A stretch of 64,000 nucleotides of DNA, from contig NZ_BPLK01000001.1 of the NCBI RefSeq assembly GCF_019656215.1, positions 1-64,000 on the forward strand, in the 5' to 3' direction. The notes beneath the pieces are model-generated. The model had not been told where the DNA came from. It did no database searches and saw nothing but the letters and a program-made list of their open reading frames with translations. The translations under genes and the position numbers were made by a program. Position 1 is the first letter of the stretch. Every line of letters begins with the position of its first letter. This stretch comes from Apilactobacillus zhangqiuensis. GTDB taxonomy: Bacteria > Bacillota > Bacilli > Lactobacillales > Lactobacillaceae. Shown piece after piece: positions 1 through 64,000 of the stretch.

Positions 1-53
1 TTTAATTCTTACAACCAAGTTGTAAGTTCCTTACACATCATCGATTATCAATC

Positions 54-72
54 TTGTTCAGTTTTCAAAGAT
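54..72 (-). promoter_or_regulatory. rRNA leader (boxA-like) motif
   Basis: Read on the minus strand this is ATCTTTGAAAACTGAACAA, the CTTTGAAAACTGAA motif that Firmicutes carry in the leader upstream of 16S and in the 16S-23S spacer. It lies downstream of four minus-strand promoters, so the 16S gene should begin just beyond base 1 on the minus strand. The rRNA itself is not in the window, so this is inferred from the motif and promoter layout. Confidence 0.6.
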
Positions 73-113
73 CTACCAATTTGTTGATGCCGATTAAATT
101 AATCAGCTTCTTA

Positions 114-142
114 ATTATATCAGATTGTTAACTCAATGTCAA
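114..142 (-). promoter_or_regulatory. rRNA promoter P1 (proximal)
   Basis: The minus strand shows TTGACA (142-137), a 17-base spacer and TATAAT (119-114), a perfect sigma-A consensus. It is preceded by an A/T-rich AAAAAGTTG block resembling an UP element. It is the promoter nearest the presumed 16S gene and the strongest of four by consensus match. Confidence 0.8.
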
Positions 143-212
143 CAACTTTTTATAATTAATTTTTATCAACCTTGTTATCAAAAGTCGCTCAATCGCGATG
201 ACAACAATAACT

Positions 213-241
213 ATTATGCCATCTTAGCAATTGAAAGTCAA
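213..241 (-). promoter_or_regulatory. rRNA promoter P2
   Basis: The minus strand shows TTGACT (241-236), a 17-base spacer and CATAAT (218-213). The upstream AAAAAAGTTG block is the same as at P1, and the -35 lies 99 bases from that of P1. Confidence 0.7.
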
Positions 242-301
242 CAACTTTTTTTGCTTATTTTCAATCGATTTTAACGATCAACTTTTTCAACAGCAGAAAC
301 A

Positions 302-330
302 ATAATATCAAATTAAAACCGTCAGGTCAA
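302..330 (-). promoter_or_regulatory. rRNA promoter P3
   Basis: The minus strand shows TTGACC (330-325), a 17-base spacer and TATTAT (307-302). It has the same AAAAAGTTGTTGAC context as P1 and P2, with the -35 89 bases upstream of P2. Confidence 0.7.
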
Positions 331-392
331 CAACTTTTTATTATTTGTTTCAATTAAATTTTATTGTTATCCGAAAAATGACAACGGATATA

Positions 393-421
393 ATAATACC
401 AATTATAAACACTGTGGTCAA
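393..421 (-). promoter_or_regulatory. rRNA promoter P4 (distal)
   Basis: The minus strand shows TTGACC (421-416), a 17-base spacer and TATTAT (398-393). The upstream block is AAAAAGATA, slightly diverged from the other three. It lies 91 bases upstream of P3. Confidence 0.65.
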
Positions 422-439
422 TATCTTTTTTAAACTTTA

Positions 440-473
440 TTAAACTTTTTAGTTTTATTCTATATAATAGAAT
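440..473 (+). promoter_or_regulatory. Promoter with overlapping palindrome before thiolase gene
   Basis: A -10 box TATAAT (463-468) follows a weak -35 TTAAAC (440-445) at 17 bases. The -10 sits inside a perfect inverted repeat ATTCTAT-ATA-ATAGAAT (457-473), a plausible repressor operator. The cognate regulator is not identified, and AT-rich palindromes can arise by chance. Confidence 0.45.
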
Positions 474-533
474 TAAATAGAATAATCGTTATACTATTTC
501 TTATAGATAATTTAAAAGGAGTTTTACTATTAT

Positions 534-1712
534 ATGGAAAAAGTCGTGATTGCTGCTGCCAAGAGAACACCTATCGGTAAGATAAACGGGGCTTTAAAGA
601 ACTTCACTTCTGTGGATCTTGGAACCATCGTTACCAAGGCTGTTATAAAACAAGCAAACATTAAACCATCTGATGTAGATCAAGTGGTGTTTGGAAACGT
701 TATTCAAGCCGGCGCAGGCCAAAACATTTCAAGACAAATCGAAATTAACTCAAACATCCCCTACTGTAGTACTGCCAACACAGTTAACCAAGTGTGTGGT
801 TCCGGCCTAAAGGCTGTCCGTAATGCACAAGCTGCCATTGTCATGGGTGACGCAGACGTTATCGTTGCCGGTGGAGTGGAAAGCATGTCGAATGCACCAT
901 TTCTAAACATGGACGTTCGTTCAGGTCACAAGTTTGGAAACGTTACTCTAGTTGATTCATTAAACATCGATGCTTTAATGGATGCTTTCAACAAACGACC
1001 AATGGGAGTGACCGCTGAAAACGTTGCTGAAAAATTCAACGTTACAAGAGAAGAACAAGACAAGTTCGCCTACCAATCTCATATGAAGGCAGCTAAAGCA
1101 TTTGATAATGGATACTTTGATTCCGAACTAGTGCCAATCGAAATCAAAAACAGAAAATCTTCTTATATTATGAAGGAAGATGAAAACATCCGTCGTGATA
1201 CTTCTATTGAAGTGCTAAACAAACTTCGTCCTGCCTTTAAGGAAGATGGAACTGTGACTGCCGGCAATGCCGCTAGTCTAAATGACGGTGCATCTGCATT
1301 AGTCCTAATGAGCGAATCAGCTGCTAAACGTTTGAATGTTAAACCACTAGCAGTTATCGATGGATATGCAGAAGCCGGATGCGATCCTGACTACATGGGT
1401 TACGCACCATATGACGCTACCAAGTCATTGTTTGATAAACTAAAAATCACTATGGAAGATATTGACCTAGTCGAACTAAACGAAGCATTCGCTGCTCAAG
1501 TCCTTGCTGTCGCACACGACTACAATATTGATATGAACAAACTAAACATTTCAGGTGGTGCCATCTCAATGGGACATCCCCTAGGTGATTCCGGTGCTCG
1601 TATTGTTGGTTCATTAATCTACAACCTACAACGCACCAACCAAAAAAGTGGTCTAGCTACCATCTGCATCGGTGGCGGTATGGGAATGGCCATGAAGATT
1701 ACACTACTATAG
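534..1712 (+). CDS. Acetyl-CoA C-acetyltransferase (thiolase)
   Basis: Condenses two acetyl-CoA to acetoacetyl-CoA in the cytosol; in lactobacilli this is the entry step of the mevalonate isoprenoid pathway. At 392 residues it has the normal thiolase length. The acylated cysteine is Cys88 in NQVCGSG, and the C-terminal acid/base residues are His348 in MGHPLG and Cys378 in CIGGGMG, numbered as in the well-studied Zoogloea enzyme. ATG at 534 follows AAAGGAG by about 12 bases. It is transcribed alone, with its own promoter/palindrome upstream and a hairpin terminator after it. The family could also act in degradation, but no other beta-oxidation genes are nearby. Confidence 0.93.
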   Translation: MEKVVIAAAKRTPIGKINGALKNFTSVDLGTIVTKAVIKQANIKPSDVDQVVFGNVIQAGAGQNISRQIEINSNIPYCSTANTVNQVCGSGLKAVRNAQAAIVMGDADVIVAGGVESMSNAPFLNMDVRSGHKFGNVTLVDSLNIDALMDAFNKRPMGVTAENVAEKFNVTREEQDKFAYQSHMKAAKAFDNGYFDSELVPIEIKNRKSSYIMKEDENIRRDTSIEVLNKLRPAFKEDGTVTAGNAASLNDGASALVLMSESAAKRLNVKPLAVIDGYAEAGCDPDYMGYAPYDATKSLFDKLKITMEDIDLVELNEAFAAQVLAVAHDYNIDMNKLNISGGAISMGHPLGDSGARIVGSLIYNLQRTNQKSGLATICIGGGMGMAMKITLL

Positions 1713-1773
1713 ATAATTCTAATTAGTTTACTAAAAGTGTCATTGTAGTATGCTATGAATAGGCTTAATTTAC

Positions 1774-1798
1774 AAACGTTGCAAATTGCAACGTTTTT
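1774..1798 (+). terminator. Rho-independent terminator after thiolase
   Basis: AAACGTTGC pairs with GCAACGTTT around a short AAATT loop, followed by T's. It lies inside the longest possible upstream extension of the next ORF, which argues that translation of the GNAT starts at 1842. Confidence 0.8.
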
Positions 1799-1841
1799 CT
1801 ATATACTTTTATCTTATAATTTTCATAAAGGAAGTGTAAAA

Positions 1842-2375
1842 ATGCCCGCAACATATTTAAAGAAATCAACTGAAGAAGATTTACCAGCAATCCTGGACAT
1901 CATTCACTCAGCAATTAAATACCTACATGAACAAGGAATTGACCAATGGCAACATGGTTACCCAGCTGACGAAGATTTAGTTAAAGACGTTAAAGATGGA
2001 ATCAACTACGTGTTAATCACTGACGGCAAAGTCGCCGGAACTGCAACCATTCATCAAGGAATTGATCCAAATTACCTAAAGATTGAAGAAGGCGATTGGG
2101 TTAATGGTTCCGAAGCTCACTACGCAGCAATCCATAGAGTTGCCATCTCAAACGAGTTCCGTGGACAACACCTATCTGAAAAACTGGTTAGTAGCTTAAT
2201 CACCGTTTCACGTGTTTTAGGTTACAAGGATATCAGAATCGACACTCATCCTGAAAACAAAGGTATGCAACACGTTATCACTTCTAACGGTTTTGAAAAA
2301 CGTGGAATTATCCATATGCGCGAAAATGGTCATCCATGGACTGCTAGATTTGCATACCAACTATTAACTAAGTAA
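1842..2375 (+). CDS. GNAT-family N-acetyltransferase
   Basis: About 177 residues of a Gcn5-related acetyltransferase fold. The acetyl-CoA binding region is HRVAISNEFRGQHLSEKLV, an R-G-x-x-L version of the family's pyrophosphate-binding loop, followed by RIDTHPENKGMQHVI and NGFEKRG near the C-terminus as in RimI-like enzymes. The open frame extends upstream to 1755, but a terminator lies there. AAAGGAAG at 1827-1834 places the start at ATG 1842. It is probably co-transcribed with the small membrane protein 15 bases downstream. The substrate cannot be told from sequence. Confidence 0.85.
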   Translation: MPATYLKKSTEEDLPAILDIIHSAIKYLHEQGIDQWQHGYPADEDLVKDVKDGINYVLITDGKVAGTATIHQGIDPNYLKIEEGDWVNGSEAHYAAIHRVAISNEFRGQHLSEKLVSSLITVSRVLGYKDIRIDTHPENKGMQHVITSNGFEKRGIIHMRENGHPWTARFAYQLLTK

Positions 2376-2389
2376 TAGAAGGTGCTCAC

Positions 2390-2581
2390 ATGCTAGCAGA
2401 TGACCTATCAGTTCAAATCAAACTGATTATTATGTATGCAATTGGTGTTCTTGCTCTATTGACATTGTTATTTTTCTTATACCGCAAGCACCAATCATTC
2501 AAAAATAAATATGTAGCAACCATCCTGGGAATTACCATTGTTATGGTGTTAATTCTTATCGATGTAAGCACATTGCATTAA
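2390..2581 (+). CDS. Small two-helix membrane protein
   Basis: A 63-residue protein of unknown function. Two hydrophobic helices (about residues 13-30 and 41-60) are separated by the basic loop YRKHQSFKNKY, which predicts a hairpin with its loop on the cytoplasmic side. GAAGG lies upstream of ATG 2390, and the gene follows the GNAT closely, so they probably form an operon. I recognise no family motif. The start, length and immediately following terminator make it credible as a real gene. Confidence 0.65.
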   Translation: MLADDLSVQIKLIIMYAIGVLALLTLLFFLYRKHQSFKNKYVATILGITIVMVLILIDVSTLH

Positions 2582-2611
2582 AAAAAGACGTTCATTATGA
2601 ACGTCTTTTTT
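2581..2611. terminator. Bidirectional terminator
   Basis: GACGTTCA-TTA-TGAACGTC is flanked by A6 and T6. It serves the GNAT/small membrane protein pair on the plus strand and the L,D-transpeptidase on the minus strand. Confidence 0.85.
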
Positions 2612-2618
2612 ATTTGTA

Positions 2619-3209
2619 TTAGTGAATGACAACCTTGGTTCCGGTTGGCACTGAGCTGTTAATCCAATTAGCATCTGGAATTGATAAACGAACGCAACCA
2701 TGTGAGTTGGCGACCTTACCTAATTCATGAGCATCCTTCATTAAATACTTACCATCCTTATTTACAGGAACTGAATGGAATAAGTAGATTCCGTGATCCT
2801 TAAATGAAGTCCAGTAGTTGGCACCTTCCTTTGATGAAGCATTGTAGAAGTGACTACCGCGTTCTTTTTGAATATGGAATGTTCCACGTGGGGTTCCATT
2901 GTCGTTTCCAGTTGAGCATAGCATGGTGTATAACACCTTACCTGCCTTGTTTTTAACGTAAACACGTTGTTTCTTGATTGAAACATCAAGCCAGTTCTTC
3001 TTTGATAGCTTCATATTTGGGTAAGCCTTCTTTTCTGATGAGTGCTTCCAAGCATTCTTTGAAGGTCTCACTGAAGCCTGTGCCGAAACGTTGGTATTAT
3101 TACTTTTATTCGCAGTCGCATTTGAGGTAGATTGACCGCAAGCTGTTAATCCTAATGCCACAATGACGGCAGTAATAATCATTGCAAATGCACGTTTAAA
3201 TTTAGTCAT
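2619..3209 (-). CDS. L,D-transpeptidase (YkuD) lipoprotein
   Basis: Forms or edits peptidoglycan cross-links or attaches ligands at the cell surface. The N-terminus has a basic stretch, a hydrophobic core and the lipobox LTAC with Cys24, so the protein should be a membrane-anchored lipoprotein. A Ser/Asn/Thr-rich linker (26-50) precedes the YkuD domain (about 70-196). The catalytic motif SHGCVRLS with Cys172 and the upstream HSVP histidine are intact. At 196 residues it is a short single-domain member without LysM or peptidoglycan-binding modules. GGGGAG precedes ATG 3209. It is monocistronic and divergent from the CAP-like gene. Confidence 0.9.
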   Translation of the reverse strand: MTKFKRAFAMIITAVIVALGLTACGQSTSNATANKSNNTNVSAQASVRPSKNAWKHSSEKKAYPNMKLSKKNWLDVSIKKQRVYVKNKAGKVLYTMLCSTGNDNGTPRGTFHIQKERGSHFYNASSKEGANYWTSFKDHGIYLFHSVPVNKDGKYLMKDAHELGKVANSHGCVRLSIPDANWINSSVPTGTKVVIH

Positions 3210-3327
3210 TAATTATCTCCCCTTGTCTTTGATTTAATTAAAACACAAAGTTAAAATCAATTCCATTATTAAAAACATTTGGTATATTTATATTAATAAA
3301 AAATCGTACATACTAAGGAGAATCGAC

Positions 3328-4470
3328 ATGCGTAAAATAAAAGCATTTTCACTTCTATTATTTGTCGCGACTGTAATGTTGTTTGCCGGAAGCATTAGCG
3401 AAAACCACCTATCCGTAAATGCTCAAACTACCAAGCAAACTCATCACAAGAAAAAACATGTGAAAAAAGCTAAGAAACAGACTAAGGTTAAGCATAAAAA
3501 GACTACTAAGAAGAAAAAGGCCGTAAAGAAACACCCCAAAAAAACTACCAAGGCCAAAAGCAAACATCAAAAAAAGAGCAAAAAAGCTACCAAGGCTAAA
3601 AAAAAGGTAGCTACTCATAAGAAGACAAAGAAAAAGGCCACTAAAAAGATAGTAAAGAAGACTACCAAGAAGAAAAAGGTAATCAAAAAGAAAACTAAGC
3701 CATATTCTAGTAGGCCAGAACTAGTCGATGATAACCCCACTACTAAGGAAAACGAATACGATTCTATAGATGGTTTTAATTTTGATAGTGACGATTACGC
3801 CACAAAAAATCCTATCGATACACTAAACATCCCTTCAAACTACATGTATGGTTTTAACAATGACAAAAAAATAGTCGAACGTACTCGAGATATCAACGAT
3901 GCTGATCCAAATTCGATTTCTGAAAGTAGAAAGATTAACGTCTTCCATCCAAAGATTGCCGACACCAAGAGATTGGTTGATATCAATCGTATCGATACCA
4001 ATCTTCAACGAGAACTATCTCAATATGCCGCTGATTTAATAAATCAATTCAGACTAAAACTTAGCAACAATTATCTATTCACTCAACCACTTACTGTGAC
4101 TGATACCGCACTAAAAGCATCCCGTGAAGTTGCGGATGGATACAATAACGATAATTGGAGTATGACCAAAAAAGGACATGACAATAGAGTCTTAAGTAAT
4201 GTCGCAAACAAATACAGCTTAAATTATTATGCAGAAAACATGACGGAATCACTGCTAACTGATTCTTACGTTCAAAATCCAATCAACCTTGCCAACGTTA
4301 AAGAAAGTATCTATGGAGGCATCTGTGCGATGATGTTCGATGACGCATCTTCATCTTGGGGCCATAGTGATATCTTCCTTTCTGTAAATCTAAGCAAGAC
4401 ATTACCAGAACAATTTGGTGTTTCAATCGATAAAATGGGGCAAATTCATTTTGAAATTTACTATGGATAA
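3328..4470 (+). CDS. Secreted CAP/SEC10-PgrA-like protein with Lys-rich linker
   Basis: Exported protein with a signal peptide (about residues 1-32, cleavage near VNAQT). It is followed by an extreme Lys/Thr/His-rich segment (about 38-126, repeated KKxxKK and KATK units) that would bind anionic wall polymers electrostatically. After an acidic spacer, residues 215-380 resemble the CAP-like SEC10/PgrA surface-exclusion domain of lactobacilli, with a QYAADLINQFR helix, YAENMT and WGHSDIFLS. There is no LPxTG and no membrane tail, so retention would rely on the basic linker. AAGGAG precedes ATG 3328. The function of the domain is not established. Confidence 0.75.
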   Translation: MRKIKAFSLLLFVATVMLFAGSISENHLSVNAQTTKQTHHKKKHVKKAKKQTKVKHKKTTKKKKAVKKHPKKTTKAKSKHQKKSKKATKAKKKVATHKKTKKKATKKIVKKTTKKKKVIKKKTKPYSSRPELVDDNPTTKENEYDSIDGFNFDSDDYATKNPIDTLNIPSNYMYGFNNDKKIVERTRDINDADPNSISESRKINVFHPKIADTKRLVDINRIDTNLQRELSQYAADLINQFRLKLSNNYLFTQPLTVTDTALKASREVADGYNNDNWSMTKKGHDNRVLSNVANKYSLNYYAENMTESLLTDSYVQNPINLANVKESIYGGICAMMFDDASSSWGHSDIFLSVNLSKTLPEQFGVSIDKMGQIHFEIYYG

Positions 4471-4473
4471 AAT

Positions 4474-4503
4474 AAAAAGGCGCTATGACGGCGTCTTTTT
4501 TGT
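4474..4503 (+). terminator. Terminator after CAP-like gene
   Basis: AAAAAGGCGC pairs with GGCGTCTTTTT around a short loop, with one G-U pair and a T-run. Confidence 0.75.
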
Positions 4504-4572
4504 TTGGCAAAATCATCATGTTTACAAATATTTCAAAACAGATATACTTAAACATGAATTAAATATAAAAAT

Positions 4573-4657
4573 GCTGTCCACTGGGGTGCCGTTTTTCGGC
4601 TGAGATTACACCCATTGAACCTGATCTAGTTAGCACTAGCGAAGGAAGTCAGGCGCA
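4573..4657 (+). promoter_or_regulatory. TPP riboswitch (THI element)
   Basis: It contains the diagnostic THI-box segments in order: GGGGTGCC, GGCTGAGATTACACCC, GAACCTGATCTAGTTAGCACTAGCG and AGGAA. These form the pyrimidine- and pyrophosphate-sensor arms of the thiamine pyrophosphate aptamer. It lies about 100 bases before tenA and just before an intrinsic terminator, so ligand binding should favour transcription termination. Confidence 0.95.
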
Positions 4658-4694
4658 CTCCAAGTAAAGAATTAGACCTAGTCTATCCAAGTGT

Positions 4695-4727
4695 ACCCTT
4701 CCACCGTCGTGTGGGAGGGTATTTTTT
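4695..4727 (+). terminator. Riboswitch attenuator terminator
   Basis: ACCCTTCCAC pairs with GTGGGAGGGT (10 bp, one G-U) and is followed by T6. Its position between the TPP aptamer and tenA makes it the expression platform. Confidence 0.88.
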
Positions 4728-4758
4728 ATTTGCGGCAGCAAACTGGAGGTATTGTTTC

Positions 4759-5466
4759 ATGTTTTCGCATCAACTAGTCAAGGAAGCTAATCCAATTCTA
4801 GAAGCTATCTTTGACCACCCGTTTGTTAAAGGTATCGGTGACGGTCACGTCGACGATGCTGCACTAAAATTTTATGTTCAACAAGATTTTCAATACTTAT
4901 CTGAGTTCATCAAAATTTACGCTAGTATCATCCCCATCCTAAAGGACAGAGACGATATGCGATTCTTCGCTGAAAACATCAATTTTATTCTAAACAGTGA
5001 AATCCATCCTCACCACGTCTTTTGCGATATTGCTAACGTTACATACGAAAGCTTGCAACATGCAACACCAAGTCCTAAGGCCTACCTATACCAATCACAT
5101 ATGTATCGTGCTGTGAGAACCGGTGGTCTGGCAAACATCATCTGTGCGTTACTACCCTGCCCATGGACATACAATGAAATTTCTAAACAGCTAACTGCCA
5201 CAGGTAAAAACGCAGAAGACAACCCATTTAAGAGCTGGATTGATTTCTACCTATCTGACGATGAAGATGCAGATGGTGGTCTAACCCAAAAACTCTTCAA
5301 GATGTTAGACGTACTTTCAAAAGATATGTCAGAAGAACAACTTAACGAAGCCAAAGGTTTCTTCCTAAAGAGTACCGAACTCGAATGGGAATTCTGGGAA
5401 CAAGCCTTCTACCAACAAGACTGGCGTTTTTCAGACATTATTCATGGAGGTAGTCACCATGAATAG
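4759..5466 (+). CDS. tenA: Thiaminase II / aminopyrimidine aminohydrolase TenA
   Basis: Hydrolyses degraded thiamine (aminomethyl-pyrimidine) to hydroxymethylpyrimidine for salvage. The 235-residue all-helical TenA fold carries the nucleophile Cys134 in [11 protein letters not shown] (Cys135 in Bacillus) and the C-terminal ELEWEFW glutamate. The open frame reaches back to a GTG at 4711 inside the attenuator stem. GGAGGT at 4745-4750 sets the real start at ATG 4759. It is first in the riboswitch-controlled thiamine operon and overlaps thiD by 8 bases, so translation is coupled. Confidence 0.93.
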
Positions 5467-6256
5467 TAAAAAAGTTCCTGAAACACTAACCATCGCCGGT
5501 TCTGATTCCGGTGGTGGTGCCGGTATGCAAGCCGACATCAAGACGATGCAAGAACACCACGTCTTTGCTACTAATGTTGTGGTTGGTCTAACCGCACAAA
5601 ACACATTAGGTGTTCAATCGGTACTACCTACTCCCGTAGAAATGATCAACGCACAATTTGATTCACTATACGATGATTTTGACATCAAGGCAACCAAGAC
5701 CGGTGCTTTGTTTGACCAAGAACGTGTCGAAGCAGTTGTATCAAACATTAAAAAGTACAACATTCACCCCATTGTCGTCGACCCAGTGATGGTCGCCAAA
5801 GGCGGTGCTAGATTGTTAGATGATTCCGGTATCAACGCCATCATTAATAAACTAATGCCAATTGCCGACATCGTGACCCCCAACCTCCCAGAAGCTGAGG
5901 TTATATATGGTAAAAAAATTGAAACCAACGATGATGTAATAGAAGCTGCTGCGCACATTCAACAACTGGGTGCCAAGAACGTCATCATCAAGGGTGGCCA
6001 CCAACAAGGTGATACCCTATCCGATTACGTCCTACTAAAAAGCGGAATCAGTTTTACCATCGAAAGTAAAAAGTACAACACCGTCAGAAAGCACGGTACT
6101 GGCGACACCCTATCGTCTGCAATTGTTGCTAACCTTGCTAAGGGAAAATCCACTAAGGAAGCCATCATCGAAGGAAAACACTACATTGATACCATCCTTC
6201 AATCAGAAATCATTGTCGGACATGGTCATGGACCACTAAATCACTGGGGGGGCTGA
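5459..6256 (+). CDS. thiD: Hydroxymethylpyrimidine/phosphomethylpyrimidine kinase
   Basis: Phosphorylates HMP twice to HMP-PP, the pyrimidine half of thiamine. It is a 265-residue ribokinase fold with the N-terminal [16 protein letters not shown] substrate loop, [19 protein letters not shown] and the C-terminal anion-hole/catalytic motif [16 protein letters not shown] at 5445 selects ATG 5459, giving an 8-base overlap with tenA. It lies in the TPP-riboswitch operon. Confidence 0.95.
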
Positions 6257-6258
6257 AG

Positions 6259-6900
6259 ATGAAATTCGCTAAAGAACAACTGGCCGTCTACTTCATTGCG
6301 GGTAGTCAAAACGTTGGCGACGACGTCGACAAACTAATCCAAATCGTAGAGGATGCATGTAAGAACGGCATTACCATGTTTCAATACCGTGAAAAGGACC
6401 AATCTACCCTAACCGATGTGGAAAAACTACAGGTGGCAATTCAACTAAAGGAAATCACTGCCAAGTACAACGTGCCTTACATCATCGACGACGATATCGA
6501 TTTAATGAAGGAAATTAATGCCGATGGAATCCACGTCGGCCAAGACGACACCAAGATTGAACGCGTGATTGCAGAATGTCCGAACAAGATTATCGGATTA
6601 TCCACTCACACCTTGGATGAAGTCAGAGTTGCCAACGATGTCGATTCACTCGATTATATCGGCATCGGTCCCATCTTCGCCACTCAATCCAAGCTAAAGG
6701 TCAAACCAGCAATCGGAATTGATGAACTAAACCGTTTATACCGAGAATCAATTCATCCAGCCGTTGCCATCGGTGGTATCAAGGAAGATAACGCCAAAGC
6801 AATCTTAACTACCAACGTCGACGGTGTCTCTGTCATCTCAGATATTATCGACAGTACAGACATCAAAGAAACTATCAACCGTTTAAAGGGGAATGCATAA
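6259..6900 (+). CDS. thiE: Thiamine-phosphate synthase
   Basis: Joins HMP-PP and thiazole phosphate to give thiamine monophosphate. This 213-residue TIM barrel carries the family landmarks QYREKDQ (pyrophosphate-binding R and K), IIDDDIDLM, HVGQDD, GIGPIFAT and VAIGGI. The SD is a run of G's at the thiD stop, suggesting coupled translation. The stop overlaps the thiM start in TAATG. Confidence 0.95.
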   Translation: MKFAKEQLAVYFIAGSQNVGDDVDKLIQIVEDACKNGITMFQYREKDQSTLTDVEKLQVAIQLKEITAKYNVPYIIDDDIDLMKEINADGIHVGQDDTKIERVIAECPNKIIGLSTHTLDEVRVANDVDSLDYIGIGPIFATQSKLKVKPAIGIDELNRLYRESIHPAVAIGGIKEDNAKAILTTNVDGVSVISDIIDSTDIKETINRLKGNA

Positions 6901-7676
6901 TGACTAACATCAAACAAATCAGAGAAAATTCACCAATCATTTTAAACATTTCAAACATGGTAACACCACAACACGTGGCCGACGCCATCAACTTCATCGG
7001 CGCATCACCAATCATGTTCGACGACATCAAGGAAGCAAGCGACCTAGTCAACATCTCAAACGCCCTAGTCATTAATATGGGTTCATCAAACGATGGCGAC
7101 GTTGAAAAATCAATCGTAGCCGGAAAGTACGCCAACCAAAAAGGCATCCCCGTCGTAATCGATCCCGTGGCGATTGGCGCATCCAAGTTACGCCAAGACA
7201 ACTTCGCTAAGGTTACCAAGGAAGTCAAATTCGACGGCATTCGTGGAAACGCTGGTGAATTAGCATTCCTAGCTGATATTGATTGGAACGCCCAAGGAAT
7301 CGACGCCGGAGAAGGTGACGGTGACCTTCATCAAATCGCAGAAACTGTCGCTGTGAAGTTTGACTGTATCTCATTATTATCAGGTGTAACTGACGTCATC
7401 TCAGACGGTAGTAAGACTGTCGAAGTCAAAAATGGCCACCATTACTTTGCTGTAAATGTTGGTTGTGGTGACATGCTAGACGGTATCCTAGGTGCCTGTC
7501 TAGCTGTCGACAACAGTTGTGATTCCGCTGTCCTTGCTTCTAGCATCCTAAGCATTGCCGGAGAAATCGCCGGTGGAATTACCGACAACCTACCATATTC
7601 ATTCCTATCAACAGTATTTAATACCTTGTACCAACTAACCGATGAAGAAATCAATGAATTTCAAAAACTAGGCTAA
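6900..7676 (+). CDS. thiM: Hydroxyethylthiazole kinase
   Basis: Phosphorylates salvaged thiazole alcohol. The 258-residue protein has NMVTPQHVADAI and GASPIMFDD at the N-terminus, VVIDPVAIGAS and SGVTDVISDG. The family's usual GTGCM catalytic segment reads GCGDMLDG here, so the active-site position is Asp191, as in ribokinase-type enzymes, instead of Cys. It is last gene of the operon. Without thiC or thiG in the window, the set looks like salvage rather than de novo synthesis. Confidence 0.93.
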   Translation: MTNIKQIRENSPIILNISNMVTPQHVADAINFIGASPIMFDDIKEASDLVNISNALVINMGSSNDGDVEKSIVAGKYANQKGIPVVIDPVAIGASKLRQDNFAKVTKEVKFDGIRGNAGELAFLADIDWNAQGIDAGEGDGDLHQIAETVAVKFDCISLLSGVTDVISDGSKTVEVKNGHHYFAVNVGCGDMLDGILGACLAVDNSCDSAVLASSILSIAGEIAGGITDNLPYSFLSTVFNTLYQLTDEEINEFQKLG

Positions 7677-7678
7677 TC

Positions 7679-7708
7679 AAAAAGGACTGACAGATGTCAG
7701 TCCTTTTT
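7679..7708. terminator. Bidirectional terminator
   Basis: AAAAAGGACTGACA-GA-TGTCAGTCCTTTTT is a 14-bp stem. It ends the thiamine operon and the convergent minus-strand membrane gene. A near copy lies at 8746-8777. Confidence 0.88.
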
Positions 7709-8645
7709 ATTTTGACAGTTTTTTAAAGATTTTTGAATACACGTTACGTAGTAAAAATCTCAAAGAAATCATTAAAAAAATAAGTATTACTATTTCAATA
7801 ACAAAATGAATAGCCGTGGAGTCAATAACTATGTCATTTTGTTTAATAACGGAACGTTTGGATAAATAAATTAAATGATTTTTAATATCAAAAAAATTAA
7901 ATAAACAAATAGATAATATATAAGATAATTCCAGTAATAGTATTAAAATTTTTATTCTGGTCAATCTACCATCCATTTTTTCTATTAATTTAGCTATTTC
8001 AACATCACTAAATAAATTACTTGAAAAAATCTGAACCATATAAAAAAATTCTTTCGTTCCAACCAAAGAAATTATGATTGTAAGAATAGCTGTTATCATT
8101 GATCCGTTAGCATCAACCTGAATAACAAATACTATGAGAGAAAAAACAGCAACCATTAATAATTTTAAAAAAAATCTACCAATCTTTTTATTGTAGACAT
8201 TCTTATAATCAGTTGGCAAAATAGCTGGATTAAACATATAAGATAACCACCAGAAACAAAAGGTCGTAGTCATAATTTCAAAACTGTAAGAAAGATAAGC
8301 AGCTATTTCATTATCAAAAACAAAGTAAAATGCAGTAATAAGACATAAAAAATGTAGTAATATCGTCAGATCAAGCATCCATAGTTTTTTATTTTTAATT
8401 TTCCAAATGCAACATCCAACTGCAAAGCTTATAGCAATAAAAAAACTCGAAGCAACTAACATCCATAAATTTTTATTCTGTCTAAGAGATGCTATAAAAA
8501 AAGCGACTATCATGAAAGCAGCATACAATCCGCCAAAAACAAATATTATTTTATGCTCTGCCTCTATATCTCCATCTTTATTCAATAAAGCTACTTGATA
8601 ATCAATCCATTTAATCGATTTAATAATCCATTTAATAATAAACAA
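7707..8645 (-). CDS. Unknown polytopic membrane protein
   Basis: About 310 residues with roughly eight hydrophobic helices, an Asp/Glu-containing first loop (LLNKDGDIEAEH) and a charged cytoplasmic segment (DVEIAKLIEKMDGRLTRIK). I recognise no family. Composition is conspicuously A+T-rich compared with neighbours, and the gene is bracketed by near-identical terminators, which may mean acquisition. The first canonical start (TTG at 8645) directly abuts GGAGG (8650-8646), leaving no spacer. ATT at 8639 has the proper 6-base spacing, so the true start may be an AUU. Confidence 0.6.
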   Translation of the reverse strand: MFIIKWIIKSIKWIDYQVALLNKDGDIEAEHKIIFVFGGLYAAFMIVAFFIASLRQNKNLWMLVASSFFIAISFAVGCCIWKIKNKKLWMLDLTILLHFLCLITAFYFVFDNEIAAYLSYSFEIMTTTFCFWWLSYMFNPAILPTDYKNVYNKKIGRFFLKLLMVAVFSLIVFVIQVDANGSMITAILTIIISLVGTKEFFYMVQIFSSNLFSDVEIAKLIEKMDGRLTRIKILILLLELSYILSICLFNFFDIKNHLIYLSKRSVIKQNDIVIDSTAIHFVIEIVILIFLMISLRFLLRNVYSKIFKKLSK

Positions 8646-8745
8646 CCTCCAAATACTATGTATTACAAATATACCATAAAGTATTATCGGTCTGGATTTG
8701 TTTAAAAGATGGATAACTTTATTTCATATATCTAGACATTCATAC

Positions 8746-8777
8746 AAAAAAGGACTGACCAACGTCAATCCTTTTTA
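8746..8777 (-). terminator. Terminator of 25-residue membrane peptide gene
   Basis: AAAAAAGGACTGAC-CAAC-GTCAATCCTTTTT has one C-A mismatch. On the minus strand it directly follows the small ORF at 8859-8782. It is very similar to the hairpin at 7679-7708. Confidence 0.7.
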
Positions 8778-8781
8778 TTTT

Positions 8782-8859
8782 TTAATAACATACAAAATAT
8801 ACTACAGCTAAAATAATAACGGCGATTACCATTAATGTGTAACAAATCTTTTCAAACAT
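8782..8859 (-). CDS. 25-residue single-helix membrane peptide
   Basis: ATG at 8859 follows AGAAGGA by seven bases. The frame reads a charged MFEK start and then one 20-residue hydrophobic helix with two cysteines, ending FVCY. An intrinsic terminator follows immediately. SD, start, helix and terminator together make a complete tiny gene that standard callers would miss. The role is unknown: it could be a regulatory membrane peptide or a type I toxin-like peptide, but no antisense RNA was identified. Confidence 0.5.
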   Translation of the reverse strand: MFEKICYTLMVIAVIILAVVYFVCY

Positions 8860-8942
8860 ATGAATTCCTTCTTTGCTTCCGCATTTAATTTATTTAAAGT
8901 TTAGGCTAACTATCCGCACTTGTCAATTTTGTTATATGTAAT

Positions 8943-8974
8943 AAAAAAACGCTGGAATAAATCCAACGTTTTCT
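8943..8974 (-). terminator. Terminator after AEC permease
   Basis: On the minus strand AAAACGTTGGA-TTTAT-TCCAGCGTTTTTTT has one G-U pair. It lies just past the permease stop. Confidence 0.75.
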
Positions 8975-8980
8975 TAGTTA

Positions 8981-9955
8981 TTAGATGTATTGAACGATTG
9001 TCATTAAGATAGGGATAACAACGATGAACAATACAGTTGAAGTAGTTACAATGTTTGTAGCGTACTTAACATCACCGTGTGATTCAGCAGCTAGGATTGG
9101 TAATACGGCTAGCATTGGGGTAGCTGATTGAACAATCATAGTTTGGTTGAATATTGTTGGTAGTGATACACCGCCATGAGCAGCAGCAGTTAAGATAACA
9201 ATCATAACAACTGGAGACAATACAAAACGACCTAATAGTGCAACAACAGTGTCGCGGTCGAATGAGATACTCTTTAGACCAGCATCAGCTAATACAATAC
9301 CAATGTAGATTAGTGATAGTGGAGTAACAAGACTACCAACGTATGATAGTGTTTGTGATAAGAAAGGTACCTTTAGTACTGGAATGTTTAGTAGTAAGAA
9401 TACTAAAGCAACTAAGAAACCAACAAGTGGCATTGGAATAACTTGTTTCCAGTTAATCTTGTGGTGTTCCTTTGGTTGACCTGACTTAGTAGGGTCATCG
9501 TTACTGATCAAGAAGACACCAAATGCCCAAGTAGAAACAGTGTTGATGATGTAGTATACCAAGAAGTAAGTCATTGACTTGTCACCGAATAAGGCGATGT
9601 TCAATGGTAGACCAATGAAGATAGTATTGGCGTTAACGATAGCGTTAATGAATACACCACGACGACCTGGTCTAACCTTCATGATTTTAACTAGTGCAAA
9701 CGCAATTAGGTAACCAATGATAACTGAGATAATACCCCAGATTAAGTAGCTACCGAAACTTACAAGCTTACCTCTAGTTAGACGACTTAACACCGCAACA
9801 AAAATTGAAGCTGGTAGAGCGATGTTTTTGATTAATTTAGAAATGTTCTTGCTGAATGTATCTGCAAACCAACCGGTTTTTCTTAATACATATCCTAATA
9901 GCATAATTAGAACAACAACAAGGACACTTTGGATTGAGTTAATAAATACTCCCAT
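8981..9955 (-). CDS. AEC-family permease (malate/auxin efflux carrier type)
   Basis: A 324-residue integral membrane transporter with ten predicted helices. The N-terminal GYVLRKTGWF is typical of the AEC family (malate permease MleP / auxin efflux carrier). A short hydrophilic central loop (SNDDPTKSGQPKEHHK) separates the two helical halves. AGGAGG is seven bases before ATG 9955. No malolactic enzyme gene is adjacent, so the substrate (possibly malate or citrate) is not assigned. A 37-residue membrane peptide is encoded on the same strand just upstream and may share the transcript. Confidence 0.85.
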   Translation of the reverse strand: MGVFINSIQSVLVVVLIMLLGYVLRKTGWFADTFSKNISKLIKNIALPASIFVAVLSRLTRGKLVSFGSYLIWGIISVIIGYLIAFALVKIMKVRPGRRGVFINAIVNANTIFIGLPLNIALFGDKSMTYFLVYYIINTVSTWAFGVFLISNDDPTKSGQPKEHHKINWKQVIPMPLVGFLVALVFLLLNIPVLKVPFLSQTLSYVGSLVTPLSLIYIGIVLADAGLKSISFDRDTVVALLGRFVLSPVVMIVILTAAAHGGVSLPTIFNQTMIVQSATPMLAVLPILAAESHGDVKYATNIVTTSTVLFIVVIPILMTIVQYI

Positions 9956-10097
9956 TATGAATCCTCCTATTTGATATTAAAAATAATTATTGCTTAATTT
10001 AAAACACGTTAAGTACTATAAAACACACTTAAAGATATAGTCAAAGGATAAGCTTGTTATAAATATTTTTTATATCTATAGATAACCCCCCGTTATA

Positions 10098-10211
10098 TTA
10101 GTCTTTATCATCGTTTTTATGCTTATTTTTCAAAGAAATTACTAACACTGTTGATAATGTGGAAATAATAAATAGCACAATTACCATGATTAACATACCG
10201 ATCACTTGCAT
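10098..10211 (-). CDS. 37-residue membrane peptide upstream of permease
   Basis: ATG 10211 follows a strong GGGAGGG. The peptide has a 25-residue hydrophobic helix (starting MQVIGMLIMVIVLF) and a highly charged tail KNKHKNDDKD. It ends 140 bases before the AEC permease start with no clear terminator between, so it may be translated from the permease mRNA as a leader or small partner subunit. Function unknown. Confidence 0.6.
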   Translation of the reverse strand: MQVIGMLIMVIVLFIISTLSTVLVISLKNKHKNDDKD

Positions 10212-10281
10212 CTAATCCCTCCCAAATGATTACTTCGATAATAAAATTATAGCGAATTTTCAATTTTTTCTCAAAATATTG

Positions 10282-10310
10282 TTGCATAAAATCTATAGAT
10301 GTGGTTTAAT
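10282..10310 (+). promoter_or_regulatory. Promoter of unassigned RNA
   Basis: TTGCAT (10282-10287), 17 bases, TTTAAT (10305-10310). It is the only good sigma-A promoter in front of the structured RNA and points away from the 37-residue peptide gene. Confidence 0.55.
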
Positions 10311-10316
10311 ATTATA

Positions 10317-10471
10317 TGTCGCTTGAGGTTACATCTCACGGGCAAACTTAATATTTTGAGCTGTTAGCTTAAGGTAAAAGCACTCAGTCCTTTGCTGAGA
10401 AGATGGTGTTCAAAGCATCACAGCTCACTAACTAAAGTACTTTGAAGATTTTATCTTTGGGGTACTTTTTT
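10317..10471 (+). ncRNA. Unassigned structured RNA, about 155 nt
   Basis: The segment starts seven bases after a promoter and ends at a strong intrinsic terminator (10434-10471). It has no open frame of note. Paired elements are GAGCTGT (10360s) with ACAGCTC (10420s) enclosing CTCAG-N7-CTGAG, and TGAG-N7-CTCA near the 5' end. GCTTGAGGTTA and GCTTAAGGTAA form an internal direct repeat. No protein gene follows on the plus strand, so it behaves as a stand-alone RNA. I could not match it to 6S, SRP, tmRNA, T-box or a named riboswitch. Confidence 0.5.
10434..10471 (+). terminator. Terminator of unassigned RNA
   Basis: A 16-bp stem (10434-10449 with 10453-10468, several G-U pairs) and a TTT loop, ending in a T-run. 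Confidence 0.8.
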
Positions 10472-10511
10472 GTTAAAGAATAAAAGTTTGTTTTTGTATA
10501 TCTCACAGAAC

Positions 10512-10547
10512 AAGAGCCGCTTCTTAATAGAAGCGGCTCTTTTTTTG
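10512..10547 (+). terminator. Second plus-strand terminator
   Basis: AAGAGCCGCTTCT-TAAT-AGAAGCGGCTCTT is a perfect GC-rich stem followed by T7. Only about 40 bases separate it from the previous terminator, so it is probably a backup or ends a readthrough RNA. Confidence 0.8.
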
Positions 10548-10571
10548 ATCTTTTTCTACATAACATATAAT

Positions 10572-10603
10572 AAAAAGCCATAGGATAACCTATGGCTTTT
10601 TTT
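10572..10603. terminator. Terminator of acetoin reductase gene
   Basis: AAAAAGCCATAGG-ATAA-CCTATGGCTTTTTTT. On the minus strand it ends the SDR gene. The same hairpin with an inverted loop recurs at 15341-15374. Confidence 0.85.
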
Positions 10604-10621
10604 CATATCCAGGATATGATT

Positions 10622-11425
<804 letters not shown>

Positions 11426-11626
11426 TCATTCACAAAAAGATTATATACTATTTTCATTAATTTTAAAGTACTTATATTATTAAATTTTTATTAAATCCAT
11501 AAAATTTGTTATGTCTTACACTATATAATTTGAAACTAATTATTTGAATTAAGGATATAAGGAGTTTATCTTATAGTATATGAAAACAACAATAACAATA
11601 TATATGTAAAGAGGGAATTGATAATC

Positions 11627-12964
11627 ATGGCTGAAAATTTTGATTACGATGTTTTATACATCGGTGCCGGTCACGGTACTTTTGATGGTGCAATGCCATT
11701 AGCTGCAAAAGGATATAAAGTAGCCGTAGTAGAAGCTGATAAAATCGGTGGAACTTGCCCAAATTGGGGTTGTAACGCTAAAATTGCTTTGGATTTACCT
11801 GCACAATTACTAGAAACCCAAAAGCGCTTAAGAAACATTGTTAAGGGTGACTTAAGTATTGATTGGACCCAAAACATGTTAAATAAACATAAAGTAATTG
11901 ATAGTATTCCAAATGCCATTGAAGGTGGCTTGAACGCCTTCGGTATCGATGTTATCAAAGGATACGGAAAGCTAACAGATGGACATACTGTTGATGTTGA
12001 TGGTAAATCATACACCGCAGATAAAATTGTTATCGCTACTGGTTTACGTCCACATAGACTAGATGTTCCTGGTAAAGAAATGGCTCACGATTCAAAGGAC
12101 TTCCTAAACATCGATGAACTACCAGTTCATATTGCAATTATCGGTGCTGGTTACATTGCCATGGAATTTGCATCAATCGCAAATGCTGCTGGATCAGAAG
12201 TAACTGTTATTATGCATGGTGACCGTGCTCTTCGTGGATTTAACGGCGAATATGTTGATGCTGTGGTTAACGATTTGAAGGAAAAAGGTGTTACTTTCGT
12301 CGAAAACGCCGAAGTGCAAGAATTTCACGAAGAAAAGTGTAAGACAACTATTGAATTATCAAACAACCGTCAAGTCTTCACTGACTACATCTTAGATGCT
12401 ACTGGTCGTATTCCAAATGTTGAAAACATTGGTTTAGACGAAGTTGGCGTTAAGTATGATAAAAAGAATGGTATTGAAGTAAACGACCATCTACAAACAT
12501 CAGTTGATAGTATTTATGCTTCAGGTGACGTTGCGGCAACTGGTCAACCAAGATTAACTCCAACTGCAATGTTTGAATCACAATATCTAACTAGCCTATT
12601 TTCTGGTGAAACTAATGATGCAATTGATTTCCCTGCCATTCCTTCAGTTGTATTCACTTCACCTCGTATCGCTCAAGTCGGTGTATCAGTTGAAGAAGCT
12701 AAGAACAGTGACGACTACACTGTTGAAGAACACGATATGACTGCCGATTGGTACCGTTCAATCACTAACGAAGAAATTGCTAAACGTGCATACATCTTCG
12801 ATAAGGAACACCACTTGGTTGGTGCCACAGAAGTATCAAACGAAGCGGATAGCGTAATTGACTCAATCCTACCTGCCGTTGCTCTAAAATTAGACAAAGC
12901 TCAAATTAATAAGATTGTTCATTTGTTCCCTACCATCGGTAGTGACGCTTGGCAACATCTATAA
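11627..12964 (+). CDS. Pyridine nucleotide-disulfide oxidoreductase, copy 1
   Basis: FAD/NAD(P)H flavoenzyme of the glutathione reductase/dihydrolipoamide dehydrogenase family. The 445-residue protein has the FAD loop IGAGHGTFDGA, the redox disulfide in GGTCPNWGC (C-x4-C), a second Rossmann motif GAGYIAMEFAS and the FAD motif YASGDVAATGQP. The dimer-interface HPT..E motif is altered (HLFPTIGSDAW, no glutamate), so true Gor or Lpd activity is uncertain. ATG 11627 follows GAGGG at 11611-11615. A TTG at 11618 is too close to it. It is paralogous to the next gene. Confidence 0.85.
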   Translation: MAENFDYDVLYIGAGHGTFDGAMPLAAKGYKVAVVEADKIGGTCPNWGCNAKIALDLPAQLLETQKRLRNIVKGDLSIDWTQNMLNKHKVIDSIPNAIEGGLNAFGIDVIKGYGKLTDGHTVDVDGKSYTADKIVIATGLRPHRLDVPGKEMAHDSKDFLNIDELPVHIAIIGAGYIAMEFASIANAAGSEVTVIMHGDRALRGFNGEYVDAVVNDLKEKGVTFVENAEVQEFHEEKCKTTIELSNNRQVFTDYILDATGRIPNVENIGLDEVGVKYDKKNGIEVNDHLQTSVDSIYASGDVAATGQPRLTPTAMFESQYLTSLFSGETNDAIDFPAIPSVVFTSPRIAQVGVSVEEAKNSDDYTVEEHDMTADWYRSITNEEIAKRAYIFDKEHHLVGATEVSNEADSVIDSILPAVALKLDKAQINKIVHLFPTIGSDAWQHL

Positions 12965-12974
12965 AATATTAAGT

Positions 12975-13001
12975 AAAGCCACCTATTTGGGTGGCTTTTT
13001 T
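12975..13001 (+). terminator. Terminator between flavoprotein paralogs
   Basis: AAAGCCACC-TATTTG-GGTGGCTTT plus a T-run. It implies the two paralogs are separately transcribed. Confidence 0.82.
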
Positions 13002-13115
13002 ATTGTTTAAAATTCCGTTAAAAACGAGTCAATATATTTGTTTGAAGAACTACAATATTGTACATTAATTAATATAAGAAAATATAAAAAACGTAATAAA
13101 TACGGAGGCTATAAC

Positions 13116-14456
13116 ATGAAAAATCCTAACTTCGATTACGATGTTATCTACATCGGATCAGGACACGCCGCATTCGACGGTGCTAAGACACTTTGCAAAC
13201 AAGGTTTTAAGATTGCGTTTGTTGAAGCAATCGCCGTTGGTGGTACTTGCCCTAACTGGGGTTGTAACGCCAAAATCTCACTTGATGGACCAGTTACTCT
13301 AGCTAAGACCCAAAGACGTATGAAAGACATCGTTGAAGGTGACACTAAGCTAAACTGGAAGGAAAACATCAAACACAAACGTGAAGGAATCCTACCAATC
13401 AAGGTAGACCGTGAAGCTACTATGAAGAGCCTAGGCATGGATGTTATCCATGGTTTCGCTAAGTTCACTGATGCTCACACACTAGAAATCAATGGTGAAC
13501 ACGTTACTTCTGATAAAATCGTTATCGCCACTGGTTTAACACCACACAAAGTTGAAATTGAAGGTACTGAATTATCACATGATTCAAGAGACTTCATGGA
13601 ATTAGAAGACATGCCAAAACGTATGGCAGTTGTTGGTACTGGTTACATCGCGATGGAATTTGCTACTATGGCAAACGAAGCCGGTGCTGATGTTACTATG
13701 TTCATGCACGGTGACAAGGCATTACGTCCTTTCTACCAACCATACGTAAAAATCTTAATGGACGAAATGAAAGCATCTGGTATCAAGTTTGTTGAAAACT
13801 CTGGTCTACGTTCATTCAGCCAAGACGGTGACGAATACACCGTAACTTACGCTGACAATCAACAACTAACTGTTGATTACATCTTAGATGCTTCTGGCCG
13901 TGTACCAATGGTTCACGACATGGGCTTAGAAGAAGTTGGTGTGAAATACGATGATAAGAAAGGTGTCCTTGTTAACGAATACCTACAAACATCAGTAGAA
14001 AACATCTACGCTTCAGGTGACGTTGCTGCTACCGGACAACCAAACCTAACCCCAACCGCAACATTCGAATCACAATACCTAAAGCACTTATTTGCCGGCG
14101 AAACTGATCAACCAATCGACTTCCCAGCAATTCCATCAGTAGTATTTACTTCACCTCGTATCAGTCAAATGGGTGTTACTGTTGATGAAGCAAAGGCTAG
14201 TGATGAATACACTGTAGAAGAACATGATGCAACCAACACATGGTTTAGACAAATCACTAAGGAACCTGTTGTTAAGAATGCATACATTTTCGACAAGGAA
14301 CACCGCTTAGTTGGTTTCACTGAAATTTCAGACCAAGCTGATAACGCAGTGGACATGATTGTTCCAGCCGTTAACATGAAGATGACACCACTAGAAATTG
14401 AAAGAAATGTTCACCTATTCCCTTCAATCGGTCATGACACTTGGAAGAACATCTAA
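13116..14456 (+). CDS. Pyridine nucleotide-disulfide oxidoreductase, copy 2
   Basis: 446 residues, the same architecture as copy 1: IGSGHAAFDGA, GGTCPNWGC redox pair, GTGYIAMEFAT, YASGDVAATGQP and HLFPSIGHDTW at the end. The copies share most motifs exactly but have diverged across the body, so this is an old tandem duplication, not a recent one. GGAGG at 13104-13108 selects ATG 13116; the upstream TTG at 13038 lacks an SD. It probably reduces a low-molecular-weight disulfide or coenzyme A disulfide, or acts in metal/oxidant stress; the substrate is unassigned. Confidence 0.85.
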   Translation: MKNPNFDYDVIYIGSGHAAFDGAKTLCKQGFKIAFVEAIAVGGTCPNWGCNAKISLDGPVTLAKTQRRMKDIVEGDTKLNWKENIKHKREGILPIKVDREATMKSLGMDVIHGFAKFTDAHTLEINGEHVTSDKIVIATGLTPHKVEIEGTELSHDSRDFMELEDMPKRMAVVGTGYIAMEFATMANEAGADVTMFMHGDKALRPFYQPYVKILMDEMKASGIKFVENSGLRSFSQDGDEYTVTYADNQQLTVDYILDASGRVPMVHDMGLEEVGVKYDDKKGVLVNEYLQTSVENIYASGDVAATGQPNLTPTATFESQYLKHLFAGETDQPIDFPAIPSVVFTSPRISQMGVTVDEAKASDEYTVEEHDATNTWFRQITKEPVVKNAYIFDKEHRLVGFTEISDQADNAVDMIVPAVNMKMTPLEIERNVHLFPSIGHDTWKNI

Positions 14457-14476
14457 ATCATTCTTAATAAAAATTT

Positions 14477-14511
14477 AAGCCCCGGCCATCTCTATGTGAC
14501 CGGGGTTTTTG
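14477..14511 (+). terminator. Terminator after second flavoprotein
   Basis: AAGCCCCGG pairs with CCGGGGTTTTT around a loop that can form an inner CA/TG pair. Confidence 0.82.
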
Positions 14512-14548
14512 TTATAATATTTTCAAGATATTAATCAGGAGGCATAAA

Positions 14549-15328
14549 ATGTACAATCGTAAAGAACAAAAACAAGAAGCTAAGAGCCTTATTCGTGGAC
14601 ACCAACGTTTCTTCTTTATCTTATTCATTCCATTCTTACTAACTAGCATTGTTTATTCAATATTAATGAATAGAGCCGGATTTAGTTCAACTGCATACAC
14701 TGGAAGCATTAAGCTTAACGACCCCAATGTCATCACTAACTACGTTGGATCATTTATTTTTATATTATTATCATCAATCTTTTTACTAAGTGCTATCTAC
14801 ACCGTCTTTAATGTGTTAAGAGGAGAAGATGATTTCCAAAATCCACTTAGAAAATCAATATCATTCATTGACAATCAACGTCTTTTTTGGGGAACTATCT
14901 GGACATGGATTTTAAGATCAATCCTATTATCACTATGGTCATTTGTAATATCCATTCCTATGTTTGTGATAATTTTTGTACTACCAAATTCACTAGGTTT
15001 TTACATTGCATCACTAATAATAATCTTCTTGTCAGTATTTATAACCATTAAGAGTTTCGCGTACTCACAAGCACTTTGGGTATATCGAGACGGATTTGTG
15101 AACAACGAACGCGTTGGTGCTTTGGAAGCAATCATGACCAGTCAAGACTACATGAAGGGCTACAAAGCTGATTACTTTGTGTTACAACTATCATTCATTG
15201 GTTGGTTCCTATTGGTTGTCCTAACTTCAGGAATCCTTGGAATTTACGTATATCCTTACTACTACACCACACAAGTTAAGTTCTACGAATTTATCAAATA
15301 CCAATACAAGCAAAAGAAAGTAATGTAA
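14549..15328 (+). CDS. DUF975-family membrane protein
   Basis: 259 residues with about six hydrophobic helices. The charged N-terminus, MYNRKEQKQEAKSLIRGH, and the pattern of a central helix pair followed by VGALEAIMTSQDYMKGYK and a tyrosine-rich end (YPYYYTTQVKFYEF) are typical of DUF975 proteins. These are common in lactobacilli and of unknown function. CAGGAGG precedes ATG 14549 and TATAAT lies at about 14514. It is monocistronic. Confidence 0.8.
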   Translation: MYNRKEQKQEAKSLIRGHQRFFFILFIPFLLTSIVYSILMNRAGFSSTAYTGSIKLNDPNVITNYVGSFIFILLSSIFLLSAIYTVFNVLRGEDDFQNPLRKSISFIDNQRLFWGTIWTWILRSILLSLWSFVISIPMFVIIFVLPNSLGFYIASLIIIFLSVFITIKSFAYSQALWVYRDGFVNNERVGALEAIMTSQDYMKGYKADYFVLQLSFIGWFLLVVLTSGILGIYVYPYYYTTQVKFYEFIKYQYKQKKVM

Positions 15329-15340
15329 ACGCTGAATAAT

Positions 15341-15374
15341 AAAAAAAGCCATAGGTTATCCTATGGCTTTTTTG
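15341..15374. terminator. Bidirectional terminator
   Basis: AAAAAAAGCCATAGG-TTAT-CCTATGGCTTTTTTG separates the convergent DUF975 and MFS genes. It is the reverse complement of the hairpin at 10572-10603. Confidence 0.85.
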
Positions 15375-15381
15375 TTTGATC

Positions 15382-16758
15382 TTATTTCTTAGGCAATCTA
15401 AATGATAGTAAGAAACCAATAATGGCAACGCCTAACATTAACCAGAAACCAAATTGGTAACCGGTAATTTGAGCACCTGCGGTTGTAGCGTGGGTGCTTG
15501 CTAGATTCACACCTAATGTGACAACGGTCATTGAAATTGCAGTTCCAAGCGATCCTCCAACCTGTCTGATTGTAGATGAAGCGGCATTTCCGTCTGTTTC
15601 GTATTGGGAAGGTAATGAGTTAATTCCATCTGTAAATGTATTCATCATTACTAATGCCACCCCGACCATTCTAAGTGCATAACTTACGATGATGATGGCT
15701 AGACTAGATGTGGCATTAAAGGCAACCATTGGAATCGATCCGATTAAAATGAATGCAAAACCAATAATAGAAACTTTTCTTACTCCTAGTTTATCGTACA
15801 AACCACCTGAGATTGGATTGAAAACACCCATTAAGATGGCACCAGGCATCATTACTAATCCAGCAACCAATGCTGATACCATACGTGAGTTTTGAAGGTA
15901 TAAAGGCATTACCAATTCAATTCCAACCATTGCGATGTTACTTAAAGTACTTAATAAAGTAGTTAGGTTGAAGTTGTGGTTTTTAAAAATCGACATGTTA
16001 ATCATTGGTTCGTCCAAGTGATTTTGTCTGTATACAAAACCGACAATTGCAGCAATCCCAATCAATCCGATGATTGAAATAATAAGGCTTAAATTACCAG
16101 TGTTACCAATTTCAGAGAATGCGTATAGCAAACCACCGAAACCAACTACTGATAGTAATAGTGATACAAAGTCTAGCTTAGTCTTCTTGATTTCGTTGAC
16201 GTTTTCAGTGAAGAAAATACCGACTACTAGAATAATCACTGAAATGATACTTAGTAGTGCAAATAGGTCACGCCACCCAAAGTATTCAAGAATAATTCCT
16301 GACAATGTAGGTCCAACGGTTGGTCCTAATGCAATCACCAATCCGGTGACACCAAGTGCTAGTCCACGTTTTTCAGGCGGGAATAGCAATAAAATGACGT
16401 TTTGAATGAATGGCATCAATAGTCCAGCTGCAATCGCTTGAACAAAACGACCAACTAATAAGACACTAAAGCTTGGTGCCACCCAACCAATTACCGATCC
16501 AATCAAGAATAGCGTAATCATGAACAAGTAGTTGTACTTGGTCTTAAAGTTATTGAACACCCATGACGAGATTGGAATCATCAAACCAACTACCAATAGG
16601 TATCCGGTTGATAACCATTGAACAGTGGCTTGATTGATACTAAATGAGTGCATGATACTAGTTAACGCGTTATTAAATAATGTTTCCGCTAATAGTGCCA
16701 TGAATGCCCCGAATAAAATCACGGCCATCATTAAATTACGTTTTTTGATGTTTTCCAT
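15382..16758 (-). CDS. DHA2-family MFS multidrug exporter
   Basis: 458-residue proton-driven drug exporter of the EmrB/QacA group. The helix 1-2 region has the usual N-terminal pattern LAETLFNNALTSI and WLSTGYLL, and the helix 5 motif C is GLVIALGPTVGPTLSGIIL, the antiporter signature. It starts at ATG 16758, overlapping the stop of the MarR gene by one base, so exporter and regulator are translationally coupled. Expression is probably released when MarR binds its ligand. Confidence 0.88.
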   Translation of the reverse strand: MENIKKRNLMMAVILFGAFMALLAETLFNNALTSIMHSFSINQATVQWLSTGYLLVVGLMIPISSWVFNNFKTKYNYLFMITLFLIGSVIGWVAPSFSVLLVGRFVQAIAAGLLMPFIQNVILLLFPPEKRGLALGVTGLVIALGPTVGPTLSGIILEYFGWRDLFALLSIISVIILVVGIFFTENVNEIKKTKLDFVSLLLSVVGFGGLLYAFSEIGNTGNLSLIISIIGLIGIAAIVGFVYRQNHLDEPMINMSIFKNHNFNLTTLLSTLSNIAMVGIELVMPLYLQNSRMVSALVAGLVMMPGAILMGVFNPISGGLYDKLGVRKVSIIGFAFILIGSIPMVAFNATSSLAIIIVSYALRMVGVALVMMNTFTDGINSLPSQYETDGNAASSTIRQVGGSLGTAISMTVVTLGVNLASTHATTAGAQITGYQFGFWLMLGVAIIGFLLSFRLPKK

Positions 16759-17222
16759 TAGTAGTCACTCCCCTTTAAATTACTAATGACCTTGTCTAAC
16801 ATTCTGTTTAAATCCTGAACTTCTTTGTCAGATAGTCCATCAGTCAAATAGTTTTGATTATCTTCCAGCATTTTTGCGATGGCCGGACTTTTATCGTCCA
16901 TAATTGATAATCCATTATCTGATAATCTAACCTCGATTTTACGTTTGTCGTCCTTGGATTGTTCTGTTTTAATCAAGTCCTTATCCAGCATACGCTTAAT
17001 AACGTTTCTCATTGTTGGATGACTTGAATGCATCACCGCTGCCAATTGGTTTTGGGTAACGACTTCATCTTTATGATCAAATAGATAAGTCATGACAGCG
17101 AATTGTGTATTAGTTAAATTACTTATTACTGATTTAACTTCTTTGTCGAAGTGTGCTCCTGCCAAATTACTAATGACATTGATTTTAATGCCAAAGTTAT
17201 CTTTACTAAAAAGCACTAACAT
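16758..17222 (-). CDS. MarR-family regulator of the exporter
   Basis: 154-residue winged-helix repressor with the TQFAVMTYLFDH helix, QNQLAAVMHSSHPTMRNVIKRMLDKDLI recognition region, and a wing with KDDKRKIEVRLSDNG. The first ATG (17222) directly abuts GAGGGGGG; the in-frame GTG six bases later has better spacing, so the start may be 17216. A perfect palindrome upstream overlaps the promoter, indicating autoregulation of the marR-MFS operon. Confidence 0.88.
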   Translation of the reverse strand: MLVLFSKDNFGIKINVISNLAGAHFDKEVKSVISNLTNTQFAVMTYLFDHKDEVVTQNQLAAVMHSSHPTMRNVIKRMLDKDLIKTEQSKDDKRKIEVRLSDNGLSIMDDKSPAIAKMLEDNQNYLTDGLSDKEVQDLNRMLDKVISNLKGSDY

Positions 17223-17240
17223 CCCCCCTCAATTTTGAAT

Positions 17241-17260
17241 AAGTGTAGCTTACTACACTT
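17241..17260 (-). promoter_or_regulatory. MarR-type operator palindrome over the promoter
   Basis: AAGTGTAG-CTTA-CTACACTT is a perfect 8-bp inverted repeat. The minus-strand promoter TTGCAT (17273-17268)-17-TAAGCT has its -10 inside this palindrome, so a bound MarR dimer would block RNA polymerase. Confidence 0.65.
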
Positions 17261-17277
17261 TTTTATTTTATGCAAAC

Positions 17278-17312
17278 AAAAAAGACTCAAGATATTCTCT
17301 TGAGCCTTTTTT
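17278..17312 (-). terminator. Terminator after usp
   Basis: AAAAAGACTCAAGA pairs with TCTTGAGCCTTTTTT (one mismatch). On the minus strand it follows the mntH-usp unit. Confidence 0.78.
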
Positions 17313-17339
17313 CGGAGTGAGTAATTAATCAATAGTTTT

Positions 17340-17786
17340 TTATCTAATCACCATAACTGATACTGGTGAATATTTTGCCATGTAGGCAGCTTGACTACCA
17401 AAGTGACGAGCTAAGCCCTTCTTTGATTCTGATCCAACGATCAATAAATCAGGGTTAACCTTAGGAAGCACATCCTTGATGATGGTTTCCCCAGCTTCAC
17501 CGGTCGATGCAATAATATCAACATCAGCTACACCGGCAGCTTCAGCAGTTTCTTTGTATTTTTCTAGGTGTTTTTCTAAGTCTTCGTACTTACCATGAAC
17601 AAATTGTCCTGATAATGATTGAAAAACATTGATTTCTTCGTCTTCTAGTACTGAAACGATGGTTAGCTTAGCGCCTTCTGATTTAGCACGTGAAATTGCG
17701 TACTTGAAAGCTAATAAAGCGTCATCTGAATCATCGACAGCAACTAAAATATTCTTGAAATTAATTTCGACGTCCATGTTTTGCAT
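17340..17786 (-). CDS. Universal stress protein (UspA family)
   Basis: 148-residue cytosolic Usp fold: ILVAVDDSDDALLAFKYAI at the N-terminus and the C-terminal nucleotide-loop region LIVGSESKKGLARHFGSQA followed by SPVSVMVIR. The G-x2-G-x9-G ATP motif is only partly kept. It lies 32 bases downstream of mntH on the same strand, so it is probably co-transcribed with the manganese transporter. The role in manganese or stress physiology is inferred from this context only. Confidence 0.87.
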   Translation of the reverse strand: MQNMDVEINFKNILVAVDDSDDALLAFKYAISRAKSEGAKLTIVSVLEDEEINVFQSLSGQFVHGKYEDLEKHLEKYKETAEAAGVADVDIIASTGEAGETIIKDVLPKVNPDLLIVGSESKKGLARHFGSQAAYMAKYSPVSVMVIR

Positions 17787-17818
17787 AATTTTCGCCTTCT
17801 ATTCTTGAATTTTTTATT

Positions 17819-19378
17819 TTAGTCTTCTCTGTTCTTTAAACGTTTGTTACCTAGGTATAGTTCAACTAATGTCCAAACTAATAATGCTAGGATTACAACG
17901 TTGATAATGTTGGCAATTAAACCAGCTTCTGCGTTTTGAGCAGCAGTTGGGTTATCACTAATGAATCCAGCAACAGCGCCTGGCATGTTAATAGCGTTTA
18001 GGTAAATAAGAACAATTACTGAGATCCAACCAAGAAGTTTTACCCATAGCGTATTCTTAAAACGATCACCCATTTCTTGAGCACTATTAGTCATCATTAA
18101 CAATGGAAGCATTGAGAATGGAAGCGCGAAAGCTAGGAAAATTTGTGAGTTTTCAATCAAATCGTTAATTGCAACGTGTTGCTTAACGGTTGATTCACCT
18201 GCAGTTAAACCAACACAGATAAGTACTGGAATAACTGAGATTAGACGAGTAATTAAACGACGAGCCCATAGAGGAACTTTTAAGTTAACGAAACCTTCCA
18301 TGATAACTTGTCCTGATAAAGTACCAGTAATAGTTGAGTTTTGACCTGAAGCAAGTAATGCAACAGCGAATAATGTTGATAGAATACCAGACTTAGCAAC
18401 ACCAATTAGGATTGGGTTTGATAACATCTTAGTATTGTTTAAAGCATCGAATAGACCAAAGAATGATGTATCTTGAACGGTACCAGTCTTGAATACGGCC
18501 ACACCCATGATTAATAATAAAGCGTTAACGAAGAATGCGAATGTTAACTGGATGTTTGAGTCCCAAGTAGCAAAACGAACAGTTCTTGCAACGTCTTCTT
18601 CATCGTGGTGATCGATTGCTCTAGTTTGAGAAATAGCTGAATGTAGGTATAGGTTATGTGGCATAACAGTGGCACCAATAATACCTAAAGCACCTTGTAG
18701 TGGAGTCATTCCAGCAACTGGGTTACTGCTTGAGAATGTACGTTGAGTTGGTACTAATCCCTTAACCGCACCGAACCAATCTGGGTTAGATAGTACAACT
18801 TCATAAATGAAGACTACTAAGATAACAAGGATTAAACAAACAACGATTGCTTCAATCTTTCTGAATCCCACTTTAGTTAATAATAGCAATAGTAAAACAT
18901 CAAATACGGTAAGGAATACCGCTAATACAAGTGGAATGTGGAATAAAAGATAAAGCGCGATGGCCCCACCGATAACTTCGGCGATATCAGTAGCCATAAT
19001 TGCTAATTCAGTCATTAACCATAGAACAACACCAAGTGTCTTTGAAGTTCTTGAACGAATGGCTTGTGCTAAATCCATCTGACTCACGATTCCAAGTTTA
19101 GCCGCCATGTATTGAAGTAACATCGCAATCAAACTTGAAATTAAGATGACAGACATCAATAGGTAACCAAAGTTTTGACCCCCTGTAATTGATGTAGCCC
19201 AGTTACCTGGATCCATGTAACCAACCGCAACTAATGCACCTGGTCCGGAGTAAGCGAATAAAGTCTTCCAGAATCCCCAGTCCTTCGGAACTTTAATTCC
19301 ACCGTTAATTTCTTCTAGTGAAGGACCGTTGGCATATTCAACGAAGCCCTTTTTTTCATGTGAAACGTTTTCACTCAA
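17819..19378 (-). CDS. mntH: Nramp-type proton/manganese symporter
   Basis: Imports Mn2+ across the membrane; lactobacilli accumulate Mn2+ for oxidant defence. The 519-residue protein has the canonical Nramp metal site DPGNWAT (Asp56, Asn59) in helix 1 and [10 protein letters not shown] (Met239, His241) in helix 6, with eleven to twelve helices. It is encoded upstream of usp. The promoter region contains TACAATTGTA, a perfect palindrome coinciding with a possible -10, but no clear MntR consensus was recognised. Confidence 0.93.
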
Positions 19379-19504
19379 AGTTCTTCACCCTTTCTATTTT
19401 TAAGAACAATACAATTGTACACTACATTTCCCCCTTTTTAAACATTTTTTTAGGTACTACTGAAAAATTACTCTATCTAAATTAAAAAATATATCTATCA
19501 AAGT

Positions 19505-19571
19505 CTGAACAGCTCGCAGTTTTCCCGAACATTAAAATAGATTTGACTTTCATTCATTAATGTTTCATAAT
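19505..19571 (+). promoter_or_regulatory. adeC promoter with PurBox-like sites
   Basis: TTGACT (19543-19548), 17 bases, CATAAT (19566-19571) form the promoter. Upstream lie CCCGAACATT (core CCGAAC at 19525-19530) and CTGAAC (19505-19510), direct PurBox-like hexamers 20 bases apart. The match to the lactococcal PurR box is partial (about 11 of 13), so PurR control is only suggested. Confidence 0.4.
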
Positions 19572-19616
19572 ACTTGATAATTTTAATCTAAATTAAATAA
19601 ACGTTGGGGTGGAAAA

Positions 19617-21290
19617 ATGCAAACAATCGATTTACTTGTGCAAAATGGAAAAGTTTTAAACGTATTCACAAACAGTTTCGAAATTAATGATATTTTCATC
19701 AATGATGGCAAGATTATTGCCGTTGGATCTCATCATGACTTCAAACCTAAGCAAATTATTGACGCTAAGAATCAATTTGTTGTTCCTGGTTTTATTGATT
19801 CTCACGTCCACATCGAAAGTTCACTAGTCACCCCGTCAGAGTTGGGTAAGGTATTAGTTCCCATGGGTGTTACTTCTATCATTGTCGACCCGCACGAAAT
19901 CGCTAACGTTTCAGGTGCAGACGGAATTAAATACATGATTGAAGATGCCAAGCAAACTCCATTGGATGTATTAGTCATGTTACCTTCATCTGTTCCCGCA
20001 ACCAATTTCGAACATAATGGTGCTACCTTAACCGCTAAGGATTTACATCCCTTATATAATGAAGAATCCGTTATCGGTTTAGCCGAAGTAATGGACTATC
20101 CAGCCGTACATAATAAAGACAAGGATATGATGGCAAAAATTCAGGACGCACTAGACCATGGATACCAGATTGATGGCCATGGTGCTGGATTATCCTTAGA
20201 TCAATTAAAGGAATATCGTGAAAACGGAATTACTACCGACCATGAATCGGTCAGCCTGGAACAAATGAACGACAGACTTGCCGCTGACATGAATGTCTTC
20301 TTACGAGAAGGAACCGTTGAAAGAGACTTACAAAACACCATTCAAGCTGTCAACGAAGACAATTCAGACCGTTTTTCATTCTGTACTGACGACAAATTCA
20401 TCACTACTATCATTAGAGAAGGCAGCATTAACTTCAATATTAAGTTAGCCATTCAACACGGTCTCAAACCAGAAACCGCATATAAGATGGCCAGCTACAA
20501 TGCCGCTGTTGCCCATAAATTAGATAAATTGGGGGCAATCAAAGAGGATTACAATGCCGACCTAGTTATCGTCGATCACCTCGACCAAGTCGACGTTAAG
20601 ACCGTCATCAAAGATGGTAAAGTCATGACCGAGGATAAATTTAACACTACTCCAGTCGAATTCGACGAAAACTGTGTCCATCAAAACCTATCGGTTGATG
20701 ATTTAAAACTACCTTTAACATCAAATAAATGCCATGTAATGGGAGTAATTGCCAATCACATCGAAACTACCCACTCAATTCAAGAAGTCCCTGTAGAGGA
20801 TGGCTATTTCAAAACCGATTTAGAAAACGACGTCTTATTAATGGTCGATGCAGAACGTCACCATCAACTTGGCACCTATGGACTAGCATTGGTTCATGGT
20901 TTCAAAATCAAAAACGGCGCCATCGCAACCACTGTTGCTCATGATTCCCACAACATCGTGGCAGTCGGTACTACCAAGGAAGCAATCTATCGTGCCATCC
21001 AAGAAGTTACCGCTACTAAGGGTGGCATTGCCGTTGTCGATGAAGAAAAGACTTTGGCTACCATGCCACTACCGGTTGCCGGTCTAATGTCCAACAAATC
21101 ATGGCAAGCTGCCAGTCATGAACTAGAGGAAATCGAAGCAGCGTTTAAAGAAATTAGTGATGGTGTCGATTTTGATCCATTCATCACCCTATCATTTCTA
21201 ACACTACCAGTAATTCCAACATTAAAATTAACCGACCAAGGTCTATACGACTTCGATCAACAAAAAATCATCAGCGTAGAAGCTGAATAA
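19617..21290 (+). CDS. ade: Adenine deaminase
   Basis: Deaminates adenine to hypoxanthine and ammonia for purine salvage. The 557-residue amidohydrolase has the metal site HVHIES (His63, His65) after GFIDS, DPHEIANVSG, GHGAG, DHES and the FCTDD aspartate, in the order of the AdeC subfamily, plus the C-terminal adenine deaminase domain. GGGGTGG precedes ATG 19617. It is monocistronic with a terminator after it. The length is slightly below Bacillus AdeC but no domain is missing. Confidence 0.93.
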   Translation: MQTIDLLVQNGKVLNVFTNSFEINDIFINDGKIIAVGSHHDFKPKQIIDAKNQFVVPGFIDSHVHIESSLVTPSELGKVLVPMGVTSIIVDPHEIANVSGADGIKYMIEDAKQTPLDVLVMLPSSVPATNFEHNGATLTAKDLHPLYNEESVIGLAEVMDYPAVHNKDKDMMAKIQDALDHGYQIDGHGAGLSLDQLKEYRENGITTDHESVSLEQMNDRLAADMNVFLREGTVERDLQNTIQAVNEDNSDRFSFCTDDKFITTIIREGSINFNIKLAIQHGLKPETAYKMASYNAAVAHKLDKLGAIKEDYNADLVIVDHLDQVDVKTVIKDGKVMTEDKFNTTPVEFDENCVHQNLSVDDLKLPLTSNKCHVMGVIANHIETTHSIQEVPVEDGYFKTDLENDVLLMVDAERHHQLGTYGLALVHGFKIKNGAIATTVAHDSHNIVAVGTTKEAIYRAIQEVTATKGGIAVVDEEKTLATMPLPVAGLMSNKSWQAASHELEEIEAAFKEISDGVDFDPFITLSFLTLPVIPTLKLTDQGLYDFDQQKIISVEAE

Positions 21291-21297
21291 TTGGAGG

Positions 21298-21331
21298 GTT
21301 TATCCAATAAATGGATAAACTTTTCTTTTTT
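21298..21331 (+). terminator. Terminator after adenine deaminase
   Basis: GTTTATCCA-ATAAA-TGGATAAAC followed by TTTTCTTTTTTT. Confidence 0.85.
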
Positions 21332-21519
21332 TACATAAGTTTATATAAAACAATCATCACTCTCATGGACATGAAATATAGTATACAAATCAAAGAAAGC
21401 TTAATCACGGTATAGATAGATTGTCACCGTATACTACCTGTTCGTTTAGACCAGACAAGACATTTATAAACTTCTGGATATAATGAAGCTATCTTGTCCT
21501 GTAAATGGGGGTAGATAAA

Positions 21520-22767
21520 GTGAAAATTCTATTTGTAATATCAATGATTTTTTATATTTTATATATATTACAAGTACTATTTCTATTGGTTAATCATTCA
21601 AAACATTATAGACGCAAGAAAAGAAAAATTAATATTGTCTCAAAATACTGTTTGTGGATTGTAATTCCGGCATTGAACGAAGAAAACGTCATCGGTGATA
21701 CCGTTGTTTCACTAAGAAACGAGATTAATAAACTCGATTCAAACATCACCGGTCATATTTTAGTCGTCGATGATCAATCAAGTGACGATACTTTTGCGAT
21801 TGTTAAATCGAAAAAAGAACTAGTGGTGCAAACCACTTCTGACATTGCCCATACGGGTAAAGGATCAGTTCTAAATTTCGCCACAGAATACATTGACCAA
21901 AACAAAAGCGAAACGGCTGAGAATATTATCTTAATTGTCGACGCGGATGGTCGAATTAGTTCCGTAGACATCGAAACCGCTATTTTTGATTTCCAAGAAA
22001 ATCCTGGTCTCGGAATGGTTCAATCTGCCGTGAAAATGATTAACATTAATAATGCTCTAGAAATTGCTCAAGATGTTGAGTTTTGTGGAATGAACCGCAA
22101 AGCACAAATCACTCGTGACAATCTAGGTGATGGGATTGCATCTGGTAACGGACAATTTGTGAGTCTCGACATGGCCAAAAAAGTTGGTTGGGGTAACGCC
22201 CTACTAGAAGATATGGAGTTTACCCTTAGAGGGTGGATCAAGGGATATACGAGTATCTTCAATGACCATGTTATCGTCAGACAACAAGCAGTCAGTAGTA
22301 TGTACAAATATGTAAGACAACGTATTCGCTGGTGTACTGGGGGGTTACAATGTTTTAAATACTTGGGAGATGTCTATAAGAGCAAGTATATTAACACTGG
22401 ATTAAAAATCGACTTAACCATCGATATGGTGATTCCATTCCTATATATATTCGTTAATATCGTTAATATTTATGTGCTGTATCGACAAATATATATCCTT
22501 TTTACTTGCCATTCAGTCGACTATACGCTTGTGTCTCTTCTATTCATCTGGATAATACTAACTTTTCTAGCTACTATTTCATATCAACGATACATCAATT
22601 GGTATTTTAAACATCGTGACAATCCAAAAATGCATCTATCAATATGGAAGGCTTTCATCAACACTTTATACTATTTTGTGGTTAACGTTATCACCTTCTT
22701 CATTCCAATCGTGAGTCTTTATAAAATCACGGTCGGTGAACTCAAATGGGACAAGACAGAACATTGA
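21520..22767 (+). CDS. Membrane GT2 glycosyltransferase (processive type)
   Basis: About 415 residues. An N-terminal helix (1-22) is followed by a GT-A domain with VIPALNEENVIG, VVDDQSSDD, the DxD motif VDADGR, an ED pair in LLEDMEFTLRG and QRIRW, then three to four C-terminal helices. The Q-x-x-R-W motif is that of cellulose/hyaluronan/PNAG-type synthases. GTG 21520 lies eight bases after TGGGGG, better than the upstream ATG 21505. It sits 18 bases before the secreted Cys-tailed protein, so the two probably form an operon, perhaps linking polysaccharide synthesis with the surface protein. Confidence 0.85.
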   Translation: MKILFVISMIFYILYILQVLFLLVNHSKHYRRKKRKINIVSKYCLWIVIPALNEENVIGDTVVSLRNEINKLDSNITGHILVVDDQSSDDTFAIVKSKKELVVQTTSDIAHTGKGSVLNFATEYIDQNKSETAENIILIVDADGRISSVDIETAIFDFQENPGLGMVQSAVKMININNALEIAQDVEFCGMNRKAQITRDNLGDGIASGNGQFVSLDMAKKVGWGNALLEDMEFTLRGWIKGYTSIFNDHVIVRQQAVSSMYKYVRQRIRWCTGGLQCFKYLGDVYKSKYINTGLKIDLTIDMVIPFLYIFVNIVNIYVLYRQIYILFTCHSVDYTLVSLLFIWIILTFLATISYQRYINWYFKHRDNPKMHLSIWKAFINTLYYFVVNVITFFIPIVSLYKITVGELKWDKTEH

Positions 22768-22784
22768 ACGGAGTGATGAGGATT

Positions 22785-23927
22785 ATGGTAAAGAAAGTAA
22801 TTAGCCTGCTTGTCTTTGCTTGTTTGGGATTGTTCTTTTTTAACGTTTCAGCGCATGCTGATGACCTTACAAATCAAATCAATTCCTCATATCAAGTTTC
22901 AGACAGCCAAGGTAAAGATGTAACTAATCAAAGTAATTTGGATTACTACACACAATATAAGTTGAAATATCATTGGAACTTGGGAGATAACGTCGATGTT
23001 AAGGAAAACGACAGCATTCAATTAAGCATCCCTCAAAACGTCAGAATTGACGGAGCTAACAGTTTTCCAGCTTACAACACCGATAACGTTGCAGTCGGAA
23101 CTGTTAACGTTAACAACTCCACTGCTACCCTTACTTTCAACAGTAGCTTGCTAGATAAGAAGATTAACCGTCAAGGTGACATCAACCTAAACGTATCTGG
23201 TAAAAGCATCGATCATACAAGCAAGAACTGGTTCGTTAACAAAACTGGCTGGTTTAAAAAAGATGATCATAAACAAGTAACATGGAACGTTGCATTTAAC
23301 CCTAACCACAAGGATCTTAAAGATGTTAAATTGACTGACTCACTAAGCAACAACCAAAAATACGTTGCTGGAAGTGTCAAAGCTGCTTCTGGTTACTGGG
23401 ACGCAAACAACAACTTCATAGCTGATAACAAGACTGTTCCTGCTGTCACCGTAAATCAAGTAAACAACAACTTAGAATTTAGCTTTGCTGGCACATTCAA
23501 CAATGGTATCAACCTAAGTTACGATACCGATGCCAACGGTAATCCTAATGGTGATGTTTACAAGAACACAGTTGCTATTTCTGGTCAAGGTACTGATAAT
23601 GTTGCTAACACTTCAGTATCAGCATCCGTTTCATTTGGTGGTAACGCTAACGTTAAATACGACCAAGCAAAACCTACTAATCCAAACGACAACAACAATG
23701 ACAATGGTAATCAACAACCAAACAACAACTGCCAACCTCAACCTATCAACCCATGCAGACCTCATAGAGTGGTATATCAATGGGGATGGTGCCATCCAGT
23801 TCATCATTACAACTGGGGATATGGCTTCTCTAACTGCATAGATAAATGGGTTACTGGCATCTATAATTGTTTCGTGCCCAGCACATGCTACTCCTTTTGT
23901 GGCAACGAATTCTTCTTACAATGGTAG
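22785..23927 (+). CDS. Secreted adhesin-like protein with Cys/aromatic tail
   Basis: 380 residues. The signal peptide (1-24, cleavage near SAHA-DDL) is followed by a beta-rich region (about 25-290) resembling the tandem Ig-like/collagen-binding domains of Gram-positive adhesins (SIQLSIPQNVRI, KQVTWNVAFNP and DVKLTDSLS). An Asn/Pro/Asp linker (about 298-320) leads to a 65-residue tail rich in Trp, Tyr and His with seven cysteines. There is no LPxTG, LysM or hydrophobic anchor. CGGAG at 22769-22773 favours ATG 22785; ATG 22776 is too close. Cysteines are rare in exported lactobacillus proteins, so the tail is unusual. Confidence 0.75.
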   Translation: MVKKVISLLVFACLGLFFFNVSAHADDLTNQINSSYQVSDSQGKDVTNQSNLDYYTQYKLKYHWNLGDNVDVKENDSIQLSIPQNVRIDGANSFPAYNTDNVAVGTVNVNNSTATLTFNSSLLDKKINRQGDINLNVSGKSIDHTSKNWFVNKTGWFKKDDHKQVTWNVAFNPNHKDLKDVKLTDSLSNNQKYVAGSVKAASGYWDANNNFIADNKTVPAVTVNQVNNNLEFSFAGTFNNGINLSYDTDANGNPNGDVYKNTVAISGQGTDNVANTSVSASVSFGGNANVKYDQAKPTNPNDNNNDNGNQQPNNNCQPQPINPCRPHRVVYQWGWCHPVHHYNWGYGFSNCIDKWVTGIYNCFVPSTCYSFCGNEFFLQW

Positions 23928-23937
23928 AAGATAAAAC

Positions 23938-23973
23938 AAAAAAGCTTATCCCGCTAAGGATAAGCTTTTTTTA
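23938..23973 (+). terminator. Terminator after adhesin gene
   Basis: AAAAAAGCTTATCC-CGCTA-GGATAAGCTTTTTTT is a near-perfect stem. Confidence 0.88.
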
Positions 23974-25090
23974 GTGCAATATAATAATAGTCTAAATAAT
24001 AATTACAATCGAGAATGCTTTTATTATAAGGAATGAAAAGTATTACGATTTTGGGATAAATCTGCGTGACGGAGATGCATCACCGATTGCTTAAATTCTC
24101 GATATAACTACCAATTGCTTTTTCGACCATTACGTCTTAATAAAAGAATTGCCACTTAAATACATCTTTAAATACAGCATCTAAATACTAGAGAAGGTTC
24201 AACAACTTTTAAAACGATTCATACGAAACTGTCATTATCAAAGCTTACGTGTACGTTATGAAACATAACTTAATAAATGATTGGGGGAATTGATTAATCT
24301 GTGTGTCTACCATCACACAGACCAATACATACTCGTATGAATAAGAAATAATAAATAATAGCTAAACACTATGTGTCTTAATGGATCAACCTCAACCAAT
24401 AAAAGGAGCAATGCTAATGGATAAAAGCATCACAATGATCCTACCAAATCATTGCTGCTATACATCCACCACAAAGTTATTGATGAGAAATAGTCTCTCA
24501 AGTTAGACTATTTATTCCGATTAAGAAGTAATCAACGAAAAGTGCATTATTTAGATTGCTTAAATTGCCTTAGGTTTGCGTATTTGACATACAAACCATA
24601 ACAATATGCATTTTTGATATAAACAATATAGATAACATATTAATTCATCATCTAACTACCATTCGTCCACCGAATTTTTTCAACGCGCGTTGTTATAGAA
24701 AAAATAAGAATGGTAATTGAATCAAAACATTAAATATAGAGCTTATAAAGATGTAAACCCCACAAAAGTGATCATTTGAATGTATCACCTGAGGAACAAT
24801 TTTGTATTGTAGCACTGCTTTTACATAATTTGTAGTTATAATTCAGTTAAGTTTTAATTAATGATTATATGGTTAAAACATTGCAATAACGCGTTTTATC
24901 ATTTAACTCTAAGTTTTATTTTTCAGTCTTGTACGGCATAATCACAGAAAACATAATGGATAAACTTAGTGTTATCTAATAGTCAGCTGATTGCATCGTG
25001 CATGACGCAATTACCCTTTTTCAGTTATAAATATCAATAGTTTTTAATCATCAGTTTTTCATTTTCTCAAATTACTCACATTTTAAACAC
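23974..25090. other. 1.1 kb gene-poor, hairpin-rich region
   Basis: No ORF over 60 codons lies between two convergent terminators. Hairpins are dense: GTTATG-AAA-CATAAC (24255-24269); TCTGTGTG/CACACAGA (24298-24321); AAAAGTGCAT/ATGCATTTTT (24538-24547 with 24606-24615) enclosing GGTTTG/CAAACC; TACCATTC/GAATGGTA (24657-24664 with 24708-24715) enclosing the 12-bp palindrome CAACGCGCGTTG; and GTGAT/ATCAC near 24768-24788. Two ATTGCTTAAATT copies occur. It may hold small RNAs or a decayed element; no known family was recognised. Confidence 0.6.
24417..24506 (+). CDS. Possible 29-residue peptide with CC motif
   Basis: AAGGAG at 24402-24407 is followed after nine bases by ATG 24417 and a 29-codon frame beginning MDKSITMILPNHCCY and ending NSLSS. 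The stop codon overlaps a hairpin TAGTCT-N8-AGACTA (24491-24510). No helix or export signal is evident. The SD spacing is excellent, but such short ORFs arise by chance. It could be a signalling or leader peptide, or nothing. Confidence 0.3.
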   Translation: MDKSITMILPNHCCYTSTTKLLMRNSLSS

Positions 25091-25120
25091 AAAAAAAGAG
25101 CGAATTTTTTCGCTCTTTTT
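25091..25120 (-). terminator. Terminator after TSUP permease 1
   Basis: AAAAAGAGCGAA-TTTT-TTCGCTCTTTTT; on the minus strand it ends the TSUP gene. Confidence 0.85.
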
Positions 25121-25946
25121 ATAGAAAGTGGACATGATAAGCAGATACGAATTGAGTATAAGCTAAAATCAACGCTAAGATTCCTGTTGCTATCTTGATA
25201 AATTTAACTGGTAGGACACGAACAATCTTTGGTCCGATATATCCACCGATGAAAAAACCAACTCCTAGTGGTAAAACTAAGATCCACACAACGTGTGAGA
25301 AGAATGAATAGTAGACGGTTGCGACAATGTTCGCAGCTCCCATGGCTACATTTCTAATTGCGTTACTTACGGTGTATTCATTATATGTAGTTCTAGTTAG
25401 TAGGACTAATAATAAAATTCCTGATGCAGCGCCAAAATAACCGCTGTAAGCACCAATTAAATATGTAAGGACAATGATAGTAATGTTTTTCAACCAAGTC
25501 CATGGCGTATCTTTTTTGGCTGCAGGGTTAAAGTTCAATGCACCCTGAGTATTTTCGTTAACTTCTTTCTTGTCTGGAAGTAAAATCATTAAACCACCAA
25601 AGGCAATAAAGAATGGAACGATATGGGTAAAACTAGATGATGGTAAAGCAGTTAACAAAATTGCTCCTGTAATTCCACCAAAGAAGATGATAACCATAAC
25701 CTTGAACAATTCCTTCCAGTGGCCCCTAAGCTCACGGGTGGAAGAAATACATGATCCAACAGCGTTAAACATTAGTGATGCTTTGTTAACAACGTTGGCA
25801 GAAACAGCAGGTAATCCAGCAAAGTATAACAATGCGGGATAGGATACTAGTGACGATAAACCGGTAACTGTTCCCAATATTCCAGCCACGATTCCGACAG
25901 GAATAAACAATAAAATAATCCAAATACTTACACCTAAAATAGTAAT
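25119..25946 (-). CDS. TSUP-family permease (TauE/SafE), copy 1
   Basis: Sulfite/sulfur-compound exporter-type membrane protein, about 275 residues and eight helices, with the family repeats FIPVGIVAGILGTVTGLSSLVSYPALL and GYFGAASGILLLVLL. The first canonical start is TTG 25910, with no SD. The frame continues upstream to a TGA with sequence ITILGVSIWIIL that aligns with the same extension of copy 2 (13 of 18 identical across the junction). The start is therefore placed tentatively at ATT 25946; the SD there is weak (GAGAAG). Substrate unknown. Confidence 0.8.
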   Translation of the reverse strand: MTILGVSIWIILLFIPVGIVAGILGTVTGLSSLVSYPALLYFAGLPAVSANVVNKASLMFNAVGSCISSTRELRGHWKELFKVMVIIFFGGITGAILLTALPSSSFTHIVPFFIAFGGLMILLPDKKEVNENTQGALNFNPAAKKDTPWTWLKNITIIVLTYLIGAYSGYFGAASGILLLVLLTRTTYNEYTVSNAIRNVAMGAANIVATVYYSFFSHVVWILVLPLGVGFFIGGYIGPKIVRVLPVKFIKIATGILALILAYTQFVSAYHVHFL

Positions 25947-26020
25947 GACTTCTCATCTCTTTTTCTACTAAAATAAAATCATAATTTCATATTAACATTT
26001 TTCGAATAAAAGAAAAGGAT

Positions 26021-26058
26021 AAAAAAAGCACCTACCGTTATAAATAACAATAGGTGCG
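26021..26058 (-). terminator. Terminator between TSUP copies
   Basis: On the minus strand GCACCTATTGTTA-TTTA-TAACGGTAGGTGC with T7; two G-U pairs. The copies are therefore separate transcription units. Confidence 0.8.
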
Positions 26059-26070
26059 AAATTTTCATCT

Positions 26071-26916
26071 TTAGAAGAAGTAGAATAGGTGAATACCATA
26101 AGCTGACACGAATTGAGTGTATGCTAGGTATAGAGCTAAAATACCAGTAACAATCTTGATTAACTTAACTGGTAATACACGAACCATCTTAGGTCCAACA
26201 TAACCACCAATTAGGAAACCAATACCTAGAGGAATAGCTAATGCCCAATAGATGTGGGTGCTACCGTGTTGACCATACTTGAATGAGTATAGGATAGTAC
26301 CGATAACGTTAGCTGAACCCATGGCAACGTTTCTAATAGCGTTGTAAACAGGGAATGGATCTTTACTTGTTCTTGATAGAACGGCTAATAGGATAACCCC
26401 TGCGGCAGCACCAAAGTAACTACCGTAGATACCAATAATGAAGAATAGAACAATCATACCGAAATCAACAAGCATTTTCTTTGAGCCAATGTTGTCTTCT
26501 TCAACTACCTTAGCAGTAGGTGCCTTAGTAGTGTCCTTGCTTGGTAATAAGATACCAATACCAGCAGCTGCAATAAATACAGGTACTGCGTATTCAAAGT
26601 CTTTTGATGGTAAGTATGTTAATAGAATAACACCAACGATACCACCGAAGAAGATGATAGTCATAACTTTGAATAGTTCCTTCCAGTGTCCATCTAATTC
26701 GCGCTTTGATGAAACAGCTGAACTTACTACGTTAAATAGTAATGCGGAAGTGTTAGTAATATTTGCTGAAATTGGGTTTAAAGCACCCCAATATAATAGC
26801 GCTGGGTATGAGGCAAGTGACGCTAATCCAGTTACAGTACTTAAGATACCGGCAACGATACCAACTGGAATGAATAATAGCAATGTCCATACACTAAAAC
26901 CAAAAATAGTGATAAT
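26071..26916 (-). CDS. TSUP-family permease (TauE/SafE), copy 2
   Basis: About 281 residues, paralog of copy 1 with the same eight-helix plan (FIPVGIVAGILSTVTGLASLASYPALL, SYFGAAAGVILLAVL and GGYVGPKMVRVLP). The nearest canonical start, TTG 26883, cuts into helix 1 and is 39 bases from the only SD. AAAAGGAG lies six bases before ATT 26916, and the frame after it (ITIFGFSVWTLL) matches copy 1. No ATG, GTG or TTG occurs between the upstream TAA and TTG 26883. An AUU start at 26916 is the best fit. Confidence 0.82.
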   Translation of the reverse strand: MITIFGFSVWTLLLFIPVGIVAGILSTVTGLASLASYPALLYWGALNPISANITNTSALLFNVVSSAVSSKRELDGHWKELFKVMTIIFFGGIVGVILLTYLPSKDFEYAVPVFIAAAGIGILLPSKDTTKAPTAKVVEEDNIGSKKMLVDFGMIVLFFIIGIYGSYFGAAAGVILLAVLSRTSKDPFPVYNAIRNVAMGSANVIGTILYSFKYGQHGSTHIYWALAIPLGIGFLIGGYVGPKMVRVLPVKLIKIVTGILALYLAYTQFVSAYGIHLFYFF

Positions 26917-27003
26917 GAAAAACTCCTTTTATTTATCAATTTAAAATCCGATATATAAATTTATACAACTTATTTGTATGAAATACAACCCCTTAAAAAC
27001 GCC

Positions 27004-27038
27004 AAAACGCTGATAATGGCCAGCATGTCAGCGTTTTC
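27004..27038 (-). terminator. Terminator after htrA
   Basis: AAAACGCTGA pairs with TCAGCGTTTT around a 14-base loop. The arm 27039-27026 also reads TGAAAACGCTGACA, a perfect match to the catabolite-responsive element consensus, but this follows from the stem sequence. Confidence 0.65.
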
Positions 27039-27070
27039 ATAACTTTAAATTTTTTTCAATTTATTGCATG

Positions 27071-28285
27071 TTATTGATTGATTTTCAATTGTGAAGTACT
27101 TTCTGTCAACTTAATGGTTCCAGTCTTTAGCTTTCCATCACGATAGTACTTGATACTTACGGTGGATCCTAACTTTTGACTGTATAGGATGTTTTTAACC
27201 TCGTCTTGGCTAGTAATCTTCTTACCAGCAAGTTCAACAATCACGTCATACTTCTTCAATCCAGCGTTTTCAGCAGGACCGTTCTTGGTAACAGTGTAAA
27301 CAACCACACCGTTTTCGACTGATGATGGTAATTTTAGGATTGATTTTTGTTGGCTAACCGCAATGTTAGTCAAATCAACGTATTGAATTCCAAGAGCTGG
27401 ACGTTCAATCTTTCCGTTCTTAACTAGTTGGTTGATAATCTTAACCACTTCGTTACTTGGAATTGCAAAACCAATTCCTTCAACACTGGTACCTTCGCTA
27501 TCAGAAGCCAACTTCATTGAGTTAATTCCGATTACTTGTCCGGCTAGGTTAATCAATGGACCACCTGAATTACCAGGGTTGATAGCAGTATCTGTTTGGA
27601 TAACAGTAGCAGTATTACCTGTTGCTTGACCGTTTGATCCAGTCAATGGAACTTCACGTTTCTTAGCGGAAATAATTCCTTGAGTTAGTGAAGAAGCATA
27701 AGCAGAACCTAGTGGTGAACCAATTGCTAGAGAGGTTTCACCAACTTTAATGTTATCGGAGTTACCAAATGAAGCGACTGATTTAATCATGCTACCGTTA
27801 ATTTTCAATACGGCTAAATCGGTGACGCTATCAGTACCAACAACCTTAGCTTCTAGTTGTTTTCCATTGCTTAATAGCACTTGAATTGCAGAAGCTCCAG
27901 AAACAACGTGGTTGTTAGTTACGATGTAAGCAGCATTTCCACTCTTCTTGTAAATTACACCAGAACCTTCACTATTTGCTTCTAGCTTACTAGAACTCTT
28001 GCCTAGCATTGAATCGAATGAATCTGAACTGGTTGATTTTAAGTTAATGACAGACACAACAGAACTCTTAACGGCTTGATAAGCCTTTTCTGATTGTGAT
28101 TCAACATTCACTTTTAGATTTGATGTGGATGCTGTTCCACCAGCATTAGAACCAGCAGGAACGGCAATGTCGACACCTGTACTTTGCAATAAGCTGGCAC
28201 CACCATAAGCGATTCCACCACCTAATAATCCAGCCACTAAGGCAATTAATCCTGTTTTTAAGACAAATCGGTCACTTTTTTTCAT
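27071..28285 (-). CDS. htrA: HtrA-family serine protease
   Basis: Membrane-anchored quality-control protease of the cell surface, 404 residues. A single N-terminal helix (about 9-32) anchors it. The trypsin-like domain has catalytic His126 (TNNHVV), Asp156 (TDLAVL) and Ser240 (NPGNSGGPL); one PDZ domain follows (about 295-395). It lies 58 bases after walJ, at the end of the walRK cluster, its usual place in lactobacilli. WalRK control is typical of the family context but no box was verified. Confidence 0.95.
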   Translation of the reverse strand: MKKSDRFVLKTGLIALVAGLLGGGIAYGGASLLQSTGVDIAVPAGSNAGGTASTSNLKVNVESQSEKAYQAVKSSVVSVINLKSTSSDSFDSMLGKSSSKLEANSEGSGVIYKKSGNAAYIVTNNHVVSGASAIQVLLSNGKQLEAKVVGTDSVTDLAVLKINGSMIKSVASFGNSDNIKVGETSLAIGSPLGSAYASSLTQGIISAKKREVPLTGSNGQATGNTATVIQTDTAINPGNSGGPLINLAGQVIGINSMKLASDSEGTSVEGIGFAIPSNEVVKIINQLVKNGKIERPALGIQYVDLTNIAVSQQKSILKLPSSVENGVVVYTVTKNGPAENAGLKKYDVIVELAGKKITSQDEVKNILYSQKLGSTVSIKYYRDGKLKTGTIKLTESTSQLKINQ

Positions 28286-28343
28286 AAGGTTTTCCCCCTA
28301 TCAATTTTATTAATCTTATTATATTAAATAATCTTAAATCAAA

Positions 28344-29156
28344 CTAAAGTGTAAATAATTTAGATGCCTTTTCGACGTCGGTATCCAATAAATCAAAATC
28401 GGCGCCTACACCAAAATCGTTTTCTTCTAACATGGATGCAACGGTTAGATGGGCTAATTCCTTCACATTGTTGTGATGGCTTCTGTGCCCGATAAATATG
28501 CGTTTAGTGTCATATCCGATACATTCCATTAGTGAGTTGGCACCATCTTCGTTAGATAAATGGCCCTCGTCACTCATGATACGTTGCTTCAATGACCATG
28601 GGTATTCCCCACTTCTTAGCATTTCAACGTCATGATTACATTCTAAAACATACGCATTGGCATTATTGATAACCCCAAAGATATGATCTGAAATGTATCC
28701 GGTATCGGTTAGGACAACGAAGCTCTTGTTGTGATGATGAAAATCGTAGAATTGTGCCTGTGCAGCATCGTGAGAAACGGCAAAGCTTTCAATATCGATA
28801 TCACCAAAGTTCATCACCATGTTTGGTGGGAAGATATTTTTTTGTTCGTTTGGAATCTCTCCGATGGTTTCATGCATTGCATCCCACGTTGGTTGATTGG
28901 CGTAAACGTTAATTTGTGGGTAACGTCTGGCCAATACGCCGACCGCCTTACTATGGTCGGTGTGTTCATGGGAAACCAACAACATGTCGACATCCTTCAT
29001 TGAGCGGTTGATTGATTTCATCAATCTTTCGATTCTGACACCGCTCAAACCAGCGTCTAGCAGTATTTTATGCTGATTAGTTTCAATGTAGGTTACATTA
29101 CCCCCACTTCCACTAGATAAAACACTAATTTTCATATCGTCTGCTTCGTTGTTCAT
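28344..29156 (-). CDS. walJ: Metallo-beta-lactamase fold protein WalJ (YycJ)
   Basis: 270-residue cytosolic metallohydrolase, probably a 5'-3' exonuclease-like enzyme linked to replication and cell-wall coordination. It has the metal motif SHEHTDHSKAVG plus later His/Asp ligands (SHDAAQ, TDTGY, ECNHD and GHRSHHN). AGAGG precedes ATG 29156; the internal methionine at the family's usual start (MKISVLSSGSGGN) is the alternative. It is fifth gene of the walR operon. Confidence 0.93.
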   Translation of the reverse strand: MNNEADDMKISVLSSGSGGNVTYIETNQHKILLDAGLSGVRIERLMKSINRSMKDVDMLLVSHEHTDHSKAVGVLARRYPQINVYANQPTWDAMHETIGEIPNEQKNIFPPNMVMNFGDIDIESFAVSHDAAQAQFYDFHHHNKSFVVLTDTGYISDHIFGVINNANAYVLECNHDVEMLRSGEYPWSLKQRIMSDEGHLSNEDGANSLMECIGYDTKRIFIGHRSHHNNVKELAHLTVASMLEENDFGVGADFDLLDTDVEKASKLFTL

Positions 29157-29176
29157 TTTAATCCTCTTTCTAAATT

Positions 29177-30004
29177 CTAATTCGCTTTGCTAGCTGACTG
29201 AGTCGAGCTGCTACTATCCAAGATAGCACCATTAAAGGCGTTGATTCTCTTAGCAACTACTGAAGAGGAATCTGAAGTGGTGTATCCAATTACCCAAGTT
29301 GGAATTAAGACGATATTGTTCTTAATTGATAATAGTTGGGTGTAGTACAAACGAACCCACTTAATCTTTGAGTTATCAGGGATTTCGTTGTATTGGTATA
29401 ACCATACTAAAGCCTTTGCAGGTGAAATGATGTCGGTTTTTTCACGCAAAATGCTGACATCATCCATGTAACTTTGCGTATATCCTTCTAGCAGATGATC
29501 ACTACTAATGTCGAAGGTGATCTGACCGTGTTTTGTACCATACAATAATCCGTCAGATGTCTTTTGTGAGTACACAATACTGGTCTTGGTAGATAAATCA
29601 GAATTGTATTCATATTCCGTACCATGTGAAACGAAAGTAGATTTCTTCATCAACTTATCTAAAATATCACGATAGTCTCCGGAATATAGACCAATTGGTC
29701 GTTTGAAAGTACTTCTTAAAATGTGATTTGAGTAAGTTACCTTTTGGTTTGATAACTTATTAATGTCGTTGTTTAAAGTGTCATCGTTGACAGCGGATAG
29801 GTAGTATCCGGTTTGACCACTTGTAGATAATTTAGGTGCTACAGTGATTTGATCATTTTGCATTTGCTTAATGATTTCAGTATCACTACCTTGGTTACTG
29901 TTTTCGGTTTGAAGATGTGAATTTTCTCTAAAAAGTGAGAATAAGAAGACATCAATCATCACGAAGATAATCAAGAAAATGATTTGTATCTTTCTAAAGT
30001 CCAT
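29177..30004 (-). CDS. yycI: WalK accessory protein YycI
   Basis: 275 residues with a single N-terminal transmembrane helix (about 5-23) and an extracellular domain. YycI associates with YycH and WalK at the membrane and modulates kinase activity. The helix begins at residue 5 after MDFRK, as in family members, and the domain ends in a Ser-rich tail. It is located directly between yycH and walJ, 18 bases after yycH. Sequence similarity is weak, so the assignment rests on synteny and topology. Confidence 0.88.
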   Translation of the reverse strand: MDFRKIQIIFLIIFVMIDVFLFSLFRENSHLQTENSNQGSDTEIIKQMQNDQITVAPKLSTSGQTGYYLSAVNDDTLNNDINKLSNQKVTYSNHILRSTFKRPIGLYSGDYRDILDKLMKKSTFVSHGTEYEYNSDLSTKTSIVYSQKTSDGLLYGTKHGQITFDISSDHLLEGYTQSYMDDVSILREKTDIISPAKALVWLYQYNEIPDNSKIKWVRLYYTQLLSIKNNIVLIPTWVIGYTTSDSSSVVAKRINAFNGAILDSSSSTQSASKAN

Positions 30005-30022
30005 GTAGCTTTCCTCCTATCT

Positions 30023-31321
30023 TTATTGTGGTCCCTTGGATAACATTTGGGTGTAATTCATGTACTTACCGTTGTATTTAACGAACCATGTTGGTTGTAG
30101 CGTAATCAAGATGTTAGATGACTTGGTATTACTCCACTGGTAAGCCAATTCGATATCTGTAATCTTGTTGGAGTCGTATCCGTGGTTGCGCAAACTGTCC
30201 AATAGTTCGTCGGTAGTAATTAGTTTAGTGTCCTTACGACCGGTTGGTACCGGGATTTGTAGGGTGTTCAACGAGAAGTTGTACTTCAATGAAGTATTAT
30301 CAACCAATCTCATTTCAATGGCACCGTAAGGAGTTTGGTCGAAGATTGGGAAACCTTCAACGTAGTTTCTGTAAACAACCCTCGAATTCTTAGCGTCGTA
30401 ATCGAAGAAACGAATATTGGCCAACGTATCACTGACCAACAATTGAGAAATGTTTTGGTATGAATCAGTCAAGAACTGAGTCATATTGGTAGAGATGTTA
30501 CCAGGATGACTGTCGTAGTAATTGACCTCACCATCGTTTGAAAAAGACAATTGACGAGAATTTTCATCGTTGTAAACAGTAGAACTGCGGTGACGTTTAA
30601 CACTGATATCTTGTGAATCAGAAAGTAGTCTTGTCACGTAGTAATTTTGCGAAGTTCGATTAATCAAGTAACCATATTGAGGCATTGTGAATGACTTATA
30701 AAAATCAATAAATGGATTATGGTTAATCATTTTCACCTTAACGGGGATTGCTCTAACGTTATCCTCGATTACCTTTTGAATTCCCTTCACGTTAGTATCT
30801 GAAACGTGAATCTTATAAACCTTGTAGTTGTGATCTGAGAATAGGTAAATGTCATTACTGTCATCAAATGGAATCACAATTCGGTTGATGGAAACGTTAG
30901 GTAATGATTTAAAACTCTTACTAATGTATTGACTAACAATCTTTAGATTCAAGGCGTCCGGATAGTTTAGCATTACTGAATCATGAGTATTTAAGTACTT
31001 AAGATAGTTCTTTTCGTTACTCTTTACTTCCGTAAGCTTCGGATCCTTGTAGTCATTCATTTGTTGACCAATTTCAGTGGTTAGGTTAACCGATTGGTTA
31101 GTTAAAACGTATTGCTTACCAGAATCCTTGGTTCTAATCACCTGAGTAGGTGAGTAGATTGTCGACATTGGTTTGGCATCAATCTGACTACTTTGCGTAG
31201 AAACCTTTTGACTAGAGCGGTCGTAGTGAGCCGGATTAATCAAAATGGAGGCAGAAAGGGCAAAACTAATTACAACTGCAATCGTTAGCAATGATGGTAG
31301 TATAAAATATTTAATCTTCAT
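30023..31321 (-). CDS. yycH: WalK accessory protein YycH
   Basis: 432 residues with one N-terminal helix (about 7-28) and a large extracellular region, as expected for YycH, the negative modulator of WalK. YycH overlaps the 3' end of walK by 11 bases, so translation is probably coupled. The conserved patterns IDAKPMSTIYSPTQVI and YQNISQLLVSDTLANIRF fit the family. Assignment is based mainly on position in the operon, with length and topology agreeing. Confidence 0.9.
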   Translation of the reverse strand: MKIKYFILPSLLTIAVVISFALSASILINPAHYDRSSQKVSTQSSQIDAKPMSTIYSPTQVIRTKDSGKQYVLTNQSVNLTTEIGQQMNDYKDPKLTEVKSNEKNYLKYLNTHDSVMLNYPDALNLKIVSQYISKSFKSLPNVSINRIVIPFDDSNDIYLFSDHNYKVYKIHVSDTNVKGIQKVIEDNVRAIPVKVKMINHNPFIDFYKSFTMPQYGYLINRTSQNYYVTRLLSDSQDISVKRHRSSTVYNDENSRQLSFSNDGEVNYYDSHPGNISTNMTQFLTDSYQNISQLLVSDTLANIRFFDYDAKNSRVVYRNYVEGFPIFDQTPYGAIEMRLVDNTSLKYNFSLNTLQIPVPTGRKDTKLITTDELLDSLRNHGYDSNKITDIELAYQWSNTKSSNILITLQPTWFVKYNGKYMNYTQMLSKGPQ

Positions 31322-33167
31322 CCCATAAGTCCTCCTCGATTGGTTCGTATGGTAGTGAGATATAGAAAGTAGAACCTCTATTTTCGGTACTTTCTACCCA
31401 AATCTTACCGCCAAGTGCTTCAACCACTTCTTTGGAAATTGCTAGTCCAAGCCCAGTTCCACCTTGTGCTCTAGAACGAGCCTTATCAACACGGTAGAAA
31501 CGATCAAAGATGTGTGGAATTGAGCTTCTAGGAATTCCCAATCCTTGGTCTCGTACACTCAAGATAACATTATGTTTGGTCTTGTATAGTGAACAAGTAA
31601 TCACTCCCCCATCAGGAGAATACTTGATAGCATTGTTCATTAAATTATCGATTACTTGGGTAAATCTGTCGGTATCAACTTCTACCCATAAATCTTGCTT
31701 GGTAAAACGACGTTCAATTCTGTAATGCTTATTAGGCTTTTCATTATTGTTGTCGTCTGACTTAATAATCATATCAAAACGGTTCAAGATATAGTTGAAT
31801 AATTCGGTAATATTAACAAGTTCCTTATCAATCTTTTGGGTTCCAGAATCCATTCTAGACAATGTCAATAGGTCGTTAATCATTCGAATCATACGGTCTG
31901 TTTCTTCTTGAGTAACTTTTAGGAAGTTTGGCGCTATTTCTGGATCCTTCCAGGCACCATCTTGTAAGGCTTCGATGTATGAGTGAACACTGGTTAGTGG
32001 TGTTCTTAATTCGTGAGAAACGTTTGAAACGAATTCCTTACGGTCGTTATCAATCTTTTGTTGTTCAGTAACATCATGTAGCACACAGACTAGCCCTGAT
32101 ACGAAGCCAGAATCTCTTTGAATTAGTGAGAAGTGGGCATGCAAGATTAGGTCATGGTCCTTATCTGAACGGTCAATGATGGTTTCATCAGGATTTTCGA
32201 TTAAGTCACGAAGGCTGTATTCTTTTCTGATATCTAAAATATCTAGAATTGAATTGCCTAGTGCATCTTGTTCGGTAGTTTCTAGGAAACTAGCTGCTTC
32301 ATCATTCATGATGATGACGTATCCACGACGACCAGTCGCAATAACCCCATCTGTCATGTTGGTTAGAACGGAATCCAATCTTTGACGCTCTGATTCAGTC
32401 GACTCTTGAGACTCTTCAACCTTAACTGAAAGGTTATTAACCGCACTAGCAAGTTGCCCCAATTCATCACGTCCATATACGTGAACTTGACCAGAATAGT
32501 CCCCACGGGCAATTTGCAGTGTTTGTTTCTTCATTTCATCAATTGGTTTAGTAATCGCCTTTGAAATAACAATGGAGATTAATAAACCAGACAAAATGGC
32601 AACCATGGCGGCAACAACATAAATAACCGTAATCTGGTTGATTTCGTTATAAACGGTATTTAAATTAGCGTGCACGTAAACAACACCGACTAATTCATTA
32701 TTACTACTCTTAATTAGCGGTGTGATGACAGTATAATAACGCGAACTATCACCCGAGTTACTAGTGATTGAACTAAATGAACGACGGTTGATAATCGCGT
32801 TTTTAATATCGGGCCTGAAGTTTTTTTGACCAACTGAGCTTTGATCACCGACTTCGTTTGTTCCACGAATGGTGTTCTTCGCATCAACAACCTTGATTTC
32901 GGTGTAGTTATTACTATCAATATTGGATAGTAATGACTTAATTTTTACGTTGGCCTTGGTAGTACTAGAGCTTGAAAGCTCATTAGTTAAGGTTGTGTTT
33001 ACGTAAGTAGGCACCTGAACTTGTTTCTTAAATGAAGCCATATTCTTGTTTTCCAATTGGTTAACAAAAACGGCCCCAACAATTTCTAGGGTCACCAATA
33101 AGATTAGCGCAAGCACAAGCGCGATTTTAAAATGAATTGATTGAAAATACTTAATCTTACTATTCAC
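31311..33167 (-). CDS. walK: Cell-wall sensor histidine kinase WalK
   Basis: 618 residues. Two helices (about 13-35 and 181-203) enclose an extracellular sensor domain (about 40-178), followed by HAMP (about 204-255), PAS (about 260-370), HisKA with phospho-acceptor His385 in VSHELRTP, and HATPase with DNLMNNAIKYS, GLGIPRSS and GGTGLGLAI. It phosphorylates WalR to regulate autolysins and wall metabolism; it is essential in most Firmicutes. It lies 26 bases after walR. Confidence 0.97.
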   Translation of the reverse strand: MNSKIKYFQSIHFKIALVLALILLVTLEIVGAVFVNQLENKNMASFKKQVQVPTYVNTTLTNELSSSSTTKANVKIKSLLSNIDSNNYTEIKVVDAKNTIRGTNEVGDQSSVGQKNFRPDIKNAIINRRSFSSITSNSGDSSRYYTVITPLIKSSNNELVGVVYVHANLNTVYNEINQITVIYVVAAMVAILSGLLISIVISKAITKPIDEMKKQTLQIARGDYSGQVHVYGRDELGQLASAVNNLSVKVEESQESTESERQRLDSVLTNMTDGVIATGRRGYVIIMNDEAASFLETTEQDALGNSILDILDIRKEYSLRDLIENPDETIIDRSDKDHDLILHAHFSLIQRDSGFVSGLVCVLHDVTEQQKIDNDRKEFVSNVSHELRTPLTSVHSYIEALQDGAWKDPEIAPNFLKVTQEETDRMIRMINDLLTLSRMDSGTQKIDKELVNITELFNYILNRFDMIIKSDDNNNEKPNKHYRIERRFTKQDLWVEVDTDRFTQVIDNLMNNAIKYSPDGGVITCSLYKTKHNVILSVRDQGLGIPRSSIPHIFDRFYRVDKARSRAQGGTGLGLAISKEVVEALGGKIWVESTENRGSTFYISLPYEPIEEDLWDED

Positions 33168-33193
33168 CGCAAACTACTCCTTAGTTCTGTCGA

Positions 33194-33901
33194 TTATTCT
33201 TGTTCTGAGTTGCGTAGGTAGTACCCTACCCCACGTCTTGTGATTAGCCAGATTGGGTGACTTGGATTGTCTTCGACCTTTTCTCTTAGACGACGAACAG
33301 TAACATCAACTGTACGAACATCACCGAAGTAGTCATAACCCCAAACTGTTTGTAGCAAATGTTCTCTAGTCATTACTTGACCAATATGTTGGGCTAAGTA
33401 ATGTAGCAATTCGAATTCACGATGAGTTAATTCGATGTTTTCACCACGTTTTGTGACGGTGTATGCTTCTGGATGAATGACAAGATCACCAATCTTGATG
33501 TCCTTGTTTTCATTATCTGAAACTTGGCCATTATCGTTGTTAGATTGACGACGTAGGTTAGCCTTAACACGAGCCACTAATTCACGATTTGAGAATGGCT
33601 TAGTAACGTAGTCATCAGCACCTAGTTCAAGTCCTAAGACCTTGTCTAGTTCTGAATCCTTTGCAGTTACCATGATAATTGGCATGTCATGTGTCTTTCT
33701 AACTTCTCTGGCCACTTCTAGACCATCAACTTTAGGCAACATTAAATCTAGGATAATCAAATCAGGTGATTCTTCTTCAACTTTTTGAAGAGCTTCTTCC
33801 CCATCGTATGCGACTACGACGTCATATCCTTCTTTTTCTAAATTAAATTTTTCAATATCTGTGATTGGTTTTTCATCATCTACAACTAAAATTTTTGCCA
33901 T
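33194..33901 (-). CDS. walR: Cell-wall response regulator WalR
   Basis: 235-residue OmpR-family activator/repressor of wall hydrolase genes. The receiver domain has phospho-acceptor Asp52 in LILDLMLP and the TAKD/KPF switch residues. The winged-helix domain (about 135-230) has [20 protein letters not shown] and [19 protein letters not shown] precedes ATG 33901. It is first gene of the six-gene walRK-yycHI-walJ-htrA unit. Confidence 0.97.
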
Positions 33902-34198
33902 AATATTCTATCTCCTTAACAGGAATTGATTTGTATTTTATTCATATAAACGTTAACGAAACACCATCATTTCAAGGATGGTTACACTTTTGTCTACTTT
34001 TAAACCGTTAACTTACTACATTATAACACGCTTGGACTTTTGTTTTCTAAACGTAATGTTCTTGCAATGAAGATTTAAAGTATGACTTTTTTCTAAAATT
34101 AGGGGTTGTCAAAATAATAATTATCATGCTATTATAAATAACGTTGATTTGAGGCAAGGAATTGATAAACAACTTGTTAATTAATTTTAAAAAAAGTG

Positions 34199-34227
34199 TT
34201 GCAATCATTACTCCAACATGGTATTAT
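34199..34227 (+). promoter_or_regulatory. tRNA-Lys promoter
   Basis: TTGCAA (34199-34204), 17 bases, TATTAT (34222-34227), ending 36 bases before the tRNA. A second possible promoter (TTGTCA ... TATTAT) lies about 100 bases further upstream. The rest of the 360-base gap back to walR shows only the minus-strand walR leader. Confidence 0.75.
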
Positions 34228-34263
34228 AGTTTTTGTTGGTTGATAGTCAACAGATAATAATTT

Positions 34264-34336
34264 GGGCAGTTAGCTCAGCTGGCAGAGCAACGGACTCTTA
34301 ATCCGTGGGTCCAGGGTTCGATCCCCTGACTGCCCA
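34264..34336 (+). tRNA. tRNA-Lys(CTT)
   Basis: A 73-base cloverleaf: acceptor GGGCAGT/ACTGCCC plus discriminator A, D-arm GCTC...GAGC, anticodon arm CGGA-CTCTTAA-TCCG with anticodon CTT, and T-arm with GGTTCGATCCC. CCA is not encoded. It has its own promoter and terminator. The restriction-modification island starts right downstream on the other strand. Confidence 0.96.
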
Positions 34337-34344
34337 TAACTGAT

Positions 34345-34376
34345 AAAAAGACATCGCTTAGGCGATGTCTTTTTTT
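34345..34376 (+). terminator. Terminator after tRNA-Lys
   Basis: AAAAAGACATCGC-TTAG-GCGATGTCTTTTTTT. Confidence 0.88.
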
Positions 34377-34398
34377 GTGTAAATAATCATGGTTACCT

Positions 34399-34432
34399 AA
34401 AAAGACGCTGCTTAAACAAGTAGCGTCTTTTT
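34399..34432 (-). terminator. Terminator of restriction-modification operon
   Basis: AAAAAGACGCTGCTT pairs with AAGTAGCGTCTTTTT (one G-U). On the minus strand it lies 34 bases past the HNH gene. Confidence 0.8.
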
Positions 34433-34465
34433 AGCTTTAAGCAATAGATGTTGTATTGAACATTT

Positions 34466-35716
34466 TTAATTATTATTTTTTCTAAAATGATGATTTATTT
34501 TGTTCATAGAAGTATGAAAGTTAGCATCTTCTAAATCGTCATCTGGAGAATTAAATTCAATGAATCCAACATTCAATACATGATCAAATCTTGCAAAACT
34601 ATATATTTGTTCGATATTTTTTATTTTTAAGCTCTTATCTATAGTTCCTAGTTTAGCTTTTAATAATAATTCCAAATAACAATCATCAATAATCTGGGTA
34701 TTATTATCGGGATGTGCTTTAGTAAAGTGCTGTGTCGGAGTTAACGCAATGATGTTTTCGTTATAACCAGATATTTCTGGATATTGATGTGATGGGAACA
34801 TGTGATGCATTTGCGTGGCTTTACCAGCAGAGTAGTGATCACGTAATTCTGAAACACCACCAAATAATTCATCGTTAATTCTTTTAACATACTTTTTGGC
34901 TTTTTTAGAATCCAATGCAAACTTAGCTTCTTGTGATTTTTCTATTGGATGTTGTTTTAACCATGTTTTTCTGGATACATCCTTGGGTTTTTTGGCATAA
35001 ATATCAAAAAAGTTCTTCTGATTATACATTAAATCAGCAAATGATATAACTTCCTTGCTAATATGTCCCCTCACTGAACCAAGTTTATGTTCTTTTTGAG
35101 ACAATGGGTTTATAACTTTAGTAAATATTCTTTTCGGCTCAAGTTCTCTTTTTATATTCGTATTTATCTGACAAAAAGACACAAAATTATCTTTCATACT
35201 TTTAAAAGCATCATCAGTTTGATCTTTCAAAAAATTTTCAAAAATATGATAAATTCCGCTAGCCTTTAAAACTTTGGTAATATAATACCTTAAAAATTTC
35301 AATGAATTTCTATCGGACATTCCAATGTATTGTAGTGCAATTAAACTATTCACTTTGTAATAATTAGTTCTTCCAACCTTATATTTACTTAATATTCCCG
35401 AATAACTTAACAAATTCAAAGGTTGCTGAAAGAATTTATTATATTCACTCTTGGCCTTTGGAGATGACGGCTTTGCTTTATCAAAAATAGATGGTATGAA
35501 TTCAATTGAATAATCAGAATACCAAACGTCTTCAGAATTAAATTTTTGCGAATCTATCAATCCCTGAGATACAAGAGTATCAACAATATCAGCTATTGCG
35601 CATATAACATCAGGTGTACATTTCTGATCAATCCATCTTCCATCGTGTGTCTTCCTAACATCTAACTCCTGACTGTTAAGAATTAACTTAATCTGATTCT
35701 CACCATCATGAATCAT
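34466..35716 (-). CDS. HNH-type restriction endonuclease (putative)
   Basis: 416 residues. The C-terminal half carries a beta-beta-alpha-metal (HNH) nuclease motif: TQMHHMFPSHQ, then ENIIALTPTQHFTKAHP, the spacing expected of HNH. The N-terminal 280 residues are unrecognised and probably hold the DNA-recognition part. ATG 35716 overlaps the m6A methyltransferase stop in ATGA, so the genes are coupled. Its place as third gene after two methyltransferases makes it the likely restriction enzyme. Cleavage site unknown. Confidence 0.8.
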   Translation of the reverse strand: MIHDGENQIKLILNSQELDVRKTHDGRWIDQKCTPDVICAIADIVDTLVSQGLIDSQKFNSEDVWYSDYSIEFIPSIFDKAKPSSPKAKSEYNKFFQQPLNLLSYSGILSKYKVGRTNYYKVNSLIALQYIGMSDRNSLKFLRYYITKVLKASGIYHIFENFLKDQTDDAFKSMKDNFVSFCQINTNIKRELEPKRIFTKVINPLSQKEHKLGSVRGHISKEVISFADLMYNQKNFFDIYAKKPKDVSRKTWLKQHPIEKSQEAKFALDSKKAKKYVKRINDELFGGVSELRDHYSAGKATQMHHMFPSHQYPEISGYNENIIALTPTQHFTKAHPDNNTQIIDDCYLELLLKAKLGTIDKSLKIKNIEQIYSFARFDHVLNVGFIEFNSPDDDLEDANFHTSMNKINHHFRKNNN

Positions 35717-37047
35717 TTGCTATCATCTCCTATATATTTTCCGAACCAGAAAACAGACGTATTATCTATGTTCAAGCTTCTCGTCCCTCTATTCCTGGCA
35801 ACGTTGTAAAACTCTCTAAATTCATTAGAGTTTATAAAATCTACTTGTTTTTTTTGTAGCAAAATTCCATTTTTGGGAATTAATATAGCTACTGATCCGT
35901 TAACCAAAAATTCTCTATCTTTTCTTATAATCCTTGGGTAATATGTCATATTAGGTGACAAATAGACCTTATCATCTTTCAAATATTTATAAACAGATAA
36001 TTTTTCAACGTTAACATCTTTTAGAAATTTATCATATCCATCAATGTCTAAAATACGGCTTCCATCTCTTGAAATATTCCTACTTCTGATAACCCTAATC
36101 GTCCCTTGATCAGATAATATTTTATTTGTTATCTGTCTATCTCTAAAAACTTTAAAATAATCGAATTCCATTTTTTGGGCAATATTATCAAAATCAGAAT
36201 TTCTATAAATTAACCAATTTGGGAATTTCTCGTCCATGATATATTTTTGATTATGACATTTTTCCTCGCCATTCACTATACTCTTTACTTTTGTAAAATG
36301 AGGAGAATCCAAAGAATTAACTAAAATGCCAATGGTTTCTATCAAGACTCCCTTAAAACCTTTTTCACCAAAATCTACAATAGAATTTATCTTTTTTGTT
36401 GATAGTAATTTTCTAACTAATTCAAAATCCATTGTAGAAAGCAGATTTTTTGGCATTATCAATGAAACATATTTAGATATTTGAAGTGATTTAATCAAAA
36501 ATTGGCCTGAAAGATTTGTTACCCCAGGATATCCATTTTCAGTGGCTACCTTATTGGAAACCCTTTGAAAGGGAGGGTTTCCAATAAGGTAATCGTATTT
36601 TTTGTTAATAAATGCCATTCCGGATAAAAAATCATAATTATAATAATTTATATAGACGTTGCTAGGGATTGCAGATTTATCTACAAAAAACTTCAAGACC
36701 CTCAAACTATCACTATCTATATCATTTATATCAACTCTTACCTTTTTATAATGTCTGGATATTTTTTCAATAAATGGAATTACAAAGTTGCCTATTCCAG
36801 AAGACGGTTCTAATACTGATATTTCATCGCTATCAACTATCGGAATATCATTAATCATTTCATCAACTATAAATCTATTCGTGTAAAAAGCGGAATTATT
36901 ATTCCTATTTTCATTTGATAATTCTGCAATTTCTCTTAAATCATCTAAACTATAATTATTTATTTGTTCTTCTAAAAAAAACAATAATGAATCAACGTCT
37001 GTCAAATCATTATCCTTAATAATTTTTTTAATTGTAGATTTATTCAT
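35713..37047 (-). CDS. N6-adenine DNA methyltransferase
   Basis: 444 residues of a class I MTase. The SAM-binding motif is VLEPSSGIGNFVIPF (about residues 79-93), the catalytic motif YLIGNPPFQRVSN, and the C-terminal part has the features of an Eco57I/TaqI-type target-recognition domain. The NPPF tetrad indicates N6-adenine methylation. It overlaps the m5C methyltransferase by eight bases and the nuclease by four. A perfect 18-bp inverted repeat surrounds the NPPF codons. A+T-rich composition unlike the flanking core genes suggests transfer. Confidence 0.88.
   Translation of the reverse strand: MNKSTIKKIIKDNDLTDVDSLLFFLEEQINNYSLDDLREIAELSNENRNNNSAFYTNRFIVDEMINDIPIVDSDEISVLEPSSGIGNFVIPFIEKISRHYKKVRVDINDIDSDSLRVLKFFVDKSAIPSNVYINYYNYDFLSGMAFINKKYDYLIGNPPFQRVSNKVATENGYPGVTNLSGQFLIKSLQISKYVSLIMPKNLLSTMDFELVRKLLSTKKINSIVDFGEKGFKGVLIETIGILVNSLDSPHFTKVKSIVNGEEKCHNQKYIMDEKFPNWLIYRNSDFDNIAQKMEFDYFKVFRDRQITNKILSDQGTIRVIRSRNISRDGSRILDIDGYDKFLKDVNVEKLSVYKYLKDDKVYLSPNMTYYPRIIRKDREFLVNGSVAILIPKNGILLQKKQVDFINSNEFREFYNVARNRGTRSLNIDNTSVFWFGKYIGDDSK
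36547..36591. repeat. Perfect 18-bp inverted repeat inside the m6A MTase gene
   Basis: TACCTTATTGGAAACCCT (36547-36564) and its exact reverse complement (36574-36591) are separated by nine bases. In the mRNA this is a very stable hairpin spanning the codons for the catalytic NPPF motif. Confidence 0.9.
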
Positions 37048-38212
37048 GTTTATTCAATTCTTTCATTACTTTAATACCAATTTGTCTAAAAATAATAGGA
37101 GGTACTGCTTCACCCAATGATTGACGAATAGTTATCTCATTATTTTTAAGCCATATTTCCTTATCATTAACACTCATTTTATTAAGATCTTCATATGATT
37201 CTTCAGACCATTTAAATTCAGATGGGACATTCATCATCAACATTAGTTCTCTAATGGAAAATACTCTATCATCAACAGGGTGAACTGTGTTTTGACTTGC
37301 TAATATATCATTTCTAGTATGAACAGCTGGAGCCACTTTATTCCACTCCTGCCTTTTATACTTATCTCCATTTTTTTGTTTGTTTTTCACCATAACTCCA
37401 TTTACCATATGGTGAGGAATTAGTTCTGGAGATTTATTATCAAAAGCAGATTCACCAGGTTTTAGATTATGAATCCACTTTCTCATATCACTTCTATACT
37501 TCTTAAATCCATGTAAAATGTCGTTGGGATCAATTTCACCCATTTCATTTAGATTAGGTAAATGACCTATAACATCTTTCAGTTTTTTTTCTTCCTGTTT
37601 ACTTGGCATGAAAGTAGATGCATCAAAATCATCACCGAAAAATTTCTTTAAAGAACATATGACTAAAGTTCTAGGCCTAGATGAATTCGCCCCATAATCT
37701 TTAAAATTAATTTCTGCAAAGCTTATATTGTAATCACTTTCTAGATGATTGAATATAACGTCTTTTATACTTTTAACGCTACCGTCAGTATCAGTGCAGG
37801 CTGTCTTCATAAATCTTTTAACATTTTCAAAAACAATGACTTTAGGCTTTATTTTGTTAGCTATGATAATAGACTGTAGTACAAGCGAATTTCTTTTTAA
37901 ATCATCATCATTTTTATGGTGATTTGCAACTGATATTCCTTGGCATGGAGGCGTAGCAACTAATAAATCAACAGACTTCTTCCCGTTTTTATTTATTTTT
38001 TTATCTATATTTTTATAAATTTTTTCTTTTACAGTTTCGTCGTTAATATCTCCAGTAATATAAGCATCTAAATCATTTGCAACATTGTTTTCAATCTGTA
38101 CTTTCATTCTTCTCTCAATCAGTTCATTACTAGCAATCAGATTAAATCCTGCTTCAAAAAAGCCATAATCACCAACACCTGCTGAACTAAACAGCGATAC
38201 ATACGTTCTCAT
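37040..38212 (-). CDS. C5-cytosine DNA methyltransferase
   Basis: 390 residues with the ordered m5C motifs: I (SLFSSAGVGDYGFFEAGF), IV (VATPPCQGIS, catalytic Cys about residue 91), VI (VFENVKRF), VIII (SSRPRTLVIC) and X (GEAVPPIIF). AAAGGAG precedes ATG 38212. It is first gene of a three-gene operon with an m6A MTase and an HNH nuclease. One m5C plus one m6A enzyme is typical of systems with an asymmetric site, where each strand needs its own methylase. The recognition sequence cannot be derived here. Confidence 0.93.
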   Translation of the reverse strand: MRTYVSLFSSAGVGDYGFFEAGFNLIASNELIERRMKVQIENNVANDLDAYITGDINDETVKEKIYKNIDKKINKNGKKSVDLLVATPPCQGISVANHHKNDDDLKRNSLVLQSIIIANKIKPKVIVFENVKRFMKTACTDTDGSVKSIKDVIFNHLESDYNISFAEINFKDYGANSSRPRTLVICSLKKFFGDDFDASTFMPSKQEEKKLKDVIGHLPNLNEMGEIDPNDILHGFKKYRSDMRKWIHNLKPGESAFDNKSPELIPHHMVNGVMVKNKQKNGDKYKRQEWNKVAPAVHTRNDILASQNTVHPVDDRVFSIRELMLMMNVPSEFKWSEESYEDLNKMSVNDKEIWLKNNEITIRQSLGEAVPPIIFRQIGIKVMKELNKHE

Positions 38213-38639
38213 TAAATACTTCTCCTTTAGTTAATCCACGATCTATTTAATATCATAATAGCAATATTAACATAAAAAATAGCTTTCAATAACCTACTTA
38301 CTCATGTTATTTACTAGCATCATTCAATTACATTCAACTTTATTTCGATACCATGTATAAACTAATAGTATCCTATTATTTCCTAAATCTACACAGTATA
38401 TTGATTGCCACTAATGTGTTTCCTTATTTTAAGAAAGGTTTGTATATAACTTCAAGAAGAATATTTTTTGCTCTCTCTTTACCTATATCAAACAGCACTA
38501 ACAACAAAAACAATCTAAGTAATATTGGATATATTGCTTATTTAGACTATTTTTTCAAAAAAATATGTAGTACAGATACATTTATTTTTCAACACACTTA
38601 AAAAGATTGAAAAAATAACAAGAAAGCAGGATGTTTTTT
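38213..38639. other. A/T-rich upstream region of the R-M operon
   Basis: It holds the m5C methyltransferase leader with a TAATAT-N11-ATATTA inverted repeat (about 38252-38274) near the probable promoter. An open frame at 38353-38601 on the plus strand lacks an SD and is Ile/Asn/Phe-rich, as random A/T sequence would be. No controller protein gene was found. Confidence 0.4.
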
Positions 38640-39283
38640 CTATAGAATCATCAAGAATATTAATAGGTTCCAAATCATGTGCATGATGATTGGTGTAATG
38701 ATTCCGTTTGATTTATTTCTAGCCAATCCAATGAAGATTGCCACAATCGCGTGCGTGATAAAAATGAATGGATTAAATAGGGAATGAGCCAATCCAAAGA
38801 ATAGCGATGAGATGATTAATGCTGTGGTTAGGTTAGTTGTCTTTTTAACGTATGTGAAGATTAGACCTCTAAAGTAGAATTCTTCAACAATTGGCGCCAA
38901 AATCACGCTGATGATAATGAAGAAGTATTGTAGTCTAACGTCTGTAAAACTAGTCATGTGCACTAGTTTTGATAAATCGACCCGTTAGGAGTTCCACTCA
39001 TTAACATCAATAAAATTACGACGACGATCATTTCGATGGTGTATACGATAATCTTCTTGGAAAAGTGATTATCCTTAAATAAACTAATAAATTTATCCTT
39101 AACCAGGAATCGATACAAGATAATCGTTAAACCAATCACTATTACAATGGCGAAGATTACTTGAAAGATTAGCGCTAAAAAGTCCCCACCTCGAAAAGAG
39201 TTCAGTGGGTATGAAATCAATCCCACAAATGGAGATAGGATTAGTAATCCGATTAAAATTAGTACTCGTTTTAGAATTGTCAT
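38640..39283 (-). pseudogene. CPBP-family intramembrane protease, frameshifted
   Basis: Two adjoining frames make one CPBP (Abi/CAAX-type) protease. The first (39283-38963, 106 residues) holds three N-terminal helices. The second (38963-38640, 107 residues) holds the catalytic EEFYFRG, the FGLAHSLFN histidine and the final MHMIWN. Shifting by -1 near GGGTCGATTT (about 38980) would join them into the usual 215-residue length, reading DLSKLVHMTSF across the join. The stop and a GTG overlap (TAGTG) but no SD precedes the GTG. A one-base deletion is likely; coupled translation is the alternative. Confidence 0.75.
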
Positions 39284-39562
39284 AACCGTTTATCCACGCA
39301 AAGTGGAACTTTCCCCTCGATTGTTTTTAATTTCATCATAGTTTATAAGGGAAGGTTTTCAATATTAACGGGGAATTATTTACAAAAATTTAAAAATATT
39401 TTCTAAACATAGCTCAACATACTGATAAATTAAGACAAACCACCAATTTTTTAATCTAAATAAATTCATCTTTCTTCATATTTATAGAACTAAATTAGCC
39501 AATATTTACAGGATTTCGATCTATATTTATAATCTCCGTAAACAAAACGAAAGGAAGATTTA

Positions 39563-40702
39563 GTGGATTACATCTTATCAATCTCAATTATTTTATTCGC
39601 CGCTTTGATTACTGGAAAAATATTTTCCAGGTTGGGCCTACCATCAGTAGTTGGACAATTAGTATCCGGTGTCATTATCGGACCAGCAATCTTAAGTATC
39701 ATTAAACCTACAAACCTAATTTCGTCATTTGCAGAATTAGGCGTGATTTTATTAATGTTTATCGCTGGTTTAGAAAGTGATTTAAAACTATTAAAAAAAT
39801 ATTTTAAGCCAAGTATTGTCGTGGCCATCATAGGTATTATTTTCCCTGTTATTGGCATTTTTTACACCGGTAAATTATTTGCTTTATCAAACATTGAAAG
39901 TATATTTATCGGCGTCATTTTCGCTGCAACATCTGTATCAATTTCAGTCGCTGTGCTAAAGTCAATGAAAGCATTAAATAACAAAGCAGGTGTCACCATC
40001 CTAGGTGCTGCGGTCGCAGACGATATTCTTTCAATTCTGCTATTAAGTGTCGTTATTACGTTCACTGGTAGTAGCTCAGCGCAAGGCAGCCCAAATATTT
40101 TCATTTTAATATTAATGCAAATTGGATTCTTTATTTTCGTTTGGATTTTATTCATCTTAGTCAAAAAATTCAAAATTAAACTCAATCCTACATTGGCACC
40201 AATGATCGGTTTAATAGTTTGTCTATCATTATCCGCTTTGGCAGAACATGTTCAAATCAGTGCAATTACTGGCGCATTCTTCGCTGGAATGTTGGTCGGA
40301 CAGACTAACTACAAAGAATCCGTTAATAACCAAATGAATCAATTCGGTAACTTATTATTTATTCCAATTTTCTTCGTCAACGTTGGTCTTAACATGAATA
40401 TAAGCGGAATCGTCGAAAACTTATCATTATTCCTAATTTTATCGATTGTTGCTGTCATAACGAAGTTTTTAGGAGCATATTTAGGATCTCGTTTCTTTAA
40501 ATTCAATCGTTTATCCGCAACCGAAATTGGTGTCGGCATGATTAGCCGAGGTGAAGTTGGTTTAATTATTGCTGAAATTGGTTTGAAAAATCATTTAATC
40601 TCAGATAATTACTACTCAACCATTGTCGCCTCAATCATCTTAACCACAATTTTAGCGCCGATATTATTGAAACCAATTGTGATGAAAATTAAACGAACAT
40701 AA
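39563..40702 (+). CDS. CPA2-family cation/proton antiporter, copy 1
   Basis: 379-residue membrane antiporter of the NapA/KefB-type CPA2 group, with about twelve helices. Landmarks are GLPSVVGQLVSGVIIGPAIL, the antiporter core ADDILSILLLSV (paired aspartates) and MISRGEVGLIIAEIGL. No cytoplasmic RCK or TrkA domain is present. GTG 39563 follows AAAGGAAG. It is monocistronic. The N-terminus starts [M]DYIL, a pattern that helps fix the start of the paralog at 42744. Confidence 0.88.
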   Translation: MDYILSISIILFAALITGKIFSRLGLPSVVGQLVSGVIIGPAILSIIKPTNLISSFAELGVILLMFIAGLESDLKLLKKYFKPSIVVAIIGIIFPVIGIFYTGKLFALSNIESIFIGVIFAATSVSISVAVLKSMKALNNKAGVTILGAAVADDILSILLLSVVITFTGSSSAQGSPNIFILILMQIGFFIFVWILFILVKKFKIKLNPTLAPMIGLIVCLSLSALAEHVQISAITGAFFAGMLVGQTNYKESVNNQMNQFGNLLFIPIFFVNVGLNMNISGIVENLSLFLILSIVAVITKFLGAYLGSRFFKFNRLSATEIGVGMISRGEVGLIIAEIGLKNHLISDNYYSTIVASIILTTILAPILLKPIVMKIKRT

Positions 40703-40726
40703 AAAACACCCAACGGGTGTCTTTTT
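40701..40726 (+). terminator. Terminator after antiporter copy 1
   Basis: AAAAACACCC-AAC-GGGTGTCTTTTT. Confidence 0.8.
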
Positions 40727-40975
40727 AAAGATGGCGACCACGTTACCTTTGGACGCGTCTTAACTACCCAACAAGTCCGTGGAACCGGTAAGGGAAAGGA
40801 CCTTTTGAAATACATTCTAAAGGTCATCAAAGAACACTTCCCTAACATAAAGATAGAAATCGACGCTCAAGCCCATGCCGTTGGTTACTACGAAAAAGGT
40901 GGTTTCAAGGTTACCAGTGAACCATTTATTGAATCCGGAATTGATCATATTAAAATGGAATATGAAGCAAAATAA
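40727..40975 (+). pseudogene. 5'-truncated GNAT (ElaA-like) remnant
   Basis: The frame reads FGRVLTTQQVRGTGKGKDLL, then AQAHAVGYYEKGGF and EPFIESGIDHIKMEYEAK before TAA 40973-40975. This is the C-terminal half of an ElaA-type acetyltransferase including the R-G-x-G-x-G acetyl-CoA loop. The first ~70 residues and any start/SD are absent: the frame begins directly at the terminator of the upstream antiporter. It keeps its own downstream terminator, so a deletion probably fused the two loci. Confidence 0.8.
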
Positions 40976-41003
40976 AAAAGCCTACCGAAACGGTAGGTTT
41001 TTT
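40974..41003 (+). terminator. Terminator of the GNAT remnant
   Basis: AAAAAAGCCTACCG-AAA-CGGTAGGTTTTTT. Confidence 0.85.
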
Positions 41004-41177
41004 AGATGTTAATAATTAATGGTTGTACCAAAATTGATAGCTGATACATCATACACAAAGTTAAGTGTGCTAAAGCTACTTAGTGGTAAATTTTAATAAC
41101 TATTTTGATACACACAATCCAAAACGTCTTGTGATTTTAATAACTTATTACTCTCTTATAATTTTTTTATTTTTACT

Positions 41178-41289
41178 TAGTGTTCAATAATTTATTGTTT
41201 TGGACACTAAAACGAATATTTATGAACATGTTGTTTATTTTTACATTTTTCACTAAATTTATTTTCGTTAGAACCATTGGTACAATGGT
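41178..41289 (+). promoter_or_regulatory. Inverted repeats before zinc-ribbon gene
   Basis: Two elements are visible in the otherwise A/T-rich, gene-free 41004-41315. TTAGTGTTC pairs with GGACACTAA across about 18 bases (41178-41213), and a perfect ACCATTG-GTA-CAATGGT (41273-41289) encloses TACAAT, a plausible -10 for the zinc-ribbon gene. The second looks like an operator. The regulator is unknown. Confidence 0.4.
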
Positions 41290-41315
41290 GAAAAATCAAT
41301 AAGGGGGAGTTAATC

Positions 41316-41576
41316 ATCATTCATTTAAGGTGTCCGATTTGTGGTAATTTATTTTTCAATCAAATTAAATGTAAGTACTGTCGTCTTATCACTGCCCAGC
41401 TGAAAATAGATCTAAAAAAATCATATAAAACAATGACCAACTCATTTGATAGAAGCATTCACCACATGAGTCGATTTGGTGATGAAAAACTCCTACCATT
41501 ATTAGCTCTAGCCTGTGCAGTTGTAACCGTCGTGATTATAGATTTGATTTTGGTCTTAGTCTCTTACATCACATAA
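41316..41576 (+). CDS. Zinc-ribbon single-helix membrane protein
   Basis: About 86 residues: an N-terminal zinc ribbon LRCPICGN...CKYCRL (two CxxC knuckles), a charged middle and one C-terminal helix (LPLLALACAVVTVVIIDLILVLV). It resembles the short zinc-ribbon/TM proteins of lactobacilli; function unknown. The frame contains no ATG, GTG or TTG between the upstream TGA and the zinc ribbon. GGGGGAG at 41303-41309 is followed after six bases by ATC 41316 and then ATT 41319, so initiation at AUC/AUU is implied. Gene callers would miss it. Confidence 0.7.
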   Translation: MIHLRCPICGNLFFNQIKCKYCRLITAQLKIDLKKSYKTMTNSFDRSIHHMSRFGDEKLLPLLALACAVVTVVIIDLILVLVSYIT

Positions 41577-41589
41577 AAAGAGAGTCAGC

Positions 41590-42744
41590 TTATACTGACT
41601 CTCTTCTGCGTTTCCATAACACAATTGGTTTTAAAATTAATGGCGCTAAGATTGTTGTAACCACAATAACAGCAATCAACGTTGAATAATAGCTAGTGGA
41701 GATAAAGTGACTACCTAGGCCAGCTTGTGCGATGACGATACCAACTTCTCCTCGACTAATCATCCCTGCCCCGATTTCAACGGAGTTGGCAAAATCAATT
41801 CGACTTATTTTAGCACCTATGAAAGCTCCAAAGAACTTTGTTCCTACAGCTAATAACGTTAGAATTAAAAAAAGCAAAAAGTGCTTATAAATACCATTGA
41901 GGTGCATATTAATACCGATACTTACGAAGAATACCGGAATCGGAAGCAAACTACCAAAGTCCTTCAGCCTAGTCATCAATACTTTCTTGAACTTAGTCTG
42001 ACTTAAGATGAGTCCAGCAAAGAAAGCACCTGTAACCGCACTTAATTTGACCATTTCTGCCGTTCCAGCTAAGAACAGACATAGTAGGAAAGATGATATT
42101 ACAGCATTTTCAGGACTAATTTCAAAAATCTTGTATAGTAACAATACTATCTTATAGCAAATCCATAAGAATAAGAAAAAGACGACTTGCAAAATAATTA
42201 GGAACAATGCGTCAGAATTTCCATGGCCACGACCTACTCCTAAAATCGGAATTGAAACACTTAATAAGACGATTGATATAATATCGTCAGCTACAGCAGC
42301 AGCTAAAATTGTGATTCCGGCTGACGAAGACAATTCCTTCATCTCTTCTAGGACGGCCACCGAAATGGAAACGGAGGTTGCCGCGAAAACAATTCCGATA
42401 AATGCACTTTCGATGATGGAAAGTTGAAAATATCTGCATACTAAATAAATAGATCCAACGGGTAGAATTACACCAAACAGTGCGACAATGATTCCAGGAC
42501 CAAAATACTTCTTCAATCGATCAACATCACAGGTTAGTCCGGCACCAAACATTAATAAAACAACTCCCAGTCCTGCAAGAGCAATAACGATATTTTGGCG
42601 GTGAATCAACCCCAATGCAGATGGTCCTAGAATGACACCTCCGATAATTTGTCCAACTACCTCAGGAATATGTATCTTAGCAGCAAACATTCCAAAAAAT
42701 TTCGCAAACGCAATCATTAAAAACAATGCGATTAAATAATCCAA
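41590..42744 (-). CDS. CPA2-family cation/proton antiporter, copy 2
   Basis: About 384 residues, paralogous to the antiporter at 39563: IPEVVGQIIGGVILGPSAL, AVADDIISIVLLSV (antiporter aspartates) and MISRGEVGIVIAQAGL. The open frame reaches 42792 but has no SD there. GGGAG (42759-42755) is one base from ATG 42753 and ten bases from TTG 42744. The TTG start gives [M]DYLI, matching the [M]DYIL start of the paralog, so 42744 is preferred. It stands convergent with the zinc-ribbon gene. Confidence 0.85.
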   Translation of the reverse strand: MDYLIALFLMIAFAKFFGMFAAKIHIPEVVGQIIGGVILGPSALGLIHRQNIVIALAGLGVVLLMFGAGLTCDVDRLKKYFGPGIIVALFGVILPVGSIYLVCRYFQLSIIESAFIGIVFAATSVSISVAVLEEMKELSSSAGITILAAAVADDIISIVLLSVSIPILGVGRGHGNSDALFLIILQVVFFLFLWICYKIVLLLYKIFEISPENAVISSFLLCLFLAGTAEMVKLSAVTGAFFAGLILSQTKFKKVLMTRLKDFGSLLPIPVFFVSIGINMHLNGIYKHFLLFLILTLLAVGTKFFGAFIGAKISRIDFANSVEIGAGMISRGEVGIVIAQAGLGSHFISTSYYSTLIAVIVVTTILAPLILKPIVLWKRRRESV

Positions 42745-42855
42745 ATCAATCATTCTCCCTGAATAAAAACAATTATGTTTATTTTGAAACAATATGGTAG
42801 TACTATTTATGAATAACTTATTTATAACTTATTACTTTAGAGAAAGGGAGTCAAC

Positions 42856-43551
42856 ATTATCGACGCACCTCACCCCGCCCGATTCGGTGAAAAAATATCA
42901 ACGGCATTCTTTTTAACCTCCATTGGTGGTTGCCTGGATGCCTATACTTACATTGAACATGGTGGAATATTTGCAAGTACCCAAACGGGGAATTTAATTT
43001 TGTCCGCTTTAGCGTTAACACAGTTCGATTATGGTCACTTTTTAGAAAGAATTTTACCGGTGATTGCTTTTTCAATCGGTATTTTACTGGCTAATTGGAT
43101 CCACCATAACCTTGATAAATATAAACTAAACTACTGGAAGGTCTACATTTTGGCCATTGAAATTGCAGTCTGTACAATTGTTGGATTTCTGAAGTACAAC
43201 GTTCCACAATTAATGATTACTACTTCAATGTCATTAACGACCGCCCTTCAACTTTCAACATTTAATACAATGTCTGGATTGGGATACTCAAACATGTTTA
43301 GTACCGGAAATCTCCAAAAAACAATGAATAATCTATTCTTGTATTTAGAGACCAGAAAAAATGAATTCAAAACAAAGCTACTTTACTACGGTGGCCTGGT
43401 TCTAAGTTTCCTATGCGGAGCTTTTGAAGCCAGTATCCTATCACTTTTCTTCCATACTAAGACCATCTGGGTTGTTGGTTTGGAATTAATCGTCATCCTA
43501 GTATTTCAAATTAGATGCATCATTATCTATCGACATGAAAACCAACTATAA
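42856..43551 (+). CDS. YoaK/DUF1275-family membrane protein
   Basis: About 231 residues and six helices. The N-terminus carries the family hallmark FFLTSIGGCLDAYTYIEHGGIFASTQTGNLIL. The first canonical start, TTG 43000, would delete this entire region. Upstream the frame is open back to a TAG at 42838-42840 and contains no ATG, GTG or TTG. GGGAG (42846-42850) is five bases before ATT 42856 and eight before ATC 42859. AUU/AUC initiation is therefore the best explanation. Function of the family is unknown. Confidence 0.8.
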   Translation: MIDAPHPARFGEKISTAFFLTSIGGCLDAYTYIEHGGIFASTQTGNLILSALALTQFDYGHFLERILPVIAFSIGILLANWIHHNLDKYKLNYWKVYILAIEIAVCTIVGFLKYNVPQLMITTSMSLTTALQLSTFNTMSGLGYSNMFSTGNLQKTMNNLFLYLETRKNEFKTKLLYYGGLVLSFLCGAFEASILSLFFHTKTIWVVGLELIVILVFQIRCIIIYRHENQL

Positions 43552-43581
43552 AAAGAACTTTTTAAATAAAGTTCTTTTTTT
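43549..43581 (+). terminator. Terminator after YoaK-like gene
   Basis: AAAAAGAACTTT-TTAAAT-AAAGTTCTTTTTTT. It lies inside an open frame at 43535-43729, which is therefore rejected as a gene. Nothing else is visible up to the nrdD promoter. Confidence 0.82.
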
Positions 43582-43792
43582 GTGCTTTATATTCGGATTT
43601 TACTTATTAAACGTTAGTATAACAATACTTTGGGCACGATATGTAAGTATTCAATTTGAACATTTTTGGGAAAAATTACAAAAATGTTCGACGAAAAATT
43701 GCGAAATCACTCATCACTACGTATTATGAGAAAATTAAATTATTATAATCATTCAGTACGCACTATTCAAATTTACATTCAAGAATGTTTTT

Positions 43793-43839
43793 ACACTATA
43801 TATGCGTGTTAACATTAATTTAGACACAAGTTATAGTGT
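43793..43839 (+). promoter_or_regulatory. Twin NrdR boxes over the nrdD promoter
   Basis: Box 2, ACACAAGTTATAGTGT (43824-43839), matches the NrdR consensus at about 14 of 16 positions. Box 1, ACACTATATATGCGTGT (43793-43809), has a perfect left half with the right half displaced one base. The starts are 31 bases apart, three helical turns, as usual for NrdR pairs. They overlap the promoter TTAACA-17-TATAGT (-10 at 43832-43837), so NrdR should repress nrdDG. Confidence 0.75.
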
Positions 43840-43864
43840 ATATTTTAAGGATAGGACTGATATA

Positions 43865-46039
43865 ATGTTTGATAAAACTTTTGCCCATTTAAACGTTATA
43901 AAGAATTCTGGTGACAAGACCAAATTCTATAAATACAAGATTGATTTTGTACTAAATCAATTGGGTATTAGTAAGGAAGATAACAAACGTTTCTTTGAAC
44001 GTTTGAACCTATTTACTAAGGATCAAAAAGAAATTACCTCAAGTCATATTCATGACTTCATCATTCAATTTCTAGAAGAAAATGATTTCTTAGATGCTAA
44101 AGAGCAATACTTAAAATATGAACAAAAAGACATTGAAAAATTCAAGAAAGCAACCGATGTAAAGGCTCGAATCGACCAACTATTCAACCGTTACGATCGT
44201 GTTGTTCACGAAAATGCCAACAAAGATAGTAACGTCTTTAACACCCAAAGAGACCTAGAAGCAGGGGCTGCCAGCAAGGCCATCGGTCTTCAAATGCTAC
44301 CTCCACTAGTTGCCAAAGCACACCTTAGAGGTGACATTCACTGGCACGATTTAGACTACTCACCAGCAACTCCTGAAACCAACTGTTGCTTAGTTGATTT
44401 TGCAGAAATGTTGAACAACGGTTTTAAGATTGGTAATGCCGAAGTTAAATCACCTCGCTCAATCCAAACTGCGACCGCTCAAGTTTCTCAAATCATCGCC
44501 AACGTAGCATCACTACAATATGGTGGTCTATCATTTGACCGTGCCGATGAAGTATTGGCACCATTTGCTGAAATTAACTACGAAAAGCATCTAAAGACCG
44601 CTTCAGAATGGGTCGAAGAAGACAAGCGTGAAGACTACGCCAAAGATCGTACTAAGAAGGATATCTTTGATGCTATGCAATCACTAGAATACGAAATTAA
44701 CACTCTATACTCATCACAAGGTCAAACACCTTTCACTACTGTTAGTTTCGGTCTAGGTACCAGCTGGATTGAAAAAGAAATCCAAAAGGATATCCTAAGA
44801 ATCAGAATTAAAGGGCTTGGTAAGGAACGTCGTACTGCCATCTTCCCTAAGTTAATCTATGTATTGAAGAAAGGCTTAAATTTAAACCCTAACGACGAAA
44901 ATTACGACGTTAAAGAATTAGCCATTGAATGTGCTACAAAGCGTATGTACCCTGATATTTTGATGTACGACAAGCTTTGTGAAATCACTGGTGACTTCAA
45001 GGCTCCAATGGGTTGTCGATCATTTCTACCTAAGTGGACTGACGAAAACGGTAAGGCCGTTAACGCTGGTCGTATGAACCTAGGTGTTGTGACCGTTAAC
45101 CTTCCTCGTATCGCACTACTGGCCAAGGGTGACATGGACTTATTCTGGCACATCTTTGAAGAAAAGCTAGGTATCGTTCACCAAGCCATGGCATACCGTA
45201 TCGAAAGAACTAAGGAAGCCAAACCAGACAATGCCCCACTACTATACAAATACGGTGCATTTGGCAAACGTCTAAAATCAACTGATAGCGTTGATGAACT
45301 ATTCAGAAACGAACGTGCTACTGTATCACTTGGTTACATTGGTCTATACGAAGTCGGTACTGCCTTCTTCGGTCCTGACTGGGAATCAAACCAAGAAGCC
45401 CACGACTTCACTGTAAGCATCGTTGCTGAATTAAACCGCCTATGCCGTGTATGGAGTAAGGAAAGTGGATACCACTACAGTCTATACTCAACTCCAGCCG
45501 AATCATTAACCGATACATTTGCCCAAGACGACATCGAAAAATTCGGTAAAGTCAAGGACATCACTGACAAGGAATACTACACTAACAGTTTCCACTACGA
45601 CGTTAGAAAACGTCCTAACCCATTTGAAAAACTAACGTTTGAAGAAGCTTACCCACACTACGCATCAGCAGGATTCATTCACTACTGTGAATACCCTAAC
45701 TTAAAACAAAACCCTAAGGCTCTAGAAGCCGTTTGGGACTGGGCATATGACCATGTTGGATACCTAGGTACTAACACTTCAATCGATAAGTGCTTCAAGT
45801 GTGGTTTCAAGGGTGAATTTGAAGCTACTGCCCGTGGTTTCAAGTGTCCTCAATGTGGTAACCACGATCCTAAGTACTGTGACGTTGTTAAGAGAACTTG
45901 TGGTTACTTAGGTAACCCTCAAGCACGTCCAATGGTTCACGGTCGTCACGTTGAAATTTCATCACGTCAAAAGAATATGTCGAAAGGAATGGTAGAAAGT
46001 GTCGCACATGAAGAGACAGCCAAACAATCCAAAGCCTAA
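43865..46039 (+). CDS. nrdD: Anaerobic ribonucleoside-triphosphate reductase
   Basis: Makes dNTPs without oxygen using a glycyl radical. From ATG 43865 it has 724 residues. The N-terminus (about 5-100) is an atypical ATP-cone. The body has NCCLVDFAEML with an active-site cysteine, a zinc site CFKCGF...CPQCGN, and the glycyl-radical motif RTCGYLG with Gly680. The frame extends to an ATG at 43802, but both NrdR boxes and the promoter lie there; AAGGATAGGA just before 43865 and the family length support the shorter start. NrdG is encoded downstream. Confidence 0.94.
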   Translation: MFDKTFAHLNVIKNSGDKTKFYKYKIDFVLNQLGISKEDNKRFFERLNLFTKDQKEITSSHIHDFIIQFLEENDFLDAKEQYLKYEQKDIEKFKKATDVKARIDQLFNRYDRVVHENANKDSNVFNTQRDLEAGAASKAIGLQMLPPLVAKAHLRGDIHWHDLDYSPATPETNCCLVDFAEMLNNGFKIGNAEVKSPRSIQTATAQVSQIIANVASLQYGGLSFDRADEVLAPFAEINYEKHLKTASEWVEEDKREDYAKDRTKKDIFDAMQSLEYEINTLYSSQGQTPFTTVSFGLGTSWIEKEIQKDILRIRIKGLGKERRTAIFPKLIYVLKKGLNLNPNDENYDVKELAIECATKRMYPDILMYDKLCEITGDFKAPMGCRSFLPKWTDENGKAVNAGRMNLGVVTVNLPRIALLAKGDMDLFWHIFEEKLGIVHQAMAYRIERTKEAKPDNAPLLYKYGAFGKRLKSTDSVDELFRNERATVSLGYIGLYEVGTAFFGPDWESNQEAHDFTVSIVAELNRLCRVWSKESGYHYSLYSTPAESLTDTFAQDDIEKFGKVKDITDKEYYTNSFHYDVRKRPNPFEKLTFEEAYPHYASAGFIHYCEYPNLKQNPKALEAVWDWAYDHVGYLGTNTSIDKCFKCGFKGEFEATARGFKCPQCGNHDPKYCDVVKRTCGYLGNPQARPMVHGRHVEISSRQKNMSKGMVESVAHEETAKQSKA

Positions 46040-46580
46040 GGAATGGCTTGCAAAAGACTTAAGCCAACAATACATTGCTGACTATAAGCCATTTAACTTC
46101 GTTGATGGTGAGGGAATCCGTTGCAGTATCTATGTTTCTGGTTGCAAGTTCTTATGCCCCGGCTGTTACAATGTCGCCTCACAAAACTTCCATTACGGAC
46201 AACCTTACTCACAAGATTTAGAAGATCAAATCATCGAAGATATGAAAAAAGATTATGTTCAAGGTCTTACCCTTTTAGGTGGAGAACCCTTCTTGAATAC
46301 GCAAGTATGCCTTCGTTTATGCAAACGAGTTAGAGAAGAATTCGGCCACACCAAGGATATCTGGTCATGGTCTGGTTACACATTCGATGAATTACTAAAA
46401 GATTCATATGACAAACTAAAACTACTTTCAATGATTGACATCCTAGTCGATGGTCGTTTCATGGAAGACCAAAAAGATTTAACTCTTCAATTCCGCGGTA
46501 GTGCTAACCAAAGAATTATCAATGTGCCAAAGTCACTTGAAGAAAACAAGGTCGTACTTTGGGACAAGTTAGTTCACTAG
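45999..46580 (+). CDS. nrdG: Anaerobic NTP reductase activating enzyme (radical SAM)
   Basis: 193 residues. It generates the glycyl radical of NrdD using SAM and a 4Fe-4S cluster bound by CKFLCPGC (C-x3-C-x2-C). Other landmarks are FVDGEGIRCSIYVSGC and LLGGEPFLN. It overlaps the end of nrdD by 41 bases. GTG 45999 is nine bases from AAAGGA; ATG 46008 is the alternative. nrdDG form one NrdR-controlled operon. The next genes, sufCDSUB, supply Fe-S clusters. Confidence 0.93.
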   Translation: MSHMKRQPNNPKPKEWLAKDLSQQYIADYKPFNFVDGEGIRCSIYVSGCKFLCPGCYNVASQNFHYGQPYSQDLEDQIIEDMKKDYVQGLTLLGGEPFLNTQVCLRLCKRVREEFGHTKDIWSWSGYTFDELLKDSYDKLKLLSMIDILVDGRFMEDQKDLTLQFRGSANQRIINVPKSLEENKVVLWDKLVH

Positions 46581-46590
46581 GAGGATTATT

Positions 46591-47358
46591 GTGTTAAAAA
46601 TTGAAAACCTACACGTTAAAATCAACGAAACCGATGAAGAAGTCATCAAGGGTCTAAACTTAACCATCCCAGATGGCGAAGTCCACGTCATCATGGGACC
46701 AAATGGAACTGGTAAGTCCACTCTTTCTCAAACCATCATGGGTTCTCCCAAGTATTCAATTACTGAAGGAACCATTTCATTTGATGGTAAAAAACTAAAC
46801 GACATGGCAACCGATGAACGTGCCCGTTTAGGTCTATTCATTGGTATGCAATACCCTACTGAAATCAGTGGGATTAAAAATGTCGACTTCATTCATGCCG
46901 CAATGAATGCGGTGGCTGACAAACCAGTATCCGTTTTAGAATTCATGAAGCGCCTAGAATACGTCATGAACTTCTTGGATATCGACGAATCATATACCGA
47001 TAGATACCTTAACGAAGGTTTCTCCGGTGGTGAAAAGAAGCGAAACGAAATCCTTCAAATGATGATGATTCAACCTAACCTAGCCATATTAGATGAAATC
47101 GATTCTGGGCTAGATATCGACGCCTTAAAGGTCGTTTCAAAGGGAATCAATCATATGCGAGACGATCACTTCTCTTCACTAATCATCACCCACTACAACC
47201 GTATCTTACGTTACGTAAAACCGGACGTGGTTCACGTTATGATGGGTGGTCGTGTCGTTACCAGCGGTGACTATCACCTAGCTGAACAACTAGAACAAAA
47301 CGGTTACGCTCAATTGCGTGATCAATTAGGCATCGATGTAAAGCTGGTGGATGAATAA
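46591..47358 (+). CDS. sufC: Fe-S cluster assembly ATPase SufC
   Basis: 255-residue ABC ATPase of the SufBCD scaffold. Walker A is GPNGTGKST, signature FSGGEKKRNEIL, Walker B LAILDEIDSGLD, with the SufC-typical D-loop. GTG 46591 follows GGAGG. It lies ten bases after nrdG, so Suf may be read through from the nrd promoter as no terminator is seen. It opens the sufCDSUB operon. Confidence 0.96.
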   Translation: MLKIENLHVKINETDEEVIKGLNLTIPDGEVHVIMGPNGTGKSTLSQTIMGSPKYSITEGTISFDGKKLNDMATDERARLGLFIGMQYPTEISGIKNVDFIHAAMNAVADKPVSVLEFMKRLEYVMNFLDIDESYTDRYLNEGFSGGEKKRNEILQMMMIQPNLAILDEIDSGLDIDALKVVSKGINHMRDDHFSSLIITHYNRILRYVKPDVVHVMMGGRVVTSGDYHLAEQLEQNGYAQLRDQLGIDVKLVDE

Positions 47359-48515
47359 TGAGTATGTCCGTTCAAGAATTTGCCCAATCGCATAACGAAC
47401 CACAATGGTTAACCGTTAAGCGCATTGTCGCAAACGACATGAAGAATACGATGAAAGTTCCCGCCCCACTTAGAAAGTTTCACTTCGATTCGCCTGAACT
47501 TGATGCCCGTTCAATAGATACGCAAAACTTAGCACCTAAAAACTTACAAGATTTAGGTATTATCATGATGGATTTGTTCGCCGCTGCAAACGAGTTTCCA
47601 GAACTAATCCAAGAAAACTTGATGGAAAAAGCAATTTATTGGCGTGATAACGCATTAAATGCGAACCATCTTGCGTATCTACAAAGTGGTGGGTTTGTTT
47701 TCATCCCCAAAGATGCCTGCGTAGACGAATCAATCGACATCTCCGACTTAGTCGATCACAACATGCAGGAAAAACACCTCCTAATCATTGCCGCAGCCGG
47801 GAGCGATGTTTCATTTACCTACAAGGATTCAAAGAAGCATCCCGACAACGACCGTCTAATGATCGAAGTATTATTAGGCGATCATGCCAACGTTTCCTTT
47901 TATGATGCTGCAATGACCAACAGTGAAAAATCTCACCGCGTTTTAAATGCTTACCTAGCACAAAATGCCAACTTAAAAACATACGTCGGCCTATTCAATC
48001 ATGGTGACAGTCGTTACTACAGCAACATTGACCTCGATGGTATCGGCAGTTCCGCTAGAATTAACTTAGTGAGTCTATCCGATCAAAACCAAAATCAAGT
48101 AGTTCAAACCAAAATTATCAATAAAAGTCCCAATACGAGTGGCTTGATATCACAACGTGGTATCGTCGCCGATAAATCCAAGACTGTCTACGATACTACT
48201 GGTCAAATTAAGCTGGAAGCTAGCGATTCCGATTCAGATCAAATCAGTCGACTATTAACTTTAAGTCCAGAAAGTAAGGGTAAAATTGATCCAATTCTTT
48301 TAATCGACAATCACGATGTGGTCGCCGGTCACGCTGCAAGTGTTGGTAAAGTTAACCCCGAACAACTATACTATTTAAAGACAAGAGGAATTGATGCCAA
48401 GACCGCCCGTTTCCTATTAACCCGTGGTTTCTTGACACCTTTAATTGAAAAATTCCCAGATAAATCAGTTCAAAAACACTTATTAAACAACCTAGAGGAG
48501 CGTATTCATGGATAG
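47358..48515 (+). CDS. sufD: Fe-S cluster assembly scaffold SufD
   Basis: 385-residue beta-helix partner of SufB and SufC. The central right-handed helix is seen in repeated hydrophobic strands, and the C-terminal SufB/D core has VVAGHAASVGKVNPEQLYYLKTRG. It overlaps the sufC stop by one base. The sequence is more diverged than SufB, as usual for SufD. Confidence 0.94.
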   Translation: MSMSVQEFAQSHNEPQWLTVKRIVANDMKNTMKVPAPLRKFHFDSPELDARSIDTQNLAPKNLQDLGIIMMDLFAAANEFPELIQENLMEKAIYWRDNALNANHLAYLQSGGFVFIPKDACVDESIDISDLVDHNMQEKHLLIIAAAGSDVSFTYKDSKKHPDNDRLMIEVLLGDHANVSFYDAAMTNSEKSHRVLNAYLAQNANLKTYVGLFNHGDSRYYSNIDLDGIGSSARINLVSLSDQNQNQVVQTKIINKSPNTSGLISQRGIVADKSKTVYDTTGQIKLEASDSDSDQISRLLTLSPESKGKIDPILLIDNHDVVAGHAASVGKVNPEQLYYLKTRGIDAKTARFLLTRGFLTPLIEKFPDKSVQKHLLNNLEERIHG

Positions 48516-49722
48516 TCTAAACATTCGTCATCAGTTTCCCATCTTCAAAGAGCATTCAGATATGATTTACTTTGACAACGCTGCAACTACTCAAAAGCCA
48601 AAGTACGTCATTGACGCAATCAGTCATTTTTACACTCATCACAATTTCAATGTGCATCGAAGCGTCTACTCTGATGCCGGGGAAACGACAGAAATGTTTG
48701 AACAATCCAGAAAAAACATCGCCTCATTCATCAATGCGTCTAGCGCAAAAGAAATCGTCTTTTCAGCTGGTACCACCGATAGCATCAACTTAATCGCTAA
48801 CGGATATTATGCAAAGCACATCCAAAAAGGAGACGAGATTGTGGTTTCAATCGCAGAACACCACAGTAATCTTCTTCCTTGGCAAAAGATTGCGAAAAAT
48901 AACGGTGCAAGTCTTAAATTCATACCTCTAAATGAAGATGCCAACCTCGACTTAAATGCCGCCAAAGAAATCATTTCCGACAAAACCAAATTAGTGGCAG
49001 TCACCGCCGTTTCCAACGTGTTAGGTAACATCAATCCCATTGATCAACTAACAACATTGGCTCATAAACACGGTGCTGACATCCTAGTCGACGGTGCGCA
49101 AGCTGCCCCCGAATTACCAATCGATGTGCAAAAAACACCGATTGATTGGTTAGCATTCTCTGGACACAAGATGATGGCACCAACCGGCATCGGTGTTTTA
49201 TACGGTAAACAAGATTTACTAGAAAATATGGATAGCCCTCGCGTTGGTGGCGAGATGATTGAATCCGTCTCGACTACTGACTACAAGGTTAAAGATATTC
49301 CATATCGCCTAGAAGCTGGTACTCCAAACATAGAGGGTGTCATCGTTCTAAACGCTGCCATTTCATATCTTAAAGAACTTAAAATGACTAACGTGCAGTC
49401 ACAATGTGAAAAATTAGGTCAATACCTATACGACCAACTTAATGCCCTAGATGGCGTTTCTGTATATGGCCCTACCAAGCGCCAAACTGGAATCGTCTCC
49501 TTTAACGTCGATAACATTCACCCACACGACGCCGCAACCTTCCTTGACTCAAAGAATATCGACGTCAGAGCTGGTCAACATTGTGCCGAACCACTCACCC
49601 ACAAACTGGGTGTTAACGCGACATTACGCGCTAGTCTATACATTTACAACACGACTGAAGAATGCAATCGTCTAGTCGACTGTATTAAAGAAATGAAGGA
49701 ATTTTTCAATGGATCTAAGTAA
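48508..49722 (+). CDS. sufS: Cysteine desulfurase SufS
   Basis: 404-residue PLP enzyme that removes sulfur from cysteine and hands it to SufU. PLP lysine is in FSGHKMMAP; the persulfide cysteine is in RAGQHCAEPL; TTDSINLIAN and DGAQAAPE line the cofactor site. It overlaps sufD by eight bases and sufU by 14, indicating tight translational coupling. Confidence 0.96.
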   Translation: MDSLNIRHQFPIFKEHSDMIYFDNAATTQKPKYVIDAISHFYTHHNFNVHRSVYSDAGETTEMFEQSRKNIASFINASSAKEIVFSAGTTDSINLIANGYYAKHIQKGDEIVVSIAEHHSNLLPWQKIAKNNGASLKFIPLNEDANLDLNAAKEIISDKTKLVAVTAVSNVLGNINPIDQLTTLAHKHGADILVDGAQAAPELPIDVQKTPIDWLAFSGHKMMAPTGIGVLYGKQDLLENMDSPRVGGEMIESVSTTDYKVKDIPYRLEAGTPNIEGVIVLNAAISYLKELKMTNVQSQCEKLGQYLYDQLNALDGVSVYGPTKRQTGIVSFNVDNIHPHDAATFLDSKNIDVRAGQHCAEPLTHKLGVNATLRASLYIYNTTEECNRLVDCIKEMKEFFNGSK

Positions 49723-50131
49723 CATTTATCAACGCATTATCATACAAAAAGCCAGTGAGTGTCCCAACAACAAACAATTCGATTCAGACGTTCACCTAAC
49801 TAACCCCACCTGTGGTGATGACATTATGATGGCTTCAGATGAAAAGAAACCAAACTTAACCAATTTAAAAGTTGTTTGCGACGGCTGCATTATTTGTAAG
49901 GGTGCCACTAAGATGATGCTAGAAGCAATTCAAGATAAATCCACTGATCAAATCAATGAATTAGTCCTAAACATGTCCAAAATGATGACACACGAAGATT
50001 TCGATGAAACCTTGTTGGGTGATCTAGTTGCCTTTCAATCCGTCGTCCACCTACCAATCAGGATTAAATGTGCCATGCTTCCCTTCAAAGCAATTTATCA
50101 ATTAATTAACGGAGATGATATCAATCGATAA
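49709..50131 (+). CDS. sufU: Sulfur-transfer protein SufU
   Basis: 140-residue zinc-dependent sulfurtransferase that accepts persulfide sulfur from SufS. Zinc ligands fit NPTCGDD (Cys and Asp), CDGCIICKG and the C-terminal RIKCAMLPF cysteine. The family's GxGCSIS segment is altered to DGCIICKGATKMM, adding a second cysteine. It lies between sufS and sufB with overlaps on both sides. Confidence 0.94.
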   Translation: MDLSNIYQRIIIQKASECPNNKQFDSDVHLTNPTCGDDIMMASDEKKPNLTNLKVVCDGCIICKGATKMMLEAIQDKSTDQINELVLNMSKMMTHEDFDETLLGDLVAFQSVVHLPIRIKCAMLPFKAIYQLINGDDINR

Positions 50132-51524
50132 ATCAATCCAACACTTAAATGATGATTATCAATACGGTTTTAAAGATGACGTCAAACCCGTCTTTTCTAC
50201 CGGTGATGGCTTAACTGAAGATATCGTCCGCGAAATCTCAGCCCAAAAACATGAACCCAAATGGATGTTAGATATTCGTTTGAATGCTTTTAAAATCTTC
50301 AAAAAACTACCCATGCCAGATTTTGGTCCCGACCTTTCTGATCTTGATTTAAATAAAATCAGATATTTCCAAAGAGCTACCGATTCAGTATCACGTAGTT
50401 GGGACGATGTTCCAGAAGATATCAAGAATACCTTTGAAAAAATCGGTGTTCCAGAAGCAGAACGTAAATACCTAGCCGGTGCCGAAGCCCAATACGAATC
50501 AGAAGCTGTCTATGCCAACATCAAAAAGGAATTCGCCGACATGGGAATTATCTTTTCTGATACAGATACGGCATTAAAAGAACACCCTGACTTAGTTAAG
50601 GAATACTTTGGTAAACTAGTTACTCCTCAAATGAACAAATTCGCTGCACTAAACACAGCCGTTTGGTCTGGTGGGGTCTTCTTGTACGTTCCAAAGGGCG
50701 TTCATGCCAAGATTCCAATTCAAGCATTCTTTAGAATCAATGCCGGTAGAACTGGCCAATTCGAAAGAACCCTAATCATCGTTGATGAAGATGCCAGCGT
50801 TAACTACGTTGAAGGCTGTACTGCACCTAACTATTCAGAAGATAGTTTGCATGCGGCTGACGTCGAAGTCTTCGTGAAGAAGAACGCCTTTTGTCGTTAC
50901 ACTACCATTCAAAATTGGTCCGACAATGTCTACAGTCTAGAAACTAAACGTGCTTCTGCCGATGAAAATGCCACAATGGAATGGGTCGACGGAAATCTTG
51001 GATCAAAGGTCACTATGAAGTACCCAAGTATTGATTTAAATGGTCCTTATGCCAATGGAACCATGCTATCAATCGCATTCGCCAGCGGGGACATTTACCA
51101 AGATACTGGATGTATCATGAGACACCATGCTCCTCACACATCATCTAACGTGGTATCAAAATCAATCTGTAAAGACGGTGGTACTTGTAACTACCGTGGA
51201 ACAATTCGCATGATTGATAAAGCTCACTATTCTAAATCACATATCGAATGTGACACGATCATCATGGATGATGATTCCATGAGTGATACAATCCCACACA
51301 ACGATATTTACAATGGTGATTCGGAAATCGAACACGAAGCAAAGGTTTCAAAGATTTCAGAAACCGACTTATACTACCTAATGAGTCGTGGATTATCAGA
51401 AGCTCAAGCTACTAAGATGATTATTATGGGATTCATTGAACCCTTCTCAAACCAACTTCCAATGGAATACGCGATGGAATTAAATAAATTAATTGATTAC
51501 CAAATGGAAGATTCCGTTGGTTAA
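50115..51524 (+). CDS. sufB: Fe-S cluster assembly scaffold SufB
   Basis: 469-residue scaffold on which the cluster is built with SufC and SufD. Conserved stretches include VWSGGVFLYVPKGVH, NYVEGCTAPNYSEDSLHAADVEVFV and the C-terminal SRGLSEAQATKMIIMGFIEPF. It is last gene of the sufCDSUB operon, with a terminator five bases after the stop. Confidence 0.97.
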   Translation: MISIDKSIQHLNDDYQYGFKDDVKPVFSTGDGLTEDIVREISAQKHEPKWMLDIRLNAFKIFKKLPMPDFGPDLSDLDLNKIRYFQRATDSVSRSWDDVPEDIKNTFEKIGVPEAERKYLAGAEAQYESEAVYANIKKEFADMGIIFSDTDTALKEHPDLVKEYFGKLVTPQMNKFAALNTAVWSGGVFLYVPKGVHAKIPIQAFFRINAGRTGQFERTLIIVDEDASVNYVEGCTAPNYSEDSLHAADVEVFVKKNAFCRYTTIQNWSDNVYSLETKRASADENATMEWVDGNLGSKVTMKYPSIDLNGPYANGTMLSIAFASGDIYQDTGCIMRHHAPHTSSNVVSKSICKDGGTCNYRGTIRMIDKAHYSKSHIECDTIIMDDDSMSDTIPHNDIYNGDSEIEHEAKVSKISETDLYYLMSRGLSEAQATKMIIMGFIEPFSNQLPMEYAMELNKLIDYQMEDSVG

Positions 51525-51528
51525 AAAT

Positions 51529-51561
51529 AACGCCCCTAGATAGATTTCTAAGGGCGTTTTG
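51529..51561 (+). terminator. Terminator after sufB
   Basis: AACGCCC(C)TAGA-TAGATT-TCTA(A)GGGCGTTTT is a stem with one A-C mismatch. Confidence 0.8.
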
Positions 51562-51575
51562 TTTCATGTGAAACA
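51560..51575. other. parS-like chromosome partition site
   Basis: TGTTTCATGTGAAACA differs at one base from the ParB site TGTTTCACGTGAAACA of Firmicutes. It is intergenic and in the origin-proximal region (dnaC, rpsF block 7-12 kb to the right), where parS sites cluster. ParB binding is inferred. Confidence 0.6.
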
Positions 51576-51663
51576 AATTTATATATTTTAATTGACTAAT
51601 TAAAGATTTAGTTTATACTTAATGTAACATTTTATAACATATAACTATTTAGGAGATGTTTTT

Positions 51664-53031
51664 ATGCGTATCGAAAAAGATTGTGTTGGTAAACTAGAAG
51701 TTCCTGATGATGCTTTATATGGTATCCACTCCCTTAGAGCAGCAGGCAATTTCCCGATTACAGAAGAGAAAGTGGATCCACTTTTGATTGAAAGTTACAT
51801 TCAAATCAAAAAGGCATCAATCACCGCAAATTACGGTGCAAAAGCGATTGATGTTACAAAATATAACACTGTCGCAGATGCTTGTGATTACTTGCTTGAG
51901 CACCCATCACCAAAGAGTTTTATTACTCCAGCCATCCAAGGTGGTGCCGGAACTTCCACAAATATGAACGTAAATGAAGTAATTGCCAATGTCGCAATGA
52001 AATTACACCCTGATGTCTTCATCCATCCAAACGATGATGTTAACCAGGCACAATCTACTAACGATACCTACCCAACCGCCGGTAAACTAGCAATGATTAA
52101 ACGTTTACCAAAATTAACCGGCGAAATTAATCGATTAATCGAAATCCTAGATGAACTATCAAAGAAGTTCCACTTCACCATCAAATTAGGTCGAACTCAG
52201 CTACAGGATGCCGTTCCTACAACCTACGGTAAGACCTTCCATGCTTATGCTTCATTGTTCCGTCGTGATTTGAAAAGAATCAACAGTGCCGAAAATGAAC
52301 TAAAAACCGTCAGCATGGGTGGAACTGCCATTGGTACTGGAACCAACACCACTAAGTACTACCGTGATCACATTGTTGACGAAATCAACAAGATTACCGG
52401 TCTCGACCTAAAGCAGGATGAAGACTTAGTCGATGCCGTTCAAAACACTGACCACTTCGTCGCATTCTCTTCTAGTTTAAAAACATTGGCCGTTGATTTA
52501 TCCAAGTTCAGTAACGACTTACGTCTACTTGGTAGCGGCCCTCAATCTGGTTTAAATGAATTAATCTTACCAAAACGCCAAGCCGGTTCATCAATCATGC
52601 CTAACAAGGTTAACCCTGTTATCCCAGAAGTTGTGAACCAAGTTGCTTTTGAAGTAATTGGTTTTGATGCCACCGTCACCGCCGCTTCAGAAGCAGGTCA
52701 ATTGGAACTAAACGCCTTTGAACCAATCATGTTCAAGAGCATTCTAACTGCCGAAGTTCACTTGGCACGTGCCATCGAAACATTGGTCGATCACTGTCTA
52801 GACGGTATCGACGTCAATGTTAAACAATGTCTAACAGATGTTCGAAAGTCAGCCGTAACCGCCACAGTTCTATCTCCTATCTTGGGTTACAACAAGACTA
52901 CCGAATTAATCAAGACAGCTACCAAGGAAAACAAAACCGTTCCAAACCTATTAATTCAAAACCATATTCTATCTCCTGAAAAAGTTAAACAACTATTCTC
53001 TCCAGAATACCTAGTTAATGGTGAAAACTAA
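51664..53031 (+). CDS. aspA: Aspartate ammonia-lyase
   Basis: 455-residue fumarase/aspartase-superfamily enzyme converting aspartate to fumarate and ammonia. Signatures are GGAGTSTNMNVNEV, STNDTYPTAGKLA, and the substrate loop GSSIMPNKVNPVIPEVVNQV; the loop is usually MPGKVNP, so the Asn is a small deviation. LKRINSAENELKTVSMGGTAIGTGTN favours aspartase over fumarase. AGGAG precedes ATG 51664. It is monocistronic. Confidence 0.9.
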   Translation: MRIEKDCVGKLEVPDDALYGIHSLRAAGNFPITEEKVDPLLIESYIQIKKASITANYGAKAIDVTKYNTVADACDYLLEHPSPKSFITPAIQGGAGTSTNMNVNEVIANVAMKLHPDVFIHPNDDVNQAQSTNDTYPTAGKLAMIKRLPKLTGEINRLIEILDELSKKFHFTIKLGRTQLQDAVPTTYGKTFHAYASLFRRDLKRINSAENELKTVSMGGTAIGTGTNTTKYYRDHIVDEINKITGLDLKQDEDLVDAVQNTDHFVAFSSSLKTLAVDLSKFSNDLRLLGSGPQSGLNELILPKRQAGSSIMPNKVNPVIPEVVNQVAFEVIGFDATVTAASEAGQLELNAFEPIMFKSILTAEVHLARAIETLVDHCLDGIDVNVKQCLTDVRKSAVTATVLSPILGYNKTTELIKTATKENKTVPNLLIQNHILSPEKVKQLFSPEYLVNGEN

Positions 53032-53042
53032 ACCGAATAAAC

Positions 53043-53081
53043 AAAAAGCACCTTCGATCATTTAATCGAAGGTGCTTTTTT
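53043..53081 (+). terminator. Terminator after aspA
   Basis: AAAAAGCACCTTCGAT-CATTTA-ATCGAAGGTGCTTTTTT. Confidence 0.9.
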
Positions 53082-53193
53082 GTATCTAATATAATGAAAA
53101 ATAATTGCTAGTTAATTGAATAACTCAATTCGTATGTATAAAAGTCCCTGCCATTTATTACCTTAGCGGAGACTTATTACGCAAAATAAAAGA

Positions 53194-53508
53194 TTACTTT
53201 TGTTGTTGCTTTGTTTCTTCCCTAGGTTGTTCAGGTTGTTGTGCCTTTTCAGCCTTTTTCTTTTCGCTGTATTCATTGAACTTAACAAAAGCGAAAGAAA
53301 CTAAAGCGTAAGCCGCCTTGCAGATACACTTAACAAGGAACCAAATACCCTTAAAGAACCAGATAAAGCAGTTTAGAAGGATACGAAGCATCTTATCAGT
53401 CATAAGCTTGTTCTTCACTTCATTTTCGGCTAATTCCTTTTCGAAATCATTGTGCACCTTGTCGCTAATTGTTTCGTAATAATAGTCACCGTTCTTGTGA
53501 TAGTACAT
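53194..53508 (-). CDS. Small membrane-associated protein, unknown
   Basis: 104 residues. The N-terminus is hydrophilic with four tyrosines (MYYHKNGDYYYE). A long hydrophobic/aromatic segment follows (about 44-80, with WFFKGIWFLVKCICKAAYALVSF), and the tail is Lys/Glu/Gln-rich, ending TKQQQK. GGGGAGG is eight bases before ATG 53508; the GTG nine bases upstream overlaps the SD. It sits 25 bases downstream of the J-domain gene on the same strand, so they probably act together. No family recognised. Confidence 0.7.
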   Translation of the reverse strand: MYYHKNGDYYYETISDKVHNDFEKELAENEVKNKLMTDKMLRILLNCFIWFFKGIWFLVKCICKAAYALVSFAFVKFNEYSEKKKAEKAQQPEQPREETKQQQK

Positions 53509-53532
53509 AATAGTCACCTCCCCTCAAATTAA

Positions 53533-54096
53533 CTATTTAAAGCCTCTTTCTTTGGAAATTTTTTCATAGGCATTATTAATTTCTACGGCCTTCTTATCTG
53601 CCTCAGGATTGTCACTTATATCAGGTTGATATTTTTTAGCTAACTTCCAATATTTATGCTTTATAGTACTGTTACTGTCATTTCTTGAAACCCCTAAGAT
53701 TTCATATGGATCAAGAGTTCTGGTGGAACTAGAGCTGTTATTGTTATTGTTACTGTATGAGTTATTATATTGGCTATTGTTATCATTACTTGAGTTATTA
53801 TCATAGCCGTCGGTAGAATCATCCTCTTTATTCTTTTTGCTATTACCTAACACCATACTAAGTAATTTACTGGTTAAGAATAAAGTGGCAGCAATTCCAA
53901 TCAAAATTACCATATAAATAGGATCAAAGCCCTCACCTATAGCAGAAACTATCAATAAAAATCCGGCCGCCATGGTACCAAATACTTTCCCATCATGGAG
54001 TGTCCCTTTTTTTCTATAGAATCCGATTAAAAAGGCAATTATGAAAACCATTTGAATTCTAATCAATACAGAAAAAATCCCTTCTATAATAAGCAT
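53533..54096 (-). CDS. Membrane protein with degenerate J-domain
   Basis: 187 residues. Three N-terminal helices (about 5-85) are followed by an Asn/Ser-rich linker (about 95-128) and a C-terminal J-domain-like module DPYEILGVSRNDSNSTIKHKYWKLAKKYQPD and INNAYEKI. The HPD tripeptide that stimulates Hsp70 is QPD, so canonical DnaK activation is doubtful. It is probably a membrane-tethered J-like scaffold. It shares an operon with the small protein downstream. Confidence 0.8.
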   Translation of the reverse strand: MLIIEGIFSVLIRIQMVFIIAFLIGFYRKKGTLHDGKVFGTMAAGFLLIVSAIGEGFDPIYMVILIGIAATLFLTSKLLSMVLGNSKKNKEDDSTDGYDNNSSNDNNSQYNNSYSNNNNNSSSSTRTLDPYEILGVSRNDSNSTIKHKYWKLAKKYQPDISDNPEADKKAVEINNAYEKISKERGFK

Positions 54097-54308
54097 TAAT
54101 CATACCTCCTTCAACAATCAGTTTTATAATAATCTTCTAATTATATTTATATTGATATATTATCACATGTTAATCCTTTTAAAATAAAAATATAAGAATT
54201 TATTATGTTTTTTGGACGTTTTTGGATAAAAAGTGCAATGTTGATTTTTTATTTTTAGTTTTACAAGCATCCCTCCTACCTTTAAAATAAAAGCAGGAGT
54301 TGAATACA

Positions 54309-54629
54309 ATGCAAAAAACTACAAAAAGCGTTCTAGCCGTCATTAGCCTTTTAATGACTATCTACATGCTAATTATTACCATTAATGATATTTCAGACTT
54401 ATACGTAACTGATCTTTCACTAACACTACTATGGTTAATCACCATTTTGACATTCATTCAAGTCGGTTTATTTCTATGGAAAAACAACTGGATGATTTCA
54501 GCAGGAATTGGCATTATCGTGTTAATTTTAGGAATTATTTTAGTCGTAAACGGGACGCTAGGTTTTGCCATCTTATTGGCTAACTTAATCATTTCTGTTC
54601 TACTTTGCGTATATAGTTTATACAACTAA
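54309..54629 (+). CDS. Four-helix small membrane protein
   Basis: 106 residues, almost entirely hydrophobic, with four predicted helices separated by short loops (ISDLYVTDLS, WKNNW). AGGAG lies nine bases before ATG 54309; the TTG at 54300 is too near. It is monocistronic with a shared terminator. No family is recognised; similar small four-helix proteins are common in lactobacilli. Confidence 0.7.
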   Translation: MQKTTKSVLAVISLLMTIYMLIITINDISDLYVTDLSLTLLWLITILTFIQVGLFLWKNNWMISAGIGIIVLILGIILVVNGTLGFAILLANLIISVLLCVYSLYN

Positions 54630-54659
54630 AAAAAGAGCTCATATTGAGCTCTTTTTTTG
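54627..54659. terminator. Bidirectional terminator
   Basis: AAAAAAAGAGCTCA-TAT-TGAGCTCTTTTTTT lies between the convergent small membrane gene and the dehydrogenase. Confidence 0.88.
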
Positions 54660-54664
54660 TTTCT

Positions 54665-55654
54665 TTAATTAACAGGGTACACAGCCTCTTCTCCGTTAAC
54701 AATCTTGATAGCATCTCTCGTTGAGAATAACGCCATATTGTAGACCGCAATGTCGGTAAAGAAGGCGATGTGTGGAGTAACAATAACGTTATCCATCGCA
54801 ATTAAAGCTTTTAAATTGTCGTTATCGTATCCCTTATCACCAAGGTCGACGCTGGTAATTCCAGTTTCACCATCAAACACGTCAATTCCTGCAGCACCGA
54901 TTTCACCGGTTTCTAAAGCAGCAACTAACGCGTCAGTATCAACGACTCCTCCACGGGAGGCGTTGATAAAAATGGCATCGTTTTTCATCTTCTTGAATCG
55001 ATCAAAATTCATAAAACGGTCCATTTCAGGTGTTAAAGGTGTGTGCAGGGTTACGACGTCGGATTCTGATAATAGGTAGTTTACATCGACGTATTCGACC
55101 GTATCAGCTAAATCAGTTAGTTGAACTGGATCGTAGGCTAACACTCGAGCACCTAATGCTCTAAAAATACGTGCGGATGCACTTCCGATAGTTCCAGCAC
55201 CGATTACTCCAACTGTTAAGTTGTGAATTTCACGGGCTTGCGCACCGGTCCAACTAAAGTCATTTCGTTCCTCACGTTTACTGTAGTCTTTTAATCGGCG
55301 TAATAACGCCATGGTATCAGCTAAGACTAATTCACTAACTGAACGAGGTGAGTATCCAGAAACATTGGTAACTTTTAAGTTGTATTTGTTGGCTAAATCT
55401 AAATCTATGATTTCGTATCCGGTACTACGTAAGGAAATTTGTTTAATCCCGTTTTCGGCTAAACGTTTGTATAATTCTTCACCTTCAAGGTTACCGTGTT
55501 GTTGGATAGTAATTGCATCGTAGTCCTTGGTCTTATCGACGTTATCAAGTGATAATCCATCTTCAGTACAATCGATTTGAACATTCAAATCATCAGCAAT
55601 TTTTTCAAAAGTTTCTATTTCGTATGGTTGAGTATTAAACATTAATAATTTCAT
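54665..55654 (-). CDS. D-2-hydroxyacid dehydrogenase (D-LDH/HicDH type)
   Basis: 329-residue NAD-dependent enzyme reducing 2-keto acids to D-hydroxy acids. Rossmann motif GVIGAGTIGSASARIF; catalytic Arg in NASRGGVVDT, Glu in DVFDGETG and His in TPHIAFFTD. It starts at the base after the aminotransferase stop (TAA then ATG), so the two are one operon. This suggests a role in disposing of keto acids from amino-acid transamination (for example to phenyllactate or hydroxyisocaproate) instead of bulk lactate formation. Substrate preference is inferred. Confidence 0.88.
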   Translation of the reverse strand: MKLLMFNTQPYEIETFEKIADDLNVQIDCTEDGLSLDNVDKTKDYDAITIQQHGNLEGEELYKRLAENGIKQISLRSTGYEIIDLDLANKYNLKVTNVSGYSPRSVSELVLADTMALLRRLKDYSKREERNDFSWTGAQAREIHNLTVGVIGAGTIGSASARIFRALGARVLAYDPVQLTDLADTVEYVDVNYLLSESDVVTLHTPLTPEMDRFMNFDRFKKMKNDAIFINASRGGVVDTDALVAALETGEIGAAGIDVFDGETGITSVDLGDKGYDNDNLKALIAMDNVIVTPHIAFFTDIAVYNMALFSTRDAIKIVNGEEAVYPVN

Positions 55655-56821
55655 TTAATTTTCCTCCACAAACTTAGCAATGCGTTTAACTGCTTCTTTT
55701 AAGTTATCTTCACTGGTTGCGTAACTTAAACGAAAATATCCTTTTCCTGATTTACCGAAAGCACTACCAGGCATTGTCCCTACCTTAGCTTCTCTGGCAA
55801 CTCGACGGCAGAATTCAAAGTCATCGTCACCGAATTTTTCCGGAATCTTACCAAAGATGTAGAACGCTCCACTTGGGTTTGGACTTTCAATTCCTGCATT
55901 AGATAATCCATTACGTAGTAGGTCTCGACGCTTTTCGTAAACTTTTCTCATTTCAATTCCGTCATCTTTACCATTAGTTAATGCTTCTACCGCTGCGTAT
56001 TGAACGGCACCAGGTAATGATGTGGCAGTGTATTCGTGAATTGAACGAGCAGTATGGATGATTTCTTCTGGTCCGTAAACCAGACCAACTCTCCATCCGG
56101 TCATTGCGTGTGACTTAGATAGTCCATTGAATACAATTGTGCGTTCTGGAATGAATTTCGCAATCGATGCATGTTCTTGATCGTAAGTTAATTCACTGTA
56201 AATTTCGTCGCTAAAACAGATTAAATCATGTTTTTTAATCACTTCAGCCAAGCCCTCTAGTTGCTCTGAAGTGTATGAAACTCCAGTTGGGTTGTTTGGT
56301 GTATTGATGACGGCAATTTTAATGTTTGGGTGTTCCTTAATCGCTGCTTCTAATTTTTCGGGAGTTAAGACAAATCCATCGTCAGATGTATCAACCTCTA
56401 CCGAATGAGCGCCAAAGAATTCAACATTGTTAAAATATGGAGAAAACGCGGGTGAAGGTACCACAACGCCATCCCCAGGGTTTAACAATGCTCCAAAAGT
56501 AATAAATAGCGCTTCGGTAACACCTACAGTGGCGATGAATTGAATTTCTGAATCGTAATGTAAGTCGTATTTATCTGCTAAAAATTTAACGGCAGCATCG
56601 CGCAATTCCTTAACCCCACGTGAGTCTGTGTAATGACTGTGGTTGTTGTTGATTGCCGCAATTGCTGCCTTCTTAATGTGATCAGGTGTATTGAAGTCTG
56701 GTTCACCAATTGTTAACGGAATTAACCCTTCAACATCTGAAATAGAATCGCTGAATCCTAATAAGACATCGGGCTTAACGTTACTCATTCTGTCACTAAT
56801 TTTGTTAATTAATTTTGACAT
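55655..56821 (-). CDS. PLP-dependent aminotransferase (class I, aromatic/PatA type)
   Basis: 388 residues of a fold-type I transaminase. VINTPNNPTGVSY, FSDEIYSELTY and the PLP lysine in NGLSKSHAMTGWRVG are all present, and FRLSYATSEDNL closes the domain with the carboxylate-binding arginine. GGAGG is nine bases before ATG 56821; TTG 56830 directly abuts it. It is probably aromatic or branched-chain specific given the following D-hydroxyacid dehydrogenase. Confidence 0.9.
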   Translation of the reverse strand: MSKLINKISDRMSNVKPDVLLGFSDSISDVEGLIPLTIGEPDFNTPDHIKKAAIAAINNNHSHYTDSRGVKELRDAAVKFLADKYDLHYDSEIQFIATVGVTEALFITFGALLNPGDGVVVPSPAFSPYFNNVEFFGAHSVEVDTSDDGFVLTPEKLEAAIKEHPNIKIAVINTPNNPTGVSYTSEQLEGLAEVIKKHDLICFSDEIYSELTYDQEHASIAKFIPERTIVFNGLSKSHAMTGWRVGLVYGPEEIIHTARSIHEYTATSLPGAVQYAAVEALTNGKDDGIEMRKVYEKRRDLLRNGLSNAGIESPNPSGAFYIFGKIPEKFGDDDFEFCRRVAREAKVGTMPGSAFGKSGKGYFRLSYATSEDNLKEAVKRIAKFVEEN

Positions 56822-56964
56822 ATTAATCAACCTCCCTTTACAAATATTAGAAAATAATTAGAAGCGTTATCGACATACTATTACTGTTACATAGCCAATG
56901 TCAATCTAATTATTAATTTTGTATTAGAAAAGTGAATTTATTTCATCTCACCGAAGGGAGAAAA

Positions 56965-56999
56965 TAAAAAAAGAACCCCGAATAGAGGGTTCTTTTTTT
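56965..56999 (-). terminator. Terminator after MFS transporter
   Basis: AAAAAAGAACCCC-GAATA-GAGGGTTCTTTTTT; on the minus strand it follows the MFS stop. Confidence 0.8.
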
Positions 57000-58179
57000 A
57001 TTCTGAATATTTAGTTACTTTTTTACGTGAATATCTGGCGATTAATTCTGATCCTAGAATAATTACCACACACGTGATTGTACAAATGATGAACAATAAT
57101 CCATACGATGTGGCATCAATGATGATTCCTCCGACCAATGGTCCAATTGCCTTACCAATTGCGGCCCAGGCATTGGTTAATCCTTGGTACTTACCCTTTA
57201 CTTCAACCGGCGTTAATTCATTGACCAACGCTGGAATGGAAGGAATTACGGATGCTTCTCCCAATGTTAGAACAATCATTGAGATAACGAATCCAGTGTA
57301 GGTATGGGTAAAGATTAGTGTGAAAAATGACAAACCGATAAACAGAATGCCAAAGTAAATTTGGAAGTATAGACTGTCGTGTTTTTGGGCAATCCAGTTA
57401 ATTAATAGTTGGAATACTACCAACAAGAATGCGTTTAGCGTCCACAATAGACTGTACATCGATAATGGAATTCCTGATCCGGTAATGTATACCGACATGT
57501 TGGATACCCATTGTTCATAGACAATCCAAATGATGGCTAGCGTTACAAAGAATGTGGTGACGATAATCCAGTTTGGACGTGGTAACTTCACCTTTATCTT
57601 CTTCATTGCATCATGTTTGATTGGGTAAATCGAACCCTCTTTGTGATAAGTCAGGATGGCGCTAATGCCGTAAATAATCAATATGGCAGTAGTTAACATG
57701 AAGACGTAGCCAATTCCGATTGGATAGATAAAACCAACGGCAATCGTTCCAAATACCACTCCGACGTTTTGTGCTAGGTACAACATATTAAAAATAAAAC
57801 GCCCTGACTTCATTTTAACGGTGGTTCCTAAGGAATTAATCATCGTTAGGTTCCAACCGGTCGTAAAGCCAAATAATACCAATCCAATTGGATAGTATGG
57901 CCAGCCATTAAAGAAAATTAATCCAAACGATATCAAGACGGAAGTAATAATCCCCATTATCGTCAAAATATAGCGATTATGGCGATCAAATAGTTTCCCC
58001 GATATATAATTACCCAAAACGTTAGAACTTGAGTATAGGAACAAAATTATGCCGACTTCAGTCAATGACTTGCCCAATGCATCATGCATATAGACGGTCG
58101 TAAGCGGCCAGACCGTACTTACCGCAATGTTATTGATTAAAGATCCTAAGAATAACCAATGCAGTTTAATTTCATTCAT
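56998..58179 (-). CDS. MFS transporter (DHA1-like)
   Basis: 393 residues and twelve helices. The motif-A-like loop is GKLFDRHNR between helices 2 and 3, and NELTPVEVKGKYQGL with ATSYGLLFI mark the second half. GGAGG is seven bases before ATG 58179; the longer frame to 58218 covers the dnaC terminator. It is monocistronic, downstream of dnaC but separated by a terminator. Substrate unknown; drug efflux is a family guess. Confidence 0.82.
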   Translation of the reverse strand: MNEIKLHWLFLGSLINNIAVSTVWPLTTVYMHDALGKSLTEVGIILFLYSSSNVLGNYISGKLFDRHNRYILTIMGIITSVLISFGLIFFNGWPYYPIGLVLFGFTTGWNLTMINSLGTTVKMKSGRFIFNMLYLAQNVGVVFGTIAVGFIYPIGIGYVFMLTTAILIIYGISAILTYHKEGSIYPIKHDAMKKIKVKLPRPNWIIVTTFFVTLAIIWIVYEQWVSNMSVYITGSGIPLSMYSLLWTLNAFLLVVFQLLINWIAQKHDSLYFQIYFGILFIGLSFFTLIFTHTYTGFVISMIVLTLGEASVIPSIPALVNELTPVEVKGKYQGLTNAWAAIGKAIGPLVGGIIIDATSYGLLFIICTITCVVIILGSELIARYSRKKVTKYSE

Positions 58180-58201
58180 TGTCTCACCTCCGAATTTTGA
58201 C

Positions 58202-58232
58202 AAAAAAATCCTTAGCAAACCGCTAAGGATTT
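58202..58232 (-). terminator. Terminator after dnaC
   Basis: On the minus strand AAATCCTTAGC-GGTTT-GCTAAGGATTTTTTT. Confidence 0.85.
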
Positions 58233-58240
58233 AGTTTTAA

Positions 58241-59629
58241 TCAACCCTCATCTTCCGGATTGTATGCGATTGATGAGAATTTATTATGTGATTTGATAAA
58301 TAGTAACTTAACAGTTCCACGAGGACCTGAACGGTTCTTTTCGATAATTACTTCAACTTCACCTACGTCGTTGTTTTCTTCTACTTCTGATTCTTCTTCA
58401 TCATCATCGCCATCTTCTCTTTCGTAATAATCATCACGGTATAGGAAGGCAACGATATCGGCATCTTGTTCGATTGATCCAGATTCACGAATATCAGATA
58501 AAACCGGACGCTTGTCTTGTCGTTGTTCCACACCACGAGACAATTGGGATAGCGCAATTACTGGAACACCCAGTTCCTTGGCAATCTTCTTCAATTGACG
58601 TGAAATGTATGAAACTTCTTGTTGACGGTTTTCTTGGCTACCACCATCAACTAGTTGCAAGTAATCGACCACGATCAGACCAAGGTTGTTAGTATCCTTG
58701 GCCAAACGTCTTGATTTGGCACGAATTTCGGAAATCTTAGTTCCGGCAGTGTCATCGATGTAGATGCTGGCATTGGATAGACTACCCATTGCCATGTAGA
58801 CACTTTGCCATTCTTCACCAGTCAATTGACCAGTTCTCAAATGGTTGGCATCGATACTACCTTCGGCACAAATCATACGACTAACTAGTGATTCGGCACT
58901 CATTTCCAAACTGAAAATAGCAACGGCTTTTCCAGATTTGGTACCCACGTTTTGCGCTAAGTTTAGAGCAAACGCAGTCTTACCAACGGCTGGACGAGCG
59001 GCTAGAATTACTAATTCATCATCATGCAAACCAGTTGTCATCTTATCTAAGGCTGGAAAACCAGTCGACAAACCGGTAACAGTTGATTTTTGTTGAGCTA
59101 ATTCTTGAATACTGTCTAGGGATTGTCCTAAAACATCCCCAATGAACTTGAAACCATTACTGTTTCTATCTTCTGAAACGTTTAAGATTGAACGTTCAGC
59201 GTTATCCAATAGTTCATCAATGTTTCCGTTGTTATTATAACTTTCGGTCACGATGTCAGTCGCGGTCTTGATCAGACGTCTAGCAACTGCCTTTTGATGA
59301 ACGTTTTTGGCGTAGTAAACCGCATTGGCAGCGGTTGGTGTTGTGGTTGCTAATTCAGCTAAATAAGCCACTCCACCAGCATCTTCTAGATTATGGCCAC
59401 CTTCAAGTTCAGTTCTTAAAGTCGACGCATCAATTGGTTCATCCTTGTCACCCAAGGTCTCCATAGCGGCAAAAATCAACTGATGAGCATGTCGATAAAA
59501 ATCATCAGAGGTAATAAATTCTTGAGTTTCTGCTAATTTTTCATTGTCTAATAGGACAGCACCCAAGACGGCTTTTTCACCATCTAAATCTTGTGGTGGT
59601 GTTTGACCATTCATATACTCGTTACTCAT
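58241..59629 (-). CDS. dnaC: Replicative DNA helicase (DnaB family)
   Basis: 462-residue hexameric 5'-3' helicase of the replisome (named dnaC in Bacillus). The N-terminal collar domain spans about 13-110. RecA-like domain: Walker A AARPAVGKTAF with Lys217, Walker B LGLIVVDYLQLV and LSQLSRGVEQR. An acidic insertion (about 405-425) lies near the C-terminus. No intein. It follows rplI by 24 bases, the standard arrangement near the origin. Confidence 0.97.
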   Translation of the reverse strand: MSNEYMNGQTPPQDLDGEKAVLGAVLLDNEKLAETQEFITSDDFYRHAHQLIFAAMETLGDKDEPIDASTLRTELEGGHNLEDAGGVAYLAELATTTPTAANAVYYAKNVHQKAVARRLIKTATDIVTESYNNNGNIDELLDNAERSILNVSEDRNSNGFKFIGDVLGQSLDSIQELAQQKSTVTGLSTGFPALDKMTTGLHDDELVILAARPAVGKTAFALNLAQNVGTKSGKAVAIFSLEMSAESLVSRMICAEGSIDANHLRTGQLTGEEWQSVYMAMGSLSNASIYIDDTAGTKISEIRAKSRRLAKDTNNLGLIVVDYLQLVDGGSQENRQQEVSYISRQLKKIAKELGVPVIALSQLSRGVEQRQDKRPVLSDIRESGSIEQDADIVAFLYRDDYYEREDGDDDEEESEVEENNDVGEVEVIIEKNRSGPRGTVKLLFIKSHNKFSSIAYNPEDEG

Positions 59630-59653
59630 ACTACCCCTCGATTTCCTTTAAGA

Positions 59654-60106
59654 TTATTTTTCGCTTACATGAACTCTGATTGTAGCAGTAACTTGCTTGT
59701 GTAGTTTAACTGGAACGTTAGTGTAACCTAAAGTTCTAATTGGTTCACCCAATTCAATCTTACGCTTATCAATCTTTAAGCCATGTTGTTTTTGCATTTC
59801 TGCAACAATTTGTTTTGAGGATACTGATCCGAATAAACGGCCGTCAGCACCAACTTTAGCAGATAATTCAACGACTGTCTTATCATCTTCTAGTTTTGCC
59901 TTTAAGTCTTTGGCTTCTTGTAATTCAGCTGCGGCTTCTTTTTCTTCGGCGTGTTTTTCACCTTGAAGTTGGCTTAATGCTGAGTTGGTTGCTTCTTTAG
60001 CTTTACCTTGTTTAATTAAGAAGTTTTGTGCATATCCGTCGGAAACGTTCTTGATTTCTCCACGTTTACCTTTACCGCGAACATCTTCTAAAAATATAAC
60101 TTTCAT
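59654..60106 (-). CDS. rplI: 50S ribosomal protein L9
   Basis: 150 residues: the N-terminal domain [30 protein letters not shown], a long connecting helix rich in Ala/Glu/Lys, and the C-terminal RNA-binding domain with GKLFGSVSS-type sequence (GRLFGSVSS). It sits between gdpP and dnaC in the origin-proximal block. Confidence 0.97.
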
Positions 60107-60173
60107 TCAAATCACTCCTCTTAATGTCTTTATATTATTATAAACTCTCTGGGTGTTTTTTTAAATGAATGAA

Positions 60174-62210
60174 TTAATTGTCTTCGGATTCTTCAGGAGC
60201 TTCTTCGCTCTTTACTTCATTGATGGAATCCAAAAGCATTTGTTCCACTTCTTCAATTGTCTTGTCGGCAATTTGGGTGGCACCACTTGATAAGTGACCA
60301 CCACCACCTAGTTCTTCCATGACTCTTTGCACGTTGACCTCACCGTTACTTCTTGCAGAAATACCGATTAAATCGTCTGGACGGTGAGAGATAACGTAAG
60401 AAGCTTCTACACCTGACATGTTTAACATTGAATCAGCAGCTTGAGCGGCAGTGACAGGATCGTAGACCTTGTCTTCTTCACCAGCTACATACATCATGTT
60501 TTCGTGTCCTTCAACGACCTTGGCCATTGAAATTAAGTGCATTCTTGCCATGTAGGCATCAGGATTTTCACGCATGAATTGTTGCATTTCTTCTGAATCA
60601 GCACCAGCTGAACGCAAGTATGATGCAGCATCAAACGTTCTAGTTCCTGTACGTAAAGTGAATTGCTTAGTATCAACAAAGATACCAGTCAACATTGCGG
60701 TTGCTTCTAGTTTACTTACTGGTTCGGCATCTTGTGATTGATATTCGAACATTTCAGTAATCAATTCACAGGTTGATGAAGCATATGGTTCGATGTAGAC
60801 CAAGACTGGGTTTTCAGGGAATTCTTCACCACGTCTATGGTGGTCAATAATCATAACCTTGCTTTCCAATCTGTTGTATAGGTCTTCAGACACACTCATT
60901 GATGGTTTAGAATGGTCAACCATGATCAAAAGGCTGTTGTCAGTAGCTAATTGTAATGCTTCATCTGGTGTGATGATATCATTAGCTAGAGTTTCGTCTT
61001 CCTTAGTCTTATCGATTAAACGTTGAACGTCAGAGTGGAAAGTTCCATTTGGAATAACAACGTAGCAATGCTTGTTGTTCATCTTAGCTAAACGATGAAT
61101 ACCGAGGCATGCACCAATTGAATCCATATCTGGTTGACTGTGACCTTGCACAAAGATAGTATCTGCTTCTTTGAATAGTTCTTGTAGGGCTTGGGAAATC
61201 ATACGAGCACGAACTCTGGTACGTTTTTCCATTGGGTTGGTCTTTCCACCATAGAAACGAGCTTCGTGGTCCTTAGCCTTAACAACAACTTGGTCTCCCC
61301 CACGACCTAAGGCTAGGTCCAAATCACTTTGGGCTTGTTCGGATAGGTCGTTTAGGTTATCTTCACCATAAGCAATCCCGATACTCAAAGTAACTGGGTA
61401 GTTTTGCTTAGATGTAGATTCACGGATTTCATCTAGGATGCTGAACTTGTCATCTTCAATATCCTTTAGAACCTTTGAGTAGGCCATCATGATGTAGTGA
61501 TCTTCGTCAACTTGTTTGATGAAGAAGCCAAATTTTTGTGCCCAAATAGTTAATTCGTTGGTAACGTAGTTATTTAGGTTTGAAATTTCTTGGTCGGTCA
61601 TTGATTGAGTAATTTCATCATAGTTATCCAAGAAAACTTGACCAACAGCGATTTTTTCGTCATTGTAGTCTTTTTCAATTTGGTAGTACTTAGTGATATC
61701 CATCATGTAAATGGTGCGATATTCCTTTTGAATTAACATTGTAAAGTAATGGTCTTCCCATTTTACGGTTGCATAGTCAGGATTATCCCAATTGTTTTCT
61801 AGGATATCGGATAATTCTTCGTTTACTTCATCGACAGTCTTACCAAGTAAATCTTGATCACCAAAATAAGGGGTCAAATATGGGTTTACCCATTCAATTG
61901 CTCCTGTTTCACTGATCATTAATACACCGACTGGCATTTCCAAGAGTGTTTCTTGTTCACCACGGTGCATACGGTATGAAAGGTCTGAGATGTAATTATC
62001 GGTGCTGACACTTAGATCGTTCATTTTCTTAAAGATGTAAGATAACAATGAACATACGAATACTAAGAAAATAACACCGGATTTCCAATCATATAGGAAA
62101 GATACAACCAAACCAAAGATTGATAATACGGTTAAAGCTAACGCAATCCATCTAAGAACCTGGTTCTTTAAAAATGGAGGTAGGTTAGTTAGCGAGAACA
62201 ATTTTTTCAT
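60174..62210 (-). CDS. gdpP: Cyclic-di-AMP phosphodiesterase GdpP
   Basis: 678 residues. Two N-terminal helices (about 15-55), a PAS-like domain (about 85-150) and a degenerate GGDEF domain (about 170-310) are followed by the DHH/DHHA1 catalytic module (about 345-660), with GHSQPDMDSIGACLG, VDHSKP, IIDHHRRG and GGGGHLSSGATQ. It hydrolyses c-di-AMP and controls wall stress and osmotic balance. It is upstream of rplI-dnaC, the usual order. Confidence 0.96.
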   Translation of the reverse strand: MKKLFSLTNLPPFLKNQVLRWIALALTVLSIFGLVVSFLYDWKSGVIFLVFVCSLLSYIFKKMNDLSVSTDNYISDLSYRMHRGEQETLLEMPVGVLMISETGAIEWVNPYLTPYFGDQDLLGKTVDEVNEELSDILENNWDNPDYATVKWEDHYFTMLIQKEYRTIYMMDITKYYQIEKDYNDEKIAVGQVFLDNYDEITQSMTDQEISNLNNYVTNELTIWAQKFGFFIKQVDEDHYIMMAYSKVLKDIEDDKFSILDEIRESTSKQNYPVTLSIGIAYGEDNLNDLSEQAQSDLDLALGRGGDQVVVKAKDHEARFYGGKTNPMEKRTRVRARMISQALQELFKEADTIFVQGHSQPDMDSIGACLGIHRLAKMNNKHCYVVIPNGTFHSDVQRLIDKTKEDETLANDIITPDEALQLATDNSLLIMVDHSKPSMSVSEDLYNRLESKVMIIDHHRRGEEFPENPVLVYIEPYASSTCELITEMFEYQSQDAEPVSKLEATAMLTGIFVDTKQFTLRTGTRTFDAASYLRSAGADSEEMQQFMRENPDAYMARMHLISMAKVVEGHENMMYVAGEEDKVYDPVTAAQAADSMLNMSGVEASYVISHRPDDLIGISARSNGEVNVQRVMEELGGGGHLSSGATQIADKTIEEVEQMLLDSINEVKSEEAPEESEDN

Positions 62211-62325
62211 TGTAACTCCTCTTTTTTTAATTTTTTATACCTTTATTTTATCACATTAGGTGATTATTCAAAAAAAGGAGCTACATAGATTATTTGTATC
62301 CCCTTCATATCAATGTTTTAGCATA

Positions 62326-62362
62326 TAAAAAAACTGAGATTGATAAAATCAATCTCAGTTAA
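62326..62362 (-). terminator. Terminator after rpsF-ssb-rpsR
   Basis: AACTGAGATTGAT-TTT-ATCAATCTCAGTTTTTTT on the minus strand. Confidence 0.88.
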
Positions 62363-62372
62363 AAAGTTATTT

Positions 62373-62609
62373 TTAGTCTTCTGAAACGAATGGCATTAAG
62401 CCCATGATACGAGCACGCTTGATAGCAAGAGTTAACTTACGTTGGTTCTTTGCGCTAGTACCAGTAACACGACGTGGTAAAATCTTACCTCTTTCAGATA
62501 CGAAACGACTTAATAGGTTAGTATCTTTGTAATCGATGTATTCGATGTGGTTTGCGGCGATGAAGTCAACCTTACGGCGACGACGGCCACCTCTTCTTTG
62601 TTGAGCCAT
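62373..62609 (-). CDS. rpsR: 30S ribosomal protein S18
   Basis: 78 residues. Basic N-terminus [13 protein letters not shown], then [27 protein letters not shown] and [16 protein letters not shown], the full S18 signature. It pairs with S6 on the 30S platform and lies in the rpsF-ssb-rpsR operon. Confidence 0.98.
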
Positions 62610-62637
62610 TAAATTTCCCTCCTCTTTTATTTACACA

Positions 62638-63132
62638 TTAAAATGGTAAATCATCATCGGAAATATCAATTTGATCACCAGAGTTAGCGAATGGATCCGC
62701 TGAGTTGTTACCACCATTAGATGAGGCATTGTTTGATGAATCAAATGGATTGTTATTTCCTGCATTTGCTTGAGGAGCATTGTTGCCGGCGTTGTTGTTA
62801 CCTTGGTTACTTGAACGAGGTTCTAGTAATGCAAAGTTTTCTACAACTACTTCAGTAACATATACTCTTTGGCCTTGTTGATTTTCGTAATTTCTTGTTT
62901 GAATACGTCCATCAATACCAACCAAAGCACCCTTATGGGTGAAGTTAGCAAAGTTTTCAGCGGATTTACGCCAGATAACACAGTTGATAAAATCTGCTTC
63001 TCTTTCACCTTGTTGGTTAGTAAAACTACGATCAACAGCTAAAGTGAAGTTACCTACGGCTGAACCGCTTGGAGTGTATCGCAAATCAACATCCCGTGTT
63101 AATCTACCAGTTAAAGTTGTACGATTAATCAT
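62638..63132 (-). CDS. ssb: Single-stranded DNA-binding protein
   Basis: 164 residues: OB fold (1-108) beginning [20 protein letters not shown], a Gly/Asn-rich flexible linker, and the partner-binding acidic tip ISDDDLPF. It is located between rpsF and rpsR as in most Firmicutes. Confidence 0.98.
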
Positions 63133-63174
63133 GCTGAAAATTACTCCTCTCTTTTTAAACGTTTAAATTCTAAA

Positions 63175-63465
63175 TTATCTTCTTACAGTCATTTGACGTA
63201 GAACGTCATCACTGAATTTTGATTGACGGTCGAATTCGTCTAGAGCAGTCTTTTCTGCAGTAGTTAGGTTAACGATGTGGTATACACCTTCGTTGTAACC
63301 GGCGATTTCGTAAGCGAAACGACGCTTTGACCAGTCTTTTGAATCAATAATCTTAGCACCATTGTCAGTTAGAACCTTGTCGAACTTAGCAACTAAGTCG
63401 TTCTTAGCTCCTTCTTCCATATCTGGACGAATGATGTAAGTAATTTCATATTTGTGTTCTTCCAT
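63175..63465 (-). CDS. rpsF: 30S ribosomal protein S6
   Basis: 96 residues with [23 protein letters not shown] and the closing [16 protein letters not shown] precedes ATG 63465. It is first gene of rpsF-ssb-rpsR; gyrA and gyrB would normally lie further to the right. Confidence 0.98.
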
Positions 63466-63560
63466 GAATTACACCTCCTTGTGGACTTTAGACCCAACCT
63501 TTTTAGCTGAGTAAGGAGTACGAGTTATTTATAACCAATACTCACGTTCAATAAGTTTAA
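63466..63560 (-). promoter_or_regulatory. Structured leader of rpsF
   Basis: Between the next gene and rpsF the minus strand can form GAGTA/TACTC enclosing GTTAT-AA-ATAAC. Firmicutes rpsF leaders often bind the S6:S18 complex for feedback control. I could not identify the conserved CCG-bulge motif, so this is only a candidate. Confidence 0.35.
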
Positions 63561-63582
63561 CATTAAAAAATAAAATATTCAA

Positions 63583-63650
63583 TATAAAAAAACGGGATTA
63601 TTTTTCTGCGATACATTTATATATACGCAAAGAAATTTTCCCTTTTTTTA
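63583..63650 (-). terminator. Long hairpin terminator upstream of rpsF
   Basis: On the minus strand GGGAAAATTTCTTTGCG pairs imperfectly with CGCAGAAAAATAATCCC around a TATATATAAATGTAT loop, followed by GTTTTTTT. It ends the partial gene at the window edge. Confidence 0.65.
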
Positions 63651-64000
63651 AAAGTTATTAATAGTAAATAATTGTGAGCCACGAATTGTTAGGATGTATC
63701 CTAAACCGGCTTGGTTAAAGGCAACTCCTTCAAATTCTAGATTAGTATTGAATTTAGTTGTATGAACATCTTTAGGACGTAATTTGTTTAATCTATTTAC
63801 TGGGACTGATGAAATAACACCATCAGAAACTAGGTATAAACGATTACTTGCTGGGTTGTAACCCATCCCTTGAGTTTGGAAACCTTGACCGTTTGCTAAA
63901 CCTTGCTTGATAGCGCGGAAAGTAACGTGGTTTTTCTTAACTTGTCCCTTAAAGATAACGATTCTACCAGCAGATTTTCCTTGCATACGGTATTTAACGT
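63648..64000 (-). CDS. Partial protein, possible beta-propeller, unknown
   Basis: The C-terminal ~117 residues of a gene whose start lies beyond the right edge; codons upstream of the internal ATG 63986 remain open. The sequence shows repeated short strands (GRIVIFKG, GYNPASNRLYLVSDGVISSV, and EGVAFNQAGLGYILTIRGSQLFTI) resembling propeller blades of SdiA-regulated/NHL-like proteins. Cellular location and function cannot be told from this fragment. Confidence 0.6.
   Translation of the reverse strand, partial: VKYRMQGKSAGRIVIFKGQVKKNHVTFRAIKQGLANGQGFQTQGMGYNPASNRLYLVSDGVISSVPVNRLNKLRPKDVHTTKFNTNLEFEGVAFNQAGLGYILTIRGSQLFTINNF

Follow-up and report, generated by a model that had tools for sequence, protein, structure and literature searches.

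The DUF1275 gene in the window (by which we mean the whole analysed stretch of 64,000 nucleotides) raises a simple question: at which codon does its translation start? The host is a bee-associated lactic acid bacterium. It belongs to the kunkeei group of Apilactobacillus; among named records, A. nanyangensis, A. kunkeei and A. waqarii come closest to it (97-98% protein identity). The DUF1275 frame has an in-frame stop codon (TAG, 42838-42840) directly ahead of AGAAAGGGAG. The Shine-Dalgarno (SD) core GGGAG, at 42846-42850, is followed by TCAAC, by ATT and by ATC, with a spacing inside the usual range of this genome. The first in-frame ATG, GTG or TTG after the stop codon is TTG 43000, located inside the conserved DUF1275 domain. 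We propose that the gene is most likely read from ATC 42859, that near-cognate starts of this kind are found in about 2% of conserved genes in the genus, and that expression from them would be low and sensitive to IF3. For this explanation as a whole, we estimate a probability of about 0.85. The features concerned are collected in Table 1.

Table 1. Positions of the DUF1275 gene, its translation signals and four further genes with candidate near-cognate starts
Feature	Position	Strand	Remarks
Shine-Dalgarno AGAAAGGGAG, DUF1275 gene	42841..42850	+	duplex -8.5 kcal/mol; conserved in 6/6 orthologues
DUF1275 (YoaK-like) membrane protein, 230 aa	42859..43551	+	Pfam match; purifying selection
ATC, most likely start codon of DUF1275 gene	42859..42861	+	ATG in G002 and G013
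ATT one codon upstream of ATC 42859	42856..42858	+	alternative start or spacer; GTT in G011
TauE/SafE transporter 1	26071..26916	-	ATT 26916 / ATC 26913 start; no well-placed normal start, 14 genomes
TauE/SafE transporter 2	25119..25946	-	probable ATT 25946 start, weak SD
Small zinc-ribbon protein, one membrane helix	41313..41576	+	ATC 41313 or ATC 41316 start
Singleton membrane protein	7707..8639	-	probable ATT 8639 or ATT 8636 start

The product matches DUF1275 (PF06912) with an E-value of 1e-37 and 130 bits against a Pfam cut-off of 25.4, and the match starts well ahead of TTG 43000. Over codons 3-48, which precede this TTG, the gene differs from that of the sister species G002 by 25 synonymous and a single nonsynonymous change, and this stretch is therefore translated. 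A preliminary description of the locus had noted the arrangement GGGAG-N5-ATT before a conserved N-terminus, had assigned the 48 codons before TTG 43000 to the DUF1275 N-terminus, and had named ATT 42856 and ATC 42859 as the only starts left by the upstream stop. All of this was borne out, the last point by the lack of any ATG, GTG or TTG from TAG 42838 to TTG 43000.

The choice between ATT and ATC was guided by the DUF1275 orthologues, which are present in six genomes of the genus. Behind the same SD, the start pair reads ATT-ATC in three of them, GTT-ATC in one (G011) and ATT-ATG in two (G002 and G013, whose orthologues are 86-87% identical), so that at codon 42859 four species have ATC and two have ATG. 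The aligned ATG and the fitting SD spacing favour ATC 42859 as the start, and this codon rather than ATT 42856 most likely begins the gene. Comparisons with the three other ATC species yielded 50-54 synonymous against 4-6 nonsynonymous differences, indicating that selection persisted after the ATG had been lost. As for the ATT in the spacer, it is uninformative alone, since 21% of 335 normal genes carry ATT, ATC or ATA immediately before their true start; for the same reason, tandem isoleucine codons were dropped as a signal. The weight of the case lies in the missing normal start, in a decoy-controlled excess of such starts and in aligned start replacements. A second DUF1275 paralogue, found in G008-G010, has an apparent ATT start too (GGAG-N9-ATT AAT AAG).

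The excess was measured in samples of 464 kb (this genome), 400 kb (G006 and G015, each) and 200 kb (G009 and each of five genomes from outside the genus). Since antisense shadow frames and conserved leaders dominated an initial list built with blastp, it was replaced by SD and decoy tests. Each candidate start received a score from its SD energy, its codon and the coding potential, one extra codon family being allowed at a time, and the expectation was taken from fourteen decoy codon families. Among 1,261 genes of the four Apilactobacillus genomes, 33 had ATT, ATC or ATA with an SD and without a competitive normal start, against 7.3 expected (P 3e-12, a value that overstates independence because the four genomes share ancestry); part of these 33 are background or doubtful, for example sufB. 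The recurrence of AUU initiation suspected in the preliminary description is thus supported, such starts being more numerous than expected by chance. The decoy test errs on the cautious side: of the five window genes, it recovered only one. In the five genomes from outside the genus, 13 such starts were found against 6.3 expected, and five of these were infC; without infC, the counts were 29 in Apilactobacillus and eight in the other genomes, the latter being little above expectation. The contrast between the two groups gave a Fisher P of 0.017, calculated on four versus five partial genomes, and the four Apilactobacillus genomes scanned all carry the IF3 change described below, unlike G012 and G014. 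The SDs of near-cognate genes were marginally stronger than normal (median -10.05 vs -8.9, P = 0.05). ATC/ATT starts would be kept in roughly 2% of conserved Apilactobacillus genes, for soluble as well as membrane proteins. In sufB itself (window positions 50106-50124), ATG 50115 overlaps the SD (GGAGATG) and ATC 50124 stands at SD distance, a layout also seen in G015 and G009.

Aligned starts provide stronger evidence than these counts. Five more genes have an aligned ATG, GTG or TTG start in relatives and ATC or ATT in one or more Apilactobacillus; because start columns aligned automatically proved noisy, we cite no case that had not been inspected by eye. The ypsA gene starts with ATC in this genome, with ATG in G015 and G009 and with TTG in G006. 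In G006, ATC begins a methyltransferase gene (ATG in this genome and G009, GTG in G015) and one further gene (ATG in this genome), and ATT begins a thioredoxin gene (ATG in G015). In the case of rluD (G000:C3:88814), 14 of the 16 Apilactobacillus genomes have ATT after AAGAGATGGTGATTTAG, with an almost constant SD context; in G012, G014 and most of the other genera seen, an in-frame ATG lies close to this position. On this alignment, the rluD ATT is a conserved, derived, putative non-canonical start. The change of the third base alone matches the prediction of fMet-tRNA initiation at a near-cognate codon.

The same feature had been claimed for four other sites in the window, and for these the outcome was graded. 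The case for ATT 26916 of TauE/SafE transporter 1 is strong, as an SD followed by ATT-ATY (ATC or ATT) is kept in 14 of 14 orthologues in the genus. The case for site 41316 is good: ATC, ATA or ATT follows an SD in seven genomes, and the encoded protein has a Zn_ribbon_3 match below the curated cut-off. ATT 8639 is a plausible start of a singleton gene without orthologues or Pfam family, in which TTG 8645 abuts the SD. Weaker is the candidate ATT 25946, where the SD reaches -5.2 kcal/mol and two relatives possess an in-frame ATG.

As for the mechanism, SD pairing would put AUC or AUU in the ribosomal P site, and in the DUF1275 gene ordinary SD-guided initiation with fMet-tRNA would take place at ATC 42859 or, less likely, at ATT 42856. 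The CAU anticodon of the initiator would pair with the first two codon bases and leave a mismatch at the third. Such a weak start may cut expression to a fraction of the AUG level, for which a good SD would partly compensate. A low yield is expected by analogy with S. aureus, where AUU and AUA reporters gave about 10% of AUG expression (PMC13009471). Weak pairing at the third base is selected against by IF3 (PMC10158994), which makes dependence of these starts on the IF3 level likely; weak starts in E. coli, S. aureus and Streptomyces have been shown to be sensitive to it.

Several other explanations have to be weighed against initiation at ATC 42859 and at similar codons elsewhere. TTG, with about 10% of starts, is an ordinary start codon of this genome, and the DUF1275 gene might begin at TTG 43000 behind an untranslated leader. 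However, this start would fall inside the conserved domain, and the supposed leader shows the coding selection given above, forms part of the domain and follows ATG in G002 and G013; we consider this possibility close to refuted. Sequencing error could be suspected in a window that comes from an 8-contig assembly, but the DUF1275 codons recur in three to four species whose genomes were assembled separately, and those of rluD and TauE in 14, by which error is refuted, with practically no chance left to it.

Loss of the normal start could also be a sign of decaying or switched-off genes, as a weak start should lower expression. Against this, the reading frames have stayed intact and purifying selection has continued since the change, the rluD ATT has been retained in 14 species, and infC is essential in studied bacteria, so that decay is very improbable. 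A dedicated regulon, in which AUU/AUC starts couple a set of membrane proteins to the IF3 level, is suggested by the five window genes, all of them predicted membrane proteins, and by the repression of a weak start by IF3 in another system (PMC5472188). The preliminary description had likewise proposed a membrane-protein class. Outside the window, however, more than half of the genes encode soluble proteins (among the soluble ones are rluD, ypsA, infC, the methyltransferase and thioredoxin), and the overall proportion of membrane proteins is seven of 18 vs a background of 30% (P = 0.44). A membrane-specific set was therefore rejected, the five window genes representing a local cluster, and the regulon is improbable. 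Initiation at near-cognate codons in genes of both kinds remains our preferred reading.

Natural AUU starts behind strong SDs have been known from E. coli, where infC begins with AUU and is autoregulated by IF3. The statement that AUU initiation of this kind had not been described was thus too strong: an AUU start of E. coli pcnB is cited in PMC13009471, S. aureus possesses conserved starts with strong extended SDs in cvfC1 (AUU), ccpN (AUA) and infC (AUA) (PMC13009471), and in Streptomyces the GTC start of sigR is repressed by IF3 (PMC5472188). The E. coli genes resemble ours in keeping a natural AUU start in a functional gene, but they are isolated genes, whereas in Apilactobacillus about 2% of conserved genes would have such starts, and AUC would be used as often as AUU. 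S. aureus is likewise a low-GC Gram-positive with conserved non-canonical starts, and its cvfC1, like the window gene at 41313, encodes a small putative zinc-finger protein; yet there are four sites genome-wide, none of them AUC (PMC13009471), while we find many more, infC being the sole common gene. The sigR start similarly keeps expression low, but it is another codon, and the effect of IF3 was demonstrated there (PMC5472188), whereas in Apilactobacillus it is a predicted one. A survey that also counts start-codon switches among related genomes reported a single switch to AUU among 61,358 ancestral AUG starts and did not list AUC (PMC5622118); here, by a different method, several AUC/AUU switches occur in about 1,200 genes.

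The density of AUC/AUU starts in Apilactobacillus is therefore far above the isolated cases known elsewhere. Our literature search returned no paper linking this genus with start codons, and as far as it shows, the density of near-cognate starts, the frequent use of AUC and the recurrent replacement of ATG by ATC or ATT in one genus are new. Should the excess prove real, Apilactobacillus would offer a natural test of how strictly the third base of start codons is checked by IF3 and the ribosome, and would help to tell whether selection favours weak starts or just tolerates them. Since gene finders usually accept ATG, GTG and TTG only, such genes would be truncated or missed.

Finally, we compared the initiation machinery. 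The start of infC is ATA, as usual across the order. IF3 of this genome (G000:C3:53588), G006, G015 and G009 contains KPMVAKV, and the motif KPMVAKV(L/I)DYGK is present in most Apilactobacillus seen, while G012, G014 and most other genera have KPPVA; the clade thus carries one specific Pro-to-Met substitution (KPPVA to KPMVA). On little data, this change coincides with the ATG-to-ATT change in rluD, which we regard as a lead, not a cause. That third-base start discrimination is relaxed in Apilactobacillus, possibly via KPMVA, with AUC and AUU serving as routine minor starts genome-wide, may be considered but seems doubtful. As for the initiator tRNA, its core GGGCTCATAACCC is absent from G000 and G007, both assemblies probably being without these tRNA genes. 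A 17-base anticodon arm of the initiator taken from the lactobacillus G023, TCGGGCTCATAACCCGA, is absent from all 16 Apilactobacillus genomes, while GGGCTCATAACCC is present in 14 of them, usually twice (for example G015:C1:497430-498047), from which it follows that an outer stem pair differs. An altered anticodon stem was rejected as a candidate, the three G:C pairs being intact in these 14 genomes.
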